This document shows positions 1 through 64,000 of a stretch of 64,000 nucleotides of DNA, one piece after another (position 1 is the stretch's first letter; each line of letters starts with the position of its first letter). Both the position numbers and the translations under genes were made by a program. The DNA lies in assembly GCF_003312875.1 (NCBI RefSeq), contig NZ_CP015163.1:2418001-2482000 (forward strand), in the 5' to 3' direction. Under the pieces are notes generated by a model. It was not told the DNA's origin. It searched no databases and saw only the letters and a program-made list of their open reading frames with translations. Source of the stretch: Amycolatopsis albispora. Its GTDB lineage: Bacteria; Actinomycetota; Actinomycetes; Mycobacteriales; Pseudonocardiaceae.

Positions 1-360
1 ACCGAGGACAACGTCGAGCAGGTCCGCGCGAAGGTGGTGGTGGAGGCGGCGAACGCGGCCACCACCGAGGAGGCCGAGGCTTCGCTGGTGCTGGCGGGCA
101 TCCCGGTCATCCCCGACTTCGTGGCGAACGCCGGTGCCGCCGCCTGGGCGTGGTGGCTGCTGCTGGGCGAGGTCGGCGCGGACCCGGCCGACTCGTTCCT
201 GCGGCTGCGCACCGAAATGCAGTCGAAGGTGGCGCTGCTGCTGGCGCAGTGGAACGCCGACCGGCGGCCGCCGCGCGAGACCGGCTGGGAACTGGCGGCG
301 GCGAACCGGGTCGAACGGGCCGCCACCGAGCACCTGGCTCCCGCGCTGACCATTCCGTGA
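1..360 (+). CDS. Glu/Leu/Phe/Val dehydrogenase, C-terminal part
   Basis: The gene enters from outside the window and is open from base 1; 119 residues are visible before TGA at 358-360. The stretch around VVVEAANAATTEEA, followed by IPVIPDFVANAGA, is the end of the Rossmann NAD(P)-binding domain of the amino-acid dehydrogenase family, which oxidatively deaminates glutamate, leucine, phenylalanine or valine (or runs in reverse). The substrate-selecting N-terminal domain is not visible, so the exact substrate cannot be given. The C-terminal helices (LRLRTEMQSKVALLLAQW) are normal for the fold. It converges on the ESX gene set, with a hairpin repeat in the gap. Confidence 0.8.
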   Translation, partial: TEDNVEQVRAKVVVEAANAATTEEAEASLVLAGIPVIPDFVANAGAAAWAWWLLLGEVGADPADSFLRLRTEMQSKVALLLAQWNADRRPPRETGWELAAANRVERAATEHLAPALTIP

Positions 361-375
361 TCACGGGGGTGTGAA

Positions 376-430
376 GAACACGAATGTGGCTTTCGGGGCG
401 TTAGACGCTCCGAAAGCCACATTCGTGTTC
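376..430. repeat. Hairpin repeat family A, copy 1
   Basis: A long inverted repeat with arms of about 21 bases (left arm starts GAACACGAATGTGGCTTTCG, right arm ends CATTCGTGTTC) around a short partly self-complementary loop. The core GAATGTGGCTTTCG is shared with copies at 27591-27645 and 51647-51703. It lies between two convergent stop codons, so a bidirectional terminator role is possible, but there is no T-run. Confidence 0.85.
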
Positions 431-437
431 AGGGGGG

Positions 438-1190
438 TCAGCGCACGGCGGGTGACAGGCGGGAAGCCAGGTACCGCAGGGCTTCCGCCAGTGCCGCCGG
501 GGTGCCCGGGGCGATGTGGATCTCCGCCTCCGGACCCTCCCCCACGGTGTAGTTGAGGTACCGGCCCCAGTCCGTGTCGGCGTAGTGCAGCGGCTGGTCG
601 GCGCGCGCGTACCGGCCGACCTCGTCCCGCTTGCCCGCGTACAGCTCACCGGTGCCGTGCACCGGGCGCTGCACCACCTTCACCACGTCGGCGATCGCCT
701 GCGGCAGCGACCGCCCCTGGTCCTTGCCCCGCGCGGCCTCCTCGAAGTCACGCGCCCGCACGGTCTGCGACCGCCCACCGCCCGCGTACAGCTCGGGCAG
801 CTCGGCGACCAGCGCCTCCGGCAGCTCGTGCTGGTTGACCTCGCGCAGCGTCACCCAGTCCCCGGCACGCACGGCGAGCACCCCGAGCATGCCGCGTGAA
901 GCCGCGAGCAGCCCGATCGTCTCGTCGCCGCGGGTGGCCCAGCCGTAGAACTCCACCGAAGCCGAGGTCAGCAACGGCAGCAGGTCCAGCACCTCGACCT
1001 TGGTCCGGCCCTGGTGGTCGAGCAGCCCCGCCTCGGCGAGCGCCTCGTTCACCTGGCGGGACAGCTCGTCGCGATCCCGTTCGGGATACCAGATCGGCTG
1101 CGGCTGGAGGGTGAGGTGCAGGTGCCCGGCCCCCTCCCGCTGGACCAGCGCCGCCAGCGCGGCCACGGGGACCGCTGTCGGTGCGGTCAC
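438..1190 (-). CDS. ESX secretion-associated protein EspG
   Basis: A 250-residue protein matching the EspG family, the cytosolic chaperones that bind PE/PPE-type substrates and deliver them to a type VII secretion system. Family features are an N-terminal strand-rich part (GAGHLHLTLQPQPIWYPERDRDE), a central DLLPLLTSASVEFYGWATRGDE segment and a C-terminal part with YVDADWGRYLNY-like residues (YADTDWGRYLNYTVGEGPE). The GTG start overlaps the stop of the upstream PPE-like gene (GTGA), indicating coupled translation of substrate and chaperone. No membrane segment is seen. No core ESX genes (EccB, EccC, EccD, MycP) are in the window, so it must serve an apparatus encoded elsewhere. Confidence 0.85.
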   Translation of the reverse strand: MTAPTAVPVAALAALVQREGAGHLHLTLQPQPIWYPERDRDELSRQVNEALAEAGLLDHQGRTKVEVLDLLPLLTSASVEFYGWATRGDETIGLLAASRGMLGVLAVRAGDWVTLREVNQHELPEALVAELPELYAGGGRSQTVRARDFEEAARGKDQGRSLPQAIADVVKVVQRPVHGTGELYAGKRDEVGRYARADQPLHYADTDWGRYLNYTVGEGPEAEIHIAPGTPAALAEALRYLASRLSPAVR

Positions 1191-2545
1191 TCCCCGATCA
1201 CCGGGGGCATGGTGCGCTCGTCGGTGCCGAACAACGCGTCGGGATCGGCCTCGACCAGCCAGCTCGGCCGGACGTGCTCCTCGTCCTCGCCGCCCTGGCC
1301 CCGCGCGCCGTGCGCACCGGCCATCGGACCGCCGGCGGTGCCACCACGGCCGGCGGCCGCCGCGGCGCCACCACGGGCACCCGCTTCACCGCCGAGCATG
1401 CCCGCGCCGACGCCGCGGCCGGCACCGGGCGCGTTCGCGTTCGCGCCACCGCGTGCGGCGGCTTCGCCACCGACACCACCCGGACCGCCCGGACCGCCGC
1501 TGAGCAGCCTGCCCGCCGCGCTGCCCGGCTGCTTCCCGCCGCTGGTACCCGGGTTGCCGGGGCCGGTGGTGTTCGGATTGCCGGTGCCGGGGTTGTTCGG
1601 GTTGTTGACCAGGCCGACGATCGGGTCGCCGGTGCCCGGCTTGGTCGTCGGCGGCACCTTCGGCTTGGTGGTCGTGCCACCGGTGTCCTTGCCGCCGCTC
1701 TTGTCGCCGCTGGCACCCGTGCCGCCACCACCGGTTCCCCCGGTGCCGCCGGTGTCACCACCGCCGCCGGTGCCGCCGCCACCACCCGTGCCGCCGCCAC
1801 CGCCGGTGCCCCCGGTCCCGCCGCCACCGGTGCCCCCGGTGCCGCCCGTGCCACCGGTGCCGCCACTGCCCGAGCCGCCACCGGCGCCACTGCTGCCGGT
1901 GGAGTCGTCGATGCTGCCCGACCCGGTGCCGCCGCCGTCACCGTTGCCCTGCCACGGGTTCTTCCACTCCGGCGGGGCGATCGGGCCGGGCCCGTCGGTC
2001 TTCAGCTTCACCGACGCGCCGTCGGAGGTCAGCTGCTGGTAGTCCGTGGGCAGGATCTGCTGGGTGCTCTTGCTGATGCTGCTGTACTGGTCCATCGCGC
2101 GAACGTTGTTCTCGTTCGCCTCGTTGTGGGCCTGCACGCCCTCCTGGTAGTTCTTCACGTCGTTGGCGGCCATGAACGGCCCCGCCACCGGGATCGCCGA
2201 CTTGAGCCCGAGGCTCCAGCCGCTCGGCTTCTCCGGCGCGGGCGGCACCGGCACCACGGTGTTGCTGGTGTAGTCGAACCCGGTCGCCTGGGCGTTCACC
2301 GAGTTCGCGGTGATGTCCAGCGGCGCGGCGGTTTCGGCGAAGGCGCGCTCCATCGGCCCGGCACCGGCGTTCGCCGCGTCCGCGCCGTCCCCGGTCCAGG
2401 AGGCCTTCATCCGCTCCTGCAGCGACTTGATGCTCTGCGCCCGCTGCTCGAACGAAGAAGACAGCTTCTGCACGTTCTCCGCGGTCATCCGCAGGCGCTC
2501 GCTGTCACCGCTTTTGAAGTTGTCGTAGATCGCCTGACCGTCCAT
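1187..2545 (-). CDS. PPE/WXG-like ESX substrate with Gly-rich region
   Basis: About 452 residues. The N-terminal 150 residues are helical, with a W-x-G turn (SWTGDGADAANAG, Trp near residue 50) typical of WXG100/PPE-type type VII substrates. A low-complexity Gly/Thr/Ser region of about 200 residues follows, then a distinct tail (PSWLVEADPDALFGTDERT) seen in other Pseudonocardiales proteins of this kind. I chose the ATG at 2545 because GAGG lies 8 bases upstream; a GTG at 2554 would add three residues. It lies between the DUF3558 lipoprotein gene and espG in one operon, so it is probably the cargo of that EspG. The repetitive Gly codons also produce a long spurious antisense frame. Confidence 0.7.
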   Translation of the reverse strand: MDGQAIYDNFKSGDSERLRMTAENVQKLSSSFEQRAQSIKSLQERMKASWTGDGADAANAGAGPMERAFAETAAPLDITANSVNAQATGFDYTSNTVVPVPPAPEKPSGWSLGLKSAIPVAGPFMAANDVKNYQEGVQAHNEANENNVRAMDQYSSISKSTQQILPTDYQQLTSDGASVKLKTDGPGPIAPPEWKNPWQGNGDGGGTGSGSIDDSTGSSGAGGGSGSGGTGGTGGTGGTGGGGTGGTGGGGGTGGGGGTGGGGDTGGTGGTGGGGTGASGDKSGGKDTGGTTTKPKVPPTTKPGTGDPIVGLVNNPNNPGTGNPNTTGPGNPGTSGGKQPGSAAGRLLSGGPGGPGGVGGEAAARGGANANAPGAGRGVGAGMLGGEAGARGGAAAAAGRGGTAGGPMAGAHGARGQGGEDEEHVRPSWLVEADPDALFGTDERTMPPVIGE

Positions 2546-2555
2546 ACCGCTCACC

Positions 2556-3194
2556 TCAGGCGCCCCCTTTCAGCGTGTCGATCACGATTCCGGCGACCCG
2601 TACCGAGTTTTCGCAGGAGTCCTGCGCACCCTGGTACCCCAGGCTGGTCACCGTGAAGGTCAGGTCGTCGGCGATGCCGACGGCGAGGCCGCAGTTGCCG
2701 GTGGCGCGGCGGTCCGACTGCCCGGCGAAGTAGGCGGGATATCCGCCGATGTCCTCGGTCTGCTCCAGGAACCCGAGCTGGCGGCTCTGCTTGGCCTTCT
2801 CCAAGCCGGCCACGCCGCCGATGCCGCTGTCCCGGTTGCCGGTCTGCACCTGGACGGTCATGCCGACGCCGGGCTCGGCGCCGCTCCAGTGGCAGCTGGG
2901 CCCGGCGAGCACCTTGGCCACGTCGTCCTCGGTTTTGGGCTCCCCGGGCTCGGTGTACCCGGCGGCGGCGAGCTTCGGCAGCGGCGTCAGCTCGCACGGG
3001 TTGCCCAGGTACGGGCTCACGTCCAGCGGGTTGGCGATCTTCGGCCCGCCGGGCTGGTCCGCGGCCGAAGAACCGGTGGCCCCGGTGGACGCCGCCGGTT
3101 CGGCCGGACGGGGATTGCCCCCGGTTTCCCCGGAGCACGCGGCGAGCGAGGCCGCCACGGCGACGAGGAGGGTCGTGGCTGTCAGCTTGTTCAC
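2556..3194 (-). CDS. DUF3558 lipoprotein
   Basis: A 212-residue lipoprotein. The signal sequence ends in a lipobox LAAC at residues 17-20, so the mature N-terminus is a lipidated Cys outside the membrane. The rest matches DUF3558, an extracytoplasmic domain common in Pseudonocardiales ESX neighbourhoods (NPLDVSPYLGNPCELT, and GPSCHWSG with conserved Cys residues that could form a disulfide). Start is GTG with a weak ribosome-binding site. It is one base upstream of the PPE-like gene and eight bases downstream of the small helical protein, so it belongs to the same operon. The molecular role of DUF3558 is not known. Confidence 0.8.
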   Translation of the reverse strand: MNKLTATTLLVAVAASLAACSGETGGNPRPAEPAASTGATGSSAADQPGGPKIANPLDVSPYLGNPCELTPLPKLAAAGYTEPGEPKTEDDVAKVLAGPSCHWSGAEPGVGMTVQVQTGNRDSGIGGVAGLEKAKQSRQLGFLEQTEDIGGYPAYFAGQSDRRATGNCGLAVGIADDLTFTVTSLGYQGAQDSCENSVRVAGIVIDTLKGGA

Positions 3195-3201
3195 GCGGTG
3201 C

Positions 3202-3606
3202 CTACTCGGCTGTCCTGAGCGCCTGTGCCTTCGCCTCGTCGGCGGCCACCGTCGCTTCCTTGGCCGCCTTCAGCTTCTTCACGTACTCCTGCGCGTACTT
3301 GAGCATCGACTCGTTCTGCGAGCGCAGCGCCTCGATCGAGTTGATCCCGGCGTCGACGTAGCCGACGCTCGCCTCGTCCGGCGCGGGCGGGGTGAAGCCC
3401 CACGAGATGTCCTCGATGATCTTGGCGTCGTCGACCAGCTTGTCCGCCTCGGCTTCCCAGAGGCCGATCACGGCTTCGAGCTCCTCGGCGTCCATTTCGA
3501 ACGAACCGCCCGCGCCACCCGGCGCGGGAGCGGGCGCGTCCTTGGCGAGGCTGTCGCCCCAGACCTTGCTCACCGCGGCGCTGGCCGCACCGCCTACGTC
3601 GAACAT
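3202..3606 (-). CDS. Small helical ESX-associated protein
   Basis: A 134-residue, mostly helical protein that opens the ESX accessory operon. I start it at the ATG at 3606 (MFDVGG), preceded by GGGGAGAGAG; an in-frame upstream ATG is less well placed. The C-terminal half (residues about 85-134) is rich in Ala, Lys and Glu and could form an amphipathic or coiled-coil helix; there is a W-G pair (DISWGFTPP) but no clear WXG100 turn. No signal peptide or membrane segment. Position suggests an ESX substrate or partner of the PPE-like protein; the function is not recognised. Confidence 0.6.
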   Translation of the reverse strand: MFDVGGAASAAVSKVWGDSLAKDAPAPAPGGAGGSFEMDAEELEAVIGLWEAEADKLVDDAKIIEDISWGFTPPAPDEASVGYVDAGINSIEALRSQNESMLKYAQEYVKKLKAAKEATVAADEAKAQALRTAE

Positions 3607-3728
3607 CCGCTCTCTCCCCATGTCGCACTGTCGCAACAACCGCGAAAACACGCCTTTGACGCAGCAGACTAGTCCAGGGTTCCCCCACTGGGCGGGAAAT
3701 CCGCCGGGTCCGCCCCGCCCGAGTCACA

Positions 3729-3740
3729 GTACGTACGTAC
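3729..3740. promoter_or_regulatory. Palindrome, candidate TetR operator
   Basis: GTACGTACGTAC is a perfect 12-base palindrome made of three tandem GTAC units. It lies 40 bases upstream of the TetR start at 3780 and in the divergent gap to the ESX operon, which starts at 3606. This suits an autoregulatory operator, which could also affect the ESX operon. Confidence 0.45.
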
Positions 3741-3779
3741 GGATTGCGAAGGCACTACCCCTGGTGACAGGATCGGACG

Positions 3780-4379
3780 ATGCCACGGGTCAGTCAGGAC
3801 CATCTCGACGCTCGCCGGCGCCAGATCCTGGACGGCGCACGGGTGTGCTTCGCGCGCTACGGGTACGAGGGTGCCACGGTACGGCGGCTCGAGGAAGCCA
3901 CCGGGCTCTCGCGCGGCGCGATCTTCCACCACTTCCGCGACAAGGAGTCCCTGTTCCTCGCGCTCGCCGAGGACGACGCGGTCCGCATGGCCCAGGTGGT
4001 CGCCGACCAGGGCCTGGTGCAGGTCATGCGCGACCTGCTCACCGAGGGCAGCGCGCACCCGGCCGACTGGCTCGGCACCCGGCTCGAGCTCTCGCGCCGC
4101 CTGCGCACCGATCCCGAGTTCCGCGCGCGCTGGGCCGAGCGCTCCGACCAGCTCACCAGGGCGACCCGCGAGCGCCTGCTGCGCCAGCACGAAGCGGGCA
4201 AGCTGCGGGACGACGTGGACGTCGACGTGCTCACCGCGTTCCTGGAACTGGTGCTCGAAGGGCTCGTCTCGCACCTGGCGATGGGCCTGCCCGCCGACCA
4301 CCTCACCCCGGTGCTGGACCTGGTCGAGGAGACCGTGCGCGTGCACCACCGGAACCCTGCGGGCGCCGCGCGGCCGTGA
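3780..4379 (+). CDS. TetR-family regulator, AcnR-like
   Basis: A 199-residue TetR/AcrR regulator. The helix-turn-helix (residues about 13-60) contains GYEGATVRRLEEATGLSRGA followed by IFHHFRDKESLFLALAEDDA, which closely resembles AcnR, the repressor of the aconitase gene in corynebacteria. The C-terminal domain carries the AcnR-like segment LEISRRLRTDPEFRARW-type residues. Aconitase is not in this window, so the usual neighbour is missing or outside. The gene stands alone, divergent from the ESX operon, and is followed after 12 bases by a TIGR03086 protein. Assignment to TetR is certain; assignment to AcnR rests on sequence similarity from memory. Confidence 0.8.
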   Translation: MPRVSQDHLDARRRQILDGARVCFARYGYEGATVRRLEEATGLSRGAIFHHFRDKESLFLALAEDDAVRMAQVVADQGLVQVMRDLLTEGSAHPADWLGTRLELSRRLRTDPEFRARWAERSDQLTRATRERLLRQHEAGKLRDDVDVDVLTAFLELVLEGLVSHLAMGLPADHLTPVLDLVEETVRVHHRNPAGAARP

Positions 4380-4391
4380 TGGACTCGGAGC

Positions 4392-4970
4392 ATGGACTTT
4401 CTCGACGCGCACGCTGAAGCACTCCGCGGGTTCGACGACCTCGTCCACCGCATCGGCCGCGACCAGTGGGCCGATCCGACGCCGTGTACCGAGTGGACGG
4501 TCCGCGACCTGCTCGGGCACCTGGTCTACGAGCAGCTGTGGGCGCCCGACCTGCTCGGCGGCGCCACCGTCGAGCAGGTCGGCGACCGCTACGACGGCGA
4601 CCAGCTGGGCGACGACCCGGTCCGGCGCTGGGAAACCGCCTCCCGCGCGGCCCGCCGCGCCTTCGAGCAGGCCACCCGCGAGACGGTGCACGTCTCGTTC
4701 GGTGAGATCCCGCTCGAGGACTACGGCTGGCAGATGACCGGCGACCTCGCGGTGCACGGCTGGGACCTCGCGGTGGGCATCGGCGCGGACTACCGCATCG
4801 GCGACGAACTGGCCGAGGACCTGCTCGCCGAGCTGGGACCGCAGGTGTCCGGCTGGCAGGGCGGCGGGATCTTCGCCGAGCCGGTGGACGTCGGCTCCGA
4901 CGCCACGCCGTCGGACCGGCTGGTCGCCCTGCTCGGGCGCGATCCGGGGCTCACCCGCGCCCGGCTGTGA
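4392..4970 (+). CDS. TIGR03086 family metal-binding protein
   Basis: A 192-residue protein of the mycothiol-dependent maleylpyruvate isomerase / DinB-like fold. Visible family features are the N-terminal PTPCTEWTVRDLLGHLVYE, with a metal-ligand His in LLGH, and the later DLAVHGWDLAVGIG, with a second His. These four-helix proteins bind a divalent metal and often use mycothiol as thiol cofactor, but most TIGR03086 members have no proven substrate. It probably shares a transcript with the preceding TetR gene (12-base gap). No signal peptide. Confidence 0.75.
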   Translation: MDFLDAHAEALRGFDDLVHRIGRDQWADPTPCTEWTVRDLLGHLVYEQLWAPDLLGGATVEQVGDRYDGDQLGDDPVRRWETASRAARRAFEQATRETVHVSFGEIPLEDYGWQMTGDLAVHGWDLAVGIGADYRIGDELAEDLLAELGPQVSGWQGGGIFAEPVDVGSDATPSDRLVALLGRDPGLTRARL

Positions 4971-5181
4971 GCGGCGGCACCCTTCTGAGCAGGCAGATCC
5001 GGCCGTCACTCGCACGTTCGGCCCAACCGGCCGGTATCATCTACCCCACGTGACAACCCCTCCCGAGGAGAGACCCTTCCGTGCGCGACGCGCCGTCACC
5101 TGGTGACAGTACTGAGCCGGGTGGCACACCCGGCTTTCCCGATCCCCTCCCCATCGGCCCGCGACGCACCGCCGGAGTCCG
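4971..5181 (+). other. Leader region with hairpin before CNNM operon
   Basis: A 211-base gap with no convincing gene. At 5115-5135 a perfect hairpin has 9-base arms (AGCCGGGTG / CACCCGGCT) and a three-base loop, followed by TT. It could terminate the upstream gene or be a leader structure for the CNNM pair. A GTG-started 18-codon frame at 5050-5106 ends just before the hairpin; it has no clear ribosome-binding site. Confidence 0.4.
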
Positions 5182-6555
5182 ATGATGGAAATCCTGCTCG
5201 CGATCCTCGGCGTGGTCTTCGTGGTGGTGCTGACCATCGGCACCGGCCTGGCCGTCGCCGCCGAGTTCTCGCTCACCGCGCTCGAGCGCAGCACCGTCGA
5301 GGCCAATGTCCGCCAGGTCGGTGACAAGAAGTCGAAAACCCTGCTGGAAGCCCACCGGACGCTGTCGTTCCAGCTCTCCGGCGCGCAGGTGGCCATCACG
5401 CTGACCACGCTGGTCACCGGGTACGTGGCCGAACCGCTGATCGGTGACCTGATCGAACCACCGCTGACCGCCTTCGGCCTGCCACCCGCGGCGGCCGCCG
5501 CCGTCTCGGTGGTGCTCGCGCTGGTGATCGCCACCTCGCTGTCGATGGTGCTCGGCGAGATGATGCCGAAGAACCTCGCCATCGCCCGCCCGCTGCAGAC
5601 CGGGCGCGCGGTGGCCGGTTACCACTCGCGGTTCTCGAAGACCTTCAAGTGGCTCATCACGCTGATGAACAACAGCGCGAACTGGGTGGTGCGCAAGTTC
5701 GGCGTCGAGCCGCAGGAGGAACTGCGCTCGGCGCGCTCACCGCAGGAGCTGGGCTCGATCGTGCGCTCCAGCGCGGAGAGCGGCACGCTCGACACCGCCA
5801 CCGCCGAGTTGCTGGACAAGTCGCTGCGCTTCGGCGACCGCACGGCCGACGAGCTGATGACCCCGCGTGTGCAGGTCGAGTCGCTGACCGTGGACGACGC
5901 GATCAGCGACCTGATCGCGCTGTCGCGGCGCACCGGGTTCTCCCGGTTCCCCGTCTACAACGAGGATCTCGACGACGTGCAGGGCGCGGTGCACGTCAAG
6001 CAGGCGTTCACCGTGCCGCAGGCCGAGCGCGACTCCGTGCGCATCGGCTCGGTGATGCGGCCGGTGCCGACCGTGCCCGAGTCGCTGCCGGGCGACGCGC
6101 TGCTGAACCGCCTGCGGGACTCGCGCTTCCAGCTCGCCATCGTGGTCGACGAGTACGGCGGCACCGCCGGGCTGGTCACCCTGGAGGACGTGGTCGAGGA
6201 GATCATCGGCGACGTGCTCGACGAGCACGACGACCGCGAGGAGCCGTCGTCGCGGCAGCTCGGCGCGGACAACTGGGTGGTGTCCGGGCAGCTGCGGGCC
6301 GACGAGGTCCGCGAGATCACCGGGTTCCGCATGCCGGAGGGCGACTACGAGACGATCGCGGGCCTGGTGCTCGAACGCCTCGGCCGCATCCCCGGCCCCG
6401 GTGACTCGGCCGACGTCGACGACTGGCGGCTCACCGTGCACACGATGGACCGGCTGCGCATCGCCGAGATCAGCGTGCACCCGATCACCGGCAAGGCCGG
6501 ACCGGCGGGCGGCGCCACCGCCGCCGCTTCGCCCCGGGTGGAGGTGTCCAGGTGA
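5182..6555 (+). CDS. CNNM/CorC (hemolysin) family membrane protein 1
   Basis: A 457-residue integral membrane protein. The DUF21/CNNM transmembrane domain covers about residues 1-190 (LLAILGVVFVVVLTIGTGLAVAAEFSLTA, and the conserved SMVLGEMMPKNLAIARP). Two CBS domains follow (about 210-335, with the conserved VDEYGGTAGLVTLEDVVEEI), then a C-terminal CorC_HlyC domain (about 355-435). Family members are linked to Mg2+ or Co2+ transport or resistance; the hemolysin name is historical. Start is ATG-ATG at 5182; the second ATG is equally possible. It is coupled to a paralogue by a GTGA overlap at its 3' end. Confidence 0.88.
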   Translation: MMEILLAILGVVFVVVLTIGTGLAVAAEFSLTALERSTVEANVRQVGDKKSKTLLEAHRTLSFQLSGAQVAITLTTLVTGYVAEPLIGDLIEPPLTAFGLPPAAAAAVSVVLALVIATSLSMVLGEMMPKNLAIARPLQTGRAVAGYHSRFSKTFKWLITLMNNSANWVVRKFGVEPQEELRSARSPQELGSIVRSSAESGTLDTATAELLDKSLRFGDRTADELMTPRVQVESLTVDDAISDLIALSRRTGFSRFPVYNEDLDDVQGAVHVKQAFTVPQAERDSVRIGSVMRPVPTVPESLPGDALLNRLRDSRFQLAIVVDEYGGTAGLVTLEDVVEEIIGDVLDEHDDREEPSSRQLGADNWVVSGQLRADEVREITGFRMPEGDYETIAGLVLERLGRIPGPGDSADVDDWRLTVHTMDRLRIAEISVHPITGKAGPAGGATAAASPRVEVSR

Positions 6556-7601
6556 ACGACTGGGTCGCCATCTCGCTGATCGGCCTGCTGCTGCTGGCCA
6601 ACGCCTTCTTCGTGGGTGCGGAGTTCGCGCTCATCTCCTCCCGGCGCGACCGCCTGGAGGCGCTCGCCGAGCAGGGCACCACGCGTGCCCGCATCGTGAT
6701 CAACGCCAGCAAGCAGGTGTCGCAGATGCTGGCCGGCGCGCAGCTCGGCATCACCATCTGCTCGCTGCTGCTGCTCCAGTTCGGCGAACCGGCGGTGGCG
6801 CACCAGCTGGAGGCCGCCTTCGGCGCGATCGGACTGCCGCTGCCCGGGTACGTGCTCCACCCGATCGCGTTCGCCTTCGCGCTGACCGTGATGACCATCC
6901 TGCACGTGCTGATCGGCGAGATGGTGCCGAAGAACCTGGCCATCGCCGATCCCGAGCGGCTGGCGCTGTGGCTGGTCCCGGTGCACGTGGCCTGGGTGAA
7001 GCTGGCCAACCCGTTCATCTGGCTGCTGAACACCGTCGCCAACGCCGGGCTGCGCGTGCTCAAGGTGGAGCCGAAGGACGAGCTGGAAACGGCCTACACC
7101 TCCGCCGAACTCGCCGAGCTGCTCAGCGAGTCGCGCCGCGAAGGGCTGCTGGAGCAGTCGGAGCACCAGCGGCTGAGCCAGACGCTGTCGTCGGTCCGCA
7201 AGACCGTGGCCGATGTGCTGGTGCCGGTGCCCGAGCTGACCACGCTGCCCGCTTCGCCGACCGTCGGCGACGTGGAGCAGGCCGTGTCGAGCACCGGTTT
7301 CTCCCGCTTCCCGGTGCTGGACAGCGAAGGCGGGCTCGCCGGGTACATCCACGTCAAGGACATCCTGGAGCTGGTCGGCGAACCGGCCGGGACGAAGGTG
7401 CCGCCGTCGAAGACGCGGCCGCTGAGCGAGGTCCCGGCGGAGGCGAAGCTGGACAGCGCGCTGTCGGTGATGCGCCGCGAACGGGGCCACCTCGCCAGGG
7501 CACTGGGCGCGGATGGCACCGTGGTCGGCGTGGTGGCGCTGGAGGACCTGGTCGAGGAGTACGTGGGCACCGTGCGGGACGGCACGCACGTGACGGCATG
7601 A
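6552..7601 (+). CDS. CNNM/CorC (hemolysin) family membrane protein 2
   Basis: A 349-residue paralogue of the preceding gene, starting at GTG in a GTGA overlap. It has the DUF21 membrane domain (LIGLLLLANAFFVGAEFALISSRR, and VLIGEMVPKNLAIADPERL) and a CBS pair (about 205-340), but lacks the C-terminal CorC_HlyC domain of its partner. Tandem pairs in which only one partner has the C-terminal domain are common in actinobacteria and suggest a heteromeric complex; this is inference. The next gene starts inside its stop codon (ATGA). Confidence 0.88.
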   Translation: MNDWVAISLIGLLLLANAFFVGAEFALISSRRDRLEALAEQGTTRARIVINASKQVSQMLAGAQLGITICSLLLLQFGEPAVAHQLEAAFGAIGLPLPGYVLHPIAFAFALTVMTILHVLIGEMVPKNLAIADPERLALWLVPVHVAWVKLANPFIWLLNTVANAGLRVLKVEPKDELETAYTSAELAELLSESRREGLLEQSEHQRLSQTLSSVRKTVADVLVPVPELTTLPASPTVGDVEQAVSSTGFSRFPVLDSEGGLAGYIHVKDILELVGEPAGTKVPPSKTRPLSEVPAEAKLDSALSVMRRERGHLARALGADGTVVGVVALEDLVEEYVGTVRDGTHVTA

Positions 7602-8503
7602 GCGAGCCGGTGATCCTCGCCGAGCCGGAGTGGCTGGCTCGCGAGGAAGCCCACGTCACGCGCATGCGGAAGTGGACGGTGCCGCACGCCGGACGCCGGT
7701 CGCGCGGGGAGAAGCACCCGGTGCTGGACTTCCTGTTCACCTACTACTCGCACCGGCCGTCGCACGTCGAGCGGTGGCAGCCGGGCTTCGGCGTGGTGCT
7801 CGCCGGTGACGCGGCGAAGCGGTTCCTCCAGCGGCGCGGCTACCACGAGACGCCCGACGGTGTCGCCGTCGATCCGGCGGAGTTCACCCCGGCACGCGAG
7901 CGGACCGCCCGGTACGTCTCGTCGCTGCTGGAGGCGACGGCGTCGCGTGCGCCGCGGCTGAGCTGCTTCGGGCTGCACGAGTGGGCGATGGTCTACCGCC
8001 AGCCGCACGACGAGGTGCGGCACGCCCAGCTACCCCTGCGGCTGGGCAGCCGCGGCACCGACGAAGTGGTGGAATCACTAGAGGTCAGGTGCGGCCACTT
8101 CGACGCGTTCCGCTTCTTCACGCCCGACGCCGTGCCCCGCAACACGCTCTCGCCGACCCGCGAGACGCAGCGCGAGTCCGAGCAGCCCGGCTGCCTGCAC
8201 GCGAACATGGACCTGTTCAAATGGGCGTACAAACTCGGCCCATTCGTGCCTGCCGAGCTGATCGGCGACTGTTTCGAACTGGCGGCCGACATCCGCGAGC
8301 TGGACATGCGCGCGAGTCCTTACGATTTGTCCCCGCTCGGTTACCCAGCGGTGCCGATCGAAACGGCGGCGGGGCGGGCCGAATACGCCAGGGCACAGGC
8401 CGCTTTCGCGCGACGCGCCGCCCCGCTGCGGGCTCGCCTGATCGAGTGCAGCAACACACTATTGTCCGGTTGTACCGATGCTGGCAGGCTGTGCGACAAC
8501 TGA
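7598..8503 (+). CDS. 3-methyladenine DNA glycosylase-like protein
   Basis: A 301-residue cytosolic protein starting at ATG in an ATGA overlap with the second CNNM gene. It belongs to a well-conserved actinobacterial family (GEKHPVLDFLFTYYSHRP near the N-terminus, CFGLHEWAMVYR in the middle, GCLHANMDLFKWAYKL and ADIRELDMRASPYDL near the end). I recall this family being annotated as 3-methyladenine DNA glycosylase, but I see no helix-hairpin-helix or Alk-type motif that would prove base-excision activity. Conserved His, Tyr, Trp and Asp residues suggest an enzyme. The last 15 codons are less GC-rich than the body. Function remains tentative. Confidence 0.55.
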   Translation: MSEPVILAEPEWLAREEAHVTRMRKWTVPHAGRRSRGEKHPVLDFLFTYYSHRPSHVERWQPGFGVVLAGDAAKRFLQRRGYHETPDGVAVDPAEFTPARERTARYVSSLLEATASRAPRLSCFGLHEWAMVYRQPHDEVRHAQLPLRLGSRGTDEVVESLEVRCGHFDAFRFFTPDAVPRNTLSPTRETQRESEQPGCLHANMDLFKWAYKLGPFVPAELIGDCFELAADIRELDMRASPYDLSPLGYPAVPIETAAGRAEYARAQAAFARRAAPLRARLIECSNTLLSGCTDAGRLCDN

Positions 8504-8521
8504 GCGTCATCACATTTCCCG

Positions 8522-8538
8522 AACAGATTACGTCTGTT
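8522..8538. promoter_or_regulatory. Inverted repeat in AT-rich promoter region
   Basis: AACAGATTACGTCTGTT has perfect 6-base arms (AACAGA / TCTGTT) around a 5-base spacer. It lies in a roughly 100-base stretch (8504-8600) much richer in A and T than the surroundings, just upstream of the anchored protein that starts at 8601. This is a likely promoter with an operator-like site; the binding factor is unknown. Confidence 0.45.
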
Positions 8539-8600
8539 AGAGTGATAACGTTTTGGTTGCATACTGAGAGCGTCCAAGTATCAGACGAGAAAGGCACACG

Positions 8601-9518
8601 ATGGGGCGACACAGCTTGGTCGAGGACCCGGCTCCGGAACCCCCTCACGGCAGACCGTCCGGCCATCGTTCCCCCGCGAACCGGACGTCCGCTCCCCGGA
8701 CCACACCTCCTCGTAACACTCCCCGGACACCTCCCGCGGCCCCCCGAACCACCCGCCGCGCCCCGGATTCCCCGCCCTCCGGTTACTTCACCCCGGCCCC
8801 GGCGCCCGTGCAGGGCCCGGAGCGCAACGCCGTCACCACCGGCAGCCACCAAGCCATCCGCACCACCGGCAGCCACCAGGCCATCAGCGGCACCGGCAGC
8901 CACAAGACCGTCAGCGGCACCGGCAGCCACCGCGCGATCGGGAAGACCCGGCGCCGCGTGGCCAAGTGGCCGATCGCCTGCCTGGTGCTGGTCGCCCTGA
9001 TCGGCCTCGGCTGGCTGGGCTGGGGCTGGGCCAGCGGTGAGCTGAGCAGCCGCGCCGAAGCGCAGGCCGCCAGCTGCGCCGAAGGCGACGCGAGCCTGCG
9101 CGTGATCGTGACCCCGAGCGCGGAGGCGCCGGCCAAGGCCGCCGCGACCCGCTGGAACGACGCGAAGACCGTGGTGCACGGGCACTGCGTCAACATCACC
9201 GTGGACGCGATGGCCTCGCAGCGGGTGCTCGACGCACTGCTCGGCCAGAGCGAGCTGAGCTCCATCCGCGGCATGCCCGCCGCGTGGCTGCCGGAATCCT
9301 CGTGGTGGATCAGCGAGCTGACCACCAAGAAGCCCGAGCTGATCGGTTCCCCGCCGCAGTCGGTGGCTTCGGCGCGGTCGGCGGACTACCCGTACATCGG
9401 GCTGTCCGGCAACGGCGTGGACGACGTGCAGAAGCGGGCCGCGCAGACCTTCCGCGGCTTCCTCACCGAACCCGCGCAGCAGGCGGACTTCGCGGCCGCC
9501 GGGCTCAAGGCGACCTGA
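8601..9518 (+). CDS. Membrane-anchored protein with cytosolic TGSH repeats
   Basis: A 305-residue protein starting MGRHSLVEDP. Residues 1-78 are Pro/Arg/Ser/Thr-rich and disordered-looking. Residues 80-115 form four 9-residue repeats with the pattern TGSH(Q/K/R)(A/T)(I/V). A basic stretch (KTRRR) precedes one membrane helix (about 124-143). The external part (about 145-305) resembles a fragment of an extracellular solute-binding fold (SLRVIVTPSAEAP, NITVDAM, WLPESSWW, and a C-terminal RGFLTEPAQQADFAAAGL typical of such proteins). By the positive-inside rule the repeats are cytosolic. Function is unknown. It has its own AT-rich promoter region. Confidence 0.6.
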   Translation: MGRHSLVEDPAPEPPHGRPSGHRSPANRTSAPRTTPPRNTPRTPPAAPRTTRRAPDSPPSGYFTPAPAPVQGPERNAVTTGSHQAIRTTGSHQAISGTGSHKTVSGTGSHRAIGKTRRRVAKWPIACLVLVALIGLGWLGWGWASGELSSRAEAQAASCAEGDASLRVIVTPSAEAPAKAAATRWNDAKTVVHGHCVNITVDAMASQRVLDALLGQSELSSIRGMPAAWLPESSWWISELTTKKPELIGSPPQSVASARSADYPYIGLSGNGVDDVQKRAAQTFRGFLTEPAQQADFAAAGLKAT

Positions 9519-9522
9519 GTCC

Positions 9523-10248
9523 TCAGGTCCCTTCCAGTTCGGCGATCACCGCGAGGTCGTCGGCGGCGAGCTCGAAGTCGAACACGCCCAGCTGCTCGGC
9601 GAGCAGGGTGGCCGGGGCGGGCCCGACCACCACGGCGTGCCCGAGTTCGAGCTGCCAGCGCAACACCAGCTGCGCCGGGCTCTTGCCGTACTTGGCGGCC
9701 AGCCCGCGCAGCACCCCGGGCAGCGCGCCCGGCCCGACCGGGTCGGCGGCGACGGTGACGATGCCGTGCTCGGCGTGCAGCGCGCGCAGTTCGGCACGCG
9801 GTTCCCTCGGGTGCAGTTCGAGCCGGTGCGCCGCGGGCACGCCGACGGTCTCGACGAACCGGCGCAGGGCGTCGGCGCTGAGCCCGGCCACCCCGAGCGC
9901 GCGCACCAGGCCGTCGGCCTGTGCCTGCTCCAGTTCCCGCCACGCCTGCGGGGTCGGCCGTTCGAGCAGCACCAGGTCGATCCGGTCGGTGCCGAGCATG
10001 CGCAGCGCCGAAGCCAGCGCGGCGGCGGTCCCGGTGCCCGGCAGGGTCAGGGTGACAAAAACCTCCCCGCGCGGCAGTTCGCGGATCGCCTCGCCCGCCC
10101 CGGATTCACCCGAGGGCCGGACGTTCACGGCGCGGTACCCGGCGGCGAGCGCCTGGCGCACCGAACCGGCGACGGCGTCCGGTGGCAGCGCGCCGGCGTC
10201 GAAGCTGATCAGCGGGAGCGGGACCTCGTTGTGCAGCGCGATGCTCAC
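9523..10248 (-). CDS. Aldo/keto reductase family protein, catalytic residues lost
   Basis: A 241-residue protein of the aldo/keto reductase barrel family by overall pattern (LISFDAGALPPDAVAGSVRQ, IDLVLLERP, GVAGLSADALRRFV, LVLRWQLELGHAVVVGPA). The residues that make the active site are replaced: the Asp/Tyr region normally DTAxxYGNE reads NVRPSGES, the Lys segment (TTKLW) reads VTLTLP, the His of LIHWP is Glu in LLERP, and the NADP-contacting IPKS reads VVGPA. It is probably not a working reductase. I start it at GTG 10248, with GAGG 7 bases upstream; a TTG at 10251 is possible. It converges on the preceding gene with a 4-base gap. Confidence 0.65.
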   Translation of the reverse strand: MSIALHNEVPLPLISFDAGALPPDAVAGSVRQALAAGYRAVNVRPSGESGAGEAIRELPRGEVFVTLTLPGTGTAAALASALRMLGTDRIDLVLLERPTPQAWRELEQAQADGLVRALGVAGLSADALRRFVETVGVPAAHRLELHPREPRAELRALHAEHGIVTVAADPVGPGALPGVLRGLAAKYGKSPAQLVLRWQLELGHAVVVGPAPATLLAEQLGVFDFELAADDLAVIAELEGT

Positions 10249-10364
10249 CAAGTTTCCTCACTGGGTTCGCTGGGTGACCGGCCGGCGGGGGCTCCCGCTG
10301 CGACAATCCTCTCACCTGCGCCGCGGAGCGTGCCCGGCGGCGCGCGCACTGCGACGATGATCAG

Positions 10365-11567
10365 GTGCCCGTCCCCCGCCCCGCGACCACCGGGCTGGCG
10401 CTGGTCGTTCTCGCCTCGCTCGCCGTGCACCTGGTCACCTTCCTGATCCGGCCGGTGGCCTCCTACCGGGTGCTCGCGCTCGGCGGTGACGCCACCGCGG
10501 TCGGGCTGGTGGCCGCGGCGGGCGCGCTGCTGCCGGTGTTCCTGGCGCTGCCGATGGGCCGGGCCGCCGATCGCGGCGGCATGGGCGGGCTGCTCACCGC
10601 GGGCGGGCTGGCCATGACCACCGGCGCGCTCGGCCTCGCCTTCGCCGGCACGCTGCCGCTGATGGCCGCCGGGAACGTGGTGATCGGGGTCGGGCAGCTC
10701 GCGCTGATGCTGGCCTTCCAGGGCCTGGTCGCCGAGCTTTCCCCGCCGGAGCACCAGGACCGCAACTTCGGCTGGTTCACCGCGGCGGCCTCGGTGGGCC
10801 AGCTGATCGGCCCGCTCACCGGTGGCTGGGTGATCAGCTCGGCGTCAGCGGGCTCGATGGTCGCCGAGACACGCGAGGCATTCCTGCTCGCCACCGGCCT
10901 CGGTGTGGTGATCACCCTGCTCTGCCTCGCGCTGGCGTGGACGCTGAAAGGCTTGGCGCACCAGAAGAAGAACGGCGACCGGAGAGTCCACAAGGGATCG
11001 ACGGCGGCCCTGCTGCGCAATCGCAGGCTGCTGGTGGCGATCTTCACCAGCTTCGCCGTGATGTCCAGTGTGGACGTTCTCACCGCGTACCTTCCGGTGC
11101 TGGGCGAGGATCGCGGGCTCAGCCCGGCCGTGGTCGGTGTGCTGCTGGCGGTGCGCGCCGGGTTCTCCTTCCTGTCCCGGCTGCTGATCCCGCTGCTGGT
11201 GGGCCGGTTCGGCAGGCTCGCGGTGCTGGTGGTCAGCGGCGGGCTGGCCGGGATCTGCGTGGTGGCACTGGTTTTCACCGGCGGCTTCTGGCCGCTGGCC
11301 GCGCTGATGGCGGTGCTCGGCCTGGCACTCGGGCTCGGTCAGCCGCTGACCATGACCTGGACCGTGCGCGAGGCGCCGGACAACCTGCGCTCCACCGCGC
11401 TCGGCCTGCGGCTGACCGGCAACCGGGTGGCGCAGGCGGCGGCCCCGGCCGCGGCGGGCGCGGTGTCCGGGCTGGTCGGCGTGGCCGGGCCGTTCCTGCT
11501 GATCGCGCTGCTGCTGTTCGCCTCCACGGCCACCGTGTTACCCGGCTGGCGCGCCGAGCGGGGCTGA
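10365..11567 (+). CDS. MFS transporter
   Basis: A 400-residue major facilitator with 11-12 membrane helices and a cytosolic loop at about residues 195-215 (HQKKNGDRRVHKGS). The loop-2 motif is present as MGRAADRGGMGGLL. It resembles small drug or metabolite exporters; the substrate is unknown. GTG start. It is divergent from the aldo/keto reductase-like gene, and its last 30 bases overlap the end of the convergent MmyB-type regulator, so the two mRNAs have complementary 3' ends. Confidence 0.8.
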   Translation: MPVPRPATTGLALVVLASLAVHLVTFLIRPVASYRVLALGGDATAVGLVAAAGALLPVFLALPMGRAADRGGMGGLLTAGGLAMTTGALGLAFAGTLPLMAAGNVVIGVGQLALMLAFQGLVAELSPPEHQDRNFGWFTAAASVGQLIGPLTGGWVISSASAGSMVAETREAFLLATGLGVVITLLCLALAWTLKGLAHQKKNGDRRVHKGSTAALLRNRRLLVAIFTSFAVMSSVDVLTAYLPVLGEDRGLSPAVVGVLLAVRAGFSFLSRLLIPLLVGRFGRLAVLVVSGGLAGICVVALVFTGGFWPLAALMAVLGLALGLGQPLTMTWTVREAPDNLRSTALGLRLTGNRVAQAAAPAAAGAVSGLVGVAGPFLLIALLLFASTATVLPGWRAERG

Positions 11568-12350
11568 CCGGAGCACCTCGGCGGTGTGCGCGTCCGCCGG
11601 GAAGAACGCCTCGATCGACAACTCGGCGAGCGTCACGTCCAGCGGCGTGCCGAAGGTCGCCACCGTGCTGAGGAAGGCCAGTTCGGTGTCGCCGTGCCGC
11701 AGCCGCAGCGGCACCACGAGGTCACCCGGCTTCGGCACCTCGACCTCGGGAACCACGTCGTGGCAAGGATATTCGCGCAGTTCGGCGAGCAGTTCGGACA
11801 GTTCGGGGTCGGCCGTGGCGGCCACCTCGCGCCGCAGCCTGCCGAGCAGGTGCGCGCGCCACTCCCCCAGGTTCGCGATGCGCGGTGCCATGCCGTCCGG
11901 GTGCAGCGTCGCCCGCAGCACGTTCACCGGGCCGTCCAGCAGTTCCGGCGCCACCCCGGCGATCAGCAGCGCCACGCTGGCGTTGGCGTCGACCATGGTC
12001 CAGCGCCGGTCGACGACCACCGCCGGATAGGGCTCGTGCGCGGTGAGCAGCCGCCGGACCGCCTCGCGCGCGGCGGTCATCTCGGGCGCGTCGAGCCCGC
12101 TTTCCGAGTACACCGGGGCGAATCCGGCGGCGAGCAGCAGCTGGTTGCGTTCACGCAGCGGTACGTCGAGGTGCTCACCGAGGCGGAGCACCATGTCGCG
12201 GCTGGGCGCCGAGCGCCCGGTCTCGACGAAGCTCAGGTGGCGTGTGGAGATGTCCGCCGAGATGGCCAGGTCGAGCTGGCTGATCCGGCGCCGGTCCCGC
12301 CATTCACGCAGGAGTTCGCCCACCGGGCGGGAAGCAGTCGCTGTGGTCAC
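11538..12350 (-). CDS. Helix-turn-helix regulator, MmyB-like
   Basis: A 270-residue regulator with an XRE-type helix-turn-helix (about residues 10-65: LLREWRDRRRISQLDLAISA, STRHLSFVETGRSAPSRDMV). It is followed by the MmyB-like ligand-binding PAS-type domain (about 105-265), with the family signatures YPAVVVDRRWTMVDAN, LRHGDTELAFLSTVATFGTP and ELSIEAFFPAD. Such regulators are thought to sense small lipophilic ligands, sometimes acyl chains. Divergent from the SnoaL-like gene, with an operator-like palindrome between them, so it probably controls itself and that gene. Confidence 0.85.
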   Translation of the reverse strand: MTTATASRPVGELLREWRDRRRISQLDLAISADISTRHLSFVETGRSAPSRDMVLRLGEHLDVPLRERNQLLLAAGFAPVYSESGLDAPEMTAAREAVRRLLTAHEPYPAVVVDRRWTMVDANASVALLIAGVAPELLDGPVNVLRATLHPDGMAPRIANLGEWRAHLLGRLRREVAATADPELSELLAELREYPCHDVVPEVEVPKPGDLVVPLRLRHGDTELAFLSTVATFGTPLDVTLAELSIEAFFPADAHTAEVLRSAPLGAPAG

Positions 12351-12384
12351 GCTTCGACGTTACGGCCGGGCGCGCGCCGCGGCC

Positions 12385-12401
12385 ATTACTTCCCGGGTAA
12401 T
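12385..12401. promoter_or_regulatory. Candidate operator between MmyB-type and SnoaL genes
   Basis: ATTACTTCCCGGGTAAT has arms ATTAC/GTAAT around a CCCGGG-containing centre. It lies in the divergent gap between the regulator (start 12350) and the SnoaL-like gene (start 12457), 35 bases from the regulator's start codon. This is a good place for an autoregulatory site. Confidence 0.45.
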
Positions 12402-12456
12402 CGACGCGCCGCGCGGCGGCGGGAATGGTGGGTGCCAGCCAACCCGAGGAGTGATC

Positions 12457-12813
12457 ATGACCGACTTCACCGCACTCGCCGAGCGTTACCTCGCCGCCTG
12501 GAACGCCACCGGCACCGAGCGCCGCGCGCTGATCGAAGAGCTGTTCACCGAAGACGCGAGCTACACCGACCCGCTCGGCGCGGTGACCGGCTGGGACGAC
12601 ATCGAGAAGTTCTTCGCCGGCGCGGCCGAGCAGTTCGCCGGGCTGCGGTTCACCCTGCACGGGCCGGTGGACGGCCACCACGACATCGCCCGGTTCACCT
12701 GGCACCTCGGCCCCGAGGGCGGGGAACCGCTGGTGATCGGGTTCGACGTGCTGGTGGCCGAAAACGACCGGATCGCCCGCGTGCACGGCTTCCTGGACAA
12801 GGTGCCGGGCTGA
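12457..12813 (+). CDS. SnoaL/NTF2-like protein
   Basis: A 118-residue protein with the NTF2-like alpha+beta cone fold: N-terminal helix RYLAAWNATG, then LFTEDASYTDPLG, the central GWDDIEKFFAGAAEQF, and strands RFTLHGPVDGHHDIARFTWHL and GFDVLVAENDRIARVHGF. Members include isomerases, cyclases and many small-molecule-binding proteins; the substrate cannot be told from sequence. ATG start with a strong GAGGAG six bases upstream. Its 3' end faces the 3' end of the minus-strand glycine riboswitch, so riboswitch read-through would be antisense to it. Confidence 0.8.
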   Translation: MTDFTALAERYLAAWNATGTERRALIEELFTEDASYTDPLGAVTGWDDIEKFFAGAAEQFAGLRFTLHGPVDGHHDIARFTWHLGPEGGEPLVIGFDVLVAENDRIARVHGFLDKVPG

Positions 12814-12830
12814 GCGCGCACGGGCGGGGA

Positions 12831-13050
12831 TGGAGCCTCCCCCTCTGTCCCTGCCCGGTTCCGGGCGCCTGAGAGGTTCACCCGCGAGTCCACGGGCTTG
12901 CACCTTCGGCGGGGCCGCGCGGTGAGTGGCCGCCGGCCCGCTTTCCAGAGGCGTCTCCCCATGCGCGGTCCTGGGTGCCTGAGAGTTTCCGGGGAGGAGT
13001 TGCTCCTTCGGCGCCGGGCGAGGCGATTGGCCGCCCGGTCTCTCCCGCGC
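12831..13050 (-). ncRNA. Tandem glycine riboswitch, no gene behind it
   Basis: Read on the minus strand, two aptamers are clear. Aptamer 1 runs from about 13050: GCGGGAGAGACC, then GCCGAAGGAGCAACTC, then AACTCTCAGGCACC. A short linker follows. Aptamer 2 begins CCTCTGGAAAGCGG, continues CCGCCGAAGGTGCAAGC and CCTCTCAGGCGCC, and closes with CAGAGGGGGAGG, whose CAGAGG pairs with the CCTCTG. These are the conserved blocks of the cooperative glycine riboswitch. It lies just downstream of a minus-strand MerR gene. The next sequence on the minus strand is antisense to the SnoaL-like gene, and the nearest minus-strand CDS starts about 480 bases away (the MmyB-type regulator at 12350). The usual gcv target is absent. 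Confidence 0.92.
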
Positions 13051-13099
13051 TGGGTCAACGACTACGGCGCAGAGATTAGCAACTCACCCACCGCGGCGA

Positions 13100-13666
13100 T
13101 CAACCGGTCCGGCGGGCGTTGCGCCGCTGGGTCAGCTCGTCCGGCTGGACCGTCTCGATCACGCCGCCGTCGGCCCGTTCGGCCGGGAACTCGTGGATGG
13201 TGCCGCTGATCTCCTGCATGGCGCCGCTGACCGCGATGCCGAACACGCCCTGCCCGCCCTGCAGTAAATCGACGATCTCCTCGGGCGAGGTGCACTCGTA
13301 GACGGTGGTGCCGTCGGAGAACAAGGTCACCTTCGCCAGGTCACGGACGCCGCGTTCACGCAGGTGCTCCACCGCGACCCGGATGTTCTGCAGCGAGACG
13401 CCGGTGTCCAGCAGCCGCTTGACGATCTTGAGGACCAGGATGTCCTTGAACGAGTACAGCCGCTGCGAGCCGGAGCCGTGCGCGGTGCGGATGCTCGGCG
13501 CGACCAGCTTCGTCCTGGCCCAGTAGTCCAGCTGGCGATAGGTGATGCCGGCGATCTGGCAGGCCGCGGGCCCGCGGTAGCCGACCAGTTCGTCGGGCAG
13601 GGACGCGTCGGGAAAGAGCTCACCTTGCTCGCCGTCGGTCACCTCGAACGACCTTCCCTCGACCAC
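13100..13666 (-). CDS. MerR-family regulator (Rv1830-like)
   Basis: A 188-residue MerR-type regulator. I use the GTG at 13666 (MVEGRSF), with GGGGAGG five bases upstream; a longer frame continues upstream but is less well supported. The winged helix lies at about residues 25-95 (GYRGPAACQIAGITYRQLDY, then WARTKLVAPSIR, SQRLYSFKDILVLKIVKRL), followed by a dimerisation helix and a C-terminal part (VYECTSPEEIVDLLQGGQG). The match and position fit Rv1830 of mycobacteria, which lies between the bifunctional nuclease and gcvP. Here a TetR gene intervenes on one side, and a riboswitch without gcvP follows on the other. Confidence 0.85.
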   Translation of the reverse strand: MVEGRSFEVTDGEQGELFPDASLPDELVGYRGPAACQIAGITYRQLDYWARTKLVAPSIRTAHGSGSQRLYSFKDILVLKIVKRLLDTGVSLQNIRVAVEHLRERGVRDLAKVTLFSDGTTVYECTSPEEIVDLLQGGQGVFGIAVSGAMQEISGTIHEFPAERADGGVIETVQPDELTQRRNARRTG

Positions 13667-13821
13667 CCATGCCTCCCCTCGCCCGGCCGTTGCGGGCCGG
13701 CAAACATGACCTGGTGGATCACTTGCCTCGAACGGCGTAATCACACCGTCGCGATTCACCTGTAGTTGACGGTAAGCCGGGCCGGGGAGCCGGTCAACGC
13801 GACGCGCGGCCGGTCCGGCCA

Positions 13822-13868
13822 AAGGTTGAACCTTGCCCGATTTACTCAGCCGTGTTAATTTTTACTCA
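13822..13868. promoter_or_regulatory. Palindrome and direct repeat upstream of TetR
   Basis: AAGGTTGAACCTT (13822-13834) has perfect 6-base arms. TTTACTCA occurs at 13841-13848 and again at 13861-13868, 20 bases apart, the second copy running into the ATG at 13868. No ribosome-binding site precedes that ATG, so the TetR mRNA may be leaderless, with the promoter and operator packed into this stretch. Confidence 0.4.
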
Positions 13869-14500
13869 TGCAGGTAAACGAGGGCTCCCAGCCGGAACTG
13901 GGACTGTCCGTGACCGAAGCGGCACGGCGCGCGCAGATCATCCAGGCCACCATCGAGGTGATCGCCCGGCTCGGCTTCGCGAAGGCGTCGTTCGCCCGCA
14001 TCGTCGAGCACGCCGGGCTGAGCAGCACGCGGATGATCTCCTACCACTTCGGCTCGAAGGAGGAGCTGATGAGCGCGACCATCGGCACGATCACGCAGCT
14101 CAAGGACGAGTTCATGACCGAGCGGCTGGCCGGCGACCGGACCAGGGCGGGCATGCTGCGCGGGTTCATCGAGTCGGAGGTGGCCTTCGCGGCCGCGCAC
14201 CCGGAGTTCCAGCGGGCGATGAACGAGATCCTCGGCCAGGTGTGGGGTGGCGAGGAGGGTGGCGGCCACATGTTCCACGAGGCGGTGCTGCGGGACATGC
14301 GGGTCGGCCGCATCGAACGGCAGCTGCGGCAGGGCCAGGCCGAAGGCGCGTTCGGCGAGTTCGACGTGGAGGTGATGGCGCTGAGCATCCGCCAAGCGCT
14401 CGACGGGCTGGCGGACCGCCTGGTCCGCGAACCCGAGCTGGACGCGGAACGCTACGGCCGCGAACTGGCCAACCTCTTCGAAAAGGCGACCAGCCCCTGA
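13868..14500 (+). CDS. TetR-family regulator inserted in gcv/ftsR synteny block
   Basis: A 210-residue TetR regulator. The N-terminal helix-turn-helix (about 20-65) reads AARRAQIIQATIEVIARLGF, ASFARIVEHAGLSSTRMISY, HFGSKEELM. The C-terminal ligand-binding domain is helical (about 90-205). The gene is on the plus strand while its neighbours, the MerR and bifunctional nuclease genes, are on the minus strand. In mycobacteria those two are adjacent, so this gene looks like a later insertion. A hairpin repeat of family B lies just after its stop. Ligand and targets are unknown. Confidence 0.8.
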   Translation: MQVNEGSQPELGLSVTEAARRAQIIQATIEVIARLGFAKASFARIVEHAGLSSTRMISYHFGSKEELMSATIGTITQLKDEFMTERLAGDRTRAGMLRGFIESEVAFAAAHPEFQRAMNEILGQVWGGEEGGGHMFHEAVLRDMRVGRIERQLRQGQAEGAFGEFDVEVMALSIRQALDGLADRLVREPELDAERYGRELANLFEKATSP

Positions 14501-14517
14501 TCGCCAGGGACCCACCG

Positions 14518-14610
14518 CGAGGTCGCGCCGGTCTTTGGCGCGAGGTGCGTCAGGTCGCCCCAGCGGCCTGGCGTGCCTCGCTCCAGAGACCGGCTCAAAA
14601 GCGACCTCGC
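14518..14610. repeat. Hairpin repeat family B, copy 1
   Basis: A large imperfect inverted repeat in the convergent gap between the TetR gene and the bifunctional nuclease gene. Outer arms are GCGAGGTCGC and GCGACCTCGC; inner arms are GCCGGTCTTTGG and CCAGAGACCGGC. The core is GC-rich and itself partly paired. The ends match copy 2 at 31698-31792 almost exactly, including the flank CTCAAAAGCGACCTCGCCG, but the cores differ. The conserved right flank continues to about 14628. Confidence 0.7.
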
Positions 14611-14629
14611 CGTCGCGCCGGAGGCGCGA

Positions 14630-15103
14630 CTATGTATCCGCGCCTCGGAAGTCTTCGGGGGAGACGGAGTCGAGGAACTCGCGGAACTTCTCCACCTCGT
14701 CCTCCTGCTCGTCGGGGATGATCAGCCCGGCCTCCTCCAGCACCGCGTCCTCGGCGTGGATCGGCACCCCGACGCGCAGCGCCAGTGCCACCGAGTCGCT
14801 GGGCCTGGCCGACACGCGGATGTCGCCGTCGAAGACGAGTTCGGCGAAGAAGGTGCCTTCGCGCAGGTCGGTGATGACCACCTGCTCAAGTTCCCGGCCG
14901 AGGGCGCCGATGACCTCTTTGAGGAGGTCGTGGGTCAGTGGCCGGGCCGGGCGCACACCCTGTTGCTCCAGGGCGATGGCGGTGGCCTCGACCGAGCCGA
15001 TCCAGATCGGCAGGTACCGCTCTCCTTCGGTCTCCCGCAGCAACAAGATCGGCTGGTTCGCGGGCAGTTCGACCCGCACGCCGACGACGCGCATCTCGCT
15101 CAT
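14630..15103 (-). CDS. Bifunctional nuclease family protein (Rv1829-like)
   Basis: A 157-residue DUF151/bifunctional nuclease domain protein. Start is ATG at 15103 (MSEMRVVGVRVE), with GGGAGG eight bases upstream. The conserved core is LPIWIGSVEATAIALEQQG, then THDLLKEVIGALG, and the substrate loop ISARPSDSVALALR-like (VSARPSDSVALALRVGVPI). An acidic C-terminal tail (EQEDEVEKFREFLDSVSPED) is typical of actinobacterial members. The plant and bacterial founders have nuclease activity, but the role in actinobacteria is unclear. Usually placed between ftsR and the second MerR gene, as here apart from the inserted TetR. Confidence 0.85.
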   Translation of the reverse strand: MSEMRVVGVRVELPANQPILLLRETEGERYLPIWIGSVEATAIALEQQGVRPARPLTHDLLKEVIGALGRELEQVVITDLREGTFFAELVFDGDIRVSARPSDSVALALRVGVPIHAEDAVLEEAGLIIPDEQEDEVEKFREFLDSVSPEDFRGADT

Positions 15104-15348
15104 CGGGTTCGCCTCCCTAACCTGCACACGGGCCGCACGCTGTGCCAAGGGTCCCGCATCGCCACCCTCGACGCTACCCGTCTTCCGGACGCTGTGCTCG
15201 CTCTACCTTCGCGCCCGCCTCGCGGGCTTCTCCAACCGTACGGCATCGGGGTCCCCGCGTTCAGCCACGGATTCGGCGCCGGGCCGTCCGGGCACCTCCG
15301 CACGACGCTCAACGCGACCCGGGACAAGATCATTCCCGCCGGTCCGGG

Positions 15349-16098
15349 CTAACCGCCGGTCACCCCGCGGATACCCGCTTTGACCAGCAGGGTGTGCAGC
15401 GTGACCGACAGCGCCGCCAGCTCGCGGACCACCTCGTCGGCCCGCGCCTTCGCGGCCGCGTCGCGCTGCCGGTAGACCGGCGTAACAATTTGCTCCAGGA
15501 GGCCGACCTCCCGGTCCGCGGACGCCCGGAACGCCCTCAGGTGCCGGGGTTCGATGCCGTACTCGGTCATCGCCCGCACCGTTTTCGCCACCAGCACGGC
15601 ATCCGGGTCGTAGAAGCCAGCCGCACCGGGCCGGACCAGGCCGTACTGCTGGAGCTCGGCCAGCGTGGCGGCGTCGATCCCGGACTGCGCGAGCAGTTCC
15701 TCCTGGGTCAGCCGCACCGGGCGCGCCGGGGCGAAGTCCTCCGGCGACGGCAGCCCGCGCTCGCCGCCCGGCCCGCCGAGCGAGACGAGCTTGCGCGGCG
15801 GCCGCGGCGCCGGCCCCGGCAGCTCGGCACCGCGGTCGGCGGCGTCGAGCTGCTCCTTGATCACCTTCAGCGGCAGGTAGTGGTCACGCTGCGCGGACAG
15901 CACGAAGCGCAGCCGCTCCACGTCCGCCGCGGCGAACTGCCGGTAACCGGACGGCGTCCGGCCGGGCTGCACCAGCCCCTCCGACTCGAGGAACCGGATC
16001 TTGGAGATGGTCACATCGGGGAAGTCACCGCGCAGCTGCGCCAGCACCGCCCCGATGCTCAGACCGTCTGGACGGCCCTGCCGCCCGGCAGCCGTCAC
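15349..16098 (-). CDS. ftsR: MerR-type transcriptional regulator FtsR
   Basis: A 249-residue regulator with a MerR-like winged helix at about residues 12-85 (LSIGAVLAQLRGDFPDVTIS, then KIRFLESEGLVQPGRTPSGY), a Pro-rich linker (about 90-125) and a second helical domain (about 125-245). It matches FtsR of corynebacteria and Rv1828 of mycobacteria, regulators linked to cell-division gene ftsZ. The GTG start overlaps the stop of garA (GTGA), so the two are translationally coupled. The order gcvH-garA-ftsR is the normal one. Confidence 0.9.
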   Translation of the reverse strand: MTAAGRQGRPDGLSIGAVLAQLRGDFPDVTISKIRFLESEGLVQPGRTPSGYRQFAAADVERLRFVLSAQRDHYLPLKVIKEQLDAADRGAELPGPAPRPPRKLVSLGGPGGERGLPSPEDFAPARPVRLTQEELLAQSGIDAATLAELQQYGLVRPGAAGFYDPDAVLVAKTVRAMTEYGIEPRHLRAFRASADREVGLLEQIVTPVYRQRDAAAKARADEVVRELAALSVTLHTLLVKAGIRGVTGG

Positions 16099-16559
16099 CG
16101 CGCCCCCTGGCCCCCGTGCCCCGGGCCGGTCAGGAAGACGAGGCGGAACTTGCCGATCTGGACCTCGTCGCCCCCGGCGAGCACGGCCTGGTCGACCGGC
16201 TCACGGTTGACGTAGGTGCCGTTGAGGCTGCCCACGTCGATCACCACGAACTCCCCGCCCTCGCGGCGGAACTCGGCGTGCCGCCGCGAAACCGTGACGT
16301 CGTCGAGGAAGATGTCGCTGTCGGGGTGGCGGCCGGCGCTGGTGGTGTCGCGGTCCAGCAGGAAGCGCGAGCCCGCGTTCGGGCCGCGCTTGACGACCAG
16401 CAGGGCCGAACCGGCCGGCAGTGCGTCGATGCCCGCGACCGGGGGCTCCGGCGCCTGGGCTTCCTGTCCCTCGACCTCGGCGAGGAAGTCGGCCCGGAAG
16501 ACGGAGGTCCGCTCCGGAGACTGCTCCGGGGGAACGCCGGGCCCGTCGTTCGTGCTCAC
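16095..16559 (-). CDS. garA: FHA-domain regulator GarA (OdhI)
   Basis: A 154-residue protein. A short N-terminal tail precedes an FHA domain (about 53-145) with the family's near-invariant blocks GSALLVVKRGPNAGSRFLLD, SAGRHPDSDIFLDDVTVSRR and DVGSLNGTYVNREPVD. GarA/OdhI binds and inhibits 2-oxoglutarate dehydrogenase and modulates glutamate metabolism when its tail is unphosphorylated. The tail motif, ETTS in mycobacteria, reads E16-R17-T18-S19 here. The first Thr, the PknG site in mycobacteria, is Arg; the second, the PknB site, is kept. Coupled to ftsR downstream. Confidence 0.93.
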   Translation of the reverse strand: MSTNDGPGVPPEQSPERTSVFRADFLAEVEGQEAQAPEPPVAGIDALPAGSALLVVKRGPNAGSRFLLDRDTTSAGRHPDSDIFLDDVTVSRRHAEFRREGGEFVVIDVGSLNGTYVNREPVDQAVLAGGDEVQIGKFRLVFLTGPGHGGQGAR

Positions 16560-16679
16560 CTGAGCTCTCCTTACGCACTGAAAGGTTTTCTTCGAAACGT
16601 GTGCAGCCCAACGTACCGTGCCTGATCGATTCGGCCCCTGGTGGGCTCCCCCAACCGGCGGCGCGGGCGGGTGCGGCGC

Positions 16680-17063
16680 TCAGCCGTTGGTCAGGCGCTG
16701 GTAGGCGTCGGCGTCGAGCAGGCTGTCCGGGGTGGCCGAACCGCTCAGCTTGAGCTCGATCAGCCAGCCCTCGCCGTAGGGGTCGCTGTTGATCAGCTCG
16801 GGCGAGTCGGCCACCGCGTCGTTGACCGCGACCACCTCACCGTCCAGCGGGGCGAACAGCTCGGACACGCTCTTGGTGGATTCGACCTCGCCGAAGGTCT
16901 CCCCCGCGGTCACCGTCAGCCCGACCTCGGGCAGGTCCACGAAAACCACGTCGCCGAGCTGGTCCTGGGCGTACTCGGTGATACCGACGCGCACCGACTC
17001 CCCGTCGCGCACGGCCACCCACTCGTGCTCCTCGGTGTAGCGCAGTTCCTCCGGAGTGGACAA
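16680..17063 (-). CDS. gcvH: Glycine cleavage system H protein
   Basis: A 127-residue lipoyl carrier that shuttles the aminomethyl group between the P, T and L proteins of the glycine cleavage system. The lipoylated Lys is K64 in GEVESTKSVSELFAP; the N-terminal EELRYTEEHEWV and the GDVVFVDLPEVG strand are standard. Length is normal. It lies 120 bases upstream of garA on the same strand, as in mycobacteria. The P and T proteins are not in the window, and the glycine riboswitch 3.6 kb away has lost its expected gcvP. Confidence 0.95.
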   Translation of the reverse strand: MSTPEELRYTEEHEWVAVRDGESVRVGITEYAQDQLGDVVFVDLPEVGLTVTAGETFGEVESTKSVSELFAPLDGEVVAVNDAVADSPELINSDPYGEGWLIELKLSGSATPDSLLDADAYQRLTNG

Positions 17064-17111
17064 CGCCGTTCCCCTTTCTCACCACCGGCTTGCGGAGGGC
17101 AAGTCTGTCAT

Positions 17112-17729
17112 TCACACGGCGGCGGTGGCACCCCGGCCCGGCGATATCGCCCGCACGGTCTGGAGCACGTACAGCGCGCCGGACCACAGGTACAGCACCC
17201 CGCCCCAGGTGGTGAACGCGTAGGCGATCGGCCGGGCGACGGCGGCCAGGTCGGAGCCACCCTGGGTGAGCAGGAGGAAGGGGAAGGCGTACATCAGCAC
17301 GAAAGTGGCGCCCTTGCCGATGTAGGTGACCTCGGGCGGGGCGAAGCCGCGGCGCCGCAGCACCAGGATGCAGCAGCCGACCACGAGTTCGCGCAGCACC
17401 AGCGGGGCCACCACCCACCACGGCACGATGTCGCGCAGCAGGAAGGCCACCAGCGTGGCAATGATGTAGAGGCGGTCGGCGGCCGGGTCGAGCAGCTGGC
17501 CGAGCCTGCTGGTCTGGTCGAGCCAGCGGGCCAGCTTGCCGTCGAGCCAGTCGCTGAAGCCGCCGAAGGCCAGCACCGCCAGCGCCCAGCCGTCCTCCTC
17601 GGGCCCCAGCAGCAGCCACAGGAACACCGGCACGCCGGCGAGCCGGAGGATGGACAGCAGGTTCGGCACGGTCAGTGCCTGCCGGGCCAGTGACGGTTCC
17701 GGCCTGGTCGCCGATGGGGGCTCGCTCAC
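17112..17729 (-). CDS. CDP-alcohol phosphatidyltransferase
   Basis: A 205-residue membrane enzyme that joins a CDP-activated lipid to an alcohol. The catalytic signature D-x2-D-G-x2-A-R-x8-G-x3-D-x3-D is complete: D60, D63-G64, A67-R68, G77, D81, D85 (SDWLDGKLARWL, then LGQLLDPAAD). Five to six membrane helices are visible. Mycobacteria have pgsA2 near gcvH, and this gene fits that place, but which phospholipid headgroup it adds is not settled by sequence. It ends 48 bases upstream of gcvH. Confidence 0.88.
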   Translation of the reverse strand: MSEPPSATRPEPSLARQALTVPNLLSILRLAGVPVFLWLLLGPEEDGWALAVLAFGGFSDWLDGKLARWLDQTSRLGQLLDPAADRLYIIATLVAFLLRDIVPWWVVAPLVLRELVVGCCILVLRRRGFAPPEVTYIGKGATFVLMYAFPFLLLTQGGSDLAAVARPIAYAFTTWGGVLYLWSGALYVLQTVRAISPGRGATAAV

Positions 17730-17811
17730 CCGCTCAGCCTAGGCATCGCCCGGCGGACCGGGACGACGGGCTTCGCGAAGCGCACGCGGGTGAGCGTCCG
17801 CCCGGGACGGC

Positions 17812-18042
17812 TCAGCCGGCGCGGCGGTAGCTCCAGCCGCGGCGCTGCAGTTCCGCCCGGGTGAGCACCTGCGGGCGGCCGCGCCGGTCGGTACCGACCC
17901 AGCGCGCGTTGTTCTCCAGTACGTACGGGCGTCCCAGGCTCCACACCACGGTGCAGGGCGCCGTCGGCGGCGTCCGCGTGCCGGTGGTGCTGGACTGGGA
18001 CCTGGTTGTTCCGGGTTCGGCCGGGGATTCCGCGTTTTCCAT
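17812..18042 (-). CDS. Small hypothetical protein
   Basis: A 76-residue protein from ATG 18042 (MENAESPAEP), with GAGAG just upstream; a longer frame to 18129 exists but is less well initiated. The N-terminal third is Ser/Thr/Pro-rich; the C-terminal half is ordered (CTVVWSLGRPYVLENNARWV, then GRPQVLTRAELQRRGW). No signal peptide. Not recognised. Divergent from a putative lipoprotein gene across a 244-base gap. Confidence 0.5.
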   Translation of the reverse strand: MENAESPAEPGTTRSQSSTTGTRTPPTAPCTVVWSLGRPYVLENNARWVGTDRRGRPQVLTRAELQRRGWSYRRAG

Positions 18043-18286
18043 CGCTCTCAATGCTTCTGCTCGGGGGGGACTGTCCGGGTGCACCGCTTCGGGGTTCGCG
18101 GTGCCTCCGACATACCTGTCGGTCGGCAACGGCCGTTCGTTAACGGCTCGCGTGATCTTTCACCCGGTTTTTCAGCTACTGGGACCCGAACTGACCGTGC
18201 GTTACCGTCCACAGAGGACTACTCCGGCCCGCGCGGGCCCGCGCCGGGCGTGTCGGTCCCGGTCCGGCCAGGCCGCCCCGGCGAGA

Positions 18287-18823
18287 ATGACTCGACGCTT
18301 CTCGCGGAAGGGGCCGCTCTTGACCGCCACCACCACCGTACGCCTGGCCTGCGCCGTTGTCGGGCTCGCCGCGCTCGCCGCGCTCGCCGCGTGCTCAGCG
18401 GAGCCGGAGCGGGCGGCCGCACCGGCCGTGCCCAGCGGTGACGCGGTCGTCGCGCCGCCCGCGCCGCCGCCGGTGAGCCTGACCACCCCGGCGGTGCCCA
18501 GCCCGGCGACCACCACCCCGCCGGCACCCGCGCCCGAGCGGAGCGCGCCCGGTGGCGGCTGCGGCACGGTGACCGCCGCCAGCGGATTCACCCTCCAGGT
18601 GCTGGACGCCGCCGAAACCGGGGTGCCGTGTGACGAAGCCCGTTCGGTGGTCGAGCGGTTCCACCGGGCGATCGCGGGCAGGCAGCCGGCCGGCTCGCAG
18701 GAACCGGTCAGCGAAACGGTGGACGGCTGGCTGTGCGTCTCGGGCGCGCCCACCGCGCAGGGCGGCACGACGTGCGGCCGGCAGGACCGGACCGTGCTGG
18801 CCGCCGTCGTACCGCTGGAATGA
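18287..18823 (+). CDS. Putative lipoprotein, Pro-rich
   Basis: Up to 178 residues. A hydrophobic segment ends in a lipobox-like LAALAAC followed by SAEPERAAAP, so the protein is probably lipidated and external. A Pro/Thr-rich linker (about 50-90) leads to a small domain with four Cys residues (GGCGTV, GVPCDEA, GWLCVSG, TTCGRQD) that could form two disulfides. The ATG at 18287 gives a long Arg-rich n-region; a TTG at about 18320 with GAAGGGG upstream would give a more normal signal sequence. Function unknown. Ends 3 bases from the convergent acyl-CoA ligase. Confidence 0.6.
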   Translation: MTRRFSRKGPLLTATTTVRLACAVVGLAALAALAACSAEPERAAAPAVPSGDAVVAPPAPPPVSLTTPAVPSPATTTPPAPAPERSAPGGGCGTVTAASGFTLQVLDAAETGVPCDEARSVVERFHRAIAGRQPAGSQEPVSETVDGWLCVSGAPTAQGGTTCGRQDRTVLAAVVPLE

Positions 18824-18826
18824 GCC

Positions 18827-20542
18827 TCAGGAACCCTTGAGCGTCGGGAAGTCCTCCTCGCGGAACTCCCCCGCCGGGCGGTCGGCCGACTCGTTCTCGC
18901 GGCCGCGCAGCTCGACGCGGCGGATCTTGCCGGAGATCGTCTTGGGCAGCTCGGTGAACTCCAGCCGCCGGATCCGCTTGTACGGCGCCAGGTGCTCGCG
19001 GCAGTGGGCCAGGATAGCCAGCGCGGTGTCCGCGCTCGGCTCGTGCCCGGCGGCCAGCACCACGTACGCCTTGGGCACGGCCAGCCGGATCGGGTCCGGC
19101 GCGGGCACCACCGCCGCCTCGGCCACCGCCGGGTGCTCGATCAGCACGCTCTCCAGCTCGAACGGCGAGATCCGGTAGTCCGACGCCTTGAACACGTCGT
19201 CGGTGCGGCCGACGTAGGTGAGGTAGCCGTCCTCGTCGATCGAACCGACGTCCCCGGTGTGGTAGTAGCCGTTCGCGAAGGCGGTGGTGGTGCGCTCGGC
19301 GTCGTCGGCGTACCCGGTCATCAGCCCGACCGGCCGTTTCGCCAGGTCCAGGCAGATCTCGCCCTCGGTGGCGCGCTCGCCGGTGACCGGGTCGACCAGC
19401 GCCACCGTGAACCCCGGCAGCGGGCGGCCCATCGAGCCCGGCCGGACCTCCTGGCCGGGCGTGTTCGCGATCTGCACGCTGCTCTCGGTCTGGCCGAAGC
19501 CGTCGCGGATGGTCACCCCCCACGAGGCGCGGACCTGCTCGATCACCTCGGGATTGAGCGGCTCGCCCGCCCCGACCACCTTGCGCGGCGGGGTTTTCAG
19601 CGCGCCGAGATCGGCCTGGATGAGCATGCGCCACACCGTCGGCGGCGCGCAGAAGCTGGTGATGCCGCAGCGGTCCATCTGCGCCATCAGCGCGGCGGCG
19701 TCGAAGCGCGTGTAGTTGTACAGGAACACCGTCGCCTCGGCGTTCCACGGCGCGAACACGTTGCTCCAGGCGTGTTTCGCCCAGCCGGGTGAGGAGATGT
19801 TCAGGTGGACGTCGCCCGGCTCCAGCCCGATCCAGTACATAGTGGACAGATGGCCCACCGGGTAGGAGACGTGGGTGTGCCGCACCAGCTTCGGCTGCGC
19901 GGTGGTGCCGGAGGTGAAGTAGAGCAGCAGCTCGTCGTCCGCCAGGGTGACCCCGTCCGGGGTGAACTCGCCCGCTTCGGCATACGCGGAGGCGAATTCG
20001 TGCCAGCCCTCGGCGGCCGCGCCGACGGCGATCCGCGTGTACTCCCCCGGCACGCCGTCGAACTTCGCCACGTCGGCGGAACGGACCACCACGTGCTTCG
20101 CGCCACCGCGGTCCACGCGGTCACGCAGGTCGGCCGGCCCGAGCAGGGTGGACGCCGGGATGATCACCGCGCCCAGCTTGATCGCGGCGAGAATGGTTTC
20201 CCACAGCTCACCCTGGTTGCCCAGCATCAGGATCAGCCGGTCCCCGCGGCGCACGCCGAGCCCGCGCAGCCAGTTCGCCACCTGGTCCGACCGGCGCGCC
20301 ATCTCCGGGAAGGTCCAGCGGTTCTCCGAGCCGTCCTCTTCCACGATCCAGAGCGCGTACCGCTGCGCGTTGGCCGGGTCGCGGGCGATCTGGTCGAACC
20401 AGTCCAGCGCCCAGTTGAACTCGCCGAACTCCGGCCAGGCGAACCCGGCGTTCGCCGCCGCGTAGTCCTCCCGGTGCGCGAGCAGGAAGTCGCGCGCCTC
20501 CCGGAACCGCTGGGAAGCCTCGTTGCTCACCTTGGTCACCAT
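18827..20542 (-). CDS. AMP-forming acyl-CoA synthetase
   Basis: A 571-residue ANL-family ligase that activates a carboxylic acid as acyl-AMP and then forms the CoA thioester. The P-loop motif YFTSGTTAQPK is at about 208-218, followed by the adenylate-binding GFGQTESS, the YHTGDVGSIDEDGYLTYVGR hinge region, and the C-terminal catalytic Lys in LPKTISGKIRR. The overall pattern is that of acetyl/medium-chain or aryl acyl-CoA synthetases; the acid is not predictable. The upstream crotonase gene is 41 bases away on the same strand, and four 12-base tandem repeats fill the gap. Confidence 0.88.
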   Translation of the reverse strand: MVTKVSNEASQRFREARDFLLAHREDYAAANAGFAWPEFGEFNWALDWFDQIARDPANAQRYALWIVEEDGSENRWTFPEMARRSDQVANWLRGLGVRRGDRLILMLGNQGELWETILAAIKLGAVIIPASTLLGPADLRDRVDRGGAKHVVVRSADVAKFDGVPGEYTRIAVGAAAEGWHEFASAYAEAGEFTPDGVTLADDELLLYFTSGTTAQPKLVRHTHVSYPVGHLSTMYWIGLEPGDVHLNISSPGWAKHAWSNVFAPWNAEATVFLYNYTRFDAAALMAQMDRCGITSFCAPPTVWRMLIQADLGALKTPPRKVVGAGEPLNPEVIEQVRASWGVTIRDGFGQTESSVQIANTPGQEVRPGSMGRPLPGFTVALVDPVTGERATEGEICLDLAKRPVGLMTGYADDAERTTTAFANGYYHTGDVGSIDEDGYLTYVGRTDDVFKASDYRISPFELESVLIEHPAVAEAAVVPAPDPIRLAVPKAYVVLAAGHEPSADTALAILAHCREHLAPYKRIRRLEFTELPKTISGKIRRVELRGRENESADRPAGEFREEDFPTLKGS

Positions 20543-20588
20543 CCGCCCTTCTCGTTGCCCTAATCGCCGCCCTGTTCGCCGCCCTATT
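20543..20588 (-). repeat. 12-base tandem repeat before acyl-CoA synthetase
   Basis: On the minus strand four units of about 12 bases, AATAGGGCGGCG, AACAGGGCGGCG, ATTAGGGCAACG and a partial AGAAGGGCGG, run from the crotonase stop codon (TAG inside the first unit) up to the ATG of the ligase. Each unit carries an AGGG that resembles a ribosome-binding core, and the last one serves the start codon. Confidence 0.7.
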
Positions 20589-21438
20589 CGCCGCGGAACT
20601 GCGGTGCGCGCCGCTCGAGGAACGCCTGCGCCGCCTCGGCCAGGTCCTTGCTCGGCAGGAACGCGGCGTTCCAGGCGGACACGTACCGCAGGCCGTCGGC
20701 GACCTGCCGCTCGGTGTTCACCGACAGCACGTCCTTCGTACCCTGCACCACCAGCGGCGGGTTCGCCGCGATTTCGGCGGCGAGTTCGCGGGCGGCGGCG
20801 AGCACCGCGTCCTGGTCCGGGTACACGTCGTTGACCAGGCCGATCCGCTCGGCCCGTGCGGCGTCGATGTCCTTGCCGGTCAGCGCCAGCTCACGGACGT
20901 GGCCCTCGCCGACGATGGTGGCCAGGCGCTGCAGGCTGCCGAGGTCGGCCACGATGGCCACCTTGACCTCGCGCACGCTGAACTTGGCTTCGGCGCTGGC
21001 CAGGCGGACGTCGGCGGCGCTGATCACGTCCACGCCGCCGCCGATGCACCAGCCGGACACCGCGGCCACCACCGGCTTGCGGCAGCGGGCCACCGAGGTG
21101 ACCGCGTCCTGCAGCACGCGGATCTCGTCGAGGAAGGCGGTACGGGGCTTGGCGAGTGCGTCCCCGGCCAGCAGCGGCGCCCAGTTCGGCATCATCGCGG
21201 GCAGGTCGAGCCCGTAGGAGAAGTGCTTGCCGCTGCCGGTCAGCACCACCGCCCTGACCTCGGGGTCGGCGTCCAGCGCCCGGAAGACCAGTGGCAGCTC
21301 GCGCCAGAAGTCGGGGCCCATCGCGTTGCCCTTGCCCGGTCCCAGCAGGGTCACCTCGGCCACGTGGCCGTCGCGGTCCACCTTGAGCGAGACGAGATCG
21401 GGCAGCGCATCGGCGTTCACAGTCATGGCGGTCATCAT
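20584..21438 (-). CDS. Crotonase, dienoyl-CoA isomerase-like
   Basis: A 284-residue crotonase-fold enzyme. The oxyanion-hole segments are SGSGKHFSYGLDL-like (TGSGKHFSYGLDLPAM) and SGWCIGGGVDVISAADVRLA. The catalytic segment FSVREVKVAIVADLGSLQRL keeps both acidic residues of delta3,5-delta2,4-dienoyl-CoA isomerases (E157 and D165, the same 8-residue spacing as Glu196/Asp204 in the rat enzyme). The C-terminal VVQGTKDVLSVN and YVSAWNAAFL also match that subgroup rather than plain enoyl-CoA hydratase. Likely co-transcribed with the acyl-CoA synthetase, so it may act on unsaturated acyl-CoAs formed by it. Confidence 0.82.
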   Translation of the reverse strand: MMTAMTVNADALPDLVSLKVDRDGHVAEVTLLGPGKGNAMGPDFWRELPLVFRALDADPEVRAVVLTGSGKHFSYGLDLPAMMPNWAPLLAGDALAKPRTAFLDEIRVLQDAVTSVARCRKPVVAAVSGWCIGGGVDVISAADVRLASAEAKFSVREVKVAIVADLGSLQRLATIVGEGHVRELALTGKDIDAARAERIGLVNDVYPDQDAVLAAARELAAEIAANPPLVVQGTKDVLSVNTERQVADGLRYVSAWNAAFLPSKDLAEAAQAFLERRAPQFRGE

Positions 21439-21567
21439 TACTCATCAGTACGGGCGGGGGCCAGCGACCGGCCGGTGACTGGTTGGCGGGATGCCAACCC
21501 AGCCCGGGAGATGGTTTGCTGGGCAGGTGCGGGCCTGTGCTGGTCTCGGCGGAGGGATGGTGACTCG

Positions 21568-22437
21568 ATGAGCGTGAACAGCGCGGCGGTGGTACTGGAG
21601 CAGCCCGGCGAGCCCCGGCGGAGCACCCGGCCGATCGAGCTGGCCGGTTCGTTCGTGCACGAGGGGCACCGGCTCGCCTACACCGAGTACGGCGACGGCG
21701 ACCGGGTGGTGGTGCTCACCCACGGCATCATGTTCACCCGGCGGATGCACGCGCCGCTGGCCAGGCGGCTGGCCGCCGAGGGCTACCGGGTGGTCACGCT
21801 CGACCTGCTCGGGCACGGGGAATCGGCGCGGCCCACCGAGTCCTGGCTGTACTCGATGCCCGCCTTCGCCGAGCAGACCGTGGCGCTGCTCGACCACCTC
21901 GATGTGGACCGCGCGGTGATCGGCGGCACGTCGCTCGGCGCCAACGTCTCGCTCGAGGTGGCGGTGTCCGCGCCCGAGCGCATGCACTCGCTGATCGCCG
22001 AGATGCCGGTGCTGGACAACGCGATCGTGGCCGGGCTGCTCACCTTCGCGCCCCTGCTGTTCGCGGCCAGGTTCGTGCCGGTGACCGTGCGCGGGGTGGC
22101 CGCGGTGGCCGGGCTGGTGCCGCACGGCAACCAGTGGGTGGACGTGGTCACCGACACGCTCGACCAGGAACCGGCCGGCATGGCGGCGCTGCTGCACGGC
22201 GTGCTGTTCGGCCGGATCGCGCCGCCGAAGTCGGTGCGCCGCAAGATCAAGGTGCCCGCGCTGGTGATCGGGCACCAGCGGGACCCGATCCACCCCTTCG
22301 GCGACGCCGACACCCTGGCCGTCGACCTGCCGGACGCGCAGTTCATCCAGGCCCGCAGCCCGATCGAGTTCCGGCTCGACCCGGGCAGGCTCACCGGCGC
22401 GGTGCTGGACTTCCTGGACGCCTCATTCGCGCGGTGA
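21568..22437 (+). CDS. Alpha/beta hydrolase
   Basis: A 289-residue alpha/beta hydrolase fold protein. Visible are the oxyanion segment VLTHGIMFTRR, the nucleophile elbow GGTSLGAN (Ser nucleophile) and an Asp in HQRDPIHPFGD; the catalytic His is less clear, with SPIEFRLDPGRL where the His loop is expected. No signal peptide. The substrate is unknown. Start ATG 21568 follows GGAGGG at about 12 bases. It is divergent from the crotonase gene and converges on the siroheme synthase gene with a 21-base gap. Confidence 0.78.
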   Translation: MSVNSAAVVLEQPGEPRRSTRPIELAGSFVHEGHRLAYTEYGDGDRVVVLTHGIMFTRRMHAPLARRLAAEGYRVVTLDLLGHGESARPTESWLYSMPAFAEQTVALLDHLDVDRAVIGGTSLGANVSLEVAVSAPERMHSLIAEMPVLDNAIVAGLLTFAPLLFAARFVPVTVRGVAAVAGLVPHGNQWVDVVTDTLDQEPAGMAALLHGVLFGRIAPPKSVRRKIKVPALVIGHQRDPIHPFGDADTLAVDLPDAQFIQARSPIEFRLDPGRLTGAVLDFLDASFAR

Positions 22438-22458
22438 TCCCCCGGCGGCGGGCCGGGG

Positions 22459-23682
22459 TCAGCCGAGTCCGGCGACCGGCCCGATCACGATGATCGCGGG
22501 CGGGCGCACCCCGGCCTCGGCCGCCACCCCGGCCACGCTGTCCAAAGTGGACCGCAGCACGCGCTGGGTGCGCATGGTGCCGTCCTCGATGATCGCCACC
22601 GGGGTGTCGCCGGGACGGCCGCCGTCGAGCAGGGCACCGGCGAACTTGGCCAGCCGCTCGACGCCCATCATCAGCACGATCGTGCCCCGCAGGCGGGCCA
22701 GCGCGGACCAGTCGGTCAGCGACTGCGGGTGTCCCGGCGGCACGTGCCCGGAGACCACCACCACCTCGTGCGTGACCCCGCGGTGCGTCACCGGCACCCC
22801 GGCCACCGCGGGCACGGCGAAGGCGCTGGTGATGCCGGGGACCACGGTCACCGGGATGCCCGCGTCGGCGCAGGCCAGCACCTCCTCGAAACCGCGGCCG
22901 AACACGTACGGGTCACCGCCTTTGAGGCGGACCACGAACTTGCCTGCCTTGGCCTGCTCGATCAGCGTGGAGTTGATCACGTCCTGGCTGGCCGCGCGGC
23001 CGTACGGGATCTTCGCCGCGTCGATCACCTCGACCTCGGGCGCCAGCTCGTCGAGCAGTTCACGCGGGCCGAGCCGGTCGACCACCACCACGTCGGCACG
23101 CGCGAGCAGGCGACGGCCGCGCACGGTGATCAGCTCCGGGTCGCCGGGGCCGCCGCCGACCAGCGCCACCCCGGGCAGTTCTTCCCCCGCGGTGCGGTAC
23201 TCGGCGGCCACCGTGCCCGCCCGCAGGCCGTCCAGGATGGAGTCACGCACCGCGGCCGAGCGCAGCGGCTCACCGCCGGAGAGCACCCCGACCAGCACTC
23301 CCCCGTGCCGGCCCGACGCCGGGGTGACCGCGCTGCCCTCGGCACCGGCGTCGGCGCGGACGCAGAAGACCCGCGCGCGCTCGGCCTCCGCGCACACCGC
23401 GGCGTTGACCTCGGGGCTGTCCGTGCAGGCCAGCGCGTACCAGGCGTCGGTGAGGTCGCCGTCGGCGTAGGCGCGCCGGTGCCAGCGCAGCTCGCCGGTC
23501 TCGGCCATGGCCTCGACCGACGGGGTCACGTGCGGGGCGATCACCTCGACCGCGGCACCGGCGCCGACCAGCCGCGGCAGCCGCCGCTGGGCGACCATGC
23601 CGCCGCCGACCATCACCACGCGCTTGCCGGAGAGGTCGAGGCCGGACAGGTAGTGGGGGTCTTCTGGCATGCGTAGAAGCAT
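22459..23682 (-). CDS. Siroheme synthase / uroporphyrinogen-III C-methyltransferase
   Basis: A 407-residue fusion resembling CysG. The N-terminal NAD-binding domain (GKRVVMVGGGMVAQRRLPRL) would carry dehydrogenase and ferrochelatase functions. The C-terminal SUMT domain (about 165-400) has VALVGGGPGDPELITVRGRR, YGRAASQDVINSTL, VRLKGGDPYVFGRGFEE and VVPGITSA, and methylates uroporphyrinogen III at C2 and C7 using SAM. Siroheme serves sulfite and nitrite reductases; the precorrin-2 produced can also feed cobalamin. An in-frame ATG at 23670 is an alternative start; neither has a clear ribosome-binding site. Confidence 0.9.
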   Translation of the reverse strand: MLLRMPEDPHYLSGLDLSGKRVVMVGGGMVAQRRLPRLVGAGAAVEVIAPHVTPSVEAMAETGELRWHRRAYADGDLTDAWYALACTDSPEVNAAVCAEAERARVFCVRADAGAEGSAVTPASGRHGGVLVGVLSGGEPLRSAAVRDSILDGLRAGTVAAEYRTAGEELPGVALVGGGPGDPELITVRGRRLLARADVVVVDRLGPRELLDELAPEVEVIDAAKIPYGRAASQDVINSTLIEQAKAGKFVVRLKGGDPYVFGRGFEEVLACADAGIPVTVVPGITSAFAVPAVAGVPVTHRGVTHEVVVVSGHVPPGHPQSLTDWSALARLRGTIVLMMGVERLAKFAGALLDGGRPGDTPVAIIEDGTMRTQRVLRSTLDSVAGVAAEAGVRPPAIIVIGPVAGLG

Positions 23683-23707
23683 GCCTGGCCGCGTGCGCGG
23701 CGGCGCG

Positions 23708-24118
23708 TCAGGGCCGCAGGAGTGTGAGCATTTCGTCGTTGCCGAACAGGCGCGCGGTCTCCAGCGCGGACGGCTGACCGGCCGCCGGATCGGCCCCGCC
23801 GGCGAGCAGCGCCTTGACCACCTCGGGCTCGGCCTTGAACACCGCGCCCGCCAGCGGCGTCTGGCCGCGGTCGTTGGCCCGGTTGGGGTCGGCGCCGCGC
23901 TCGAGCAGCGCGGTGACGGTGTCGGCGTGGCCGTGGTAGGCGGCGAGCATGACCAGCGTGTCCCCGCGGTCGTTGGTCAGGTTCGCCTGGATGCCGGCGT
24001 CCACATAGGCCGCCAGTTCCTCGGTGCGGCCCGCCCTGGCGAAGCCGAACACCTTGGCCCACAGTTCGAGCAGTTCGGGATCAGGATCGGGCTCGGTCTC
24101 GGGCTTGGGGTCGGTCAT
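23708..24118 (-). CDS. Ankyrin-repeat protein
   Basis: A 136-residue protein from ATG 24118 (MTDPKPETE). An acidic N-terminus is followed by about three ankyrin repeats: YVDAGIQANLTNDRGDTLVM, then AAYHGHADTVTALLERGADP and NRANDRGQTPLAGAVFKA, then LLAGGADPAAGQPSALETAR. Such proteins mediate protein-protein contacts. It starts 13 bases after the methyltransferase stop, so it may be the last gene of the zinc-starvation operon. Confidence 0.8.
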   Translation of the reverse strand: MTDPKPETEPDPDPELLELWAKVFGFARAGRTEELAAYVDAGIQANLTNDRGDTLVMLAAYHGHADTVTALLERGADPNRANDRGQTPLAGAVFKAEPEVVKALLAGGADPAAGQPSALETARLFGNDEMLTLLRP

Positions 24119-24131
24119 GGCCCCCAGCATC

Positions 24132-24932
24132 TCACGCGGGGACGCGGCCCACCGCGATCAGCGAACCGCAGTCGAGCGTGGTGATGCCCGCCTCGGCCAG
24201 CCCGGCCAGGAAGCGCTCCTTCACCCGCGCCACCGCGGCTTCGTCCAATCCGGTGAGGAAGGCACGCATGGCGGCGCCGAGGTACAGCTTCCACGCGTCC
24301 TCGGGGTGCAGTGGCTGGACGAACTCGACCGGCTCGACGGTGATCCCGGTCAGGCCGAGCCCGGTCAGCCAGTCCGTCAGCTTCTCCGGGGTGTCGATCC
24401 GCTCCGGTCCGCCGGCGCGGCCGTCCGGCCGGTCCGCTTCCGGGCGTTCCGCCGCGGCCGCGGCCTGTGCGATCGGCACGATCCTGGCCATGTTGCTGCG
24501 CCGCCAGGTGGTCACCGCGAACCGGCCGCCGGGACGGACCAGGCTGACCAGCCGCCGCGCCCCGGCGTCCATGTCCGGGAAGAAGAACACCCCGTAGACG
24601 CACTGGACCAGGTCGTACGGCTCGGCGGTCCAGGTCAGCACGTCGTGCCGGGTGAACTCGAGCTGCGTCAGGCCCGCGGCGTGCGCCCGGCCCTGGGCGA
24701 GCAGGCCCTCGGCCACGTCCACCGCGTCGACGTGCCCGGACGGGCCGACCGCGAGCGCGGCGGGCACCGCCGAGGCACCCGAACCGCAGCAGGCGTCGAG
24801 CACGCGGTCACCCGGCGCGGGCCGGGTGACCGCCACCGTCAGCTCGCCGAGCGGCCGCCACAACCGCGCGTACCAGTCGGCGAACTCGGCACCGGCGGCG
24901 CTGAACACCCCGCCGGCGAACTCCGGATTCAT
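24132..24932 (-). CDS. Class I SAM methyltransferase coupled to rpmF2
   Basis: A 266-residue methyltransferase. The SAM-binding motif I is [18 protein letters not shown], followed by the acidic loop [14 protein letters not shown] and motif [16 protein letters not shown]; the rest is the UbiE/Coq5-like type ([13 protein letters not shown]). The ATG overlaps the rpmF2 stop (ATGA), so it is the fourth gene of the operon CobW-rpmE2-rpmF2-methyltransferase. The substrate is unknown; placement in a zinc-starvation ribosome operon makes ribosome or metallophore-related substrates worth testing. Confidence 0.8.
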
Positions 24933-25087
24933 CGCGCGATCCGCTGGAAGTGGCCGATCAGGCGGCGCGGCACCAGCTGCCGCTGCCCGTCGACCACGAT
25001 CGGCACCAGGTCGGGCGCGGTGGCCTTCCACTGCGCGCGGCGGTGCCGCGTGTTGCTGCGCGAGGTCTTCCGCTTGGGCACGGCCAT
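24929..25087 (-). CDS. rpmF: 50S ribosomal protein L32, zinc-free paralogue
   Basis: A 52-residue protein with the L32 N-terminus [17 protein letters not shown]. The Cys residues that bind zinc in ordinary L32 are absent; the C-terminal half reads [18 protein letters not shown] instead. Such Cys-minus paralogues replace the zinc form during zinc starvation. The ATG shares one base with the rpmE2 stop (TGATG), and the methyltransferase starts within its own stop. Confidence 0.9.
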
Positions 25088-25344
25088 CACTTACCGCCCT
25101 TTCGCTGTCCGTAGCGGCGGTGGAACTTCTCGACCTGGCCGGCGGTGTCCATGATGCGGCGGGCACCGGTCCAGAACGGGTGGGAGGCGGAGCTGATGTC
25201 CACCAGCACCAGAGGATAGGTGTTCCCGTCGGACCATTCGACGGTTTTCTCCGAAGTCATCGTCGACCGGGTGAGGAAGGCCTCCCCGGTGGCGGTGTCC
25301 TTGAACACCACCGGGTGGTAGTCGGGGTGGATACCCGGTTTCAT
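25087..25344 (-). CDS. rpmE2: 50S ribosomal protein L31 type B
   Basis: An 85-residue type B L31: [20 protein letters not shown], then [40 protein letters not shown]. It lacks the CxxC zinc-binding pair of type A L31 and replaces it when zinc is scarce. Its ATG overlaps the stop of the CobW-like gene (ATGA). Confidence 0.95.
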
Positions 25345-26594
25345 CGCTGTTCGTCCTTCCGGTCGGCCGCCGAGACCTCGTGTCCCGGCGCTTTCTCAGC
25401 GTTGTCGCTGTCGTCGCAGGGTTCTTCGTGCCATTCGCCGAACGGGTCCGGGTAGCGCGCCCACGCCTCCGGCCCGGCGGCGAGTTCTTCGTCGGTGAGC
25501 AGCGCCGCGTCGAGCGCCGCCGACACCTCCTCCGGGGTGGCCTGGTGGGTGAGCACCACCAGTTCCTGTGCCCGGTCACCGAATTCCGGGTCCCAGCGCA
25601 GCGACGCCAGGGTCCGGCGTTCCGGGCTCACGTCCGTCCACTCCGGACCTTCGTCGGCGGCGAGCCAGTGCCCGGCGTGCCCGATGCCGAGCCCGCCTCC
25701 GGCGGATTCGACCCACAGCGCCATCTCGGGCTGGCTCGCCACCCACACCCGGCCGCGGGTGCGGACGACACCGTCGAGCAGCACGTCGATGGCGTCGTGG
25801 AGGCGTTCCGGGTGGAACGGCCGGGTACGGGTGTAGGTCAGCAGCGCGATGCCACAGTCCTCGACGAGCGGCGGCTCACCACGCAGGAGCGTGCCGTGCA
25901 TGTCGGTCACCTCGCCGCGGCGGGCGCCGGCGGGCACGACGTCGGCCACCTCGGTGGTGGTGGCCAATTCGAGGCGAGGCGCGGTCGGGGCGAGGCGGTC
26001 GAGCACGGCAGCGGTCTTGGCGGCGCTCCACGCGTCGGGCGCGTCGCCGTCGAGGACCAGCACGTCGGCGAACTCGGCCTGCGCGATGCCGACCTGGGCC
26101 AGCGTGCGCTCGTCCTCCGGGCTGGCCTGCAGCGCTCGCTCGGCGAGGGTGTCGTCACCGGTGACGTCGGCGAGCCAGCTCGCGCGGTCGAGCACGGCGA
26201 CCACCGCGTCCACCCGGACGTCCTCGATGACCGGGTGGTCACCGACCAGCGTGTGCTCCAGCGCCCAGCACACCGGTTCCGGCTCCATCGCCTCGTCGAG
26301 GCGCACCACGATCCGCCGGACCTCGGGCAGCCGGGTCAGCTGGCGCAGCAGCGGCAGCAGGTCCTGGCGCAGGGTGCACGACACGCAGCCGTGGGCCAGC
26401 TCCAGCACGGTGAGCTGGTCACGCGCGCCGAGCTGGAGGCGGCGGGTGACCACACCCTCGTGGATCCGGCGGAGATTGTGGTGCACCACCGCGGTTCCGG
26501 GTTCGCCGGCGCGGAGGCGGTCCGCCAGCGCGGCGCTGGGCCCGGCGGCCAGGCCGCCGATCAGGGTGAGGGGAATGCGGGGGTCTTCGGTCAC
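25341..26594 (-). CDS. CobW-like protein of the Zur regulon, P-loop degenerate
   Basis: A 417-residue CobW/COG0523-type protein, from GTG 26594. These are GTP-dependent metallochaperones, and many Zur-controlled members help move zinc to client proteins. The expected Walker A G-x4-G-K-T/S reads G-L-A-A-G-P-S at residues 14-20, with the Lys replaced by Pro, so GTP binding is doubtful. The CxCC metal motif is C70-V-S-C73 ([13 protein letters not shown]). The C-terminal CobW_C domain (about 270-400) is kept ([40 protein letters not shown]). It leads the minus-strand operon and starts 16 bases from the Zur-like box. Confidence 0.85.
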
Positions 26595-26609
26595 GGGTGT
26601 GTACTGTAG

Positions 26610-26626
26610 TTGAAAACGACTATCAA
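26610..26626. promoter_or_regulatory. Zur-box-like operator in divergent promoter
   Basis: TTGAAAACGACTATCAA is an imperfect palindrome (TTGA ... TCAA ends, AT-rich inner bases) resembling actinobacterial Zur sites of the TGAAAATGATTTTCA type. It lies between the CobW-like gene (start 26594, minus) and rpmB2 (start 26646, plus), the only divergent gap of the zinc-free ribosomal protein cluster, and could control both directions. Zinc-loaded Zur would repress; starvation would open both operons. Confidence 0.75.
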
Positions 26627-26645
26627 TTCCAATTGAGGAGGACAG

Positions 26646-26882
26646 GTGTCGGCTGTGTGCCAGGTCACCGGGCGGCGGCCCGGGTTCGGCAAGCAGGTCT
26701 CGCATTCGCACAAGCGGACTTCGCGGCGCTGGGACCCCAACCTGCAGACGCGGCGGTACTGGGTGCCGAGCGAGGGCCGCTGGGTCCGGCTGCGCGTCTC
26801 GGTCAAGGGCATGAAGACCATCGACAAGCGCGGGATCGACGCGGTGGTCGCCTCCCTGCGGGCACGCGGGGAGAAGCTCTGA
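26646..26882 (+). CDS. rpmB: 50S ribosomal protein L28, zinc-free paralogue
   Basis: A 78-residue L28: [58 protein letters not shown]. It has a single Cys (C5), not the Cys set of zinc-binding L28, and heads the plus-strand zinc-starvation operon. GTG start with GAGGAGGA upstream. Its TGA stop shares a base with the next ATG. Confidence 0.92.
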
Positions 26883-27046
26883 TGGCGCGCAACGAACTCC
26901 GGCCGATCGTCAAGCTGCGGTCCACCGCCGGTACCGGCTTCACCTACGTCACCAGGAAGAACCGCCGCAACGACCCGGACCGGATGGTGCTGCGCAAGTA
27001 CGACCCGGTGGTGCGGCGGCACGTCGAGTTCAAGGAGGACCGCTGA
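26882..27046 (+). CDS. rpmG: 50S ribosomal protein L33, zinc-free paralogue
   Basis: A 54-residue L33: [54 protein letters not shown]. No Cys residues, so it is the zinc-independent form. It overlaps the genes on both sides by one base (TGATG), showing tight coupling. Confidence 0.94.
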
Positions 27047-27351
27047 TGGCGAAGAAGTCGAAGATCGCCCGCGACGCGCAGCGGCGGGTCGTGGTGGCCC
27101 GGTACGCCGAGCGGCGGGCGGAGCTGAAGGAGATCGTGCGCTCCCCCGCTTCTTCACCGGAGGCCCGCGCGGCGGCGGTTTCCGCGCTGCAGTCGATGCC
27201 CCGCGACGCGAGCCCGACGCGGCTGCGCAACCGGGACGTCGCCGACGGGCGGCCGCGGGGGCACCTGCGGAAGTTCGGGTTGTCGCGGGTCCGGTTCCGG
27301 CAGATGGCGCACAACGGTGAGCTGCCGGGCGTTTCGAAGTCGAGTTGGTGA
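27046..27351 (+). CDS. rpsN: 30S ribosomal protein S14, zinc-free paralogue
   Basis: A 101-residue long-type S14: [60 protein letters not shown]. The long form lacks the two CxxC pairs of the short zinc-binding S14. Third gene of the plus-strand operon. Confidence 0.95.
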
Positions 27352-27357
27352 GCGGGC

Positions 27358-27582
27358 GTGAAGCGTGAGCTGAAGAAGCGGCGGAACCTGCTGGCCACCG
27401 AGAAGGTGTCCGAAGTGGACTGGAAGGACACGGCGCTGCTGCGGAAGTTCATCTCCGACCGCGGCAAGATCCGCGCGCGGCGGGTGACCGGGCTGACGCC
27501 GCAGCAGCAGCGGCAGGTGGCCACCGCGATCAAGAACGCACGGGAAATGGCGCTACTGCCCTACCCGGCGCGGGGTCGCTAG
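27358..27582 (+). CDS. rpsR: 30S ribosomal protein S18 paralogue
   Basis: A 74-residue S18: [73 protein letters not shown]. No Cys, whereas zinc-linked S18 has a Cys cluster near the N-terminus. GTG start, six bases after rpsN. The operon ends here, followed by a family A hairpin. Confidence 0.94.
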
Positions 27583-27590
27583 GGATTGAC

Positions 27591-27645
27591 TGTCACGAAT
27601 GTGGCTTTCGAGATGTTTCGCGTCCCGAAAGCCACATTCGTGACA
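27591..27645. repeat. Hairpin repeat family A, copy 2
   Basis: Perfect 20-base arms TGTCACGAATGTGGCTTTCG and its complement, with a 15-base loop. It lies between the convergent ends of rpsR2 and the His-rich protein gene. Same core as copies 1 and 3. Confidence 0.9.
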
Positions 27646-27658
27646 CTTCCCCGGTCGC

Positions 27659-27955
27659 TCAGTGGTCGTCGTAGTGCGAGGCGTGTGCGGCGTGCCGGTG
27701 GCCGTCGTGCAGGTAGTCGACGTGGTCGCCGTGCGGGACGGCGACGTGGCCGCAGCCGTCCCCGTGCTCGTGCGGGTGCGCTTCGTGCGTCACGTGCCCG
27801 GTGGGCTCACACTCGTCGTAGTGGCCGTCGTGCTCGCGGTGCAGGTGTCCATCGTGGACGTAGTCGACGTGCTCACCGTGGGGCACCGCGACATGTCCGC
27901 ATCCTTCACCGTGCCGGTGGTCGTGGCCCGTGTGTTCGGCGTGTGCGGTGGTCAT
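27659..27955 (-). CDS. Histidine-rich metal-binding protein
   Basis: A 98-residue protein with 27 His, many Asp/Glu and three Cys. Two copies of a 20-residue unit stand out, CGHVAVPHG(E/D)HVDY(V/L)HDGH, at about residues 19-37 and 68-86. ATG 27955 follows GGAAGGAG. No signal peptide or membrane helix, so it is cytosolic. His-rich proteins of this type probably bind Zn2+ or Ni2+ as a store or chaperone; homologues are sometimes misnamed as zinc permeases. Convergent with the zinc-free ribosomal operon. I see no Zur box upstream. Confidence 0.75.
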   Translation of the reverse strand: MTTAHAEHTGHDHRHGEGCGHVAVPHGEHVDYVHDGHLHREHDGHYDECEPTGHVTHEAHPHEHGDGCGHVAVPHGDHVDYLHDGHRHAAHASHYDDH

Positions 27956-28030
27956 GGTCGGCTCCTTCCGGATTCGCGGCCACGCTAACACCGCGTGCGC
28001 GCTCCCGCGTGCCACGTCAACCCGATCGGG

Positions 28031-28918
28031 TCACCCCAGCAGCAGGCGGGCCCGCGCCAGCCGGTCCACCTGCTCGCGCCAGTCCCCGCCGCCGACGCCG
28101 AGCACCAGGTGGTCCACCCCGGCGGCGGCGTACTCGGCGAACCGGTCGGCCGCCTCGTCCGGGGTGCCGGTGATCGGCACGCGCCGCGCCCGCTCCGGCG
28201 CCATGCCGTACCCACCGGCGATCTGCGCGGCGAGGTCCTCCGCCGAGGTGCCCCCGAACGAGACCACCCCGCCGACGGTCACCGTCGGCAGCGGCCGTTC
28301 GTACTCCGCCGCCAGCTCGGCCAGGTGCCCGCGCCCGCGGACCACCTCGTCGACCGGAATGAGCGAGGGAAACCAGCCGTCACCGAAGCGCGCCGCCCGC
28401 CGCCTGGCCACGGCCGAATCGTTGCCCACCCAGATCAGCGGGGTCTTCACCGCGGGCGCGAGCTGCACCTCCGGCTCCCCCGGTTCGTCCGGCAGGCGCA
28501 CCGGCTTGCCCACGAACAGCTCCGGCAACAGGCGCAACGCCACGTCGGTGCGCCTGCCCCGGTCGGCGAACGGCACGCCGGCCGCCGCCCACTGCCCCGC
28601 CCCGCCGCCCGACCCGACCCCCAGGACGAGTCGGCCGCCGGAGAGGAACTGCAGGCTGGCCAGATGCTTGGCGGCCCAGGCCAGCGGCCGGATGGCGGGC
28701 ACGAAAACGCCGGTGCCGATCCGGACCCGCTCGGTGACCGCGGCCGCGGTGGCCAGCGCGGCCACGCTGTCCAGAGTGGACATACCGGTGGCCAGGTGGT
28801 CGCCCGTCCAGACCCCGTCGAGCCCGGCCGCCTCGGCGTGCCGCGCCGCCGTGCGCAGGTCGAAACCCTGTTCCAGCTGCGTGGTCACCGACGGCAGGAC
28901 CACCCCGATCTCCATCAT
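28031..28918 (-). CDS. LLM-class (F420-type) oxidoreductase 1
   Basis: A 295-residue luciferase-like monooxygenase-fold enzyme, from ATG 28918 (a second ATG follows directly). Signatures: MEIGVVLPSVTTQLEQGFDL, ARHAEAAGLDGVWTGDHLAT, the GRLVLGVGSGGGAGQWAAAG loop and TPLIWVGNDSAVARRRAARF. Actinobacterial members mostly use coenzyme F420, fewer use FMN. The substrate is unknown. It lies 41 bases downstream of the S1P-lyase-like gene on the same strand and may be the last gene of that transcript. Confidence 0.82.
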   Translation of the reverse strand: MMEIGVVLPSVTTQLEQGFDLRTAARHAEAAGLDGVWTGDHLATGMSTLDSVAALATAAAVTERVRIGTGVFVPAIRPLAWAAKHLASLQFLSGGRLVLGVGSGGGAGQWAAAGVPFADRGRRTDVALRLLPELFVGKPVRLPDEPGEPEVQLAPAVKTPLIWVGNDSAVARRRAARFGDGWFPSLIPVDEVVRGRGHLAELAAEYERPLPTVTVGGVVSFGGTSAEDLAAQIAGGYGMAPERARRVPITGTPDEAADRFAEYAAAGVDHLVLGVGGGDWREQVDRLARARLLLG

Positions 28919-28959
28919 GGCCACGATCCTGGGACCTCGACCAAGCTGGAGGTCAACCC

Positions 28960-30363
28960 CTAGTGGTGCAACTGCCCCAGGAATTCCAGCAGCAGGCGCT
29001 CTCGCAGCCGGGGTGGCGCGGCCGCGAGCAGGGTGTTGACCTCCGCCATCCGCGCGGGCACCGCACCACCGTCGCCGAGCCCGGCGGCCGCGAGCAGCCC
29101 GGCGAACTGCTCGGAAGTCAGCCCCTCCGGGTCCAGTGCCGCGACGAACTCCAGCACCCGGGGATCCACCTCGACGGGCCCGGCCGCACGCGCCACGGTC
29201 ACCGCGGATTCGAGATCGGCGAGGAATTCCCGCTCGTGGCCCCGGTTCGCGGCCGACAGCGTCAGGTGCAGGTTCGACGGCGAGACACCGTGCGCGAACT
29301 GCGGCTGGACGTACCAGTTCCGCGCGGACATCTCGTCGGCCACGGTGAACAGGTCGAAGCCCGGCGTGCCGTCGAGCGCGAGCGCGACCAGGGTCGAGTC
29401 GGGCGCGCCGAGCACCCGCAGGCCGTCGATCTTGCCGATCCCGGCGGCGATCTCCTCGGCCGCCGCCCGCGCGTCGAGCGCCAGGCGCCGGTAGCCGTCG
29501 GCGCCGATGTGCCGCACCACCGCCCACGCCGCGGCCAGCGGGCCACCCGAGCGCGTGGACTGCACGGTGGTGTTGAGCATCGTGTAGCCGGGCCAGTCGG
29601 CGCTGGCGAAGTAGTGCCCGCGCCGCAGTTCCGCGCCGGCGTGCAACAGGACCGACACGCCCTTCGGGCAGTAGGCGTACTTGTGCAGGTCGACCGAAAC
29701 GCTGGTCACCCCGGGCACGTCGAAGCCGAACGGCGGCACCCCGAGGTGCGGCAGCACCCAGCCGCCGATGCAGGCGTCGACGTGCATCCGGATCCCCCTG
29801 GCCGCCGCGGCCGCGGCGATTTCGGCGATCGGGTCGAGCACACCGTGCGCGTAGGACGGCGCGCTCGCCACCACCAGCACGGTGCGCTCGTCCATCGCGG
29901 CCGCCATCGCCGCCGGGTCGGCGCGGAAGGTCACCGGATCGACCGGCACCGGCACCGCGCGCACGCCGAAGAAGTGCGCCGCCTTGTGGAAGGCCGCGTG
30001 CGCGGTCTCCGGCAGCACCATCGCCGGTTCACGCACCTCCGGCGCGCCGGTGCGCGCGGCGAGCACCGCCAGCAGGCAGGATTCGGTACCACCGGAGGTC
30101 ACCGCGCCGACCGTGTGCTCGGTGCCGCCGACCAGTTCCGCGGTGGTGGCCACCAGTTCGTTCTCCAGCCGCAGCAGGCTCGGGAACGCGGTGGGGTCGA
30201 GCCCGTTGGCGTGCGCGGCCAGCGCGTGCGCCTCGGCGGCCAGTTCGTCCACTCCGGACAGTCCGCTGTCGTAGACGTAGGCCAGCGTCCTGGCGCCGTG
30301 CGTGGGCAGGTCCCCGGCACGCAGCGCGCGGAGTTCGGCGAGCACCTCCGCCGCGGCGGTCAT
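28960..30363 (-). CDS. PLP-dependent sphingosine-1-phosphate lyase-like enzyme
   Basis: A 467-residue group II decarboxylase-fold enzyme most like sphingosine-1-phosphate lyase, which splits S1P into a fatty aldehyde and phosphoethanolamine. Shared blocks: VTSGGTESCLLAVLAA (residues about 88-103), PETAHAAFHKAAHFFGV, SAPSYAHGVLDPIAEIA, HVDACIGGWVLP (Asp196 to the PLP ring N), VPGVTSVSVDLHKYAYCPKG (PLP Lys228), and TRSGGPLAAAWAV. No N-terminal membrane anchor. Its ATG overlaps the stop of the transporter gene (ATGA). Glutamate or aromatic decarboxylase is less likely because the VPGVTS and HAAFHKA blocks fit the lyase subgroup. Confidence 0.8.
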   Translation of the reverse strand: MTAAAEVLAELRALRAGDLPTHGARTLAYVYDSGLSGVDELAAEAHALAAHANGLDPTAFPSLLRLENELVATTAELVGGTEHTVGAVTSGGTESCLLAVLAARTGAPEVREPAMVLPETAHAAFHKAAHFFGVRAVPVPVDPVTFRADPAAMAAAMDERTVLVVASAPSYAHGVLDPIAEIAAAAAARGIRMHVDACIGGWVLPHLGVPPFGFDVPGVTSVSVDLHKYAYCPKGVSVLLHAGAELRRGHYFASADWPGYTMLNTTVQSTRSGGPLAAAWAVVRHIGADGYRRLALDARAAAEEIAAGIGKIDGLRVLGAPDSTLVALALDGTPGFDLFTVADEMSARNWYVQPQFAHGVSPSNLHLTLSAANRGHEREFLADLESAVTVARAAGPVEVDPRVLEFVAALDPEGLTSEQFAGLLAAAGLGDGGAVPARMAEVNTLLAAAPPRLRERLLLEFLGQLHH

Positions 30364-31658
30364 CGGCCCGGTTCCAGGATCGACTTGCGCAGCAGCGGCA
30401 GGGCGACGGCCACCAGGATCGCGGGCAGCAACGAGAACCCGACGAGGATCGCGGTGACCGCGCTGTCCGGCTGCGCCGCCGACGAGTCCACAGAGGACAC
30501 ATAACCGCCGAGCTGGAGGATCAGCCCGAACAGGCCGGGCCCCAGCGCCAGGCCGAGCGTCTCGCCCGCGGTCCACACCCCGGCCGCCACCCCGGCGCGG
30601 GTGGCGCCGGTGCGCTCCTCCTCGGCGGTGATCAGGTCGGGCAGGATCGCCAGCGGGAACACCTGGATGCCCGCGTAACCGACCCCGGCCAGCGCCACGA
30701 ACACAAAGGAGACGGGCACCGGCAGCACCCGCGCGGCGAGCAGGCCCAGCAGCGCGACGGCGAAGATCGCGGTGAAGATCCGCAGCCCGGTCACCTTGCC
30801 CCAGCGCTTGCCCAGCGCCATGCACAACGGCATCACCAGCAGCGCGGGGCCGACGAAGCCGACGAAGAGAAAGGTCTGCAGCCCGGCGTCGCCGAGCACG
30901 TACCTGGCGCCGTAGCTGACCCCGGCGAGCAGCGTGCCGATGCCCAGCGACTGCACGAAGTAGACGCCGAGCAGCCAGCGGAAGGAACGCCAGGCCCGCA
31001 TGGTGGCCAGCAATTCACGCCAGCTCGCGGTGGGCTGGCGGATCTCGGCGACCGGGGCGTGGCGGATGCTGAAGTACACGCCGAGCGCGCCGCCCAGGAT
31101 GATCAGGCCGACCGCCACGCCCATCACCTGGTACCCGAGCACACCGTCGAAGATGCCCACGATCGCGGGCGCGCCGCCGCCGGAGACCAGGATCGCCAGC
31201 GCCAGCACGCCGATGCGCCAGCTGTTCAGCCGCGTGCGTTCCTCGTAGCCGGGGGTCAGCTCGGCGGGCAGCGCGTTGAACGGCACCTGGAAGAAGGCGA
31301 ACGCGGTGGCGCACAGGAAGAACACCGCCACCACGTACCCGGCGTCGAGCCAGGTCCGGCCGAAGCCGGGATGCGCGAACAAGGCCGCGAACAGCACCGC
31401 GACGCCGATCCCGCCGAAGAGCAGGAACTTCGCGCGGCTGCCCGAGCGGGCCAGGCGGGCGTCGGAAATGCGGCCGGCGACCGGGTTGAACAGCACGTCC
31501 CACGCCTTGGGCACCAGCACGATCGCGCCCGCGATGGCACCCGGCACGGCCATCGTGTCGGTGAGGTAGGGCAGCAGCAACAGGCCCGGCACGGTGCCGA
31601 AGGCGCCCGTGACAAACGAGCCGACCGAGTACCCGAGCCGGGTCCGAAGCGGAAGCAC
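30360..31658 (-). CDS. MFS/GPH-type transporter
   Basis: A 432-residue carrier with about 12 membrane helices, resembling the glycoside-pentoside-hexuronide:cation symporter family: LGYSVGSFVTGAFGTVPGLL, LPYLTDTMAVPGAIAGAIVL, PKAWDVLFNPVAGRISDARL, and FFQVPFNALPAELTPGYEER. The frame stays open far upstream through the hairpin repeat, but GTG 31658 is the start that begins the conserved sequence. Coupled to the S1P-lyase-like gene. The substrate is inferred only from context (a sphingoid or lipid-derived compound is possible). Confidence 0.8.
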   Translation of the reverse strand: MLPLRTRLGYSVGSFVTGAFGTVPGLLLLPYLTDTMAVPGAIAGAIVLVPKAWDVLFNPVAGRISDARLARSGSRAKFLLFGGIGVAVLFAALFAHPGFGRTWLDAGYVVAVFFLCATAFAFFQVPFNALPAELTPGYEERTRLNSWRIGVLALAILVSGGGAPAIVGIFDGVLGYQVMGVAVGLIILGGALGVYFSIRHAPVAEIRQPTASWRELLATMRAWRSFRWLLGVYFVQSLGIGTLLAGVSYGARYVLGDAGLQTFLFVGFVGPALLVMPLCMALGKRWGKVTGLRIFTAIFAVALLGLLAARVLPVPVSFVFVALAGVGYAGIQVFPLAILPDLITAEEERTGATRAGVAAGVWTAGETLGLALGPGLFGLILQLGGYVSSVDSSAAQPDSAVTAILVGFSLLPAILVAVALPLLRKSILEPGR

Positions 31659-31697
31659 GACCGTGACTCTATCTTTGGCCGCGCCTTCGGCGCGGCG

Positions 31698-31792
31698 GCG
31701 AGGTCGCTTTTGAGCCGATGTCTGGAGTGGGCACTGGCCCCGGCCTTGGGGGCCGGGCCCAGTGCCCACTCCAGACATCGGCGCGACCTCGC
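31698..31792. repeat. Hairpin repeat family B, copy 2 (large cruciform)
   Basis: A 95-base inverted repeat. Outer arms are GCGAGGTCGC and GCGACCTCGC. Inner arms of 22 bases begin CGATGTCTGGAGTGGGCACT and are perfect complements. The centre, CCCCGGCC to GGGCCGGG, can also fold. Read on the minus strand its end CTCAAAAGCGACCTCGCCG and flank CGCGCCGAAGGCGCG match copy 1. It lies between the phosphodiesterase and transporter genes and should strongly affect transcription between them. Confidence 0.88.
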
Positions 31793-31816
31793 GGAGGTGG
31801 GGAGGGGAGGCCCGAT

Positions 31817-32581
31817 TTAGTACTCGATCTTCGCCAGTACCGGGTAGTGGTCCGAGGGAATCGTGTCACCCTCGAAACCGGCGACGGACACCGGCCCGAT
31901 CACCGCCCGCACGTCAGCACCGTGGAAGGCACCGATGTGGTCGAGCACGTCCCGATAACCCGCGGGCCTGGCGAGTGGATTGGTCATCGCGTCGTAAGTC
32001 CAGGTGGGCGCGGGGTGCAGGGTCGCGCCGAGCGTTCGCCCGGCCTCGGCGAGCCGCGCGAGGCCGACGTTGAGGTCACCGGCGATCACCACCGGCTCGG
32101 ACGGCGGCACGATCCGCTCGACCAGCCGCCGGATCGTGGTGAGCTGGCGCGTGCGGACCGCGTGCGCGCGACGCGGCTGCCAGGCGTCGGCCTGCAAGTG
32201 GGTGCCCGCCACCCACCAGCCGTCGAACCGGACCAGCGCGGCGCCCTTGGCGGCGAAGCGGTCGCTGGTGCCGAGGCAGTGGTCGGTGAACACCACCTGG
32301 TGGCGTGCGGTGATCGGCAGCTTGCTCAGCACCGCGACCCCGCCGCTGACCGCCAGCCACCGCGTGTGCCTGCCGACCACCGGCGTGCGGTGCGGCCAGT
32401 CGTCGGCCAGCGAGCGGACCAGGTCCAGCGCCTCCCCACTGAAGGCCTCGTTCAGCACCAGCACGTCGGGCCGTGCCTCGCGGATCACCGCCTCCGCGGC
32501 ACGCGCGCGGGCCGCCTTGTCGCGGTGCGACGGCTGCAACGGCCACGGCAGCTGGAACAGGTTGAAGCTCATCAGGAGCAT
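31817..32581 (-). CDS. Sphingomyelinase-like endonuclease/exonuclease/phosphatase-fold enzyme
   Basis: A 254-residue Mg2+-dependent phosphodiesterase of the DNase-I-like fold, closest to bacterial neutral sphingomyelinases. Matching blocks: MSFNLFQLPWPL, LVLNEAF (N44, E45 metal site), TPVVGR, SGGVAVLSKLPI, the HCLGTSDRFAAKGAALVRF loop, VAGTHLQAD, VIAGDLNV (D169, N171), TWTYDAMTNPLA and SDHYPV (D244, H245). Secreted sphingomyelinases have a signal peptide; none is visible here, and the ATG directly follows the ceramidase stop (TGA ATG). So it may act inside the cell or on another phosphodiester. Second gene after the ceramidase. Confidence 0.82.
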   Translation of the reverse strand: MLLMSFNLFQLPWPLQPSHRDKAARARAAEAVIREARPDVLVLNEAFSGEALDLVRSLADDWPHRTPVVGRHTRWLAVSGGVAVLSKLPITARHQVVFTDHCLGTSDRFAAKGAALVRFDGWWVAGTHLQADAWQPRRAHAVRTRQLTTIRRLVERIVPPSEPVVIAGDLNVGLARLAEAGRTLGATLHPAPTWTYDAMTNPLARPAGYRDVLDHIGAFHGADVRAVIGPVSVAGFEGDTIPSDHYPVLAKIEY

Positions 32582-34594
32582 TCAGGCGACCACAAAAGCC
32601 CGTGACGTCCCGGTGAACGCGGTGATCGCGCCGGTGATGCCGTGCTTCCAGTCGCCGTGGTGCACCAGCCGGTACTTGCCCAGCGGCGCGTTCACCGGGA
32701 TGTCCCAGGTGAGCACGGCCTTCGACTCGCCGAGCACGGTCCTGGCCCAGTGGTACTTCGTCGCCCAGTCGCCGTCGTCGGCGTGGCGCACCCACGCCCC
32801 GTCGACCAGCCGCTGCACCTCGAGAAAGGTGCCGCCGCGGCGCAGGTTGTTCTTCGGGTGCCCGGTCACGAACTCCACCAGCACCCGCTCCCCGCGCCGG
32901 TAGCTGCTCTTCGCCTCGGTCAGCACGTCCCCGAAGTCCTTGAACGGCGGCGCGCTGTCGAACACCACGCCCGGCTGGAAGTTCAGCTGCTTTCCCGACA
33001 GGTCGCGCGGGCGCGGGCCCGGATCGACCGGCGTGCCCGCGCGCATCGCCGCCGCCAGGCGCGCGAACTCCTGCTGGTACGCGGGCAGCGTGTACCGGCC
33101 GAACAGGGTGGACGCGCCCTCGTACTGCTGCGAGTCGTACTCCTCCGGCGTGGTCACGTACTGGCTGTAGGCGTTGGCGTACCCCTGCACCACCACGTTC
33201 TCCAGCGGCACGCCGAGTTCGGCGGCGACCGTGCGGCGCAGCCGCAGCCCCGCGACGATGGTGCACTCGGCGGGCACGGCGACCAGGTACAGCGAGCCGA
33301 TGCGCACCAGTTGCAGCGGCAACACCTCCGGCGCCCACGGGTACGGCTTCATCGCGCCGAACGGCACCGCGACCACCTTCGGCGCCTGCGCGTCGGCCAG
33401 TTCCTTCGGCACCGGCGCGTCCATGCCGCCGAGCGCGTCGACGAACGGGTTGCGGATGCCCTCGGGCAGCGGCAGACCGGGGCCGTCCTCCGTGCTGCCC
33501 GCCAGCATCGAGGCGCCGATCGCCGCGGTGCAGGTGCGCCGCGGGCGGCCGTCCGGGGTGAACCGGCCGTCCACCTCCACATCGGACATGTCCACAAAGG
33601 ACATCCGGTAGTCGATCGGCCCGGTGAGCGGGGTGCTCGAGTCGTAGGCGGCGCGGGCGGCGCGGTACTGGCGCTCGCCGATGATCCTGGTGTTCTCGAA
33701 CTCGTCCTCGGTCGGGCCGGAACCCGGTTTCAGGTTCAGGTTCGGCGACATGTCCCCGGCATTGGTCTGCGGGAAGCTGGCCACGAACGAGGGCTTGCCG
33801 TCCAGGTAACGCACGCCGGCGTGGTCGTGCTCCCAGTGGTAGGCGGCGTAACCCTTGTTGTCCCCGCTGATCAGCTTGTTGCCGTTGGTCATCGAGGTGC
33901 CGTGTGTGGCGAACCAGCAGATCGCACCGGTGTCGCGGCCGGACCGGGCCAGCCGCAGCACGGTCATCGCCGGATCGATCGACAGCGGGAAGAACGCCTT
34001 GTCCGCAGCCGGGTTCAGCTCGAAGGCAGTGCGTGAGCGGTTGGCGCTGCCGTCGGTCAGTTCGCTGCGCCCGAGCCGGATCGTGCCGGGTGCCAGGTCC
34101 TCGTGCGCGGCCTTGACCGCCTCGACGATGCCGCCGACCACCGCGTCGAAGGTCTGCCGCTGGAAACCGAGGATCGACAGGTTGTAGGCCGCGTAATGCG
34201 AATAGCCGCCGCAGCCCGCGTGCGTGTGCGTGGCGTTGAGCAGGACGTTCTGCTCGGTGTAGAGGTTCCCGTACGCCTTGGCCAGCTCGGCGAGCACGGC
34301 CTGGTGCACCGACTGGAAGATGGCGCCGAGATCGGCGTTGACGAAGGCGATCCGCCGGGTCCCGTCGTCGATGACGTAGGCACGCGCCCGGGTGCGCTGG
34401 TGGATGCCCGCGGTCTGCTGCTGCGGCATGGAGTAGCCCATCATGCCGTTCTCCGCGGCGGGCCCGGTGACGTCGGCGATGCCGACGCCGATCCGGTAGC
34501 CGCCCGCCGCGCGCGCGGCCGTGCCGCCCAGCGCGCCCGCCACCAGTGGGACCGCGGCGGCTCCCGCCAGCACCTGCCTCCGGCTGACCGGCAT
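32582..34594 (-). CDS. Secreted neutral/alkaline ceramidase
   Basis: A 670-residue neutral ceramidase, which hydrolyses ceramide to sphingosine and a fatty acid. N-terminal Tat-type signal SRRQVLAGAA with cleavage near ARAAGG (about residue 30). Active-site pattern complete: zinc His in NATHTHAG (H123/H125) and FATHGTSMTN (H231), the nucleophile Ser283 in TNAGDMSPN, Glu in VAVPAECTIVAGLRLR, and Tyr in YANAYSQYVTTPEEYDSQQY. A C-terminal immunoglobulin-like domain (about 560-670) is present. The start is ATG 34594 with GAGGAG six bases upstream, inside a hairpin arm. It begins the candidate sphingolipid-degradation group. Confidence 0.92.
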   Translation of the reverse strand: MPVSRRQVLAGAAAVPLVAGALGGTAARAAGGYRIGVGIADVTGPAAENGMMGYSMPQQQTAGIHQRTRARAYVIDDGTRRIAFVNADLGAIFQSVHQAVLAELAKAYGNLYTEQNVLLNATHTHAGCGGYSHYAAYNLSILGFQRQTFDAVVGGIVEAVKAAHEDLAPGTIRLGRSELTDGSANRSRTAFELNPAADKAFFPLSIDPAMTVLRLARSGRDTGAICWFATHGTSMTNGNKLISGDNKGYAAYHWEHDHAGVRYLDGKPSFVASFPQTNAGDMSPNLNLKPGSGPTEDEFENTRIIGERQYRAARAAYDSSTPLTGPIDYRMSFVDMSDVEVDGRFTPDGRPRRTCTAAIGASMLAGSTEDGPGLPLPEGIRNPFVDALGGMDAPVPKELADAQAPKVVAVPFGAMKPYPWAPEVLPLQLVRIGSLYLVAVPAECTIVAGLRLRRTVAAELGVPLENVVVQGYANAYSQYVTTPEEYDSQQYEGASTLFGRYTLPAYQQEFARLAAAMRAGTPVDPGPRPRDLSGKQLNFQPGVVFDSAPPFKDFGDVLTEAKSSYRRGERVLVEFVTGHPKNNLRRGGTFLEVQRLVDGAWVRHADDGDWATKYHWARTVLGESKAVLTWDIPVNAPLGKYRLVHHGDWKHGITGAITAFTGTSRAFVVA

Positions 34595-34600
34595 GCCCGC

Positions 34601-34641
34601 CTCCTCGTCAAATGTGAATGCGCTTCACGTTCGACGAGGAG
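34601..34641 (-). promoter_or_regulatory. Hairpin covering the ceramidase ribosome-binding site
   Basis: On the minus strand, CTCCTCGTC (34641-34633) is complementary to GACGAGGAG (34609-34601), and inside it GTGAA pairs with TTCAC around GCGCA. The GAGGAG of the 3' arm is the ribosome-binding site, six bases before the ATG. In RNA this hairpin would hide the site; in DNA the same dyad could be a repressor operator. Both readings are possible. Confidence 0.65.
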
Positions 34642-34682
34642 ACTACGTGACCGGCCTCACCCTGCCAATACCCTGCTGATAC

Positions 34683-35708
34683 CTACGAGAGCACGTCGGC
34701 GATCTTGCGCAGCGCGGCGGCGTCCCCGCGCACCAGCAGCGTGGTCACCACCGTCTTGTCCCACTCCGCCAGCTCCTCGCGGATCTTCGACGGCGGGCCG
34801 ATCAGCGAGATGTCCTCCACCAGCGCGGTCGGGATGGCCGCGGCGGCCTCCTGCTTGCGGCCCGACAGGTACAGCTCCTGCACCTTGCCCGCCACGTCCT
34901 CGTAGCCCATGCGGACAAAAACGTCGTGGTGGAAGTTCGCGTCCTTCGCGCCCATGCCGCCGATGTAGAGCGCGAGCGACGGTTTGATCAACGCGGCCGC
35001 TTCCTCCACGTCGTCGTGCACGATCACCGGGGCCGACGCGGGCACCTCGAAGTCGGCGAAGCCGCGCCGCGCGCCCTCCCGGGCGAAGCCTTCCTCCAGC
35101 GCGGCCCGGTAGAAGGCGTCACTCTTGGGCGAGAAGAACAACGGCAGCCAGCCGTCGCAGATCTCGGCCGCGAGCGCCACGTTCTTCGGGCCCTCGGCGG
35201 CGAGGTAGATCGGCAGGTCCGCGCGCAGCGGGTGCACTGTGGACTTGAGCGGCTTGCCCAGCTTCGCGCCGCCGGGGTGCGGCAGCTGGTAGAACTGCCC
35301 GTCGAAGGTCACCGGCGCCTCGCGCGCCAGCACCCGCCGCACGATCTCCACGTACTCGCGGGTGCGTGCCAGCGGCTTCGGGTACGGCTGCCCGTACCAG
35401 CCCTCCACCACCTGCGGGCCGGACGCGCCGAGGCCGAGCACAAAGCGGCCGCCGGAGAGGTGGTCCATGGTCAGCGCGCTCATCGCGGTGGCGGTCGGCG
35501 TGCGGGCGGACATCTGCACGATGTTCGTGCCCAGCTTGACCCGCTCGGTGGCGGAGCCCCACCAGGCCAGCGGGGTGAACGCGTCGGAGCCGTAGGCCTC
35601 GGCGCTCCACACCGAGTCGAAGCCGAGCCGGTCCGCCTCGGTGATCGCCTCCAGCGCGCCCGGCGTGGGGCCGGAGGACCAGTAACCGACGTGGTAACCC
35701 AGCTTCAT
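34683..35708 (-). CDS. LLM-class F420-dependent oxidoreductase 2
   Basis: A 341-residue F420-type luciferase-like oxidoreductase: MKLGYHVGYWSSGPTPGALE, ITEADRLGFDSVWSAEAYGS, SARTPTATAMSALTMDHLSG, GRFVLGLGASGPQVVEGWYG, PIYLAAEGPKNVALAAEICD and GWLPLFFSP. The pattern is that of the Rv3520c-like subgroup found in mycobacteria and relatives. ATG 35708 with AAGGAG seven bases upstream. Eleven bases downstream of the MpaB-type gene, so co-transcribed. Substrate unknown; steroid or lipid ketones are plausible from context only. Confidence 0.88.
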   Translation of the reverse strand: MKLGYHVGYWSSGPTPGALEAITEADRLGFDSVWSAEAYGSDAFTPLAWWGSATERVKLGTNIVQMSARTPTATAMSALTMDHLSGGRFVLGLGASGPQVVEGWYGQPYPKPLARTREYVEIVRRVLAREAPVTFDGQFYQLPHPGGAKLGKPLKSTVHPLRADLPIYLAAEGPKNVALAAEICDGWLPLFFSPKSDAFYRAALEEGFAREGARRGFADFEVPASAPVIVHDDVEEAAALIKPSLALYIGGMGAKDANFHHDVFVRMGYEDVAGKVQELYLSGRKQEAAAAIPTALVEDISLIGPPSKIREELAEWDKTVVTTLLVRGDAAALRKIADVLS

Positions 35709-35719
35709 GAACAGCTCCT

Positions 35720-36649
35720 TCAGTTCGGCACCTGGGGTGCATAGTGGGTCGGACTGTCGCGTTCGTCCAGCGGGGGCAGATTGCGGGCGGGGGTTTCCAC
35801 CAGCGGCGCGTCCACCGGCGCGCGGCCGAGCGCGCGCCGCCAGCCCGCGCGGGCCCGCGGGTGGTAGCGGCGTTCGAACGGCACCAGCTTGAACGCGGCG
35901 TTGATCAGCTTGCCGGTCAGCCGGTGCAGCCGCTCGTCGCGCGCGCTCCAGGTGTAGCCCAGCTTTTCGCGGATCGGCGGGTCGTACATGCCGACGGTCA
36001 GCCAGACGAAGTTGCGCGCGACCAGCCCGCGCACCAGGTGCCACACCGGCGACGGCAGCCACCACATGCCGTTGGGCTTCGGGATGTCCTTGATGTCGAG
36101 CACGTCGCGGGTGGCCTTGTTGTCCTCCAGCACCTCGGTGCACATGTGGTGCCAGTACTCCTGGAACTCCTCCCAGGTGGCGGGCACCGGGCGCATGCTC
36201 ATGCCGTACATCCGGTACCACTGGACGTGCTCGTCGAACATCTTCCGCTGCTGCGCCGCGGTCAGCCCGCCCATGAAGTTCTCGGCGATGAGCAGCGCGG
36301 AGACGAAGAAGGTGGCGTGCGCCCAGTAGAAGGTGCCCGGGTTCAGCGCGTGGTACGGGCGGCCCTTCGCGTCGACGCCCTTGATCGTGTTGTGGTACCC
36401 GCGGACGGCCTTGGCGGTCTCGTGCGCGCGGGGGCCGTCGTAGATGACTCCCCCGATCGGGTAGAGCGAGCGGAACAGCCGCTGCCAGCGCTCCTTGAAG
36501 AACTGCGAGTGCTGCTCGACGCCCGCGCCCAGCTCGGGGTGCATGTTCTGCATCGACCCGGCCCACAAGGCGATCAGCAGGCCGCGCCAGTCGCCGAAGT
36601 ACTTCCAGGTCAGCGAATCCGGGCCGAGTGGCTCAGGCTGCTCCGACAT
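35720..36649 (-). CDS. Oxygenase MpaB / DUF2236 family protein
   Basis: A 309-residue protein of the DUF2236 family that includes latex-clearing proteins and MpaB-type haem-binding oxygenases. Characteristic blocks: TWKYFGDWRGLLIALWAGSM, IYDGPRAHETAKAVRGYHNT, IKGVDAKGRPYHALNPGTFY, WAHATFFVSALLIAEN (candidate haem-ligand His) and WYRMYGMSMRPVPATWEEFQ. ATG 36649 with GGAGAG upstream. First gene of a two-gene operon with the F420 oxidoreductase, divergent from a TetR gene with a strong operator between, so probably repressed by it. Confidence 0.85.
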   Translation of the reverse strand: MSEQPEPLGPDSLTWKYFGDWRGLLIALWAGSMQNMHPELGAGVEQHSQFFKERWQRLFRSLYPIGGVIYDGPRAHETAKAVRGYHNTIKGVDAKGRPYHALNPGTFYWAHATFFVSALLIAENFMGGLTAAQQRKMFDEHVQWYRMYGMSMRPVPATWEEFQEYWHHMCTEVLEDNKATRDVLDIKDIPKPNGMWWLPSPVWHLVRGLVARNFVWLTVGMYDPPIREKLGYTWSARDERLHRLTGKLINAAFKLVPFERRYHPRARAGWRRALGRAPVDAPLVETPARNLPPLDERDSPTHYAPQVPN

Positions 36650-36666
36650 GCGCGCTCTCCTCAAAG

Positions 36667-36711
36667 TGACTACACCCGTTGTCAGGTTAGGATTGACAAC
36701 GACCGTAGTCA
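36667..36711. promoter_or_regulatory. Nested palindromic TetR operator
   Basis: Outer arms TGACTAC (36667-36673) and GTAGTCA (36705-36711), and inner arms CGTTGTCA and TGACAACG, share one centre of symmetry. A TTGACA that can act as a -35 element lies inside the inner arm at 36693-36698. It fills the divergent gap between the MpaB-type gene and the TetR gene, the normal position for an operator that controls both. Confidence 0.7.
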
Positions 36712-36772
36712 ACGGCGAGGCCGCGCGCGCCACGCCGGAGGCGTGGCAGACAAAACGAGTAGGTAAGGCAGC

Positions 36773-37363
36773 ATGCCGACGAGCCGGACCTGGGGTGGCA
36801 CCACGCTCACCGATCGTAAGGCGGCGCGCCGGGCGCAGCTGATCGAGGCGGGCATCGACCTGCTCGGCGCGGAGGCGGGGCCGTCGATGAGCGTGCGTGC
36901 CCTCTGCCGCCACGCCAAGCTCACCGAGCGCTACTTCTACGAGAGCTTCACCGACCGCGACGACGTGGTGCTCGCCGTCTACGAGCACGTCGGCCAGGCC
37001 GCGCGGCAGGCGCTGATCGACGCGGTCGAAGCGAGTTCGCCCGAGCCGGAGCAGCGCGCCAGGGCGGCGGTGACGGCCTTCGTCGAGCTGATCATCGACG
37101 ACCCGCGCAAGGGCCGGGTGCTGCTGCTGGCCCCGCTGAGCGATCCCGCGCTGTCCAGCCGCGGCGTGGAGCTGCTGCCCGCGTTCGCCGCGCTGATCCG
37201 CGAGCAGCTGCCGCCCGGCGCGGCCGAAGCCGATCGCGACATGACCGCGATCGGGCTGGTCGGCGCGCTCGCGAACCTGTTCATCGCCTATCTCGGCGGG
37301 TTGCTCGAGGTGTCCCGGGAGCACCTGATCGATCACTGCGTCCGGCTGCTCGCCCGCGCCTGA
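36773..37363 (+). CDS. TetR-family regulator
   Basis: A 196-residue TetR regulator: [55 protein letters not shown] (helix-turn-helix at about 15-65), then a helical ligand domain. It is divergent from the MpaB/F420 operon across a strong nested palindrome, so it probably represses that operon and itself. Its last 31 bases overlap the end of the convergent aldolase gene. Confidence 0.85.
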
Positions 37364-38376
37364 TCCCGTTCGGCCACCAGCTTCAGCGCGATGTCGATGA
37401 TCATGTCCTCCTGGCCGCCGACGTACTTCGCCTCGCCGACCCGGTAGAGGATCTCGTGCGCGGGCACGCCGTAGCGCTCGGCGGCGCGTTCCGCGTGCAG
37501 CAGGAAGCTCGAGTACACCCCGGCGAAGCCCTGCACGATCGACGACCGGTCCATCACCGGCAGCCGGGTGATGTAGGGCTTGACCACGTTCTCCGCGGCG
37601 TCCATCAGCACGTCCTTGTCCACGCCGGTGCGCACGCCGAGGCGTTCGAAGGTGGCCGCCAGCACCTCGGTCGGCGAGTTGCCCGCACCGGCGCCGAGCG
37701 CGGCCAGCGAACCGTCGATCTGGCGGGCGCCGGCGCGGTGGGCCAGCACGGAGTTCGCCACGCCGAAGCTCAGGTTCTGGTGCCCGTGGTACCCGGCCTG
37801 CGCCTGGTCACCGAATTCGGCGACCAGCGCGGCGACGCGGTCCGAGGCGTCCTCCAGGATCAGCGCGCCCGCCGAGTCGACCACGTAGACGCACTGGCAG
37901 CCCGCGTCCACCATGATCCGGCCCTGCTTGGCCAGTTCGTCCGGAGTGGACATGTGGGACAGCATCAGGAAACCCACGGTCTCCATGCCGAGTTCGCGGG
38001 CCGCGCCGAAGTGCTGGATGGACACGTCGGCCTCGGTGCAGTGCGTGGCGATCCGGACCGCGCCCGCGCCCAGGTCGGCCGCCGCCTTGAGGTCGTCGAC
38101 GGTGCCGAGGCCGGGCAGCAGCAGCACGGCGATCTTGGCGCGCTTGGCTTCCTCGACCGCGGCCGCGATCAGCTTGCGCTCGTCGACGAGCGAGAACCCG
38201 TAGTTGAAAGTGGACCCGCCGAGGCCGTCGCCGTGGGTCACCTCGATCAGCGAGATGCCCGCGGTGTCCAGCGCGCGCACGGTGTCGCGCACGTTCTGCT
38301 CGGTGAACTGGTGTGCCATCGCGTGGCTGCCGTCGCGGAGGGTGGTGTCGACGAGCCGGACTTCGCTCGAGGTCAT
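37333..38376 (-). CDS. dmpG: 4-hydroxy-2-oxovalerate aldolase
   Basis: A 347-residue aldolase of the DmpG/BphI/HsaF type, splitting 4-hydroxy-2-oxoacids into pyruvate and an aldehyde. Signatures: [17 protein letters not shown] (Arg and Asp at the Mn2+ site, catalytic His), [11 protein letters not shown], the YVVDSAGAL strand, and [15 protein letters not shown] (metal His pair HGH). The C-terminal communication domain (about 275-340) contacts the aldehyde dehydrogenase partner for substrate channelling. Its ATG overlaps the stop of the dehydrogenase (ATGA), as expected for the tight complex. Confidence 0.95.
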
Positions 38377-39278
38377 GCCGAAACCGCCTTCCGCTGCGCG
38401 AGCAGTTCGCCGACGCGGGCCGCGGCGGCGGTCATGATGTCCAGGTTCCCGGCGTACCGCGGCAGGTAGTCGCCGTTGCCCGCGACCTCGAGGAAAACCG
38501 CGACCCTGGCGCGGTCCTCCCAGCCCGGCCGTGGATCGTCGAACTGCGGTTCGGCGGTGAGCGTGTAGCCGGGCACGTACTCCCCCACCGCGCGCACGAT
38601 CTCGTGGATCGAATCGGCGATCGCCGCGCGGTCGGCGCCGGGATCGATCGCGCAGAACACCGTGTCGCGCATGATCATCGGCGGCTCGACCGGGTTGATG
38701 ATGATGATCGCCTTGCCGCGGGTGGCGCCGCCGACCTCCTCGATGCCGCGCGCGGTGGTCCTGGTGAACTCGTCGATGTTCGCGCGGGTGCCCGGCCCGG
38801 CCGAGCGCGACGAGACCGACGCGACGATCTCCGCGTACGGCACCGGGGTCACCCGGGAGACCGCGTGCACGATCGGGATGGTGGCCTGGCCGCCGCAGGT
38901 GATCAGGTTGAGGTTCGGTGCTTCGAGCAGTGCGCTGTCTTCGGTCAGGTTGACCACCGGGCAGGTGAACGGGCCGACCGCGGCGGGGGTCAGGTCGATC
39001 GCCTGGATCCCCGCTTCGGCGTACCGCGGTGCGTTCGCCTCGTGGGCTTTTGCCGATGTGGCCTCGAAAACCAGCTCGGGCAGGTCGTCCTGGGCGAGCA
39101 GCCAGTCCACGCCTCCGGCCGACGTGCGCAGCCCGAGTTCGGCGGCGCGGGCGAGGCCGTCGGAGGCCGGGTCGACGCCGACCATGTAGCGGACGTCGAG
39201 ATGCTCACTGCGGCGCAGCTTGACCAGCAGGTCGGTACCGATGTTGCCAGGCCCGACGATCGCGGCGGTCCGTGCCAT
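38373..39278 (-). CDS. dmpF: Acylating acetaldehyde dehydrogenase
   Basis: A 301-residue DmpF/BphJ/HsaG-type enzyme converting acetaldehyde or propanal to the acyl-CoA with NAD. N-terminal nucleotide-binding [19 protein letters not shown], catalytic Cys in [16 protein letters not shown], and the conserved [19 protein letters not shown] 39278 with GGAG upstream. Forms a channelled complex with the aldolase encoded next. It is separated from the upstream hydratase gene by a 135-base hairpin-rich gap. Confidence 0.95.
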
Positions 39279-39413
39279 GTGCTCTCCTAGGTCGTTTCCC
39301 AAGCGGCGCCAGCCGCTTGCTGTGGGCCGCCCACCCGCGCCGTCGCGGGTTCTCAGGCGTCTTCTCGCGAGAACAGCCACCCGCACCGCCACGCAAGCAC
39401 TTTCCAGGAACCT
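39279..39413. other. Hairpin-rich gap inside the meta-cleavage operon
   Basis: Three consecutive dyads: CAAGCGGC/GCCGCTTG around GCCA, ACCCGCG/CGCGGGT around a short loop, and the perfect 12-base palindrome TTCTCGCGAGAA. No gene fits here. It separates the hydratase from the dehydrogenase and aldolase genes, so it could attenuate or process the transcript, or be another repeat element. Confidence 0.5.
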
Positions 39414-40211
39414 CTAGCTGAACACGGCGCTCACGGCGCCTAGTCCGTCGATGGTGCAGGTGACGCGGTCGCCGGGGGCCACCGGTGAGACGCGGGTGAT
39501 CGAGCCGGACAGGATGACGTGGCCCGGTTGCAGGGCGGTGCCCATCTCGCCGAGCTTGTTGGCGATCCACACCAGGCTGTTCAGCGGCGAGCCCATCACC
39601 GCGCTGCTGTCGCCGGTTTCGATCACCTCGTCGTTGAGGTGCAGCGAACACGGCGCACCGGTCAGGTCGATCGCGTCGAGCGGCACCGGCGTGGAGCCGA
39701 GCACCACCGCGCCCGAGGAGGCGTTGTCCGCCACGGTGTCCACAATGGAGATCTTCCAGTCGCGGATGCGCGAGTCGACCAGTTCCAGCGCGGGCAGCAG
39801 GTGGTCCACCGCGTCGGCGGCCTGCTCGGCGGTGACACCCGGGCCGCGCAGCGGTTTCCGCAGCACGAAGGCGATCTCCGGTTCGATCCGCGGCTGCAGG
39901 AAGCGCGCGGTCGGGATCGGCTCGCCCTCGGCGTAGAACATGGTGTCGAGCAGGTGCCCGAAATCCGGTTCGTCCACGCCGATCTGGCGCCGGGCCGCCT
40001 CGCTGGACAGGCCGACCTTGTGCCCGCGCACCACCCCGCCGTCGGCCTCCCAGTGCCGGACCTGTTCGAGCTGCACGGCGTAGGCGTCGGCGACGGTCAG
40101 CCCGGGGTGGGTTTCGATCAGCGGCGGAATCGGTTCACCGGAGACGTAGGCGGCGAGCAGGTCTTCGGCGAGCGCGTGGTGCAGGGCGGTGTCGGGCATG
40201 TCGTTCACCAT
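39414..40211 (-). CDS. mhpD: 2-keto-4-pentenoate hydratase
   Basis: About 265 residues of the MhpD/DmpE/HsaE type, adding water to 2-hydroxypenta-2,4-dienoates to give the substrate of the aldolase. Signatures: LTVADAYAVQLEQVRHWEAD, RGHKVGLSSEAARRQIGVDE, PDFGHLLDTM, RIEPEIAFVL (metal Glu residues), HVILSGSITRVSPVAPGDRV. Start ATG 40211 or 40199; neither has a strong ribosome-binding site. It opens the lower meta-cleavage operon and is divergent from the IclR gene, whose start is only 28 bases away. Confidence 0.92.
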   Translation of the reverse strand: MVNDMPDTALHHALAEDLLAAYVSGEPIPPLIETHPGLTVADAYAVQLEQVRHWEADGGVVRGHKVGLSSEAARRQIGVDEPDFGHLLDTMFYAEGEPIPTARFLQPRIEPEIAFVLRKPLRGPGVTAEQAADAVDHLLPALELVDSRIRDWKISIVDTVADNASSGAVVLGSTPVPLDAIDLTGAPCSLHLNDEVIETGDSSAVMGSPLNSLVWIANKLGEMGTALQPGHVILSGSITRVSPVAPGDRVTCTIDGLGAVSAVFS

Positions 40212-40239
40212 CCACCCGCCGATGGGGCACACTCAATCC

Positions 40240-40992
40240 ATGTGTCCCGGTGAGCGGAACGACGAGGGAGCCACCGCGGCCCGGCTGGCACTGCTGCTGA
40301 CCGCCTTCCGCCCCGGCGACTCCGCGCTCGGCGTGTCCGAGCTGGCCAGGCGCACCGGCCTGCCGAAGTCCAGCACGCACCGGCTGATCGGCCACCTCGC
40401 CCGGCAGGGCCTGCTCGAACGCGACGGCACCGGGGTCCGGCTGGGCCTGCGGCTGTTCGAGATCGGGCAGCTCGCGGTCCGCCAGCGCGGGCTGGCCGAC
40501 GCCGCCCGCCCGTATCTCGCCGACCTGCGCGAGGCGACCCGCAACACCGTCCACTTCGCCGTGCTGGAGGGCACCGAGGTGGTCTACCTCGACGTGCTGC
40601 GCGGACCGGACGCCCCGCGCCTGCCCTCGCGCACCGGCGGGCGGTTCCCGGCCCACGCCACGGCCGTCGGCAAGGCCATTCTCGCGTTCTCCCCGGACAG
40701 CCTGGTGGAGCAGGTGATCGCCGCCGGGCTGGGCCGGATCAGCCGCCGCACCATCACCGCGCCCGGCCTGCTCCGGCGCCAGCTCGCCAAGGCACGCGCC
40801 GAAGGCGTGGCCTACGAACGCGAGGAGTCGGTGCCGGGCGTGGTGTGCGTGGCGGCACCGGTGCTCGACGCCGGCGGCACCGCGGTCGCCGGGATCTCCT
40901 TGGCGGGCTGGGCGAACCGGATGGGCACGGCCAGGATCGGCCCCGCCGTCCGGACCGCCTCGCTCGCCCTCTCGCGCACGCTACGCGGCTGA
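40240..40992 (+). CDS. IclR-family regulator
   Basis: A 250-residue IclR regulator. The winged helix is at about residues 10-70 (ARLALLLTAFRPGDSALGVS, ELARRTGLPKSSTHRLIGHL), and the effector domain at about 85-245 (NTVHFAVLEGTEVVYLDVLR, GGRFPAHATAVGKAILAF, GVVCVAAPVLDAGGTAVAGI). It is divergent from the hydratase-dehydrogenase-aldolase operon with a very short gap, so it very likely controls it, with an aromatic or pathway intermediate as ligand. Convergent overlap of 12 bases with the ABC exporter gene. Confidence 0.88.
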   Translation: MCPGERNDEGATAARLALLLTAFRPGDSALGVSELARRTGLPKSSTHRLIGHLARQGLLERDGTGVRLGLRLFEIGQLAVRQRGLADAARPYLADLREATRNTVHFAVLEGTEVVYLDVLRGPDAPRLPSRTGGRFPAHATAVGKAILAFSPDSLVEQVIAAGLGRISRRTITAPGLLRRQLAKARAEGVAYEREESVPGVVCVAAPVLDAGGTAVAGISLAGWANRMGTARIGPAVRTASLALSRTLRG

Positions 40993-42768
40993 CTCCCGTT
41001 CCTCGGTCGCGATCCGCAGCGCCTCGACCAGTTCGCGGTACAGCTGGTCGGTCCGCAGCAGTTCCTCGTGCGTGCCCCGCGCGCGGATGCGGCCGCCGTC
41101 CATCACCACGATCGAATCGGCGTCGAGCACGGTGGACAGCCGGTGCGCGATGGTGAGCACCGCGCCGGTGGCCGCCCGTCGCCGGATGCAGTCGTGGATC
41201 GCGGCTTCGGTGAGCCCGTCCACCTGGGCGGTCGCCTCGTCCAGCAGCAGCACCTCCGGCGTGCGCAGCACCGCCCGCGCCAGCGCGATCCGCTGCCGCT
41301 GCCCGCCGGAGACCGAGGTCGAGGACAGCGGGGTGTCCAGGCCGTGCTCCAGCGAAGTGATCTTCTCGGTCAGGCGGACCTCGTCGAGCACCGCCCGCAG
41401 CTCGGCCTCGGTGGCCTCGGGGTGGGAGTAGAGCAGGTTCTCCCGGATGGTGCCGGGCACCACCGGCGTCTCCTGCTCGACGTAGGCGAACCGCTCCCGC
41501 ACCTGGGCGAAGGTGTATTCGTGGTACGGCCTGCCGTCGAGCAGCAGTTCTCCTTGCTGTGGCTCGAGAAACCGCAGCAGCAGGGAGAACAGCGTGGTCT
41601 TGCCCGCGCCGGACGGCCCGACGATCGCCACGTGCCCGCGCCGCGGCACGACCAGGTCGATGTCGCGCACGGCGGGCTCGGCGTCCGGCCCGTAGGCGGC
41701 GGTGAGCCCGCGGAACTCCAGCACCGGGCCCGCCGGGGCGGGCTCGGCCACCAGCGCCGGGCGTGCGGTGCCGTCGGTCTCCACCGGCATCGTCTCCACC
41801 TCGCGGATCCGCCCGGCGGCGGCGATCCCGGACTGGAGCGTGGTCACGTTCTGGCTCAGCTCCATGATCGGCTCCATCAGGCCGAAGGCGTAGAGCAGGA
41901 AGGCGATCAGGCTGGAGACCTCCAGCAGCCCGAGGCCGACCCGCCAGGCACCGAGGCCGAGGATGGCGATGATCGCCACCTGGATGCCGGCCCATGCGAT
42001 CGTCCACGCCACCGCCTCGCGGCGGACCGCGCGGATGCTGTGCGCCGCCGAGGATTCCGCCTCGCGCAGCACGTTGTCGGCCTGGCGTTCCTCGGCACCG
42101 CTGACCTTCACCGTGCGGATCGCGCGCAGCGCGCCCTCGAGAAGTCCGCCGAGCCTGCCGACGTGTTCCTGCGCGCGTTCCTGAGCCTTCGCGATGGCGG
42201 GCATGAGCAGGGCGAACAGGATCGCCACGACCACCACCGCGAGCACCGTGGTGCCCAGCAGGAGCAGGTCGAGCGTTGCCATCAGCACCAGCGTGCCGAC
42301 CAGCATCACCACACCGTTGATCAGCGCGATCACGCTGGAGGTGGCGGCTTCGCGCAGCAGCACGGTGTCGGAGGTGACCCGGGTGACCAGCTCGCCGGGC
42401 GGGCGCCGGGTCACCGCGGGCACGGTGGCGCGGAAGAACCGGCGGACCATCGATTCGCGGGCGCCCTGCACCACGCGCTCGCCGAGGGTGCCGAGCAGGA
42501 TCCACTGGCAGGTCCAGATCAGCACGCCGGCCACCAGCAGCGCGACCAGCGCCAGCACCGGCCCGGTGAGCGAGCCCGACGAGCCGAGCTGGTCGAGCAC
42601 CCACTTGGTGACCATCGGCGTGGCCAGGCCCGCCGCCGAGCCCAGCAACGCGAGCAGCAGGCCCAGCGCCAGTGTGCCCCGGTGGGGCCGGGCGAAGGAC
42701 CACAGCACCTTCAGGCGCGGCAGGCGTCCCTTCGGTTGAACAGTTGTGCTCACTTCTTGAACATTCAC
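40981..42768 (-). CDS. ABC exporter, fused membrane and ATPase domains
   Basis: A 595-residue half-transporter. Six membrane helices (about 25-320) include PHRGTLALGLLLALLGSAAG. The ATPase domain (about 350-580) has Walker A VGPSGAGKTTLFSLLL, Q-loop YVEQETP, signature TSVSGGQRQRIALARA, Walker B VLLLDEATAQVDG and His switch IAHRLSTV. Exports lipids, peptides or drugs as a dimer. The GTG at 42768 is inside one of two operator-like palindromes; a second GTG at 42753 is possible. Divergent TetR gene suggests a ligand-inducible efflux system. Confidence 0.88.
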   Translation of the reverse strand: MNVQEVSTTVQPKGRLPRLKVLWSFARPHRGTLALGLLLALLGSAAGLATPMVTKWVLDQLGSSGSLTGPVLALVALLVAGVLIWTCQWILLGTLGERVVQGARESMVRRFFRATVPAVTRRPPGELVTRVTSDTVLLREAATSSVIALINGVVMLVGTLVLMATLDLLLLGTTVLAVVVVAILFALLMPAIAKAQERAQEHVGRLGGLLEGALRAIRTVKVSGAEERQADNVLREAESSAAHSIRAVRREAVAWTIAWAGIQVAIIAILGLGAWRVGLGLLEVSSLIAFLLYAFGLMEPIMELSQNVTTLQSGIAAAGRIREVETMPVETDGTARPALVAEPAPAGPVLEFRGLTAAYGPDAEPAVRDIDLVVPRRGHVAIVGPSGAGKTTLFSLLLRFLEPQQGELLLDGRPYHEYTFAQVRERFAYVEQETPVVPGTIRENLLYSHPEATEAELRAVLDEVRLTEKITSLEHGLDTPLSSTSVSGGQRQRIALARAVLRTPEVLLLDEATAQVDGLTEAAIHDCIRRRAATGAVLTIAHRLSTVLDADSIVVMDGGRIRARGTHEELLRTDQLYRELVEALRIATEERESAA

Positions 42769-42795
42769 GTTCCCCAGTGGAACATTGATGTTCCA
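42758..42795. promoter_or_regulatory. Double operator between ABC exporter and TetR
   Basis: TGGAACATTGATGTTCCA (42778-42795) has perfect 8-base arms. A related weaker site, TGAACATTCACGTTCC (42758-42773), lies 5 bases away and overlaps the exporter's GTG. A lone half site TGGAACA occurs near 42820. Repeated sites of one sequence between divergent genes point to cooperative binding by the TetR protein. Confidence 0.7.
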
Positions 42796-42847
42796 CTATC
42801 GTCAACCCGAATTCCGATTTGGAACACCCTGGAAGTACGGTGAGCCG

Positions 42848-43405
42848 ATGAGCGAGGAGACCGGGACCAGGGCCCGCACGCGCCGGGCCATCCTGGACGC
42901 CGCGATCGCGGTGCTGAACAAGGACACCAGCGCGTCACTGGGCGACGTGGCGAACGCCGCCGGGGTCGGGCGGACCACCGTGCACCGCTACTTCCCGGAG
43001 CGCTCGGACCTGCTCACCGCGATCGGCGCGGACGTGCTCGAAAGCATCGAACACGCCACCGTCCGCGCACGGCTCGGCGAAGGCACCGCGCTCGAGGCGC
43101 TGGACCGGCTGTGCCAGGAGTACTTCGACCTCGGTGACGTGATGCTGCTGCTGTTCAACAACCCCGGCCTGATCACCGACGAGCAGTGGGACGAGGAAAC
43201 CGAGGCCGACCGGGCGCTGAACCGCTTGATCGAGCGCGGGCACGCCGAGGGCACGATCGATCCGGAGCTGCCGGTGAGCTGGGTGAGCAACATGCTCTGG
43301 GCGCTGCTCTACGCGTCCTGGCAGCAGACCGACCAGTACGGCACGTCGAAGCACACCGCGATCGGCCTGTGCCTGCGCTCCCTGCGCAAGGCCCTGGCGG
43401 TCTAG
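42848..43405 (+). CDS. TetR-family regulator of the ABC exporter
   Basis: A 185-residue TetR regulator: ARTRRAILDAAIAVLNKDTS, ASLGDVANAAGVGRTTVHRY, FPERSDLLTAIGADVLESIE (helix-turn-helix at about 10-60), then a ligand domain with an aromatic-rich end (NMLWALLYASWQQTDQYG). Divergent from the ABC exporter across two related palindromes. It probably represses the exporter until a ligand binds. Confidence 0.85.
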   Translation: MSEETGTRARTRRAILDAAIAVLNKDTSASLGDVANAAGVGRTTVHRYFPERSDLLTAIGADVLESIEHATVRARLGEGTALEALDRLCQEYFDLGDVMLLLFNNPGLITDEQWDEETEADRALNRLIERGHAEGTIDPELPVSWVSNMLWALLYASWQQTDQYGTSKHTAIGLCLRSLRKALAV

Positions 43406-43423
43406 GCGGTCACGAAGGTGGCG

Positions 43424-44587
43424 CTAGTGACAGCCCGTGCGCAAGTGGAGTACCCGGCCGAGTGCCTCCCCGACGCGCGCCGCCGGTAGCTCGCCCGACG
43501 CCTTCGCCTTCTGCAGGCGGTCCAGCACCGGGCCCGGCGCGTCGTGGCCGGACCAGAGGGCGACGTCGGCACCCGCGGTCAGCGCGGCGAGCACCGCGTC
43601 CGGCAGGCCGTAGCGGTCGGTGATGGCCCGCATCGCGCCCAGGTCGTCGGTCATCGCGACGCCGCCGAAGCGGTAGTCCTCGCGCAGCAGCCGGTACGCC
43701 GCCGGGCTGACCGACGCCGCCTCTCCCCCGGTCAGCCCCGGGACGTCGAGGTGGCCGAGCATCACCGCGGGCGCGCCGCGCGGCAGCAGCTCCGCGTACG
43801 GCAGGAGGTCCGCGGCCTTCAGTTCGGCCAGCGGGGGCGTGCGGACCAGGCCCTTGTGCGAGTCGCCCTCGGCGCGGCCGTGGCCGGGGAAGTGCTTGAG
43901 CACGGGGAACACCCCGGCCTCGGCGAGCCCGCCGGCGAAGGCGCCCGCGTACCGTGCCGCCACAGCCGGGTCCGGGCTGTACGACCGGTCCCCGATCACC
44001 GTGTTCGCGGCCGCGTCGCTGAGGTCGGCGACGGGCGCCAGGTTCATCGTCACGCCGCGGTCCTTCAGCTTCCGGCCGCGGTCGGCACCGAGGGCACGCA
44101 CCTGCTCCGGCGTCGAAGCGGCCGCCTGCTCCCGTGCGCTCGGCAGGTCGCCGTCGAGTTCGTCGACCCGCTGGACGCGGCCGCCTTCGTCGTCCACCGC
44201 GACCAGCAGCGGGTGCTTCGAGGCCGCGTGCACCGGGTTCAACCGGCTGCCGGTGAGCAGCCGCGTGTCGCTGCCGCCGACGAAGATGCCGCCGACGTGG
44301 TCGTCGCGGACCACCTCGATCGCGTCGCGCTCATCCGCCGGATCCACGCCGACCATCAGCAGCTGGGCCAGCTGATCACGCTCGTCCAGCCCGGCGGCCA
44401 GGTCGGCGCAGGACGGGACCCGGGCCGTCAGCGAGGTAGGCGGCGGTGCGGCCTGGGGCACCGCCGCCGCGCGGCCCGGCTCCTCGATCGGCCGCGCGAG
44501 CACGTGCGCGGCAGCCACCACGATGGCGCACACCGCCGCTCCCGCGGTCAGTGAAAGCAGCCAGGCCCTGGTACCAGCACGTCTCAT
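43424..44587 (-). CDS. Secreted glycoside hydrolase family 3 protein
   Basis: A 387-residue GH3 enzyme of the beta-N-acetylhexosaminidase (NagZ) type, from ATG 44587. An N-terminal hydrophobic segment (about 8-32) acts as signal or anchor. The catalytic His/Asp dyad segment VLKHFPGHGRAEGDSHKGL and nucleophile region FGGVAMTDDLGAMRAI are both present, as are LLVAVDDEGGRVQRV and NLAPVADLSDAAAN. Likely releases N-acetylglucosamine from peptidoglycan fragments or other glycans outside the membrane. It stands alone between a TetR gene and apbE. Confidence 0.88.
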   Translation of the reverse strand: MRRAGTRAWLLSLTAGAAVCAIVVAAAHVLARPIEEPGRAAAVPQAAPPPTSLTARVPSCADLAAGLDERDQLAQLLMVGVDPADERDAIEVVRDDHVGGIFVGGSDTRLLTGSRLNPVHAASKHPLLVAVDDEGGRVQRVDELDGDLPSAREQAAASTPEQVRALGADRGRKLKDRGVTMNLAPVADLSDAAANTVIGDRSYSPDPAVAARYAGAFAGGLAEAGVFPVLKHFPGHGRAEGDSHKGLVRTPPLAELKAADLLPYAELLPRGAPAVMLGHLDVPGLTGGEAASVSPAAYRLLREDYRFGGVAMTDDLGAMRAITDRYGLPDAVLAALTAGADVALWSGHDAPGPVLDRLQKAKASGELPAARVGEALGRVLHLRTGCH

Positions 44588-44619
44588 CGGCGGCCAGTGT
44601 AGGTCGCCGCCGCCGGCCG

Positions 44620-45354
44620 CTACGCCAGCGGCAGGTTCTCCGAGCGGAACACGCGGTTGCCCTCGGTCACCGCGAACACCTCGCAGCCCGGTTGCGCGGC
44701 CGCCCATTCCGGGCCGTCCGCGCCCAGCGCGAAGGCGGCCGTGGCGGTGGTGTCGGCGATGGTGAGCGTGTCCGCGACCACGGTGATGCTCCGCAACCCG
44801 GTGGCCGGCGCGCCCGTGCGGCCGTCGAGAATGTGGTCCCCGCGCTCGTACCGGCCCGAAGTGGCCACCGCGGCGTCCTCCACCGCCAGCACCGCGCACA
44901 GCTGGTCGATCCGGTCCGGGTGCCGGACCCCGACCCGCCACGGGCCACCCGCCGCGACCACGTCCCCGCCCGCGTTCACGCAGAACCGCCGGGCCCCGGC
45001 GTCCATCAGCGCCTCGGCCGCCCGCTGCACCGCCCAGCCCTTGACCACCGCGCACGGGTCGAGCCCGCGCCCCGGCAGGCGGACGCTGAACGCGCCACCG
45101 CTGCGTTCCTCGTACCGGCGGCACACCGCCAGCACCTCGAGGAAGTCGTCGCTCAGCTCGGCCGGGCTCAGCTCGGCGCGGTTGAGCCTGCTCACCTCGC
45201 TGTCCTCGCGGAACGGGCTGAACCGCGCGTCGACCTCCCGCAGCCAGTCGAAGGCGCGGTCCACCGCGGGCCCGAGCGGGCTGGTGGTGGCGCGGACGTC
45301 GATCGAGATCGGGAAGCCCATGATGTGCTCGACCCGCCGTGGATTGCCCAGCAT
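44620..45354 (-). CDS. apbE: FAD:protein FMN transferase ApbE
   Basis: A 244-residue ApbE-family flavin transferase, which attaches FMN from FAD to a Thr or Ser of a target protein. Signatures: IMGFPISIDVRA, FDWLREVDARFSPFREDSEV, SRLNRAEL, GLDPCAVVKGWAVQRAAEAL, VNAGGDVVAAG, and HILDGRTGAPATGLRSITVV. No signal sequence. It is the last of three coupled genes with an FMN-binding protein and a ferric-reductase-like protein, so its target is evidently that neighbour (ATG shares a base with the FMN-binding gene stop). Confidence 0.9.
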   Translation of the reverse strand: MLGNPRRVEHIMGFPISIDVRATTSPLGPAVDRAFDWLREVDARFSPFREDSEVSRLNRAELSPAELSDDFLEVLAVCRRYEERSGGAFSVRLPGRGLDPCAVVKGWAVQRAAEALMDAGARRFCVNAGGDVVAAGGPWRVGVRHPDRIDQLCAVLAVEDAAVATSGRYERGDHILDGRTGAPATGLRSITVVADTLTIADTTATAAFALGADGPEWAAAQPGCEVFAVTEGNRVFRSENLPLA

Positions 45355-45755
45355 CAGGAACCCTTCCGGTCGAGAGCCGCCTGCAGCGACTCCGCGTAGG
45401 CCTCACTGGTCATGGTCGCTCCCGAAACCGTGTCGATGTCCGCGCTCTGCGCGGTCAGCGCTTCCTCCCGCAAAGTGGGCAACGCGCGCTCGGTCGGATT
45501 GGTGTCCGGAGCCCGCAGCACCCGCACGTCCGTTATCGAACCGTTGGTCAGCACCACCTCGACCTGCACGATGCCGTGCCGCCCGGCGGCGACCTCGGTG
45601 CCGGTCAGGGTCTGGCTGCCCGCGCCCGCCGCGGGCGGCTGCGGTGTTCCAGCCTGCGCCACCACGGCGGTTTCGGTGTGCGGGACGGGCTCGTACTGCC
45701 ATACCCAGGCGAAACCCGCAGCGGTGAGCAGCAGCACGGGAATGGTCTTCTTCAT
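45354..45755 (-). CDS. FMN-binding domain protein, flavinylation target
   Basis: A 133-residue exported protein. N-terminal hydrophobic helix (about 5-19), a linker rich in Pro and Ala, then the FMN-binding domain (about 55-133) ending in the flavinylation motif SGATMTS at residues 111-117, where ApbE would attach FMN. Similar domains occur in NqrC/RnfG and in extracellular electron-transfer proteins. Coupled to apbE downstream and 8 bases from the ferric-reductase-like gene upstream. Confidence 0.88.
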   Translation of the reverse strand: MKKTIPVLLLTAAGFAWVWQYEPVPHTETAVVAQAGTPQPPAAGAGSQTLTGTEVAAGRHGIVQVEVVLTNGSITDVRVLRAPDTNPTERALPTLREEALTAQSADIDTVSGATMTSEAYAESLQAALDRKGS

Positions 45756-45763
45756 CTCTCTCC

Positions 45764-47116
45764 TCAACCGGCCAGGCTGAACCGTTCGGCGTGCACCTGC
45801 GCGGGTGGCAGGCCCAGTTCCTTCAGGCCGCGCACGGCGGCCTTGGTCATGCCGGGCGGACCGCAGACGAACACGTCCCGGTCGGCCACGTCGGGCACCA
45901 GTGCGGCCAGGCTGCGCGCCCCGAGCACCGGCCCGTGCGGACCGTCCTGATCGGACGGACCGGTGAGCAGGCGCAGCACCGCGCCCCGGGTGCGGGCGAT
46001 CGCGACCAGCTCGTCGAGCAGCACCGCGTCGTCCTCGGACCGGACGCGGTAGAGCAGCACCACGTGCCCGCGGACGTCCTCGAGCAGCGCGCGGATCGGG
46101 GTGATGCCGACCCCGCCCGCGATCAGCAGCGCGTTGTCGCGGGTCTGGTGCGCGGTGGTGAACGCGCCGTACGGCCCTTCGGCGAACACCCGCGTGCCGG
46201 GACGCAGGCCGCGCAGCCCGGCGCTGCCTTGCCCGACGGCCTTGACGGTCAGCCGCAGCGACCGGCCGTCGGGGGCGGCGGACAGCGAGAACGGGTTCGC
46301 CTGCCACCACCGGTCGCGGCTGAGGAAGCGCCACAGGAAGAACTGGCCCGCGCGCACCGGCAGCTCGTCCAGCTTCTCGCCGGTGACGTACACCGAAACC
46401 ACGTCCGGCGATTCCGGGACCACCGCCGACACGCGGAACCGGTGCTTGAGGTTGCGGCGCACCGGCAGCACCATCCGGCCGGCGAGCACCGCGGCCAGCG
46501 CGGCACCCCACAGCGTCCACCAGTACGCCCGCGCGGCCGCGGAGTCCACAAAGGACTCCCCGACCGCGACCTGGTGGCCGAAGGCGAGCACCACCGCGAG
46601 ATAGGTGTAGAGATGGGTGAAGTGCCAGGTCTCGTAGGCCAGCCGCCGCCGCGCGTACCGCGCCGAAAGGGCGCCGGCCACCAGGATCAGCACCAGCGCG
46701 ACCACCGCGCGCAGCACGTCTTCCATCGTGGTGATCAGCGTCCCGAGCTGGTCGATCGGGCCGGTGTTCTCCACCGCCGCGTATCCGGAGACGATGAACA
46801 CCGCGTGCCCGGTCAGCGTCCACAGCAGCCCGAAGCCGAGCAGCCGGTGCCACGAGGTCAGCCGGTCCATGCCGATCCGCCGGTCCACCCACGGCAGGCG
46901 GGCGACCAGCAGCAGCTGGAAGGCCATCAGCAGGGCGCCGTAGAGCCCGGCGAGCCTGCCGAGCGAGACCAGCACGTTGCTCGACGGTCCCGACGCGGCG
47001 AACAAGGCGGTGACCGCCACCACGTTCGCGGCGAACAGGGTGGACAGCACGATCCCGGCGGTGGTGCGCGGGCGGAGGACCGGGGCGCGCAGCCCGGCGC
47101 TGGTGAACTCGGCCAT
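45764..47116 (-). CDS. Ferric-reductase-type membrane flavocytochrome
   Basis: A 450-residue protein with six membrane helices (about 20-215) bearing haem-ligating His residues (LTSWHRLLGFGLLWTLTGHA, and TWHFTHLYTYLAVVLAFGHQ), followed by an FAD domain (FRVSAVVPESPDVVSVYVTG, AGQFFLWRF, NPFSLSAAP) and an NAD(P) domain (LIAGGVGITPIRALL, DVFVCGPPGMTKAAV). It would carry electrons from cytosolic NAD(P)H across the membrane. Next to the FMN-binding protein and ApbE, it likely feeds an external flavin. Divergent from a two-component system. Confidence 0.88.
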   Translation of the reverse strand: MAEFTSAGLRAPVLRPRTTAGIVLSTLFAANVVAVTALFAASGPSSNVLVSLGRLAGLYGALLMAFQLLLVARLPWVDRRIGMDRLTSWHRLLGFGLLWTLTGHAVFIVSGYAAVENTGPIDQLGTLITTMEDVLRAVVALVLILVAGALSARYARRRLAYETWHFTHLYTYLAVVLAFGHQVAVGESFVDSAAARAYWWTLWGAALAAVLAGRMVLPVRRNLKHRFRVSAVVPESPDVVSVYVTGEKLDELPVRAGQFFLWRFLSRDRWWQANPFSLSAAPDGRSLRLTVKAVGQGSAGLRGLRPGTRVFAEGPYGAFTTAHQTRDNALLIAGGVGITPIRALLEDVRGHVVLLYRVRSEDDAVLLDELVAIARTRGAVLRLLTGPSDQDGPHGPVLGARSLAALVPDVADRDVFVCGPPGMTKAAVRGLKELGLPPAQVHAERFSLAG

Positions 47117-47238
47117 GCGCCCAGCCTGTGCGGCGAAGCTGAGGGTGGGCTATCCGCCACCTGTCGAAATCCTGTCGGTCGGCCGCCGGGCGGCACCCGC
47201 GCCTCGCCACCGGCGGCGCCTTGGCGCACCATGGCACG

Positions 47239-47946
47239 GTGAGCACGGTGAACACGAACAACCCGGTGAAGCTGCTGGTCGTCGACGACGAGCCGCACAT
47301 CGCCGACCTGGTGGCGACGGTGGCCAAGTACGAGGGCTGGCAGGCGGTCACCGCGGGCAGCGGCGAGGCCGCGCTGCGTGAGGCCTCGGCCTTCCACCCC
47401 GACATCGTGGTGCTCGACATCATGCTGCCCGACCTCAACGGCTTCACCGTGCTGGACCGGCTGCGTGAATCCGGCACGATGGTGCCGGTGGTCTTCCTGA
47501 CCGCGAAGGACGGCACCGCCGACCGCATCGCCGGGCTGACCAGGGGCGGCGACGACTACCTGGTCAAGCCGTTCTCGGTGGAGGAGCTGATGGCGCGGCT
47601 GCGCGCGGTGCTGCGCCGCAGCACCGGCCCGGCCTGGCAGCACTCGGTGCTGCGGGTGGCCGACCTGAGCCTGGACGAGGACACCCGCGAGGTCCGCCGC
47701 GGCGACCGGCTGGTCACGCTCACCCCCACCGAGTACGAGCTGCTGCGTTACCTGATGCGCCGCTCGCCCGGCGTGCTGACCAAGGCGCAGATCCTCGACC
47801 ACGTCTGGGAGTACGACTTCGGCGGCAAGTCCAATGTGGTCGAACTGGTCATCTCGCACCTGCGCCGCAAGCTGGACACCGAGGCCGAGCCGCTGATCCA
47901 CACCGTGCGCGGGGTGGGTTACGTGGTCCGCCAGGCCGCCAGGTGA
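47239..47946 (+). CDS. OmpR-type response regulator
   Basis: A 235-residue response regulator from GTG 47239. The receiver domain (about 10-125) has LLVVDDEPH, phospho-acceptor D60 in VVLDIMLPD, FLTAKDG and the GGDDYLVKPFS Lys. The C-terminal winged helix (about 140-235) has TPTEYELLRYLMRRSPGVLT and GKSNVVELVISHLRRKL. It is coupled to the sensor kinase gene (GTGA). Facing the ferric-reductase operon, it is a candidate regulator of that flavinylation module. Confidence 0.93.
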   Translation: MSTVNTNNPVKLLVVDDEPHIADLVATVAKYEGWQAVTAGSGEAALREASAFHPDIVVLDIMLPDLNGFTVLDRLRESGTMVPVVFLTAKDGTADRIAGLTRGGDDYLVKPFSVEELMARLRAVLRRSTGPAWQHSVLRVADLSLDEDTREVRRGDRLVTLTPTEYELLRYLMRRSPGVLTKAQILDHVWEYDFGGKSNVVELVISHLRRKLDTEAEPLIHTVRGVGYVVRQAAR

Positions 47947-49418
47947 GCCGCTGGCTCGGTGCCTGGAACCGCCTCCGCCTCGGCACCCGGCTCGCCTTCG
48001 CACTGGCCGCGCTGTCGCTGGTGGTCTTCGCCATCGTGGGTGCGCTGACCGTCGGCATCATGCGCGACTACCTGCGTGACCGCCTCGACGACCAGCTGAC
48101 CTCCAGCCAGCTCGACGAGAGCGAGAAGCTGCGCAAGTACCCGGCGAAGGACCCGACCCCGTTCTACTCGTGGTACTCGGTCGCCTTCGAGGTCCGCGAC
48201 GGGGTGGCCACGCCGAAACCGGAGGACCGGCTGCCGCAGGACGTCGAGGACCTGGCCGGGGTGGCGCGGGCGGCCACCGAGACCGAGGTGATCCAGACCG
48301 TGCACCTGCGCGGTGAGGGCGACTTCCGGGTGCGGGCCTGCCCGATCGACCGGGCCAACGGCACCGTGCTGGTCAGCGCCGCGCCGGAGGCCGAACTGGA
48401 CAGCACCGTGCAGCAGCTGATCGCGGTCGAGGTGGCCACGTTCAGCCTGGCGCTGGCGATCCTGGTGATCACCGGCCGGATCGTGCTGCGCCGGGGCCTG
48501 CGCCCGCTCAGCGACATGGCGGACACCGCGCACGACATCACCACCCGCGACCTGACCGACTCCCCGGACCTGCCGGTCCGCGCCACCGGCACCGGCGGCG
48601 GCGCCGAGGTCGACGAGCTGCGGACCGCGCTGAACACCATGCTCGCGCACATCGACTCCTCGCTGGGCGCGCGGACCGCGGCCGAGCAGCGGCTGCGGCG
48701 GTTCATCGCGGACGCCTCGCACGAGCTGCGCACCCCGCTGACCTCGATCCGCGGGTACGCCGACCTGTTCCAGTACGCGGCGGCCAACGAGCCCGCCGAG
48801 CGCGAGGCGCACCTGGCGCGGCTGCGGCAGGAGGCGAGCCGGATGAGCCTGCTGCTCGACGACCTGCTGCTGCTGGCCAGGCTCGACGACGCCGAAGCCG
48901 AGACGCCGCTGCGGCGTGAGGAACTGGACCTGGCGGACCTGGTCGCCACCGCCGGTGACGCCTTCCGCGCGGCGCATGCGGACCACCCGCTGACCATGGA
49001 CATCTCCGACATCTCCGACATCTCCGACACCTTCGCCACCGAGCCGGGCCCGATCCGGCTGTCCGCCGACCCGCTGCGGCTGCGGCAGGTGCTGGACAAC
49101 CTGCTGACCAACGCCGCCGTGCACACCCCGGCGGGCACAGCGGTGACGCTCACGGCGCGGGCGAGCGCGGGCGAGGTGGTGCTGGAGGTGGCCGACGCGG
49201 GCCCCGGCATCCCGGCCGGGGACCAGGCCCGCATCTTCGACCGCTTCTACCGCGTCGACCGGTCGCGCGCCCGGCAGCGCGGGGGCAGCGGGCTCGGGCT
49301 GGCCGTGGTGCATTCACTGGTCACCGCGCACGGCGGTACGGTGACGCTGGCCAGCTCGCCGGACGGCACGCGGTTCACCGTCCGCCTGCCCCGCACCAGG
49401 AACGAGGACCCCCGTTGA
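47943..49418 (+). CDS. Sensor histidine kinase
   Basis: A 491-residue membrane kinase. Two membrane helices (about 18-40 and 155-180) flank an external sensor domain of about 115 residues (QLDESEKLRKYPAKDPTPFY). A HAMP linker follows, then the phospho-acceptor H-box FIADASHELRTPLTSIRGYA, an N-box NLLTNAAVHT, G1 VADAGPGIPAGD and G2 GGSGLGLAVVHSLV. Between H and N boxes a 9-base unit (GACATCTCC) repeats three times, giving DISDISDISD. Partner of the preceding response regulator. Confidence 0.93.
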   Translation: MSRWLGAWNRLRLGTRLAFALAALSLVVFAIVGALTVGIMRDYLRDRLDDQLTSSQLDESEKLRKYPAKDPTPFYSWYSVAFEVRDGVATPKPEDRLPQDVEDLAGVARAATETEVIQTVHLRGEGDFRVRACPIDRANGTVLVSAAPEAELDSTVQQLIAVEVATFSLALAILVITGRIVLRRGLRPLSDMADTAHDITTRDLTDSPDLPVRATGTGGGAEVDELRTALNTMLAHIDSSLGARTAAEQRLRRFIADASHELRTPLTSIRGYADLFQYAAANEPAEREAHLARLRQEASRMSLLLDDLLLLARLDDAEAETPLRREELDLADLVATAGDAFRAAHADHPLTMDISDISDISDTFATEPGPIRLSADPLRLRQVLDNLLTNAAVHTPAGTAVTLTARASAGEVVLEVADAGPGIPAGDQARIFDRFYRVDRSRARQRGGSGLGLAVVHSLVTAHGGTVTLASSPDGTRFTVRLPRTRNEDPR

Positions 49419-49798
49419 TCGACCCGTCCGACGAACTGCGCGCGTTCTGGGCGGAGCGGCACTTCCCGACGCTGACCACGCTGCGCCCGGACGGGCTGCC
49501 GCACGTGGTGCCGGTGGGCGTGACCGTGGACGAGGAGTTCGCGGTGGCCAGGGTGATCACCTTCGCCGCGAGCGTGAAGGCCCGCAACGTCCGGCCGGGC
49601 GACGTGCCGGTGGCGGTCAGCCAGGCCGACGGCCGCCGGTGGTCCACTTTGGAGGGACGTGCGCGGCTGCTGGAAGACCCCGAATCGGTGCGGGACGCGG
49701 AAAACCGGTACGCCGTGCGCTACCAGCGGCAGCCGCGCCCGAAACCCGACCGGGTGGTCATCGAGATCCGCCTGACCCGGCGGCTCGGCATGCGCTGA
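49415..49798 (+). CDS. PPOX-class F420/FMN-binding protein
   Basis: A 127-residue split-barrel flavin/F420-binding protein: RAFWAERHFPTLTTLRPDGL, PHVVPVGVTVDEEFAVARVI, TFAASVKARNVRPGDVPVAV, WSTLEGRARLLEDPESV. It matches the small pyridoxamine-oxidase-like group that in actinobacteria often binds F420 and reduces it or uses it on small molecules. TTG start overlapping the kinase stop (TTGA), so it is the third gene of that operon. Substrate unknown. Confidence 0.8.
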   Translation: MIDPSDELRAFWAERHFPTLTTLRPDGLPHVVPVGVTVDEEFAVARVITFAASVKARNVRPGDVPVAVSQADGRRWSTLEGRARLLEDPESVRDAENRYAVRYQRQPRPKPDRVVIEIRLTRRLGMR

Positions 49799-49807
49799 CC
49801 GCCTGCG

Positions 49808-50521
49808 TCACGAGGCGAACATGCGGCGCCACTCTTCGAGCGAGCGCGGCCGGTAGACGAAGTTGTCCCGGCGCACGTCGGCCAGCGGGGACGACGGGGC
49901 CGCCGAGTACTGGTGGCCGGGGTAGACGACCGGGTTGCCCGGCAGCCCGGCCAGCCATTGCAGGCTCCGGAACATCGCGTCCGCGTCACCGCCGGGGAAG
50001 TCGGTGCGGCCGCAGCCTTCGAGGAACAGCGTGTCCCCGGAGACCAGGCGGTCGTCCCCGACCAGGAAGCACTGGCTGCCCGGGGTGTGCCCCGGCGTGT
50101 GCAGCAGCCGCACCGGGATCGAGCCGACCTCCAGCAGGTCGTCGTGGTCGTGCGCGACCAGGTCCGAGTCCGACACGCCGGTGACCCGCTTGACCCAGTC
50201 CGCCTCGCCGGCGTTGACGTGCACCGGCACCGGTGACAGCGCGAGCAGGTCGGACAGGCCGGGCAGCGAGAAGCCCATCATGTCGCCGCCGACGTGGTCG
50301 GGGTGGTGGTGGGTGACCAGCGCGCCGGTCAGCCGCATGCCGTCGGCGGCGAGCACGTCGAGCAGGTCGGCGACGCGGTAGGCGGGGTCGACGACCACCG
50401 CCTCCCCGGTCTCGCGGTCCCCGATCAGGTAGGCGAAGTTGACCATCTGGGTGGCCACCGGGTCGCCGACGGCGAAGTCGCGGCCCGAGAGCAGCTGGCG
50501 GAAGTACAGGCGGTCCGGCAT
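49808..50521 (-). CDS. MBL-fold metallohydrolase
   Basis: A 237-residue metallo-beta-lactamase-fold hydrolase from ATG 50521. Metal motif THHHPDHVGGD, then HTPGHTPGSQCFLV, SGDTLFLEGCGRTDFPGGDA and VVYPGHQYS supply the His and Asp ligands of a binuclear site. The pattern is close to glyoxalase II and persulfide dioxygenase-type proteins (GCGRTDF). Convergent with the PPOX gene, 9 bases apart. The exact thioester or persulfide substrate is unknown. Confidence 0.88.
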   Translation of the reverse strand: MPDRLYFRQLLSGRDFAVGDPVATQMVNFAYLIGDRETGEAVVVDPAYRVADLLDVLAADGMRLTGALVTHHHPDHVGGDMMGFSLPGLSDLLALSPVPVHVNAGEADWVKRVTGVSDSDLVAHDHDDLLEVGSIPVRLLHTPGHTPGSQCFLVGDDRLVSGDTLFLEGCGRTDFPGGDADAMFRSLQWLAGLPGNPVVYPGHQYSAAPSSPLADVRRDNFVYRPRSLEEWRRMFAS

Positions 50522-50582
50522 GCACTCACCGTACTGGGGACCCGCCGCGCGCGTGTCCGGGCGGGGTGCCACACTTCCGCGC

Positions 50583-51611
50583 GTGGAGTACCAGCTCATC
50601 GCCGAAATCGTCCCGCCAGCCGACGCCGCCGGACTCGACGCGCTCCAGCGGCTCGGGGTCGCCGCCCTGCTCGACGAGCAGCTCGACCAGCTCGCCGCCG
50701 TCGAAGGTCCCGACGGGGTGGAGATCGAACCCGTGGACCACAGCGTGGAGGTCTCCGGCACCGGCGCGGTGATCACCTGGGCGCTCGACGCGCCCGCGCT
50801 GGTGCTCGCCGAGGACGGTGCCCGGCACGTGCTCGGCGAGCTGCTCGACCACACCGAGCTGCTGGCCGACTGGACCGTGCGCCGCTGCGAGGTCTCCGCC
50901 TCGGACGAGGACCTGGAGGCCGCGTTCAGCGGTGACGACGAGCCGCTCGAGGCCGACGACGAGGAGGTGGCGGAGGCGCCGACCGAGGAGGAGCTGGCCG
51001 CCGCCCGTGAGCAGCTGCTCAGCAGCGCGGAGCAGCTGCGGGCCTTCGGGCTGGAAGCTTTTGGGCACGTCCCCGACGACGCCGATTCGGTCTCCGCCGA
51101 GCACGCCACCCTGGTCGCGGGAGCTTTCGTGCAGGGCATCGAGGTGCTCACCGACGAGCTGTTCCAGGACATCCAGGCGCTCGAAGAGGCCGAGGTGACC
51201 GCCGGTGAGCAGGACACGCTGTGGGTGCTCGACCAGCTGCCCGAGCGGTTCGCCGACCAGTACACCGCGTTGTTCGCCAAGCAGTTCCTGGTCAGCACCG
51301 CGATCCTGGGCTACCGGCTGTGCCAGCCCGGCTGGACCGCGCCGCAGAGCACCGCAGAGGCGCTCGGCCTGCACCTGATCAAGTCGGCGGCGGCCGTGCA
51401 GCTGGACCTTTCGGGAATCAGCGAGGAGCTGCCGCTGGAGCAGATCTTCGCCGCGTTCAACGAGCACGCCTTCGAAGACCTCGACCACGAACTGCTGTTC
51501 GAGGGCGAGCTCGAGGAGGGTGTGAAGGGCCTCGACTTCGCCGACTGGTTCACGCCGCGGCCGCACCTGGCCGAGACCGTGCACCCGTACCTGGCCGCCG
51601 CGGAGGACTGA
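50583..51611 (+). CDS. Acidic hypothetical protein
   Basis: A 342-residue, very acidic protein starting at GTG 50583 (MEYQLIAEIVPPADAAGLDA). Mostly helical, with a Glu/Asp-rich middle (about 115-140: EAAFSGDDEPLEADDEEVAE) and long Leu/Ala-rich helices. No signal peptide, membrane helix or known catalytic motif. Not recognised. Divergent from the MBL-fold gene with a 61-base gap, and followed by a family A hairpin. Confidence 0.65.
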   Translation: MEYQLIAEIVPPADAAGLDALQRLGVAALLDEQLDQLAAVEGPDGVEIEPVDHSVEVSGTGAVITWALDAPALVLAEDGARHVLGELLDHTELLADWTVRRCEVSASDEDLEAAFSGDDEPLEADDEEVAEAPTEEELAAAREQLLSSAEQLRAFGLEAFGHVPDDADSVSAEHATLVAGAFVQGIEVLTDELFQDIQALEEAEVTAGEQDTLWVLDQLPERFADQYTALFAKQFLVSTAILGYRLCQPGWTAPQSTAEALGLHLIKSAAAVQLDLSGISEELPLEQIFAAFNEHAFEDLDHELLFEGELEEGVKGLDFADWFTPRPHLAETVHPYLAAAED

Positions 51612-51646
51612 GGCCGGGCGGCCCTGGGCAGCCCAGGCGGCCGTGG

Positions 51647-51703
51647 ATGTCACGAATGTGGCTTTCGAGACGCGAAACGTCTCGAAAGCCACATTCGTGA
51701 CAT
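51647..51703. repeat. Hairpin repeat family A, copy 3
   Basis: The longest copy: perfect 26-base arms (left begins ATGTCACGAATGTGGCTTTC) with a CGAAA loop. It lies between the convergent ends of the acidic protein gene and the sugar ABC ATPase gene. Same core as copies at 376-430 and 27591-27645. Confidence 0.93.
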
Positions 51704-51734
51704 CGGGCAACGCCCGGGGCAGGCACTCGGCCGG

Positions 51735-52794
<1,060 letters not shown>

Positions 52795-52802
<8 letters not shown>

Positions 52803-53805
52803 CCGAATCCCTCCGGCTCTCCGACACCACACCACCGGACACCAGCCGCAGCCGCTCCTTCGCCGCCACGTCCGCCCCGATCGCGTCCAGCCCCAGCAAC
52901 GCCGCGCCGACCACCGGTGCCACGTCGACCACGCGGAACACCGCGTGCGGCGCCACCTTCCGGCAGCGGCGCTCGATCTCGGCGATCACCGGCTCGGCCA
53001 CCCCGGTCAGCACACCCCCGCCGAGGATCACCTCCGGCGAGCCGCCGGTCAGGCCCAGCTCACGCAGGCTGACCCCGGCCAGCACGCTGACCTCCTCGAC
53101 CAGCCGGTCCACCACCTCCTGGGCGACCTCGTCCCCGGTGGCGGCCACGTCGAACAGCACCGGGCACAGCTCGTTCAGCACCGGCCCGCGCAGCTCACCG
53201 AAGTGCAGGCGGTGCACCACCTCCACCACCGAGTCCACCCCGAAGTGCGCCTTCACCGCGGGCAGCAGCGCGGTCGACGGCCCGCGGCCGTCCTCCGCGC
53301 GCACCGCCCACCACAGCGCCTCCTCACCGAGGTGCGCGCCACCACCCCAGTCCCCGGAAATCCGCCCCAGCGCGGGAAAGCGGTGCACGCGGCCGTCCGG
53401 GCCGACGCCCACGCAGTTGATCCCGGCCCCGCACACCACGGCCACCCCGGTGCCGCTGGAGGTGCCCGCGCGCAGCAGCGCGAAGGTGTCGTTGCCGACG
53501 GTCAGCGAAGGCGACCAGCCGCGCGCGGTGAGCGCGGCGTGCAGGACCTCCTCCTCCCGTGGCAGGTCCAGGCCCGCGAGGTAGGCCGAGGTGTGCACGC
53601 CGAACGGCCGTTCCGCGGCCAGTCCGGCGTCCTCGTGCGCGGCCAGCACCAGCCGCTCCAGTGTTTCCACGCAGGCGGCCACGCCCACGTTCTGCGGGGA
53701 GGCGCCGGGCCCGCGTGCTTCGCCCAGCACGGTCCCCGTGGCGTCGACGAGCAGCACGTCGGTTTTGCTGTTGCCGCCGTCGATCGCCACCACCAGGTCG
53801 GTCAT
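52795..53805 (-). CDS. BadF/N-acetylglucosamine kinase family protein
   Basis: A 336-residue sugar kinase of the actin-like ATPase fold: VVAIDGGNSKTDVLLVDATG (phosphate 1), VGNDTFALLRAGTSSGTGVA (phosphate 2 and catalytic Asp), GRISGDWGGGAHLGEEALWW, and EVILGGGVLTGVAEPVI (adenosine). It most resembles the N-acetylglucosamine kinase group of the BadF family. Coupled to the GH4 gene upstream (ATGA) and to the ATPase gene downstream. Probably phosphorylates the imported sugar or a cleavage product. Confidence 0.85.
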
Positions 53806-55082
53806 GCCTTGGCCCACGGCAGCAGGTCGCGGTTCTGGTGGATCAGCGCGTCGGCGAGCAGGTCCGCCTGCCGGTACTGGCCGATCAGCGGGTGCGCGAG
53901 CAGCGCGTTCGCCACGCGCTCGCGGCCGCCGTGCAGCGCGGCCTCCAGCGCCAGGTTTTCGTACGCGGTCACGTGCGCGATCAGCCCGGCCAGCATCGGC
54001 TCCACCGGCGCGACCGGCAGCGGCCGCGCGCCGGAGGAATCCACAGTGGACGGTACTTCGATCACCGCGTCGTCCGGCAGGAACGGCAGCGTGCCGTTGT
54101 TCCGCACGTTGACGACGTGCTCCTCGGCCGGCCCGTTCCCGGTCAGCGCGTGCACCAGCTGCACCGCGGCTTCGGAGTAGAACGCCCCGCCCCGCCGGGA
54201 AAGCTGCTCCGGCTTGGTCACCACTTCCTCGTCCTGGTAGACCTTGAGCAGTTCGTTCTCCACCTCGGTGACCACGTCCGCGCGCGGCAGCTCCTCGCGC
54301 TGCTTCGCCACGATCTCGTCGTGCGAGTAGTAGTACTTCAGGTAGTACGACGGCACGATGCCGAAGCGGCGCAGCCAGTCCACCGGCATGTCGAGGTGCT
54401 CGGCGACGGCGTCCGCGTGGTGCTCGACCAGCTCGGGGAGCCGGTCGGTCACCGTGCCGTCCGCTTCGGTGACGCGCACCCCGCGTTCCCAGCTCAGGTG
54501 GTTCAGCCCGACGTGGTCGAGCCGCAGGTGCTCGTGGTCGACGCCGAGCAGGCCCGCGAAGGTCCGCTGCAGGTGGATGGCCACGTTGCACAGGCCGACC
54601 GCGCGGTGCCCCCGGTTCAGCAGCGCCCGCGTGACGATGCCGACCGGGTTCGTGAAGTCGACGATCCAGGTGTCCTCCCCGGCGACCGCACGCACCCGGT
54701 CGGCGAGGTCGAGCACCAGCGGCACCGTGCGCAGCGCCTTCGCCAGCCCGCCGGCGCCGGTGGTTTCCTGCCCGACACAACCACACCGGTGCGGGAAGGT
54801 CTCGTCGGAGCGGCGCGCGGCCTGCCCGCCGACCCGCAGCTGCAGCAGCACCGCCGCCGCGCCGTCCACCCCCCGCTCCAGATCACCGGTGGTGCTGATC
54901 TTCGCCGGATGCCCGGCGTGCGCCAGCAACCGCGCGCTGAACTCCCCCACGATCTCCAGCCGGTGCGCGTCCGGATCGACCAGCACGATCTCGTCGACGT
55001 CCAAAGTGGACCGTCTGCCGGCGATGCCGTCGATCAGCTCCGGCGTGTAGGTGGATCCCCCACCGACCACTGTCAGTTTCAA
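53802..55082 (-). CDS. GH4 6-phospho-glycosidase
   Basis: A 426-residue family 4 glycosidase, which uses NAD and Mn2+ in an oxidation-elimination mechanism. N-terminal LTVVGGGSTYTPELIDGI binds NAD; FTNPVGIVTRAL, GLCNVAIHLQ (Cys metal ligand) and VGLNHLSW (His ligand) form the active site; RRFGIVPSYYLKYYY and VRNNGTLPFLPDDAVIEVP follow. Likely a 6-phospho-beta-glucosidase type. The TTG start overlaps the permease stop (TTGA). Together with the kinase it would process an imported disaccharide. Confidence 0.9.
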   Translation of the reverse strand: MKLTVVGGGSTYTPELIDGIAGRRSTLDVDEIVLVDPDAHRLEIVGEFSARLLAHAGHPAKISTTGDLERGVDGAAAVLLQLRVGGQAARRSDETFPHRCGCVGQETTGAGGLAKALRTVPLVLDLADRVRAVAGEDTWIVDFTNPVGIVTRALLNRGHRAVGLCNVAIHLQRTFAGLLGVDHEHLRLDHVGLNHLSWERGVRVTEADGTVTDRLPELVEHHADAVAEHLDMPVDWLRRFGIVPSYYLKYYYSHDEIVAKQREELPRADVVTEVENELLKVYQDEEVVTKPEQLSRRGGAFYSEAAVQLVHALTGNGPAEEHVVNVRNNGTLPFLPDDAVIEVPSTVDSSGARPLPVAPVEPMLAGLIAHVTAYENLALEAALHGGRERVANALLAHPLIGQYRQADLLADALIHQNRDLLPWAKA

Positions 55083-55960
55083 CCCTTGACTCCCGTGAAC
55101 GTGATTCCCCGGACGAACGACTTCTGCGCGAACGCGAACAACACGATGACCGGCGCCATCACCAGCGCGGTGGCCGCCATGGTCAGGTTCCACTCCACGT
55201 GGTGCATGCCGCGGAACGACGCCAGCGCCAGCGAAAGCGGCCAGCCGTCGCGGTTCTCCCCGGTGTAGAGCAGCGGGCCGAAGTAGTCGTTCCAGGTGTA
55301 GAGGAAGCAGAACATGGCCGTCGCCGCGATCCCCGGCTTGGCCATCGGCACCAGCACCTTGACCATCGCGGTGAACTCGGAGCAGCCGTCGATCTTGGCC
55401 GCCTCCAGGTAGTCGCGCGGAATGGTGAGGAAGAACTGCCGCAGCAGGAACACGCTGAACGCGTCGAACAGGAAGTACGGCACGATCAGCGGCACCAGGC
55501 TGCCGGTGAAGCCGAGCCGCACCCACAGGTCGTACAGCGGCACCACAACAACCTGCGGTGGCAGCATCATCGCGGCCACGGTCAGCATGAAGAAGAGGTT
55601 CTGCCCGCGCCACCGCAGCTTCGCCAGCGCGTACGCGGCCGGGATGGCCGAGAGCAGGATGCCCAGCGTGGCGAGCAGCGAGTAGGTCAGGCTGTTGACC
55701 AGGTAGTCCAGCAGCGGTGCCTGCTCGAAGACCTTGACGAAGTTGCCGAAGTGCCATTCGGCCGGCCACAGGCTCGCGGTCATCGCCTGGTCGCTGGCCA
55801 TCACCGCGGTCAGCAGCACGAAGACCACCGGCAGCGTGAACCCGATGCCCAGCGCCAGCCCGATGGCGTGCGTGGCCACCCACTGCAGCCTGCGGTCCCA
55901 CGACTGCTTCCGCCGTTCGACCGGCTTCACCGCACGCGGGCGTTCGGTCACCGCGACCAT
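55079..55960 (-). CDS. Carbohydrate ABC permease (MalG-type)
   Basis: A 293-residue permease with six membrane helices. The conserved EAA loop reads YLEAAKIDGCSEFTAMVKVL, followed by VPMAKPGIAA. N-terminal 30 residues are basic and cytosolic. ATG 55960 shares a base with the stop of the first permease (TGATG). Imports sugars with its partner. Confidence 0.9.
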   Translation of the reverse strand: MVAVTERPRAVKPVERRKQSWDRRLQWVATHAIGLALGIGFTLPVVFVLLTAVMASDQAMTASLWPAEWHFGNFVKVFEQAPLLDYLVNSLTYSLLATLGILLSAIPAAYALAKLRWRGQNLFFMLTVAAMMLPPQVVVVPLYDLWVRLGFTGSLVPLIVPYFLFDAFSVFLLRQFFLTIPRDYLEAAKIDGCSEFTAMVKVLVPMAKPGIAATAMFCFLYTWNDYFGPLLYTGENRDGWPLSLALASFRGMHHVEWNLTMAATALVMAPVIVLFAFAQKSFVRGITFTGVKG

Positions 55961-56949
55961 CACGCACCCCCTTCCACGGCCGAAGCCTTGCGCAGCTGGC
56001 GCACCAGGATCCAGGTGAAGGCGAACGAGACCACGAAGAGCAGCACTGCCATCGCGGCCGCGTAACCCATGTTGAAGTACCGGAATCCCTGCACGTACAA
56101 CCACACCGGATAGGTCAGCGTGGAGTTCTGCGGCGCGCCGATGTACTTGGTGTTGCCCGCGACGTCGGAACTGCCCGACGCCACCGCGCTGGCCACCACC
56201 GCCTGTGTGAAGAACTGCAGCGCGAAGATGATCGAGTTGACCACGCCGAACAACAGCACCGGCGAGATCGTCGGCAGCGTCACGTGCCAGAACCGGCGCA
56301 GCGGCCCGGCCCCGTCCAGCTCGGCGGCCTCGTACTGCTCCTGCGGCACGTCCAGCAACGCGGCCAGGATGATGATCATCAGCTCGCCGGAACCCCACAG
56401 CACCAGCAGGGTCAGCGCCGGCTTCGACATCGCCGGATCGTTGAACCACAGCCCGCCGTCGATGCCGAGCAGCCGCAGGAACCGGTTCACCGGCCCGAAT
56501 TCCGGGTTGAACAGGAACACGAAGGCGAGCGTCGCGGCGGCGGGCGGGGCGAGCGCGGGCAGGTAGCACAGCGTGCGGATCAGCCCGACGCCACGCTTGA
56601 GCCGCGCGATCACCGAGGCCACCCCGAGCGAGAACAGCACCCGGGTCACGGTCAGCACGACCACCAGCCACAGCGTGTTCCACGCCGCGGTGCCCACCAG
56701 CGGCTCGGTGGTGAACATCCGCACGTAGTTGTCGAAGCCGATCCACTCCGGCGCGTTCACCAGGTCGTAGCGGGTGAACGAGTAGTACACCGTGGCGATC
56801 AGCGGGTAGGCGAAGAAGATCGTGAAGCCGATCAGCGCCGGGGCCAGGAAGGCCAGCACGGTCCAGCGGCGGCGGCCACGCGCTCCCCGGCCCCGCCGCG
56901 CTGGCGGGGCCGGGGACGGCGCGACCGCGCGGCCCAGGGTGGCGGTCAT
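55960..56949 (-). CDS. Carbohydrate ABC permease (MalF-type)
   Basis: A 329-residue permease. Six membrane helices begin at about residue 32 (LAFLAPALIGFTIFFAYPLI), with an external YDLVNAPEWIGFDNYVRMF segment, and an EAA loop EQYEAAELDGAGPLRRFWHV TLP-type. The N-terminal tail is Arg/Pro-rich. ATG 56949. Partner of the next permease and of the upstream solute-binding lipoprotein. Confidence 0.9.
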   Translation of the reverse strand: MTATLGRAVAPSPAPPARRGRGARGRRRWTVLAFLAPALIGFTIFFAYPLIATVYYSFTRYDLVNAPEWIGFDNYVRMFTTEPLVGTAAWNTLWLVVVLTVTRVLFSLGVASVIARLKRGVGLIRTLCYLPALAPPAAATLAFVFLFNPEFGPVNRFLRLLGIDGGLWFNDPAMSKPALTLLVLWGSGELMIIILAALLDVPQEQYEAAELDGAGPLRRFWHVTLPTISPVLLFGVVNSIIFALQFFTQAVVASAVASGSSDVAGNTKYIGAPQNSTLTYPVWLYVQGFRYFNMGYAAAMAVLLFVVSFAFTWILVRQLRKASAVEGGA

Positions 56950-56957
56950 CGTCTCGC

Positions 56958-58298
56958 TTACTTCCCGCCGGACTTCTGGGCCAGTTCGTCGTTGATCTGC
57001 GCGTCGACCTTCCGCAGGCCCTCCTCCAGGTTCGGCTCGTTGCCCGCCTGCCAGCGCTCGGCGAAGTCGTTGACCGCCTTGAGGTGCGCGTCGCCGATCG
57101 GCGTGGTCGGGTTCGGCAGCAGCTTGCCGCTGGAGAACATGGTGAGGAACTCGCGGAACTGCTCGCTGACCTCCAGCCGCGGGTCCTTGAGCGCGGTTTC
57201 GGTGCTGGGCACGTTCTTCAGCCCGTTGCCCAGCTCCACCAGCGTGTCGGTGTCGGTCGACATGTGCTTGACCAGTTCCCACGACGCGCCGGGGTTCTTG
57301 GCGCCCTTGGGAATGGCGATGATGGTGCCGGTGGTGAAGGCGCCGCCGTAGCGGTCCGGCTTGCTGTCGAGCACCGGCGGCGGCGCGGTGCCGTAGTTGA
57401 CCTCGGGCGCCTGGTCGGCCAGGAAGGCGGTCCGGTACTCGCCGTCGAACATCATCGCGATCTTGCCGCGGTGGAAGGCGTGGTCGGCCGAGTACTGGTC
57501 ACCGAGGCCCGACTTGAACTGCTCGACCTTCTGGGGCCCGCCGTAGGAGTCGATCAGCTGCTTCTGGAACTCGAACATCGCCTTCCACTCGGGGCTGCCC
57601 GCGAGGTTCGACCTGCCGTCGGCGCCCAGCCAGTGCGCGTCGAAGTTCGGCGCCCAGATCTGCGCCTGGTTCGAGTAGTGCGGCATGGACGGCAGGAAAC
57701 CGGCGACCTTGATCGAGCCGTCCGGGTTGAACTGGGTCAGCCGCTTGGACATCTCCAGCAGCTCGGAGGTGGTCTTCGGCGGGGCGGACAGCCCGGCCGC
57801 GGCGAACATGTCCTTGTTGTAGTAGAAGCCGTATACGTCGGCGAGCATCGGCATCGCGCACCGCTTGCCCTCGAACTCGGTGTAGCTGCGCACCGCCTCC
57901 GGGATCACGTTCAGGTCGAGCTGGTCCCGGTCGATGTAGGGCTTGAGGTCGAGGAAGCTGCCGGTGGAGCACCAGGCGCCGAGGTTGTCGGTGAAGAAGG
58001 AGATCGCCACGTCCGGCGGGTTGCCCCCGCGGATGGACTGGGTGAGCTTGTCGTCGTCCTGGTTGCCCTCGTGCTTGATCTGGATGTTCGGGAACCTGGT
58101 CTTGATCTTCTCCAGGCCCTTGGTCACCACGTCGTACTCACGCGAGGTGAACTTGCTGTACACGGTCAGCGTGAGCGCTTCGTCCTTGCCGGGCGCCGCC
58201 CCGAGCTCACCGCCGCCCGCCGGTCCGCTCGCCGCGCCGGAACAGGCCGTGAGCAGCGAAACCGACGCGATGCCGAGAAGCAGTTTCAACGCTCGCAT
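56958..58298 (-). CDS. Sugar-binding lipoprotein of the ABC importer
   Basis: A 446-residue solute-binding lipoprotein from ATG 58298, with TAGGAG seven bases upstream. Lipobox LLTAC at about 15-19. The mature part is the family 1 solute-binding fold: LTLTVYSKFTSREYDVVTKG, PPDVAISFFTDNLGAW, ADVYGFYYNKDMFAAAGLS and KIAMMFDGEYRTAFLADQAP. It captures the sugar outside and docks on the permeases. It lies 33 bases downstream of the ROK gene with no clear separate promoter. Confidence 0.9.
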   Translation of the reverse strand: MRALKLLLGIASVSLLTACSGAASGPAGGGELGAAPGKDEALTLTVYSKFTSREYDVVTKGLEKIKTRFPNIQIKHEGNQDDDKLTQSIRGGNPPDVAISFFTDNLGAWCSTGSFLDLKPYIDRDQLDLNVIPEAVRSYTEFEGKRCAMPMLADVYGFYYNKDMFAAAGLSAPPKTTSELLEMSKRLTQFNPDGSIKVAGFLPSMPHYSNQAQIWAPNFDAHWLGADGRSNLAGSPEWKAMFEFQKQLIDSYGGPQKVEQFKSGLGDQYSADHAFHRGKIAMMFDGEYRTAFLADQAPEVNYGTAPPPVLDSKPDRYGGAFTTGTIIAIPKGAKNPGASWELVKHMSTDTDTLVELGNGLKNVPSTETALKDPRLEVSEQFREFLTMFSSGKLLPNPTTPIGDAHLKAVNDFAERWQAGNEPNLEEGLRKVDAQINDELAQKSGGK

Positions 58299-58331
58299 AG
58301 GCACTCCTAGGTAGGGATGGGGATCGGTCTG

Positions 58332-59504
58332 TCAGGAGATGGGGACGGCCGTGGCCGGCGCCAGGCCGAACAACTGCTCACGCACCACGGACAGCGCCGA
58401 GTGCAGCGCGCCCGCCCGCACCGGGTTGCCGGGCACCGAGGCCAGGCCGACCGGCGTACGCGGGATGACCAGCTGGTGCAGTTCTCCGGCGACCAGCCCG
58501 GCCAGCACCGCACCACCCGCGCGGCTGACTTCCCCGCACAGCAGCACGGTTTCCGGGTCGACCACACTGACCACATTGGCCACGCCCATGGCCACGCGGC
58601 GGGCCAAGGCGGCCAGGAACGCCTGCCCGTCCTGTCCACTTCGGACAGCCTCACCGACCACCGCCCAGCCGGTGTCACCGCGGAAACCGTGGCGTGCGGC
58701 CAGTTCGACGATGGCGGGCGAGTCGACCAGGTCGCCGAAGCGCCCGCTTTCGCCGCCGTCGGTGCCCGGGATGCGCAGCCAGTCGATCTCACCGCCGCCA
58801 CCGGTGGCGCCACGCAGCAGCCGCCTGCCGACGACCACCGCGCCACCGACGCCTTCGCTGAGCCAGACCAGCACGAAGTCACGCAGCTCGGCGGCCTCAC
58901 CGGAGATCATTTCCTCCAGCGCCACCAGGTTCACGTCGTTCTCGATGGTCACGCCGACCCCGAGCGCTTCGCTGAGCTTGCCCGGCAGGTCGAACCCGGA
59001 CCAGCCGGGCAGGTGCGGCGCGGACTCCAGGTGCCCGGTCTTCGGGTTGAGCGCGCCCTGCGCGCCGATCACCACGTGCTTGAGGTCGTCCAGCGCCAGG
59101 TTCGCGCTCGCCGTCGCCGCGACCGTCGCCTCGCGGAAGGCACCCGCCACGTCGGCACCGGCCTCGACCGGCAGCGGCGCGCTGTACTCGGTGAGCACCT
59201 TGCCGGTGATGTCGGCGATGGCGAACTCGGCGCCGTGCGGGGTCAGGTCGACCGCGGCCACGTGCGCCACCGCGCCGTTGACCGACCAGAGCTGGGCCCG
59301 CGGGCCGCGCCCGCCCCCGCGCACGCCGTCCTTGACCACGATCCCGTCCTGCTCCAGGCGGGTCAGCAGCTGGGCGGTGGCCGGCTTGGACAGGCCGATC
59401 ACGTACTCCAGGTCGGATCTGGTCAGCGGCCCTTCGCGCAGCAACGTGTCGATCGCGGCGCGGTCGTTGATCTCGCGCAGCAGCCGTGGGCTTCCTGCTC
59501 GCAC
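58332..59504 (-). CDS. ROK-family transcriptional regulator
   Basis: A 390-residue regulator: winged helix at about 8-70 (PRLLREINDRAAIDTLLREG, PLTRSDLEYVIGLSKPATAQ) and a ROK sugar-kinase-like domain (about 80-385; VIGAQGALNPKTGHLESAPH, IENDVNLVALEEMISGEAAE). The usual ROK zinc motif CxCGxxGCxE is missing: GGGGEIDWLRIPGTDGGESG has no Cys. GTG start. It heads the seven-gene sugar operon and should respond to the imported sugar or its phosphate. Confidence 0.88.
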   Translation of the reverse strand: MRAGSPRLLREINDRAAIDTLLREGPLTRSDLEYVIGLSKPATAQLLTRLEQDGIVVKDGVRGGGRGPRAQLWSVNGAVAHVAAVDLTPHGAEFAIADITGKVLTEYSAPLPVEAGADVAGAFREATVAATASANLALDDLKHVVIGAQGALNPKTGHLESAPHLPGWSGFDLPGKLSEALGVGVTIENDVNLVALEEMISGEAAELRDFVLVWLSEGVGGAVVVGRRLLRGATGGGGEIDWLRIPGTDGGESGRFGDLVDSPAIVELAARHGFRGDTGWAVVGEAVRSGQDGQAFLAALARRVAMGVANVVSVVDPETVLLCGEVSRAGGAVLAGLVAGELHQLVIPRTPVGLASVPGNPVRAGALHSALSVVREQLFGLAPATAVPIS

Positions 59505-59516
59505 TGGGCGTCTCCC

Positions 59517-59610
59517 GGTAAATTAATCTGTTAACTTTCCAGACGGTTTCCGTCAGCGTAGTGAGCCCGGCCACAGCCGTCAACGGTTCACGCGAAGTTG
59601 GTTTAAACCA
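59517..59610. promoter_or_regulatory. Candidate operators upstream of ROK operon
   Basis: An AT-rich stretch at 59517-59538 (AAATTAATCTGTTAACTTT) lies just before the ROK start at 59504 and carries TTAA repeats, as at many ROK operators. Further up, TGGTTTAAACCA (59599-59610) is a perfect 12-base palindrome. Both lie in the divergent gap to the secreted protein gene at 59658. Confidence 0.5.
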
Positions 59611-59657
59611 CCTTCCGGCGGGTTCTGCCCGCGGTCGGCGGCTGGTACGAGATTCCC

Positions 59658-60497
59658 ATGCGCCTCAACAAGATTGTCGCCGCGTTCCTTCTGGTCCCCG
59701 CCCTCCTGCTCGCCGCCGCCCCCGCCCACGCCACCGGGCCGTGGCAGAAGATCGGCTCCGACGTGGCCCGCCCGCTCGACGAGAGCCAGGGCCTGGCCAC
59801 CATCGAACGCCCCGGTGGCACCACCATCCGCTACACCGGCATCGGCACCATTCCGCCGGGACTGGCCGCCCGCGGCTGGAACCACGTCGGCGACCCCGGC
59901 ACCGCGAAGGGCTACTACATCGAGCCGTACCAGCGCGACGACCGCGGCGCGAAGCTGTTCCGCGTGCAGGCCCCGGACGGTTCGTGGGCCGAGTACCAGC
60001 ACGCGCTGGAATCCTGGGAGGCCAGCAACAACTCGTTCGCCGCGGTCTCCCCCGACGGCGCGTGGATGGTCGCGGGCGAATGGGGCACGATGGACCGGCT
60101 CCTGGTGCACCCGACGCCGGGCATCGTCGCGAAGAACCCGGCGGAGAACCTGCCGTACGCCTTCTCCATCCGCCTCGACCGGCCCGTGCGTGACATCCAG
60201 GGCTGCGACTTCGTCACCGCGACCCAGCTGCTGTGCTCGTCCAACGATCCGGAAGGCGCGTTGTTCGGCATCAAGAAGCCGCTGCTGCAGGTGGATCTCG
60301 CCGGTGCGCTCGGCGGCTCGGACGTGACCGGCCGGGTCACCGCGCTGGGCCAGCTGCCGCTGGAGAGCGGCTGCTCCGGCGAGTTCGAAACCGAGGGCAT
60401 CGACTACGACGAACGCGACGGCACGCTGCGGGTGGTGGTGCTCTCCCCCGGCATCTGCATTGCCTTCGACAGCAAAACCTGGCGCTTCCGCCGCTGA
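59658..60497 (+). CDS. Secreted hypothetical protein
   Basis: A 279-residue exported protein. The N-terminal signal MRLNKIVAAFLLVPALLLAA ends near APAHAT (Ala-His-Ala, residues about 22-25). The mature part is rich in beta-strands (WEASNNSFAAVSPDGAWMVA, GEWGTMDRLLVHPTP) with Cys pairs near CDFVTATQLLCSS and GCSGEF ... PGICIAFDS, giving two possible disulfides. A WD/propeller-like or lectin-like fold is possible but not shown. Function unknown. Convergent with the ABC-F gene, 1 base apart. Confidence 0.6.
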   Translation: MRLNKIVAAFLLVPALLLAAAPAHATGPWQKIGSDVARPLDESQGLATIERPGGTTIRYTGIGTIPPGLAARGWNHVGDPGTAKGYYIEPYQRDDRGAKLFRVQAPDGSWAEYQHALESWEASNNSFAAVSPDGAWMVAGEWGTMDRLLVHPTPGIVAKNPAENLPYAFSIRLDRPVRDIQGCDFVTATQLLCSSNDPEGALFGIKKPLLQVDLAGALGGSDVTGRVTALGQLPLESGCSGEFETEGIDYDERDGTLRVVVLSPGICIAFDSKTWRFRR

Positions 60498-60498
60498 G

Positions 60499-62136
60499 TC
60501 AGCGTTCGGTGACCCGGCCCTCGGCCACTTCGAGGCGCCGGGTCACCTCTACGGCGTCCAACATGCGGCGGTCGTGCGTGACCAGCAGCAGCGTGCCGGA
60601 GTAGGACGCCAGCGCCGACTCCAGCTGCTCGATCGCCGGCAGGTCCAGGTGGTTGGTCGGCTCGTCGAGCACCAGCAGGTTCACCCCGCGCGCCTGGAGC
60701 AGCGCCAGCGCCGCGCGGGTGCGCTCGCCCGGGGAAAGGCTCGTCGCCGGGCGCAGCACGTGCGCCGCCTTCAGGCCGAACTTCGCCAGCAGCGTCCGGA
60801 CGTCGGCGGGCACCAGGTCCGGCACCTCGGCGGCGAACGCGTCGAGCAGGGTTTCTTCGCCGAAGAACAGCTTGCGCGCCTGGTCCACCTCACCGACGAC
60901 CACGCCGGAACCGAGCGCGCACTGCCCCTCGTCCGGTTCGATCCGGCCGAGCAGCGCGGCCAGCAGGGTGGACTTGCCCGCGCCGTTCGCGCCGGTGATC
61001 GCCACCCGGTCGGCCCAGTCGAGCTGGAGGTCCACCGGCCCTAGGGTGAACCCGCCCCGCCGCACCACCGCCGCCCGCGCGGTGGCGACCACCGCGCCCG
61101 ACCGCGGCGCGGCGGCGATCTCCATCCGCAGCTCCCACTCCTTGCGGGGCTCCTCCACCGCGTCCAGGCGCTCGATCATCCGCTCGGTCTGCTTGACCTT
61201 CGACGCCTGCTTCTCGGTGGCGTCCGCGCGGAACTTCTTCGCCATCTTGTCGCCGTCGGAGGACTTCCGGCGCGCGTTGCGCACGCCCTTGTCCATCCAG
61301 TTGCGCTGGGTCCGCGCCCGCGCTTCGAGCGCCGCGCGCGTGTCGGCGTACTCCTCGTACTCCTCGCGCGCGTGCCGCCGCGCGATGGCGCGTTCCTCCA
61401 AATAGGACTCGTAACCGCCGCCGTAGGAATTCACCTGCTGCTGCGCGAAATCCAGCTCGACCACGCGCGTCACCGTCCGGGCCAGGAACTCGCGGTCGTG
61501 GCTGACCAGCACGGTGCCCGCGCGCAGCCCGGCGACGAACTTCTCCAGCCGGTCGAGCCCGTCGAGGTCCAGGTCGTTGGTCGGCTCGTCGAGCAGGAAG
61601 ATGTCGTAGCGGCTGAGCAGCAGCGACGCCATGCCCGCGCGGGCGGCCTGCCCGCCGGAGAGCGCCGTCATCGCCTGGTCCAGCCCGACGTCCAGGCCCA
61701 CGTCGGCGACCACGTCGGCGGCGCGGTCCTCCAGGTCGGCACCACCGAGCGCGAGCCAGCGGTCCAGCGCGGTGGCGTAGGCGTCGTCGGCGCCCGGCCT
61801 GCCCTCGGTGAGCGCCTCGGTCGCCTCGTCGAGCGCGTGCTGCGCTTCGGCGACGCCGGTGCGGCGGGCCAGGAACTGCCGCACGGTCTCCCCCTGGCGG
61901 CGTTCCGGTTCCTGCGGCAGGTGCCCGACGGTCGCGCTCGGCGGGTTCAGCCGGATCGTGCCCTGCTCCGGCGGCACCAGCCCGGCCAGCGTGCGCAGCA
62001 GCGTCGACTTGCCTGCGCCGTTCGCCCCGACCAGGCCCACCACGTCGCCGGGGGCGACCACCAGGTCGAGCCCGGAGAACAGCACACGATCGCCGTGCCC
62101 GGCGGCCAGGTCCCTGGCGAGAAGAGTCGCACTCAT
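60499..62136 (-). CDS. ABC-F family ATPase
   Basis: A 545-residue protein with two ATPase domains and no membrane helix. Domain 1: GLVGANGAGKSTLLRTLAGL, TALSGGQAARAGMASLLLSR, FLLDEPTNDLDLDGLDRL. Domain 2: ITGANGAGKSTLLAALLGRI, TSLSPGERTRAALALLQARG, LVLDEPTNHLDLPAIEQL. A long charged linker (about 245-320: ERAIARRHAREEYEEYADTR) joins them, the part that reaches into the ribosome in this family. Members act in translation or protect ribosomes from antibiotics; which applies here is not clear. Confidence 0.88.
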   Translation of the reverse strand: MSATLLARDLAAGHGDRVLFSGLDLVVAPGDVVGLVGANGAGKSTLLRTLAGLVPPEQGTIRLNPPSATVGHLPQEPERRQGETVRQFLARRTGVAEAQHALDEATEALTEGRPGADDAYATALDRWLALGGADLEDRAADVVADVGLDVGLDQAMTALSGGQAARAGMASLLLSRYDIFLLDEPTNDLDLDGLDRLEKFVAGLRAGTVLVSHDREFLARTVTRVVELDFAQQQVNSYGGGYESYLEERAIARRHAREEYEEYADTRAALEARARTQRNWMDKGVRNARRKSSDGDKMAKKFRADATEKQASKVKQTERMIERLDAVEEPRKEWELRMEIAAAPRSGAVVATARAAVVRRGGFTLGPVDLQLDWADRVAITGANGAGKSTLLAALLGRIEPDEGQCALGSGVVVGEVDQARKLFFGEETLLDAFAAEVPDLVPADVRTLLAKFGLKAAHVLRPATSLSPGERTRAALALLQARGVNLLVLDEPTNHLDLPAIEQLESALASYSGTLLLVTHDRRMLDAVEVTRRLEVAEGRVTER

Positions 62137-62157
62137 GACAGCGCCGATGCTATCCGC

Positions 62158-62511
62158 TCAGGCCAGGAACTCCCGCAGCCCCATGCGGATGTGCTCGACG
62201 TGGAACACCGCCTCGTCGAGCAGCATCGCGACGTGGCTGTCGTAGAGGCTGTAGACCACGCTGCGGCCCTGGCGCCTGCCGGTGACCAGGTTCAGCGTGC
62301 GCAGCAGGCGGAGCTGGTGCGAGACCGCGGACTGCTCCATGCCCACCGCCTCCGCCAGCTCGGCCACCGAGCAGGCGCCGTGGCGCAGCGTGGTCAGGAT
62401 GAGCAGCCGGGACGGGGTGGCCAGCGCCTGCAGCGTGGCCGCGACGGCCGCCGCGCCCTCGGCGTCCAGTGACGCCGGAGGTGCCGCGCGGCCCTCGACC
62501 CCGTGTCCCAT
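62158..62511 (-). CDS. ArsR/SmtB metal-sensing repressor, alpha5-type site
   Basis: A 117-residue winged-helix repressor (TPSRLLILTTLRHGACSVAE, LAEAVGMEQSAVSHQLRLLR). The C-terminal helix has D91-x-H93-x10-H104-x2-H107, the alpha5 ligand set of zinc, nickel or cobalt sensors. The alpha3 Cys pair is missing. It probably releases DNA when loaded with metal. The target is not obvious: it lies 21 bases upstream of the ABC-F gene on the same strand and may only control itself or a distant transporter. Confidence 0.85.
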   Translation of the reverse strand: MGHGVEGRAAPPASLDAEGAAAVAATLQALATPSRLLILTTLRHGACSVAELAEAVGMEQSAVSHQLRLLRTLNLVTGRRQGRSVVYSLYDSHVAMLLDEAVFHVEHIRMGLREFLA

Positions 62512-62520
62512 CCCGTCATC

Positions 62521-64000
62521 CTAGACCGCGGGGTGCTCGTGCACCTTCGCGTACGCGCGCTCGCGGGCCTGCCGCTGTTCGTCGCCCAGCCCGCTGAACG
62601 CCGACCGGTCGGCCCCGCACGCGACGTCGTGGTGCGGGCGCGTGCCGTCCACCAGGAACCGGGTGACCGTGTTGTTCGCGCAGGCGTTCTCCGACAGGTA
62701 CGCGCCGTGCCCGCCCTGGTCGACGGTCACCATCCGGGCGCGGTCACCGAGCGCACGGCGCATCTCGCGTGCCCCGGCCAGCGGCGTCGCCGGGTCGCGC
62801 CGGTTCTGCACGATGAGCACAGTGGACGGTCCCGCATCGGTGATCCGCACCGGCGGCTCGGCCGGTTCGGCCGCCCAGAACGCACACGGCCAGATGTTCG
62901 CCGAGGCCGCGCCGAACATCGGGTAGCGCTTGCGGTCCTGCTCGACGTTGCGCTGGTAGGTCCGGACCTCCTCCGGCCAGTCGCTGTCACCGCACACCAC
63001 GTACAGCTGCGAGGACAGAAGGTTTCCCAGGTCCACCGCGGCCGCGGTGGTGGCCGGTGCGTCGGCGCGGTCCAGCGCCTGCCACTGCTGGGCGAGGACC
63101 GGGAAGTTCGCGTCCCCGTAGAGAGCGCCGAAGGTCAGGTGGCGGAACAACGCGCCATCGATCCCGGCCACCGGGTCGGCGTCGAGCTTCGCGGCCAGTT
63201 CGAAGTACTTCGCCTTGACCTCACGCGGTTTCCGGCCGAGTTCGTAGGTGCCGTCGCGATCGGCCGCCCAGCGCGCGAAGTCCGGGAAGCGGTCTTCCAT
63301 GCCCTGGCCGAGGCGACGCGCGCCGGCCGGGTCGAGCCCGCCGGTGCCGGTCGCGCTGTCCAGCACGATCCGGTCGGTGCGCTCGGGGAACAGCGTGGCG
63401 TAGACGGCACCGAGATAACTGCCGTACGAACCGCCGAAGTACGAGATCTTCGGCTCGCCGAGGGCTTCGCGGATCAGGTCCATGTCGCGCGCGGTGTTCG
63501 CGGTGGTGATGAACGGCAACCGCGGCCCGGAAACCGAAGCGGCGCACTGCTGCGCGAGCCCCTGCGCGACCTGGGCCCTGGACGCCACGTCGGCGGCGTC
63601 CTTCGCGTACGGCGGCACGTTGCTGACCAGCTGGTCCGGCCGCAGATCACAGGTGACCGGCGAACTCTGGCCGACGCCACGCGGGTCGAAGCCGATCAGG
63701 TCGTAGGTGTCGAGCACGCTCGCCGGCAGCCCGGCCGCCGCGAGATCGGCGGGCATGCTCAGCCCCGGGCCGCCCGGACCGCCGGGGTTGAGCAGCAGCA
63801 CACCGCGCCGCTGGGCCGGTTTTGCGCTGGGGAGCCGGGAAATCGCCAGTTCGAGCTGCTCACCGGCGGGGTTGCGGTGGTCCAGCGGAACGGTCAGCTT
63901 CGCGCACAGCAGCTGCGGCGAATCCGCGCACGGCGCCCACTGCGGTGCCGCCTCCGCCGCCTGGGCCTGCGGTGCCAGCACCACCACCGAAGCCGCCGTC
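62521..64000 (-). CDS. TAP-type secreted alpha/beta hydrolase (partial)
   Basis: A peptidase or esterase of the tripeptidyl-aminopeptidase family, cut by the window's right edge; the frame stays open to base 64000, so the true start is outside. The visible N-terminus is the end of a signal peptide (APQAQAAEAAPQWAPC). Catalytic Ser in YFGGSYGSYLGAVYATLFPE, Asp in IVQNRRDPATPLAGAREM, His in DQGGHGAYLSENACANN. The oxyanion segment LLLNPGGPGGPGLSMPADLA and DLIGFDPRGVGQSSPVTCDL are typical. Likely releases short peptides or esters outside the cell. Confidence 0.88.
   Translation of the reverse strand, partial: TAASVVVLAPQAQAAEAAPQWAPCADSPQLLCAKLTVPLDHRNPAGEQLELAISRLPSAKPAQRRGVLLLNPGGPGGPGLSMPADLAAAGLPASVLDTYDLIGFDPRGVGQSSPVTCDLRPDQLVSNVPPYAKDAADVASRAQVAQGLAQQCAASVSGPRLPFITTANTARDMDLIREALGEPKISYFGGSYGSYLGAVYATLFPERTDRIVLDSATGTGGLDPAGARRLGQGMEDRFPDFARWAADRDGTYELGRKPREVKAKYFELAAKLDADPVAGIDGALFRHLTFGALYGDANFPVLAQQWQALDRADAPATTAAAVDLGNLLSSQLYVVCGDSDWPEEVRTYQRNVEQDRKRYPMFGAASANIWPCAFWAAEPAEPPVRITDAGPSTVLIVQNRRDPATPLAGAREMRRALGDRARMVTVDQGGHGAYLSENACANNTVTRFLVDGTRPHHDVACGADRSAFSGLGDEQRQARERAYAKVHEHPAV

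Follow-up and report, generated by a model that had tools for sequence, protein, structure and literature searches.

A riboswitch is usually reported along with the gene under its control. Tandem glycine riboswitches (RF00504) lie before gcvP or gcvT, and those of Streptomyces precede gcvT-gcvH-glyA operons (PMC12452182). Riboswitches that reach beyond their own leader have been described in Listeria, where the terminated SAM riboswitches SreA and SreB act in trans on prfA mRNA (PMC8079631). The same article describes the Listeria B12 riboswitches AspocR and Rli55, which control non-coding RNAs of an antisense or a sequestering kind; AspocR governs an RNA antisense to pocR. Serrano-Gutierrez and Merino (2023; PMC9943018) catalogued 32 antisense-oriented glycine riboswitches as against 3,153 in sense orientation; with a P value of 0.74, the antisense class shows no excess. 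Neither Amycolatopsis nor Pseudonocardia appears in that article's main text.

The riboswitch studied here lies in a 64,000-nt stretch of the Amycolatopsis albispora genome (contig positions 2418001-2482000; the window). Both aptamers, the core and the promoter position are the same as in copies of this locus still linked to gcvP. Unlike the known gcvP and gcvT riboswitches, however, it is an orphan without a downstream glycine gene: the controlled gene is deleted, and the element has survived it in many species and over long divergence. The short, terminated RNA that we propose for the orphan resembles SreA (229 nt), but SreA still controls its own downstream operon, whereas the Amycolatopsis element has none and its action in trans is a proposal only (PMC8079631). 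With AspocR and Rli55 it would share a position before non-coding or antisense RNA instead of a coding gene, although an informal look past the orphan revealed no conserved long RNA or protein-binding element, and ligand and phylum differ (PMC8079631). The geometry of AspocR, a riboswitch at the 3′ end of a gene and directed against it, fits 23 of 26 orphans (all except those in G005, G027 and G036). The window locus would also fit the geometry of the antisense catalogue in PMC9943018, yet here the orientation is inherited from a gcvP deletion and does not occur in every orphan. Among the open-licence papers listed under the terms searched, we found none on an orphan glycine riboswitch in Amycolatopsis.

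A complete tandem glycine riboswitch next to merR

The window riboswitch occupies positions 12835-13057 of the minus strand. Its adjacent aptamers 1 (12956..13057; RF00504, 60.8 bits, E 3.9e-10 in the 64-kb window) and 2 (12835..12958, contig 2430835-2430958; 38 bits) both exceed the RF00504 gathering score of 32 bits, which bears out the original prediction of a complete two-aptamer element; the cmscan output omits one overlapping same-clan match at this site. Alignment of the 26 orphan riboswitches revealed invariant or nearly invariant columns in the conserved core (GGGAGAG, CCGAAGG.GCAA and CTCTCAGG). Excess thermodynamic stability was looked for in the window RNA, whose fold proved not unusually stable (z –0.92). 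Elsewhere in the source genome, a 9.12-Mb single contig, there is one other glycine-riboswitch match, followed after 70 bases by the match to the sole gcvP, and the whole-genome search returned no third locus.

Profile matches place gcvH (16680..17063; PF01597, 147 bits), garA/odhI (16095..16559; NF041660, 227 bits), ftsR (15349..16098; NF050798, 295 bits), a bifunctional nuclease-domain gene (14630..15148; PF02577) and a MerR-family regulator (13100..13822; PF13411) in this order on the minus strand, as had been predicted. The last of these, hereafter merR, is present in all 80 genomes of the genus sample, and the riboswitch starts ~43 nt past its end in the window. We take the nuclease gene to be Rv1829-like and the MerR gene Rv1830-like, using the Rv numbers of the original prediction.

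Directly downstream, no gene follows on the same strand, again as predicted. The next gene is a convergent SnoaL-like gene (12457..12813, plus strand; PF12680), which ends ~20 bases past the aptamer-2 match. Beyond it, ~485 bases downstream, starts a gene for an MmyB-type regulator (11538..12350, minus strand; PF17765), whose sequence has its own TAACGT box just before the GTG start. A same-strand gene that could be regulated in cis is therefore missing from the position just downstream in the window and in the 23 of 26 orphans where SnoaL is convergent. The three orphans without SnoaL as their neighbour have MmyB (G027, G036) or an unrelated same-strand gene (G005) next to the riboswitch, and the 26 share no same-strand downstream neighbour.

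Deletion of the local gcvP

Across the genus sample, gcvP starts no more than 1 kb from merR, in the same orientation and just past the riboswitch, in 52 of 80 genomes, including G025, where a contig end cuts the gene. It is absent from the merR locus in 27; in the remaining genome, G043, merR and a second gcvP are on different contigs, making this probably the 53rd linked genome. A second gcvP thus occurs in 53 of the 80 genomes, 52 times at the merR locus. By coordinates, all 80 also carry a gcvP closely before gcvT on the same strand. The source genome's only gcvP belongs to this operon (4156920-4159703, minus strand, followed by gcvT at 4155806-4156882), and the second riboswitch match precedes it. 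The remaining operon gcvP is of a second type, which in the relatives compared shares ~64–72% identity with the gcvP of the merR locus. Among the matches listed, a riboswitch lies at most 700 nt upstream of the operon gcvP in at least 74 of the 80 genomes, a count that leaves out G011, G015, G017 and G045; sequence inspection established it in two more genomes, G020 and G021. Because the gcvP-gcvT operon is present in 80/80 genomes, the local gcvP looks redundant.

In many linked relatives the SnoaL-like gene lies just past gcvP. The order in A. roodepoortensis (L067) is merR, riboswitch, gcvP, convergent SnoaL and MmyB; the window layout differs from it by the absence of gcvP. On our tree, built from FtsR, nuclease and MerR codons of 91 taxa (all 80 genus genomes plus 11 of 80 named loci), each of the eight outgroup loci has gcvP at merR. 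Assuming no regain, the tree implies seven gcvP losses, a number that is only approximate because several deeper nodes have support of 70–85 and those around G005 of 23–40. The largest gcvP-less clade comprises 17 genomes (support 96), 15 of them with a complete riboswitch.

On this comparative evidence, the local gcvP has been deleted and its riboswitch left behind. Of the two fates that the original prediction had offered for the gene, loss is the one that stands, from gene order and tree; a move to 4.16 Mb is ruled out, as the copy there is of the gcvP-gcvT operon type found in 80/80 genomes. Misassembly is likewise rejected, since the same gcvP-less junction recurs in the single-contig genomes G026, G009 and G071 as well as in other assemblies. 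Nor did the other outcome that the original prediction had named against itself turn up, a riboswitch that never adjoined gcvP in relatives, as gcvP is in place at all eight outgroup loci. With linked, orphan and, in a few cases, decayed copies side by side in a single genus, the repeated losses form a natural experiment, which makes it testable whether riboswitches can become free regulatory RNAs.

Two kinds of irregularity were seen at loci around gcvP. The merR-locus gene is split into two frames in G030 (G030:C1:7999639-8002444) and G070 (G070:C1:3841854-3844632), from ongoing decay or sequencing errors. A hairpin-rich insert of >100 nt separates riboswitch and gcvP at L183 (G024) and L186 (G066); a similar element persists at L168 (G005) after gcvP loss, and such an insert could uncouple riboswitch and gene before deletion.

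Retention of the riboswitch after gcvP loss

A complete tandem riboswitch was kept in 24 of the 27 genus genomes without a local gcvP, among them all four of the window's own clade. The exceptions are G004 and G073, which have none, and G021, where only a damaged aptamer 1 is left: core bases are altered, aptamer 2 is gone and TGGACT stands in place of the relatives' –10 box. Outside the 80 genomes, the riboswitch is kept in A. thermalba (L068) and A. deserti (L071) and absent in Prauserella endophytica (L069).

Retention is less regular in the wider family. Among 70 family genomes, 67 of them outside the genus, gcvP near merR was absent from 11 of these 67, whereby those with gcvP at a distance of 14 kb (G137) or 1.4–2.5 kb (five genomes) were counted as still linked. 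Three of the 11 (G088, G104, G141) carry a riboswitch right after merR, as confirmed by sequence; the other eight gave no riboswitch match beside merR under the stricter filters of the large search, which can miss weak matches. The reverse case also occurs: in G135 (G135:C56:179551-183225) gcvP lies 121 nt past merR and the sole riboswitch match is elsewhere, and G081 (G081:C12) and G126 (G126:C97) have gcvP beside merR and no riboswitch match at all. Given the extra-genus losses and these reverse cases, retention is a feature of the genus more than a rule. A further locus, L290 (G131:C11:726500-731500), has two glycine-riboswitch matches adjoining neither merR nor gcvP.

Purifying selection on orphan riboswitches

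Evolutionary rates were expressed as riboswitch tree length divided by third-codon tree length, with the species tree as fixed topology and 30 bootstraps. The ratio was 0.234 (0.182–0.332) in the clade with 15 orphans and 0.122 (0.058–0.149) in the window's orphan clade, compared to 0.508 (0.364–0.908) and 0.591 (0.411–0.733) in two linked clades of 19 and 27 genomes. Plain pairwise-distance ratios were 0.30 and 0.15 for the same two orphan groups and 0.34 and 0.39 for the linked ones. Two smaller sets of more diverged orphans, which lie outside the tree-length comparison, exceeded these linked values: G027, G036, G058 and G072 (mixed, not a clade) with a pairwise ratio of 0.50, and G072, L068 and L071 (three members only) with 0.46.

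The non-coding surroundings of the riboswitch diverge faster. Among the 15 orphans, whose clade differs at 22% of third codon positions on average, the mean pairwise distance was 0.061 for the riboswitch, whereas the FtsR-nuclease spacer reached 0.183 and the 400-base stretch past the nuclease gene 0.188. The window's clade gave 0.021 versus 0.092 and 0.155 for neighbouring non-coding sequence, while the contrast was smaller for the closest eight orphans (0.021 versus 0.039 and 0.073).

Base pairing is preserved as well. Over all 59 predicted pairs, 877 of 885 cells were standard in the 15-orphan clade, with both-sided change, dating from after the gcvP loss, in five pairs, four of them in the two P2 stems; this count replaces an earlier one on a hand-picked subset of 47 of the 59 pairs (697/705 standard). 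All 26 orphans together gave 1506/1531 standard cells and both-sided change in 11 pairs. These counts come from related sequences and from a structure predicted on the same 26-orphan alignment, which favours its pairs.

At the sequence level, rates and covariation thus show that purifying selection has maintained the orphan, acting on both its RNA structure and its ligand-binding core. Such selection across a genus goes beyond the original prediction. That the riboswitch stays nearly unchanged in many Amycolatopsis species after gcvP deletion suggests that it now functions as an independent RNA.

Promoter box, tail and hairpin

Upstream of the riboswitch, conservation of a TANNNT motif points to a –10-like promoter box, TAATCT (13073..13078, minus strand), for its transcript. 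The motif stands at –29 or –30 from the GCGGGAGAG core in 26/26 orphans and somewhere between –50 and –25 in 61/61 linked loci, compared to a chance expectation of ~4.5% per locus. A pattern scan of the window found no full σ70 consensus promoter.

Past P1 of aptamer 2, the order is GACAGAG, one base or none, and then a GGGGAGG tail (12836..12842, minus strand), read by eye in 26/26 aligned orphans. The suggestion that GGGGGAGG had been the ribosome-binding site of the former gcvP is ruled out: it is this conserved riboswitch tail, which loci with a following gcvP have too. The gcvP start of the linked loci examined lies further downstream of the tail, mostly behind its own GGAGG-like site.

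The tail can form one side of a weak hairpin in the window (GGGGA/TCCCC, 12826..12842, minus strand; z 0.19), where many other orphans have a stronger one. Hairpins past the tail reached z < –1 in 17/26 orphans and 47/61 linked loci, but are weak in the window's clade (z 0.19, –1.10, –0.79 and 1.02). T-tailed hairpins directly past the tail occur in G046, G068 and G104 (the last by eye); most orphans have no T run. A pattern scan found no terminator in the window, and the hairpin scores likewise revealed no strong one there.

Complementarity between aptamer 1 and the tail

CCUCCCC on the 3′ side of aptamer-1 P3 (12991..12997, minus strand) is complementary to the tail at 12836-12842. A native arm-tail complement of at least 7 bases, G-U allowed, was present in 149 of the 150 tandem riboswitches that fit our search pattern (78/91 merR-locus sequences, 51/62 other named loci and 21/21 operon riboswitches). 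The G-rich and C-rich composition favours such complementarity. Changes are matched between riboswitch types: an ACUCCCC arm goes with a GGGGAGU tail in 20/21 operon riboswitches, and among the other named loci none of the 12 CCUCC-type arms is accompanied by a GGGAGAGG tail, while the 39 CCUCU-type arms occur with either kind.

Not all of the six partner exchanges shortened the mean match, making this control only partly supportive. Arms from merR loci matched their own tails over 9.30 bases, operon tails over 6.14 and named-loci tails over 7.11; operon arms gave 7.00, 5.51 with named-loci tails and an unchanged 7.07 with merR-locus tails; and named-loci arms gave 6.84, 6.06 with operon tails and a longer 8.61 with merR-locus tails (equal at 6.36 when only Watson-Crick pairs count). 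P3-tail pairing, which would form at the expense of aptamer-1 P3, is a candidate switch, for which we claim no novelty; with its matched changes, the complementarity may be a switch element common to the whole group and may show the switching mode of actinobacterial glycine riboswitches.

Possible roles of the orphan

What lies downstream differs between orphans, whereas the promoter box, the aptamers, the tail and, in many cases, a hairpin persist; the simplest reading is therefore a free-standing glycine-sensing RNA. As a whole, we consider it probable that an intact riboswitch, left by the gcvP deletion and retained by selection, now serves as such an RNA. By comparison among genomes, the local deletion left a complete tandem element behind, and losing the gene would have been tolerable with another gcvP in the gcvP-gcvT operon of every genome sampled from the genus; the redundancy of the two copies is presumed from this presence. 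The orphan, maintained as its rates and covariation indicate, would be transcribed from its own promoter as an RNA of ~230–300 nt, ending at the hairpin that follows GGGGAGG in many orphans. Glycine would then change the fold, setting aptamer-1 P3 against P3-tail pairing, and the RNA may act on other RNAs or by controlled read-through. More tentatively, and with rather more doubt than confidence, the freed riboswitch may be a selected, stand-alone metabolite-sensing RNA acting in trans, e.g. on the gcvP-gcvT leader, with which the orphan shares GGGGAG/CUCCCC complementarity. If true, old riboswitches could in this way give rise to new regulatory RNAs.

The original prediction had instead proposed a glycine-dependent antisense RNA or control of the distant MmyB-type gene; both come out weaker. 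In the antisense case, glycine would control read-through past the tail, and the longer RNA would run antisense to SnoaL and toward MmyB, comparable to AspocR and pocR. The convergent SnoaL of 23/26 orphans provides the layout, for which there is precedent (PMC8079631, PMC9943018). Yet the riboswitch is kept where SnoaL does not adjoin it (the next gene is MmyB in G027 and G036 and, in G005, an unrelated one on the same strand), and G021 and L069 kept SnoaL while the riboswitch was mostly or wholly lost. As SnoaL was convergent to gcvP already before the loss, the layout is inherited. We know of no metabolic link between glycine and SnoaL. Antisense control of SnoaL is thus possible and, with 3/26 orphans lacking that neighbour, not required; as the main role of the orphan we regard it as unlikely.

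Proximity to merR, ~43 nt in the window and adjoining in 24 genus orphans, would suit a 3′-end element instead: read-through mRNA from ftsR to merR would carry the riboswitch and be stabilised or ended by it, perhaps with glycine. We judge this improbable, given that all 87 of 87 loci have a promoter-like box upstream of the riboswitch, that the riboswitch lies ~1 kb from merR in Actinokineospora (L072) and three Lentzea loci (L075–L077), and that a plain terminator would not need a glycine-binding core.

Could the orphan simply be a leftover still to decay? Decay is real, as the damaged copy in G021, the empty loci in G073 and G004 and the 8/11 gcvP-less loci outside the genus without a riboswitch attest. 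The orphans, however, evolve more slowly than linked riboswitches and at about a third of the neighbouring non-coding distance, at 22% third-codon divergence; these rates, the preserved pairing and the contrast with G021 make a relic very unlikely.

Least probable by our estimate, and hardly credible, is a new leader that would control MmyB or a small open reading frame downstream on the same strand. This is in keeping with MmyB lying ~75 nt past the tail on the same strand in G027 and G036 but at odds with the TANCGT box of MmyB, close ahead of the GTG start in the window, in G027 and in G036, with the convergent next marker gene in 23/26 orphans, and with the 26 aligned sequences, in which no common start codon past the tail was seen by eye.

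Palindromes were observed on both sides of SnoaL. In the riboswitch-SnoaL spacer, GGTTCAGACC...GGTCTGAACC and TGTGGTCAAGACCACA occur at L162 and related loci (G015, G032, G045, G048, G071 and others), with several related copies in G046 and G068; these resemble operators of a GntR-type regulator or terminators for convergent genes. Between the divergent SnoaL and MmyB genes of the window (12350-12457), the near-palindrome ATTACCCGGGAAGTAAT is likely the MmyB operator.
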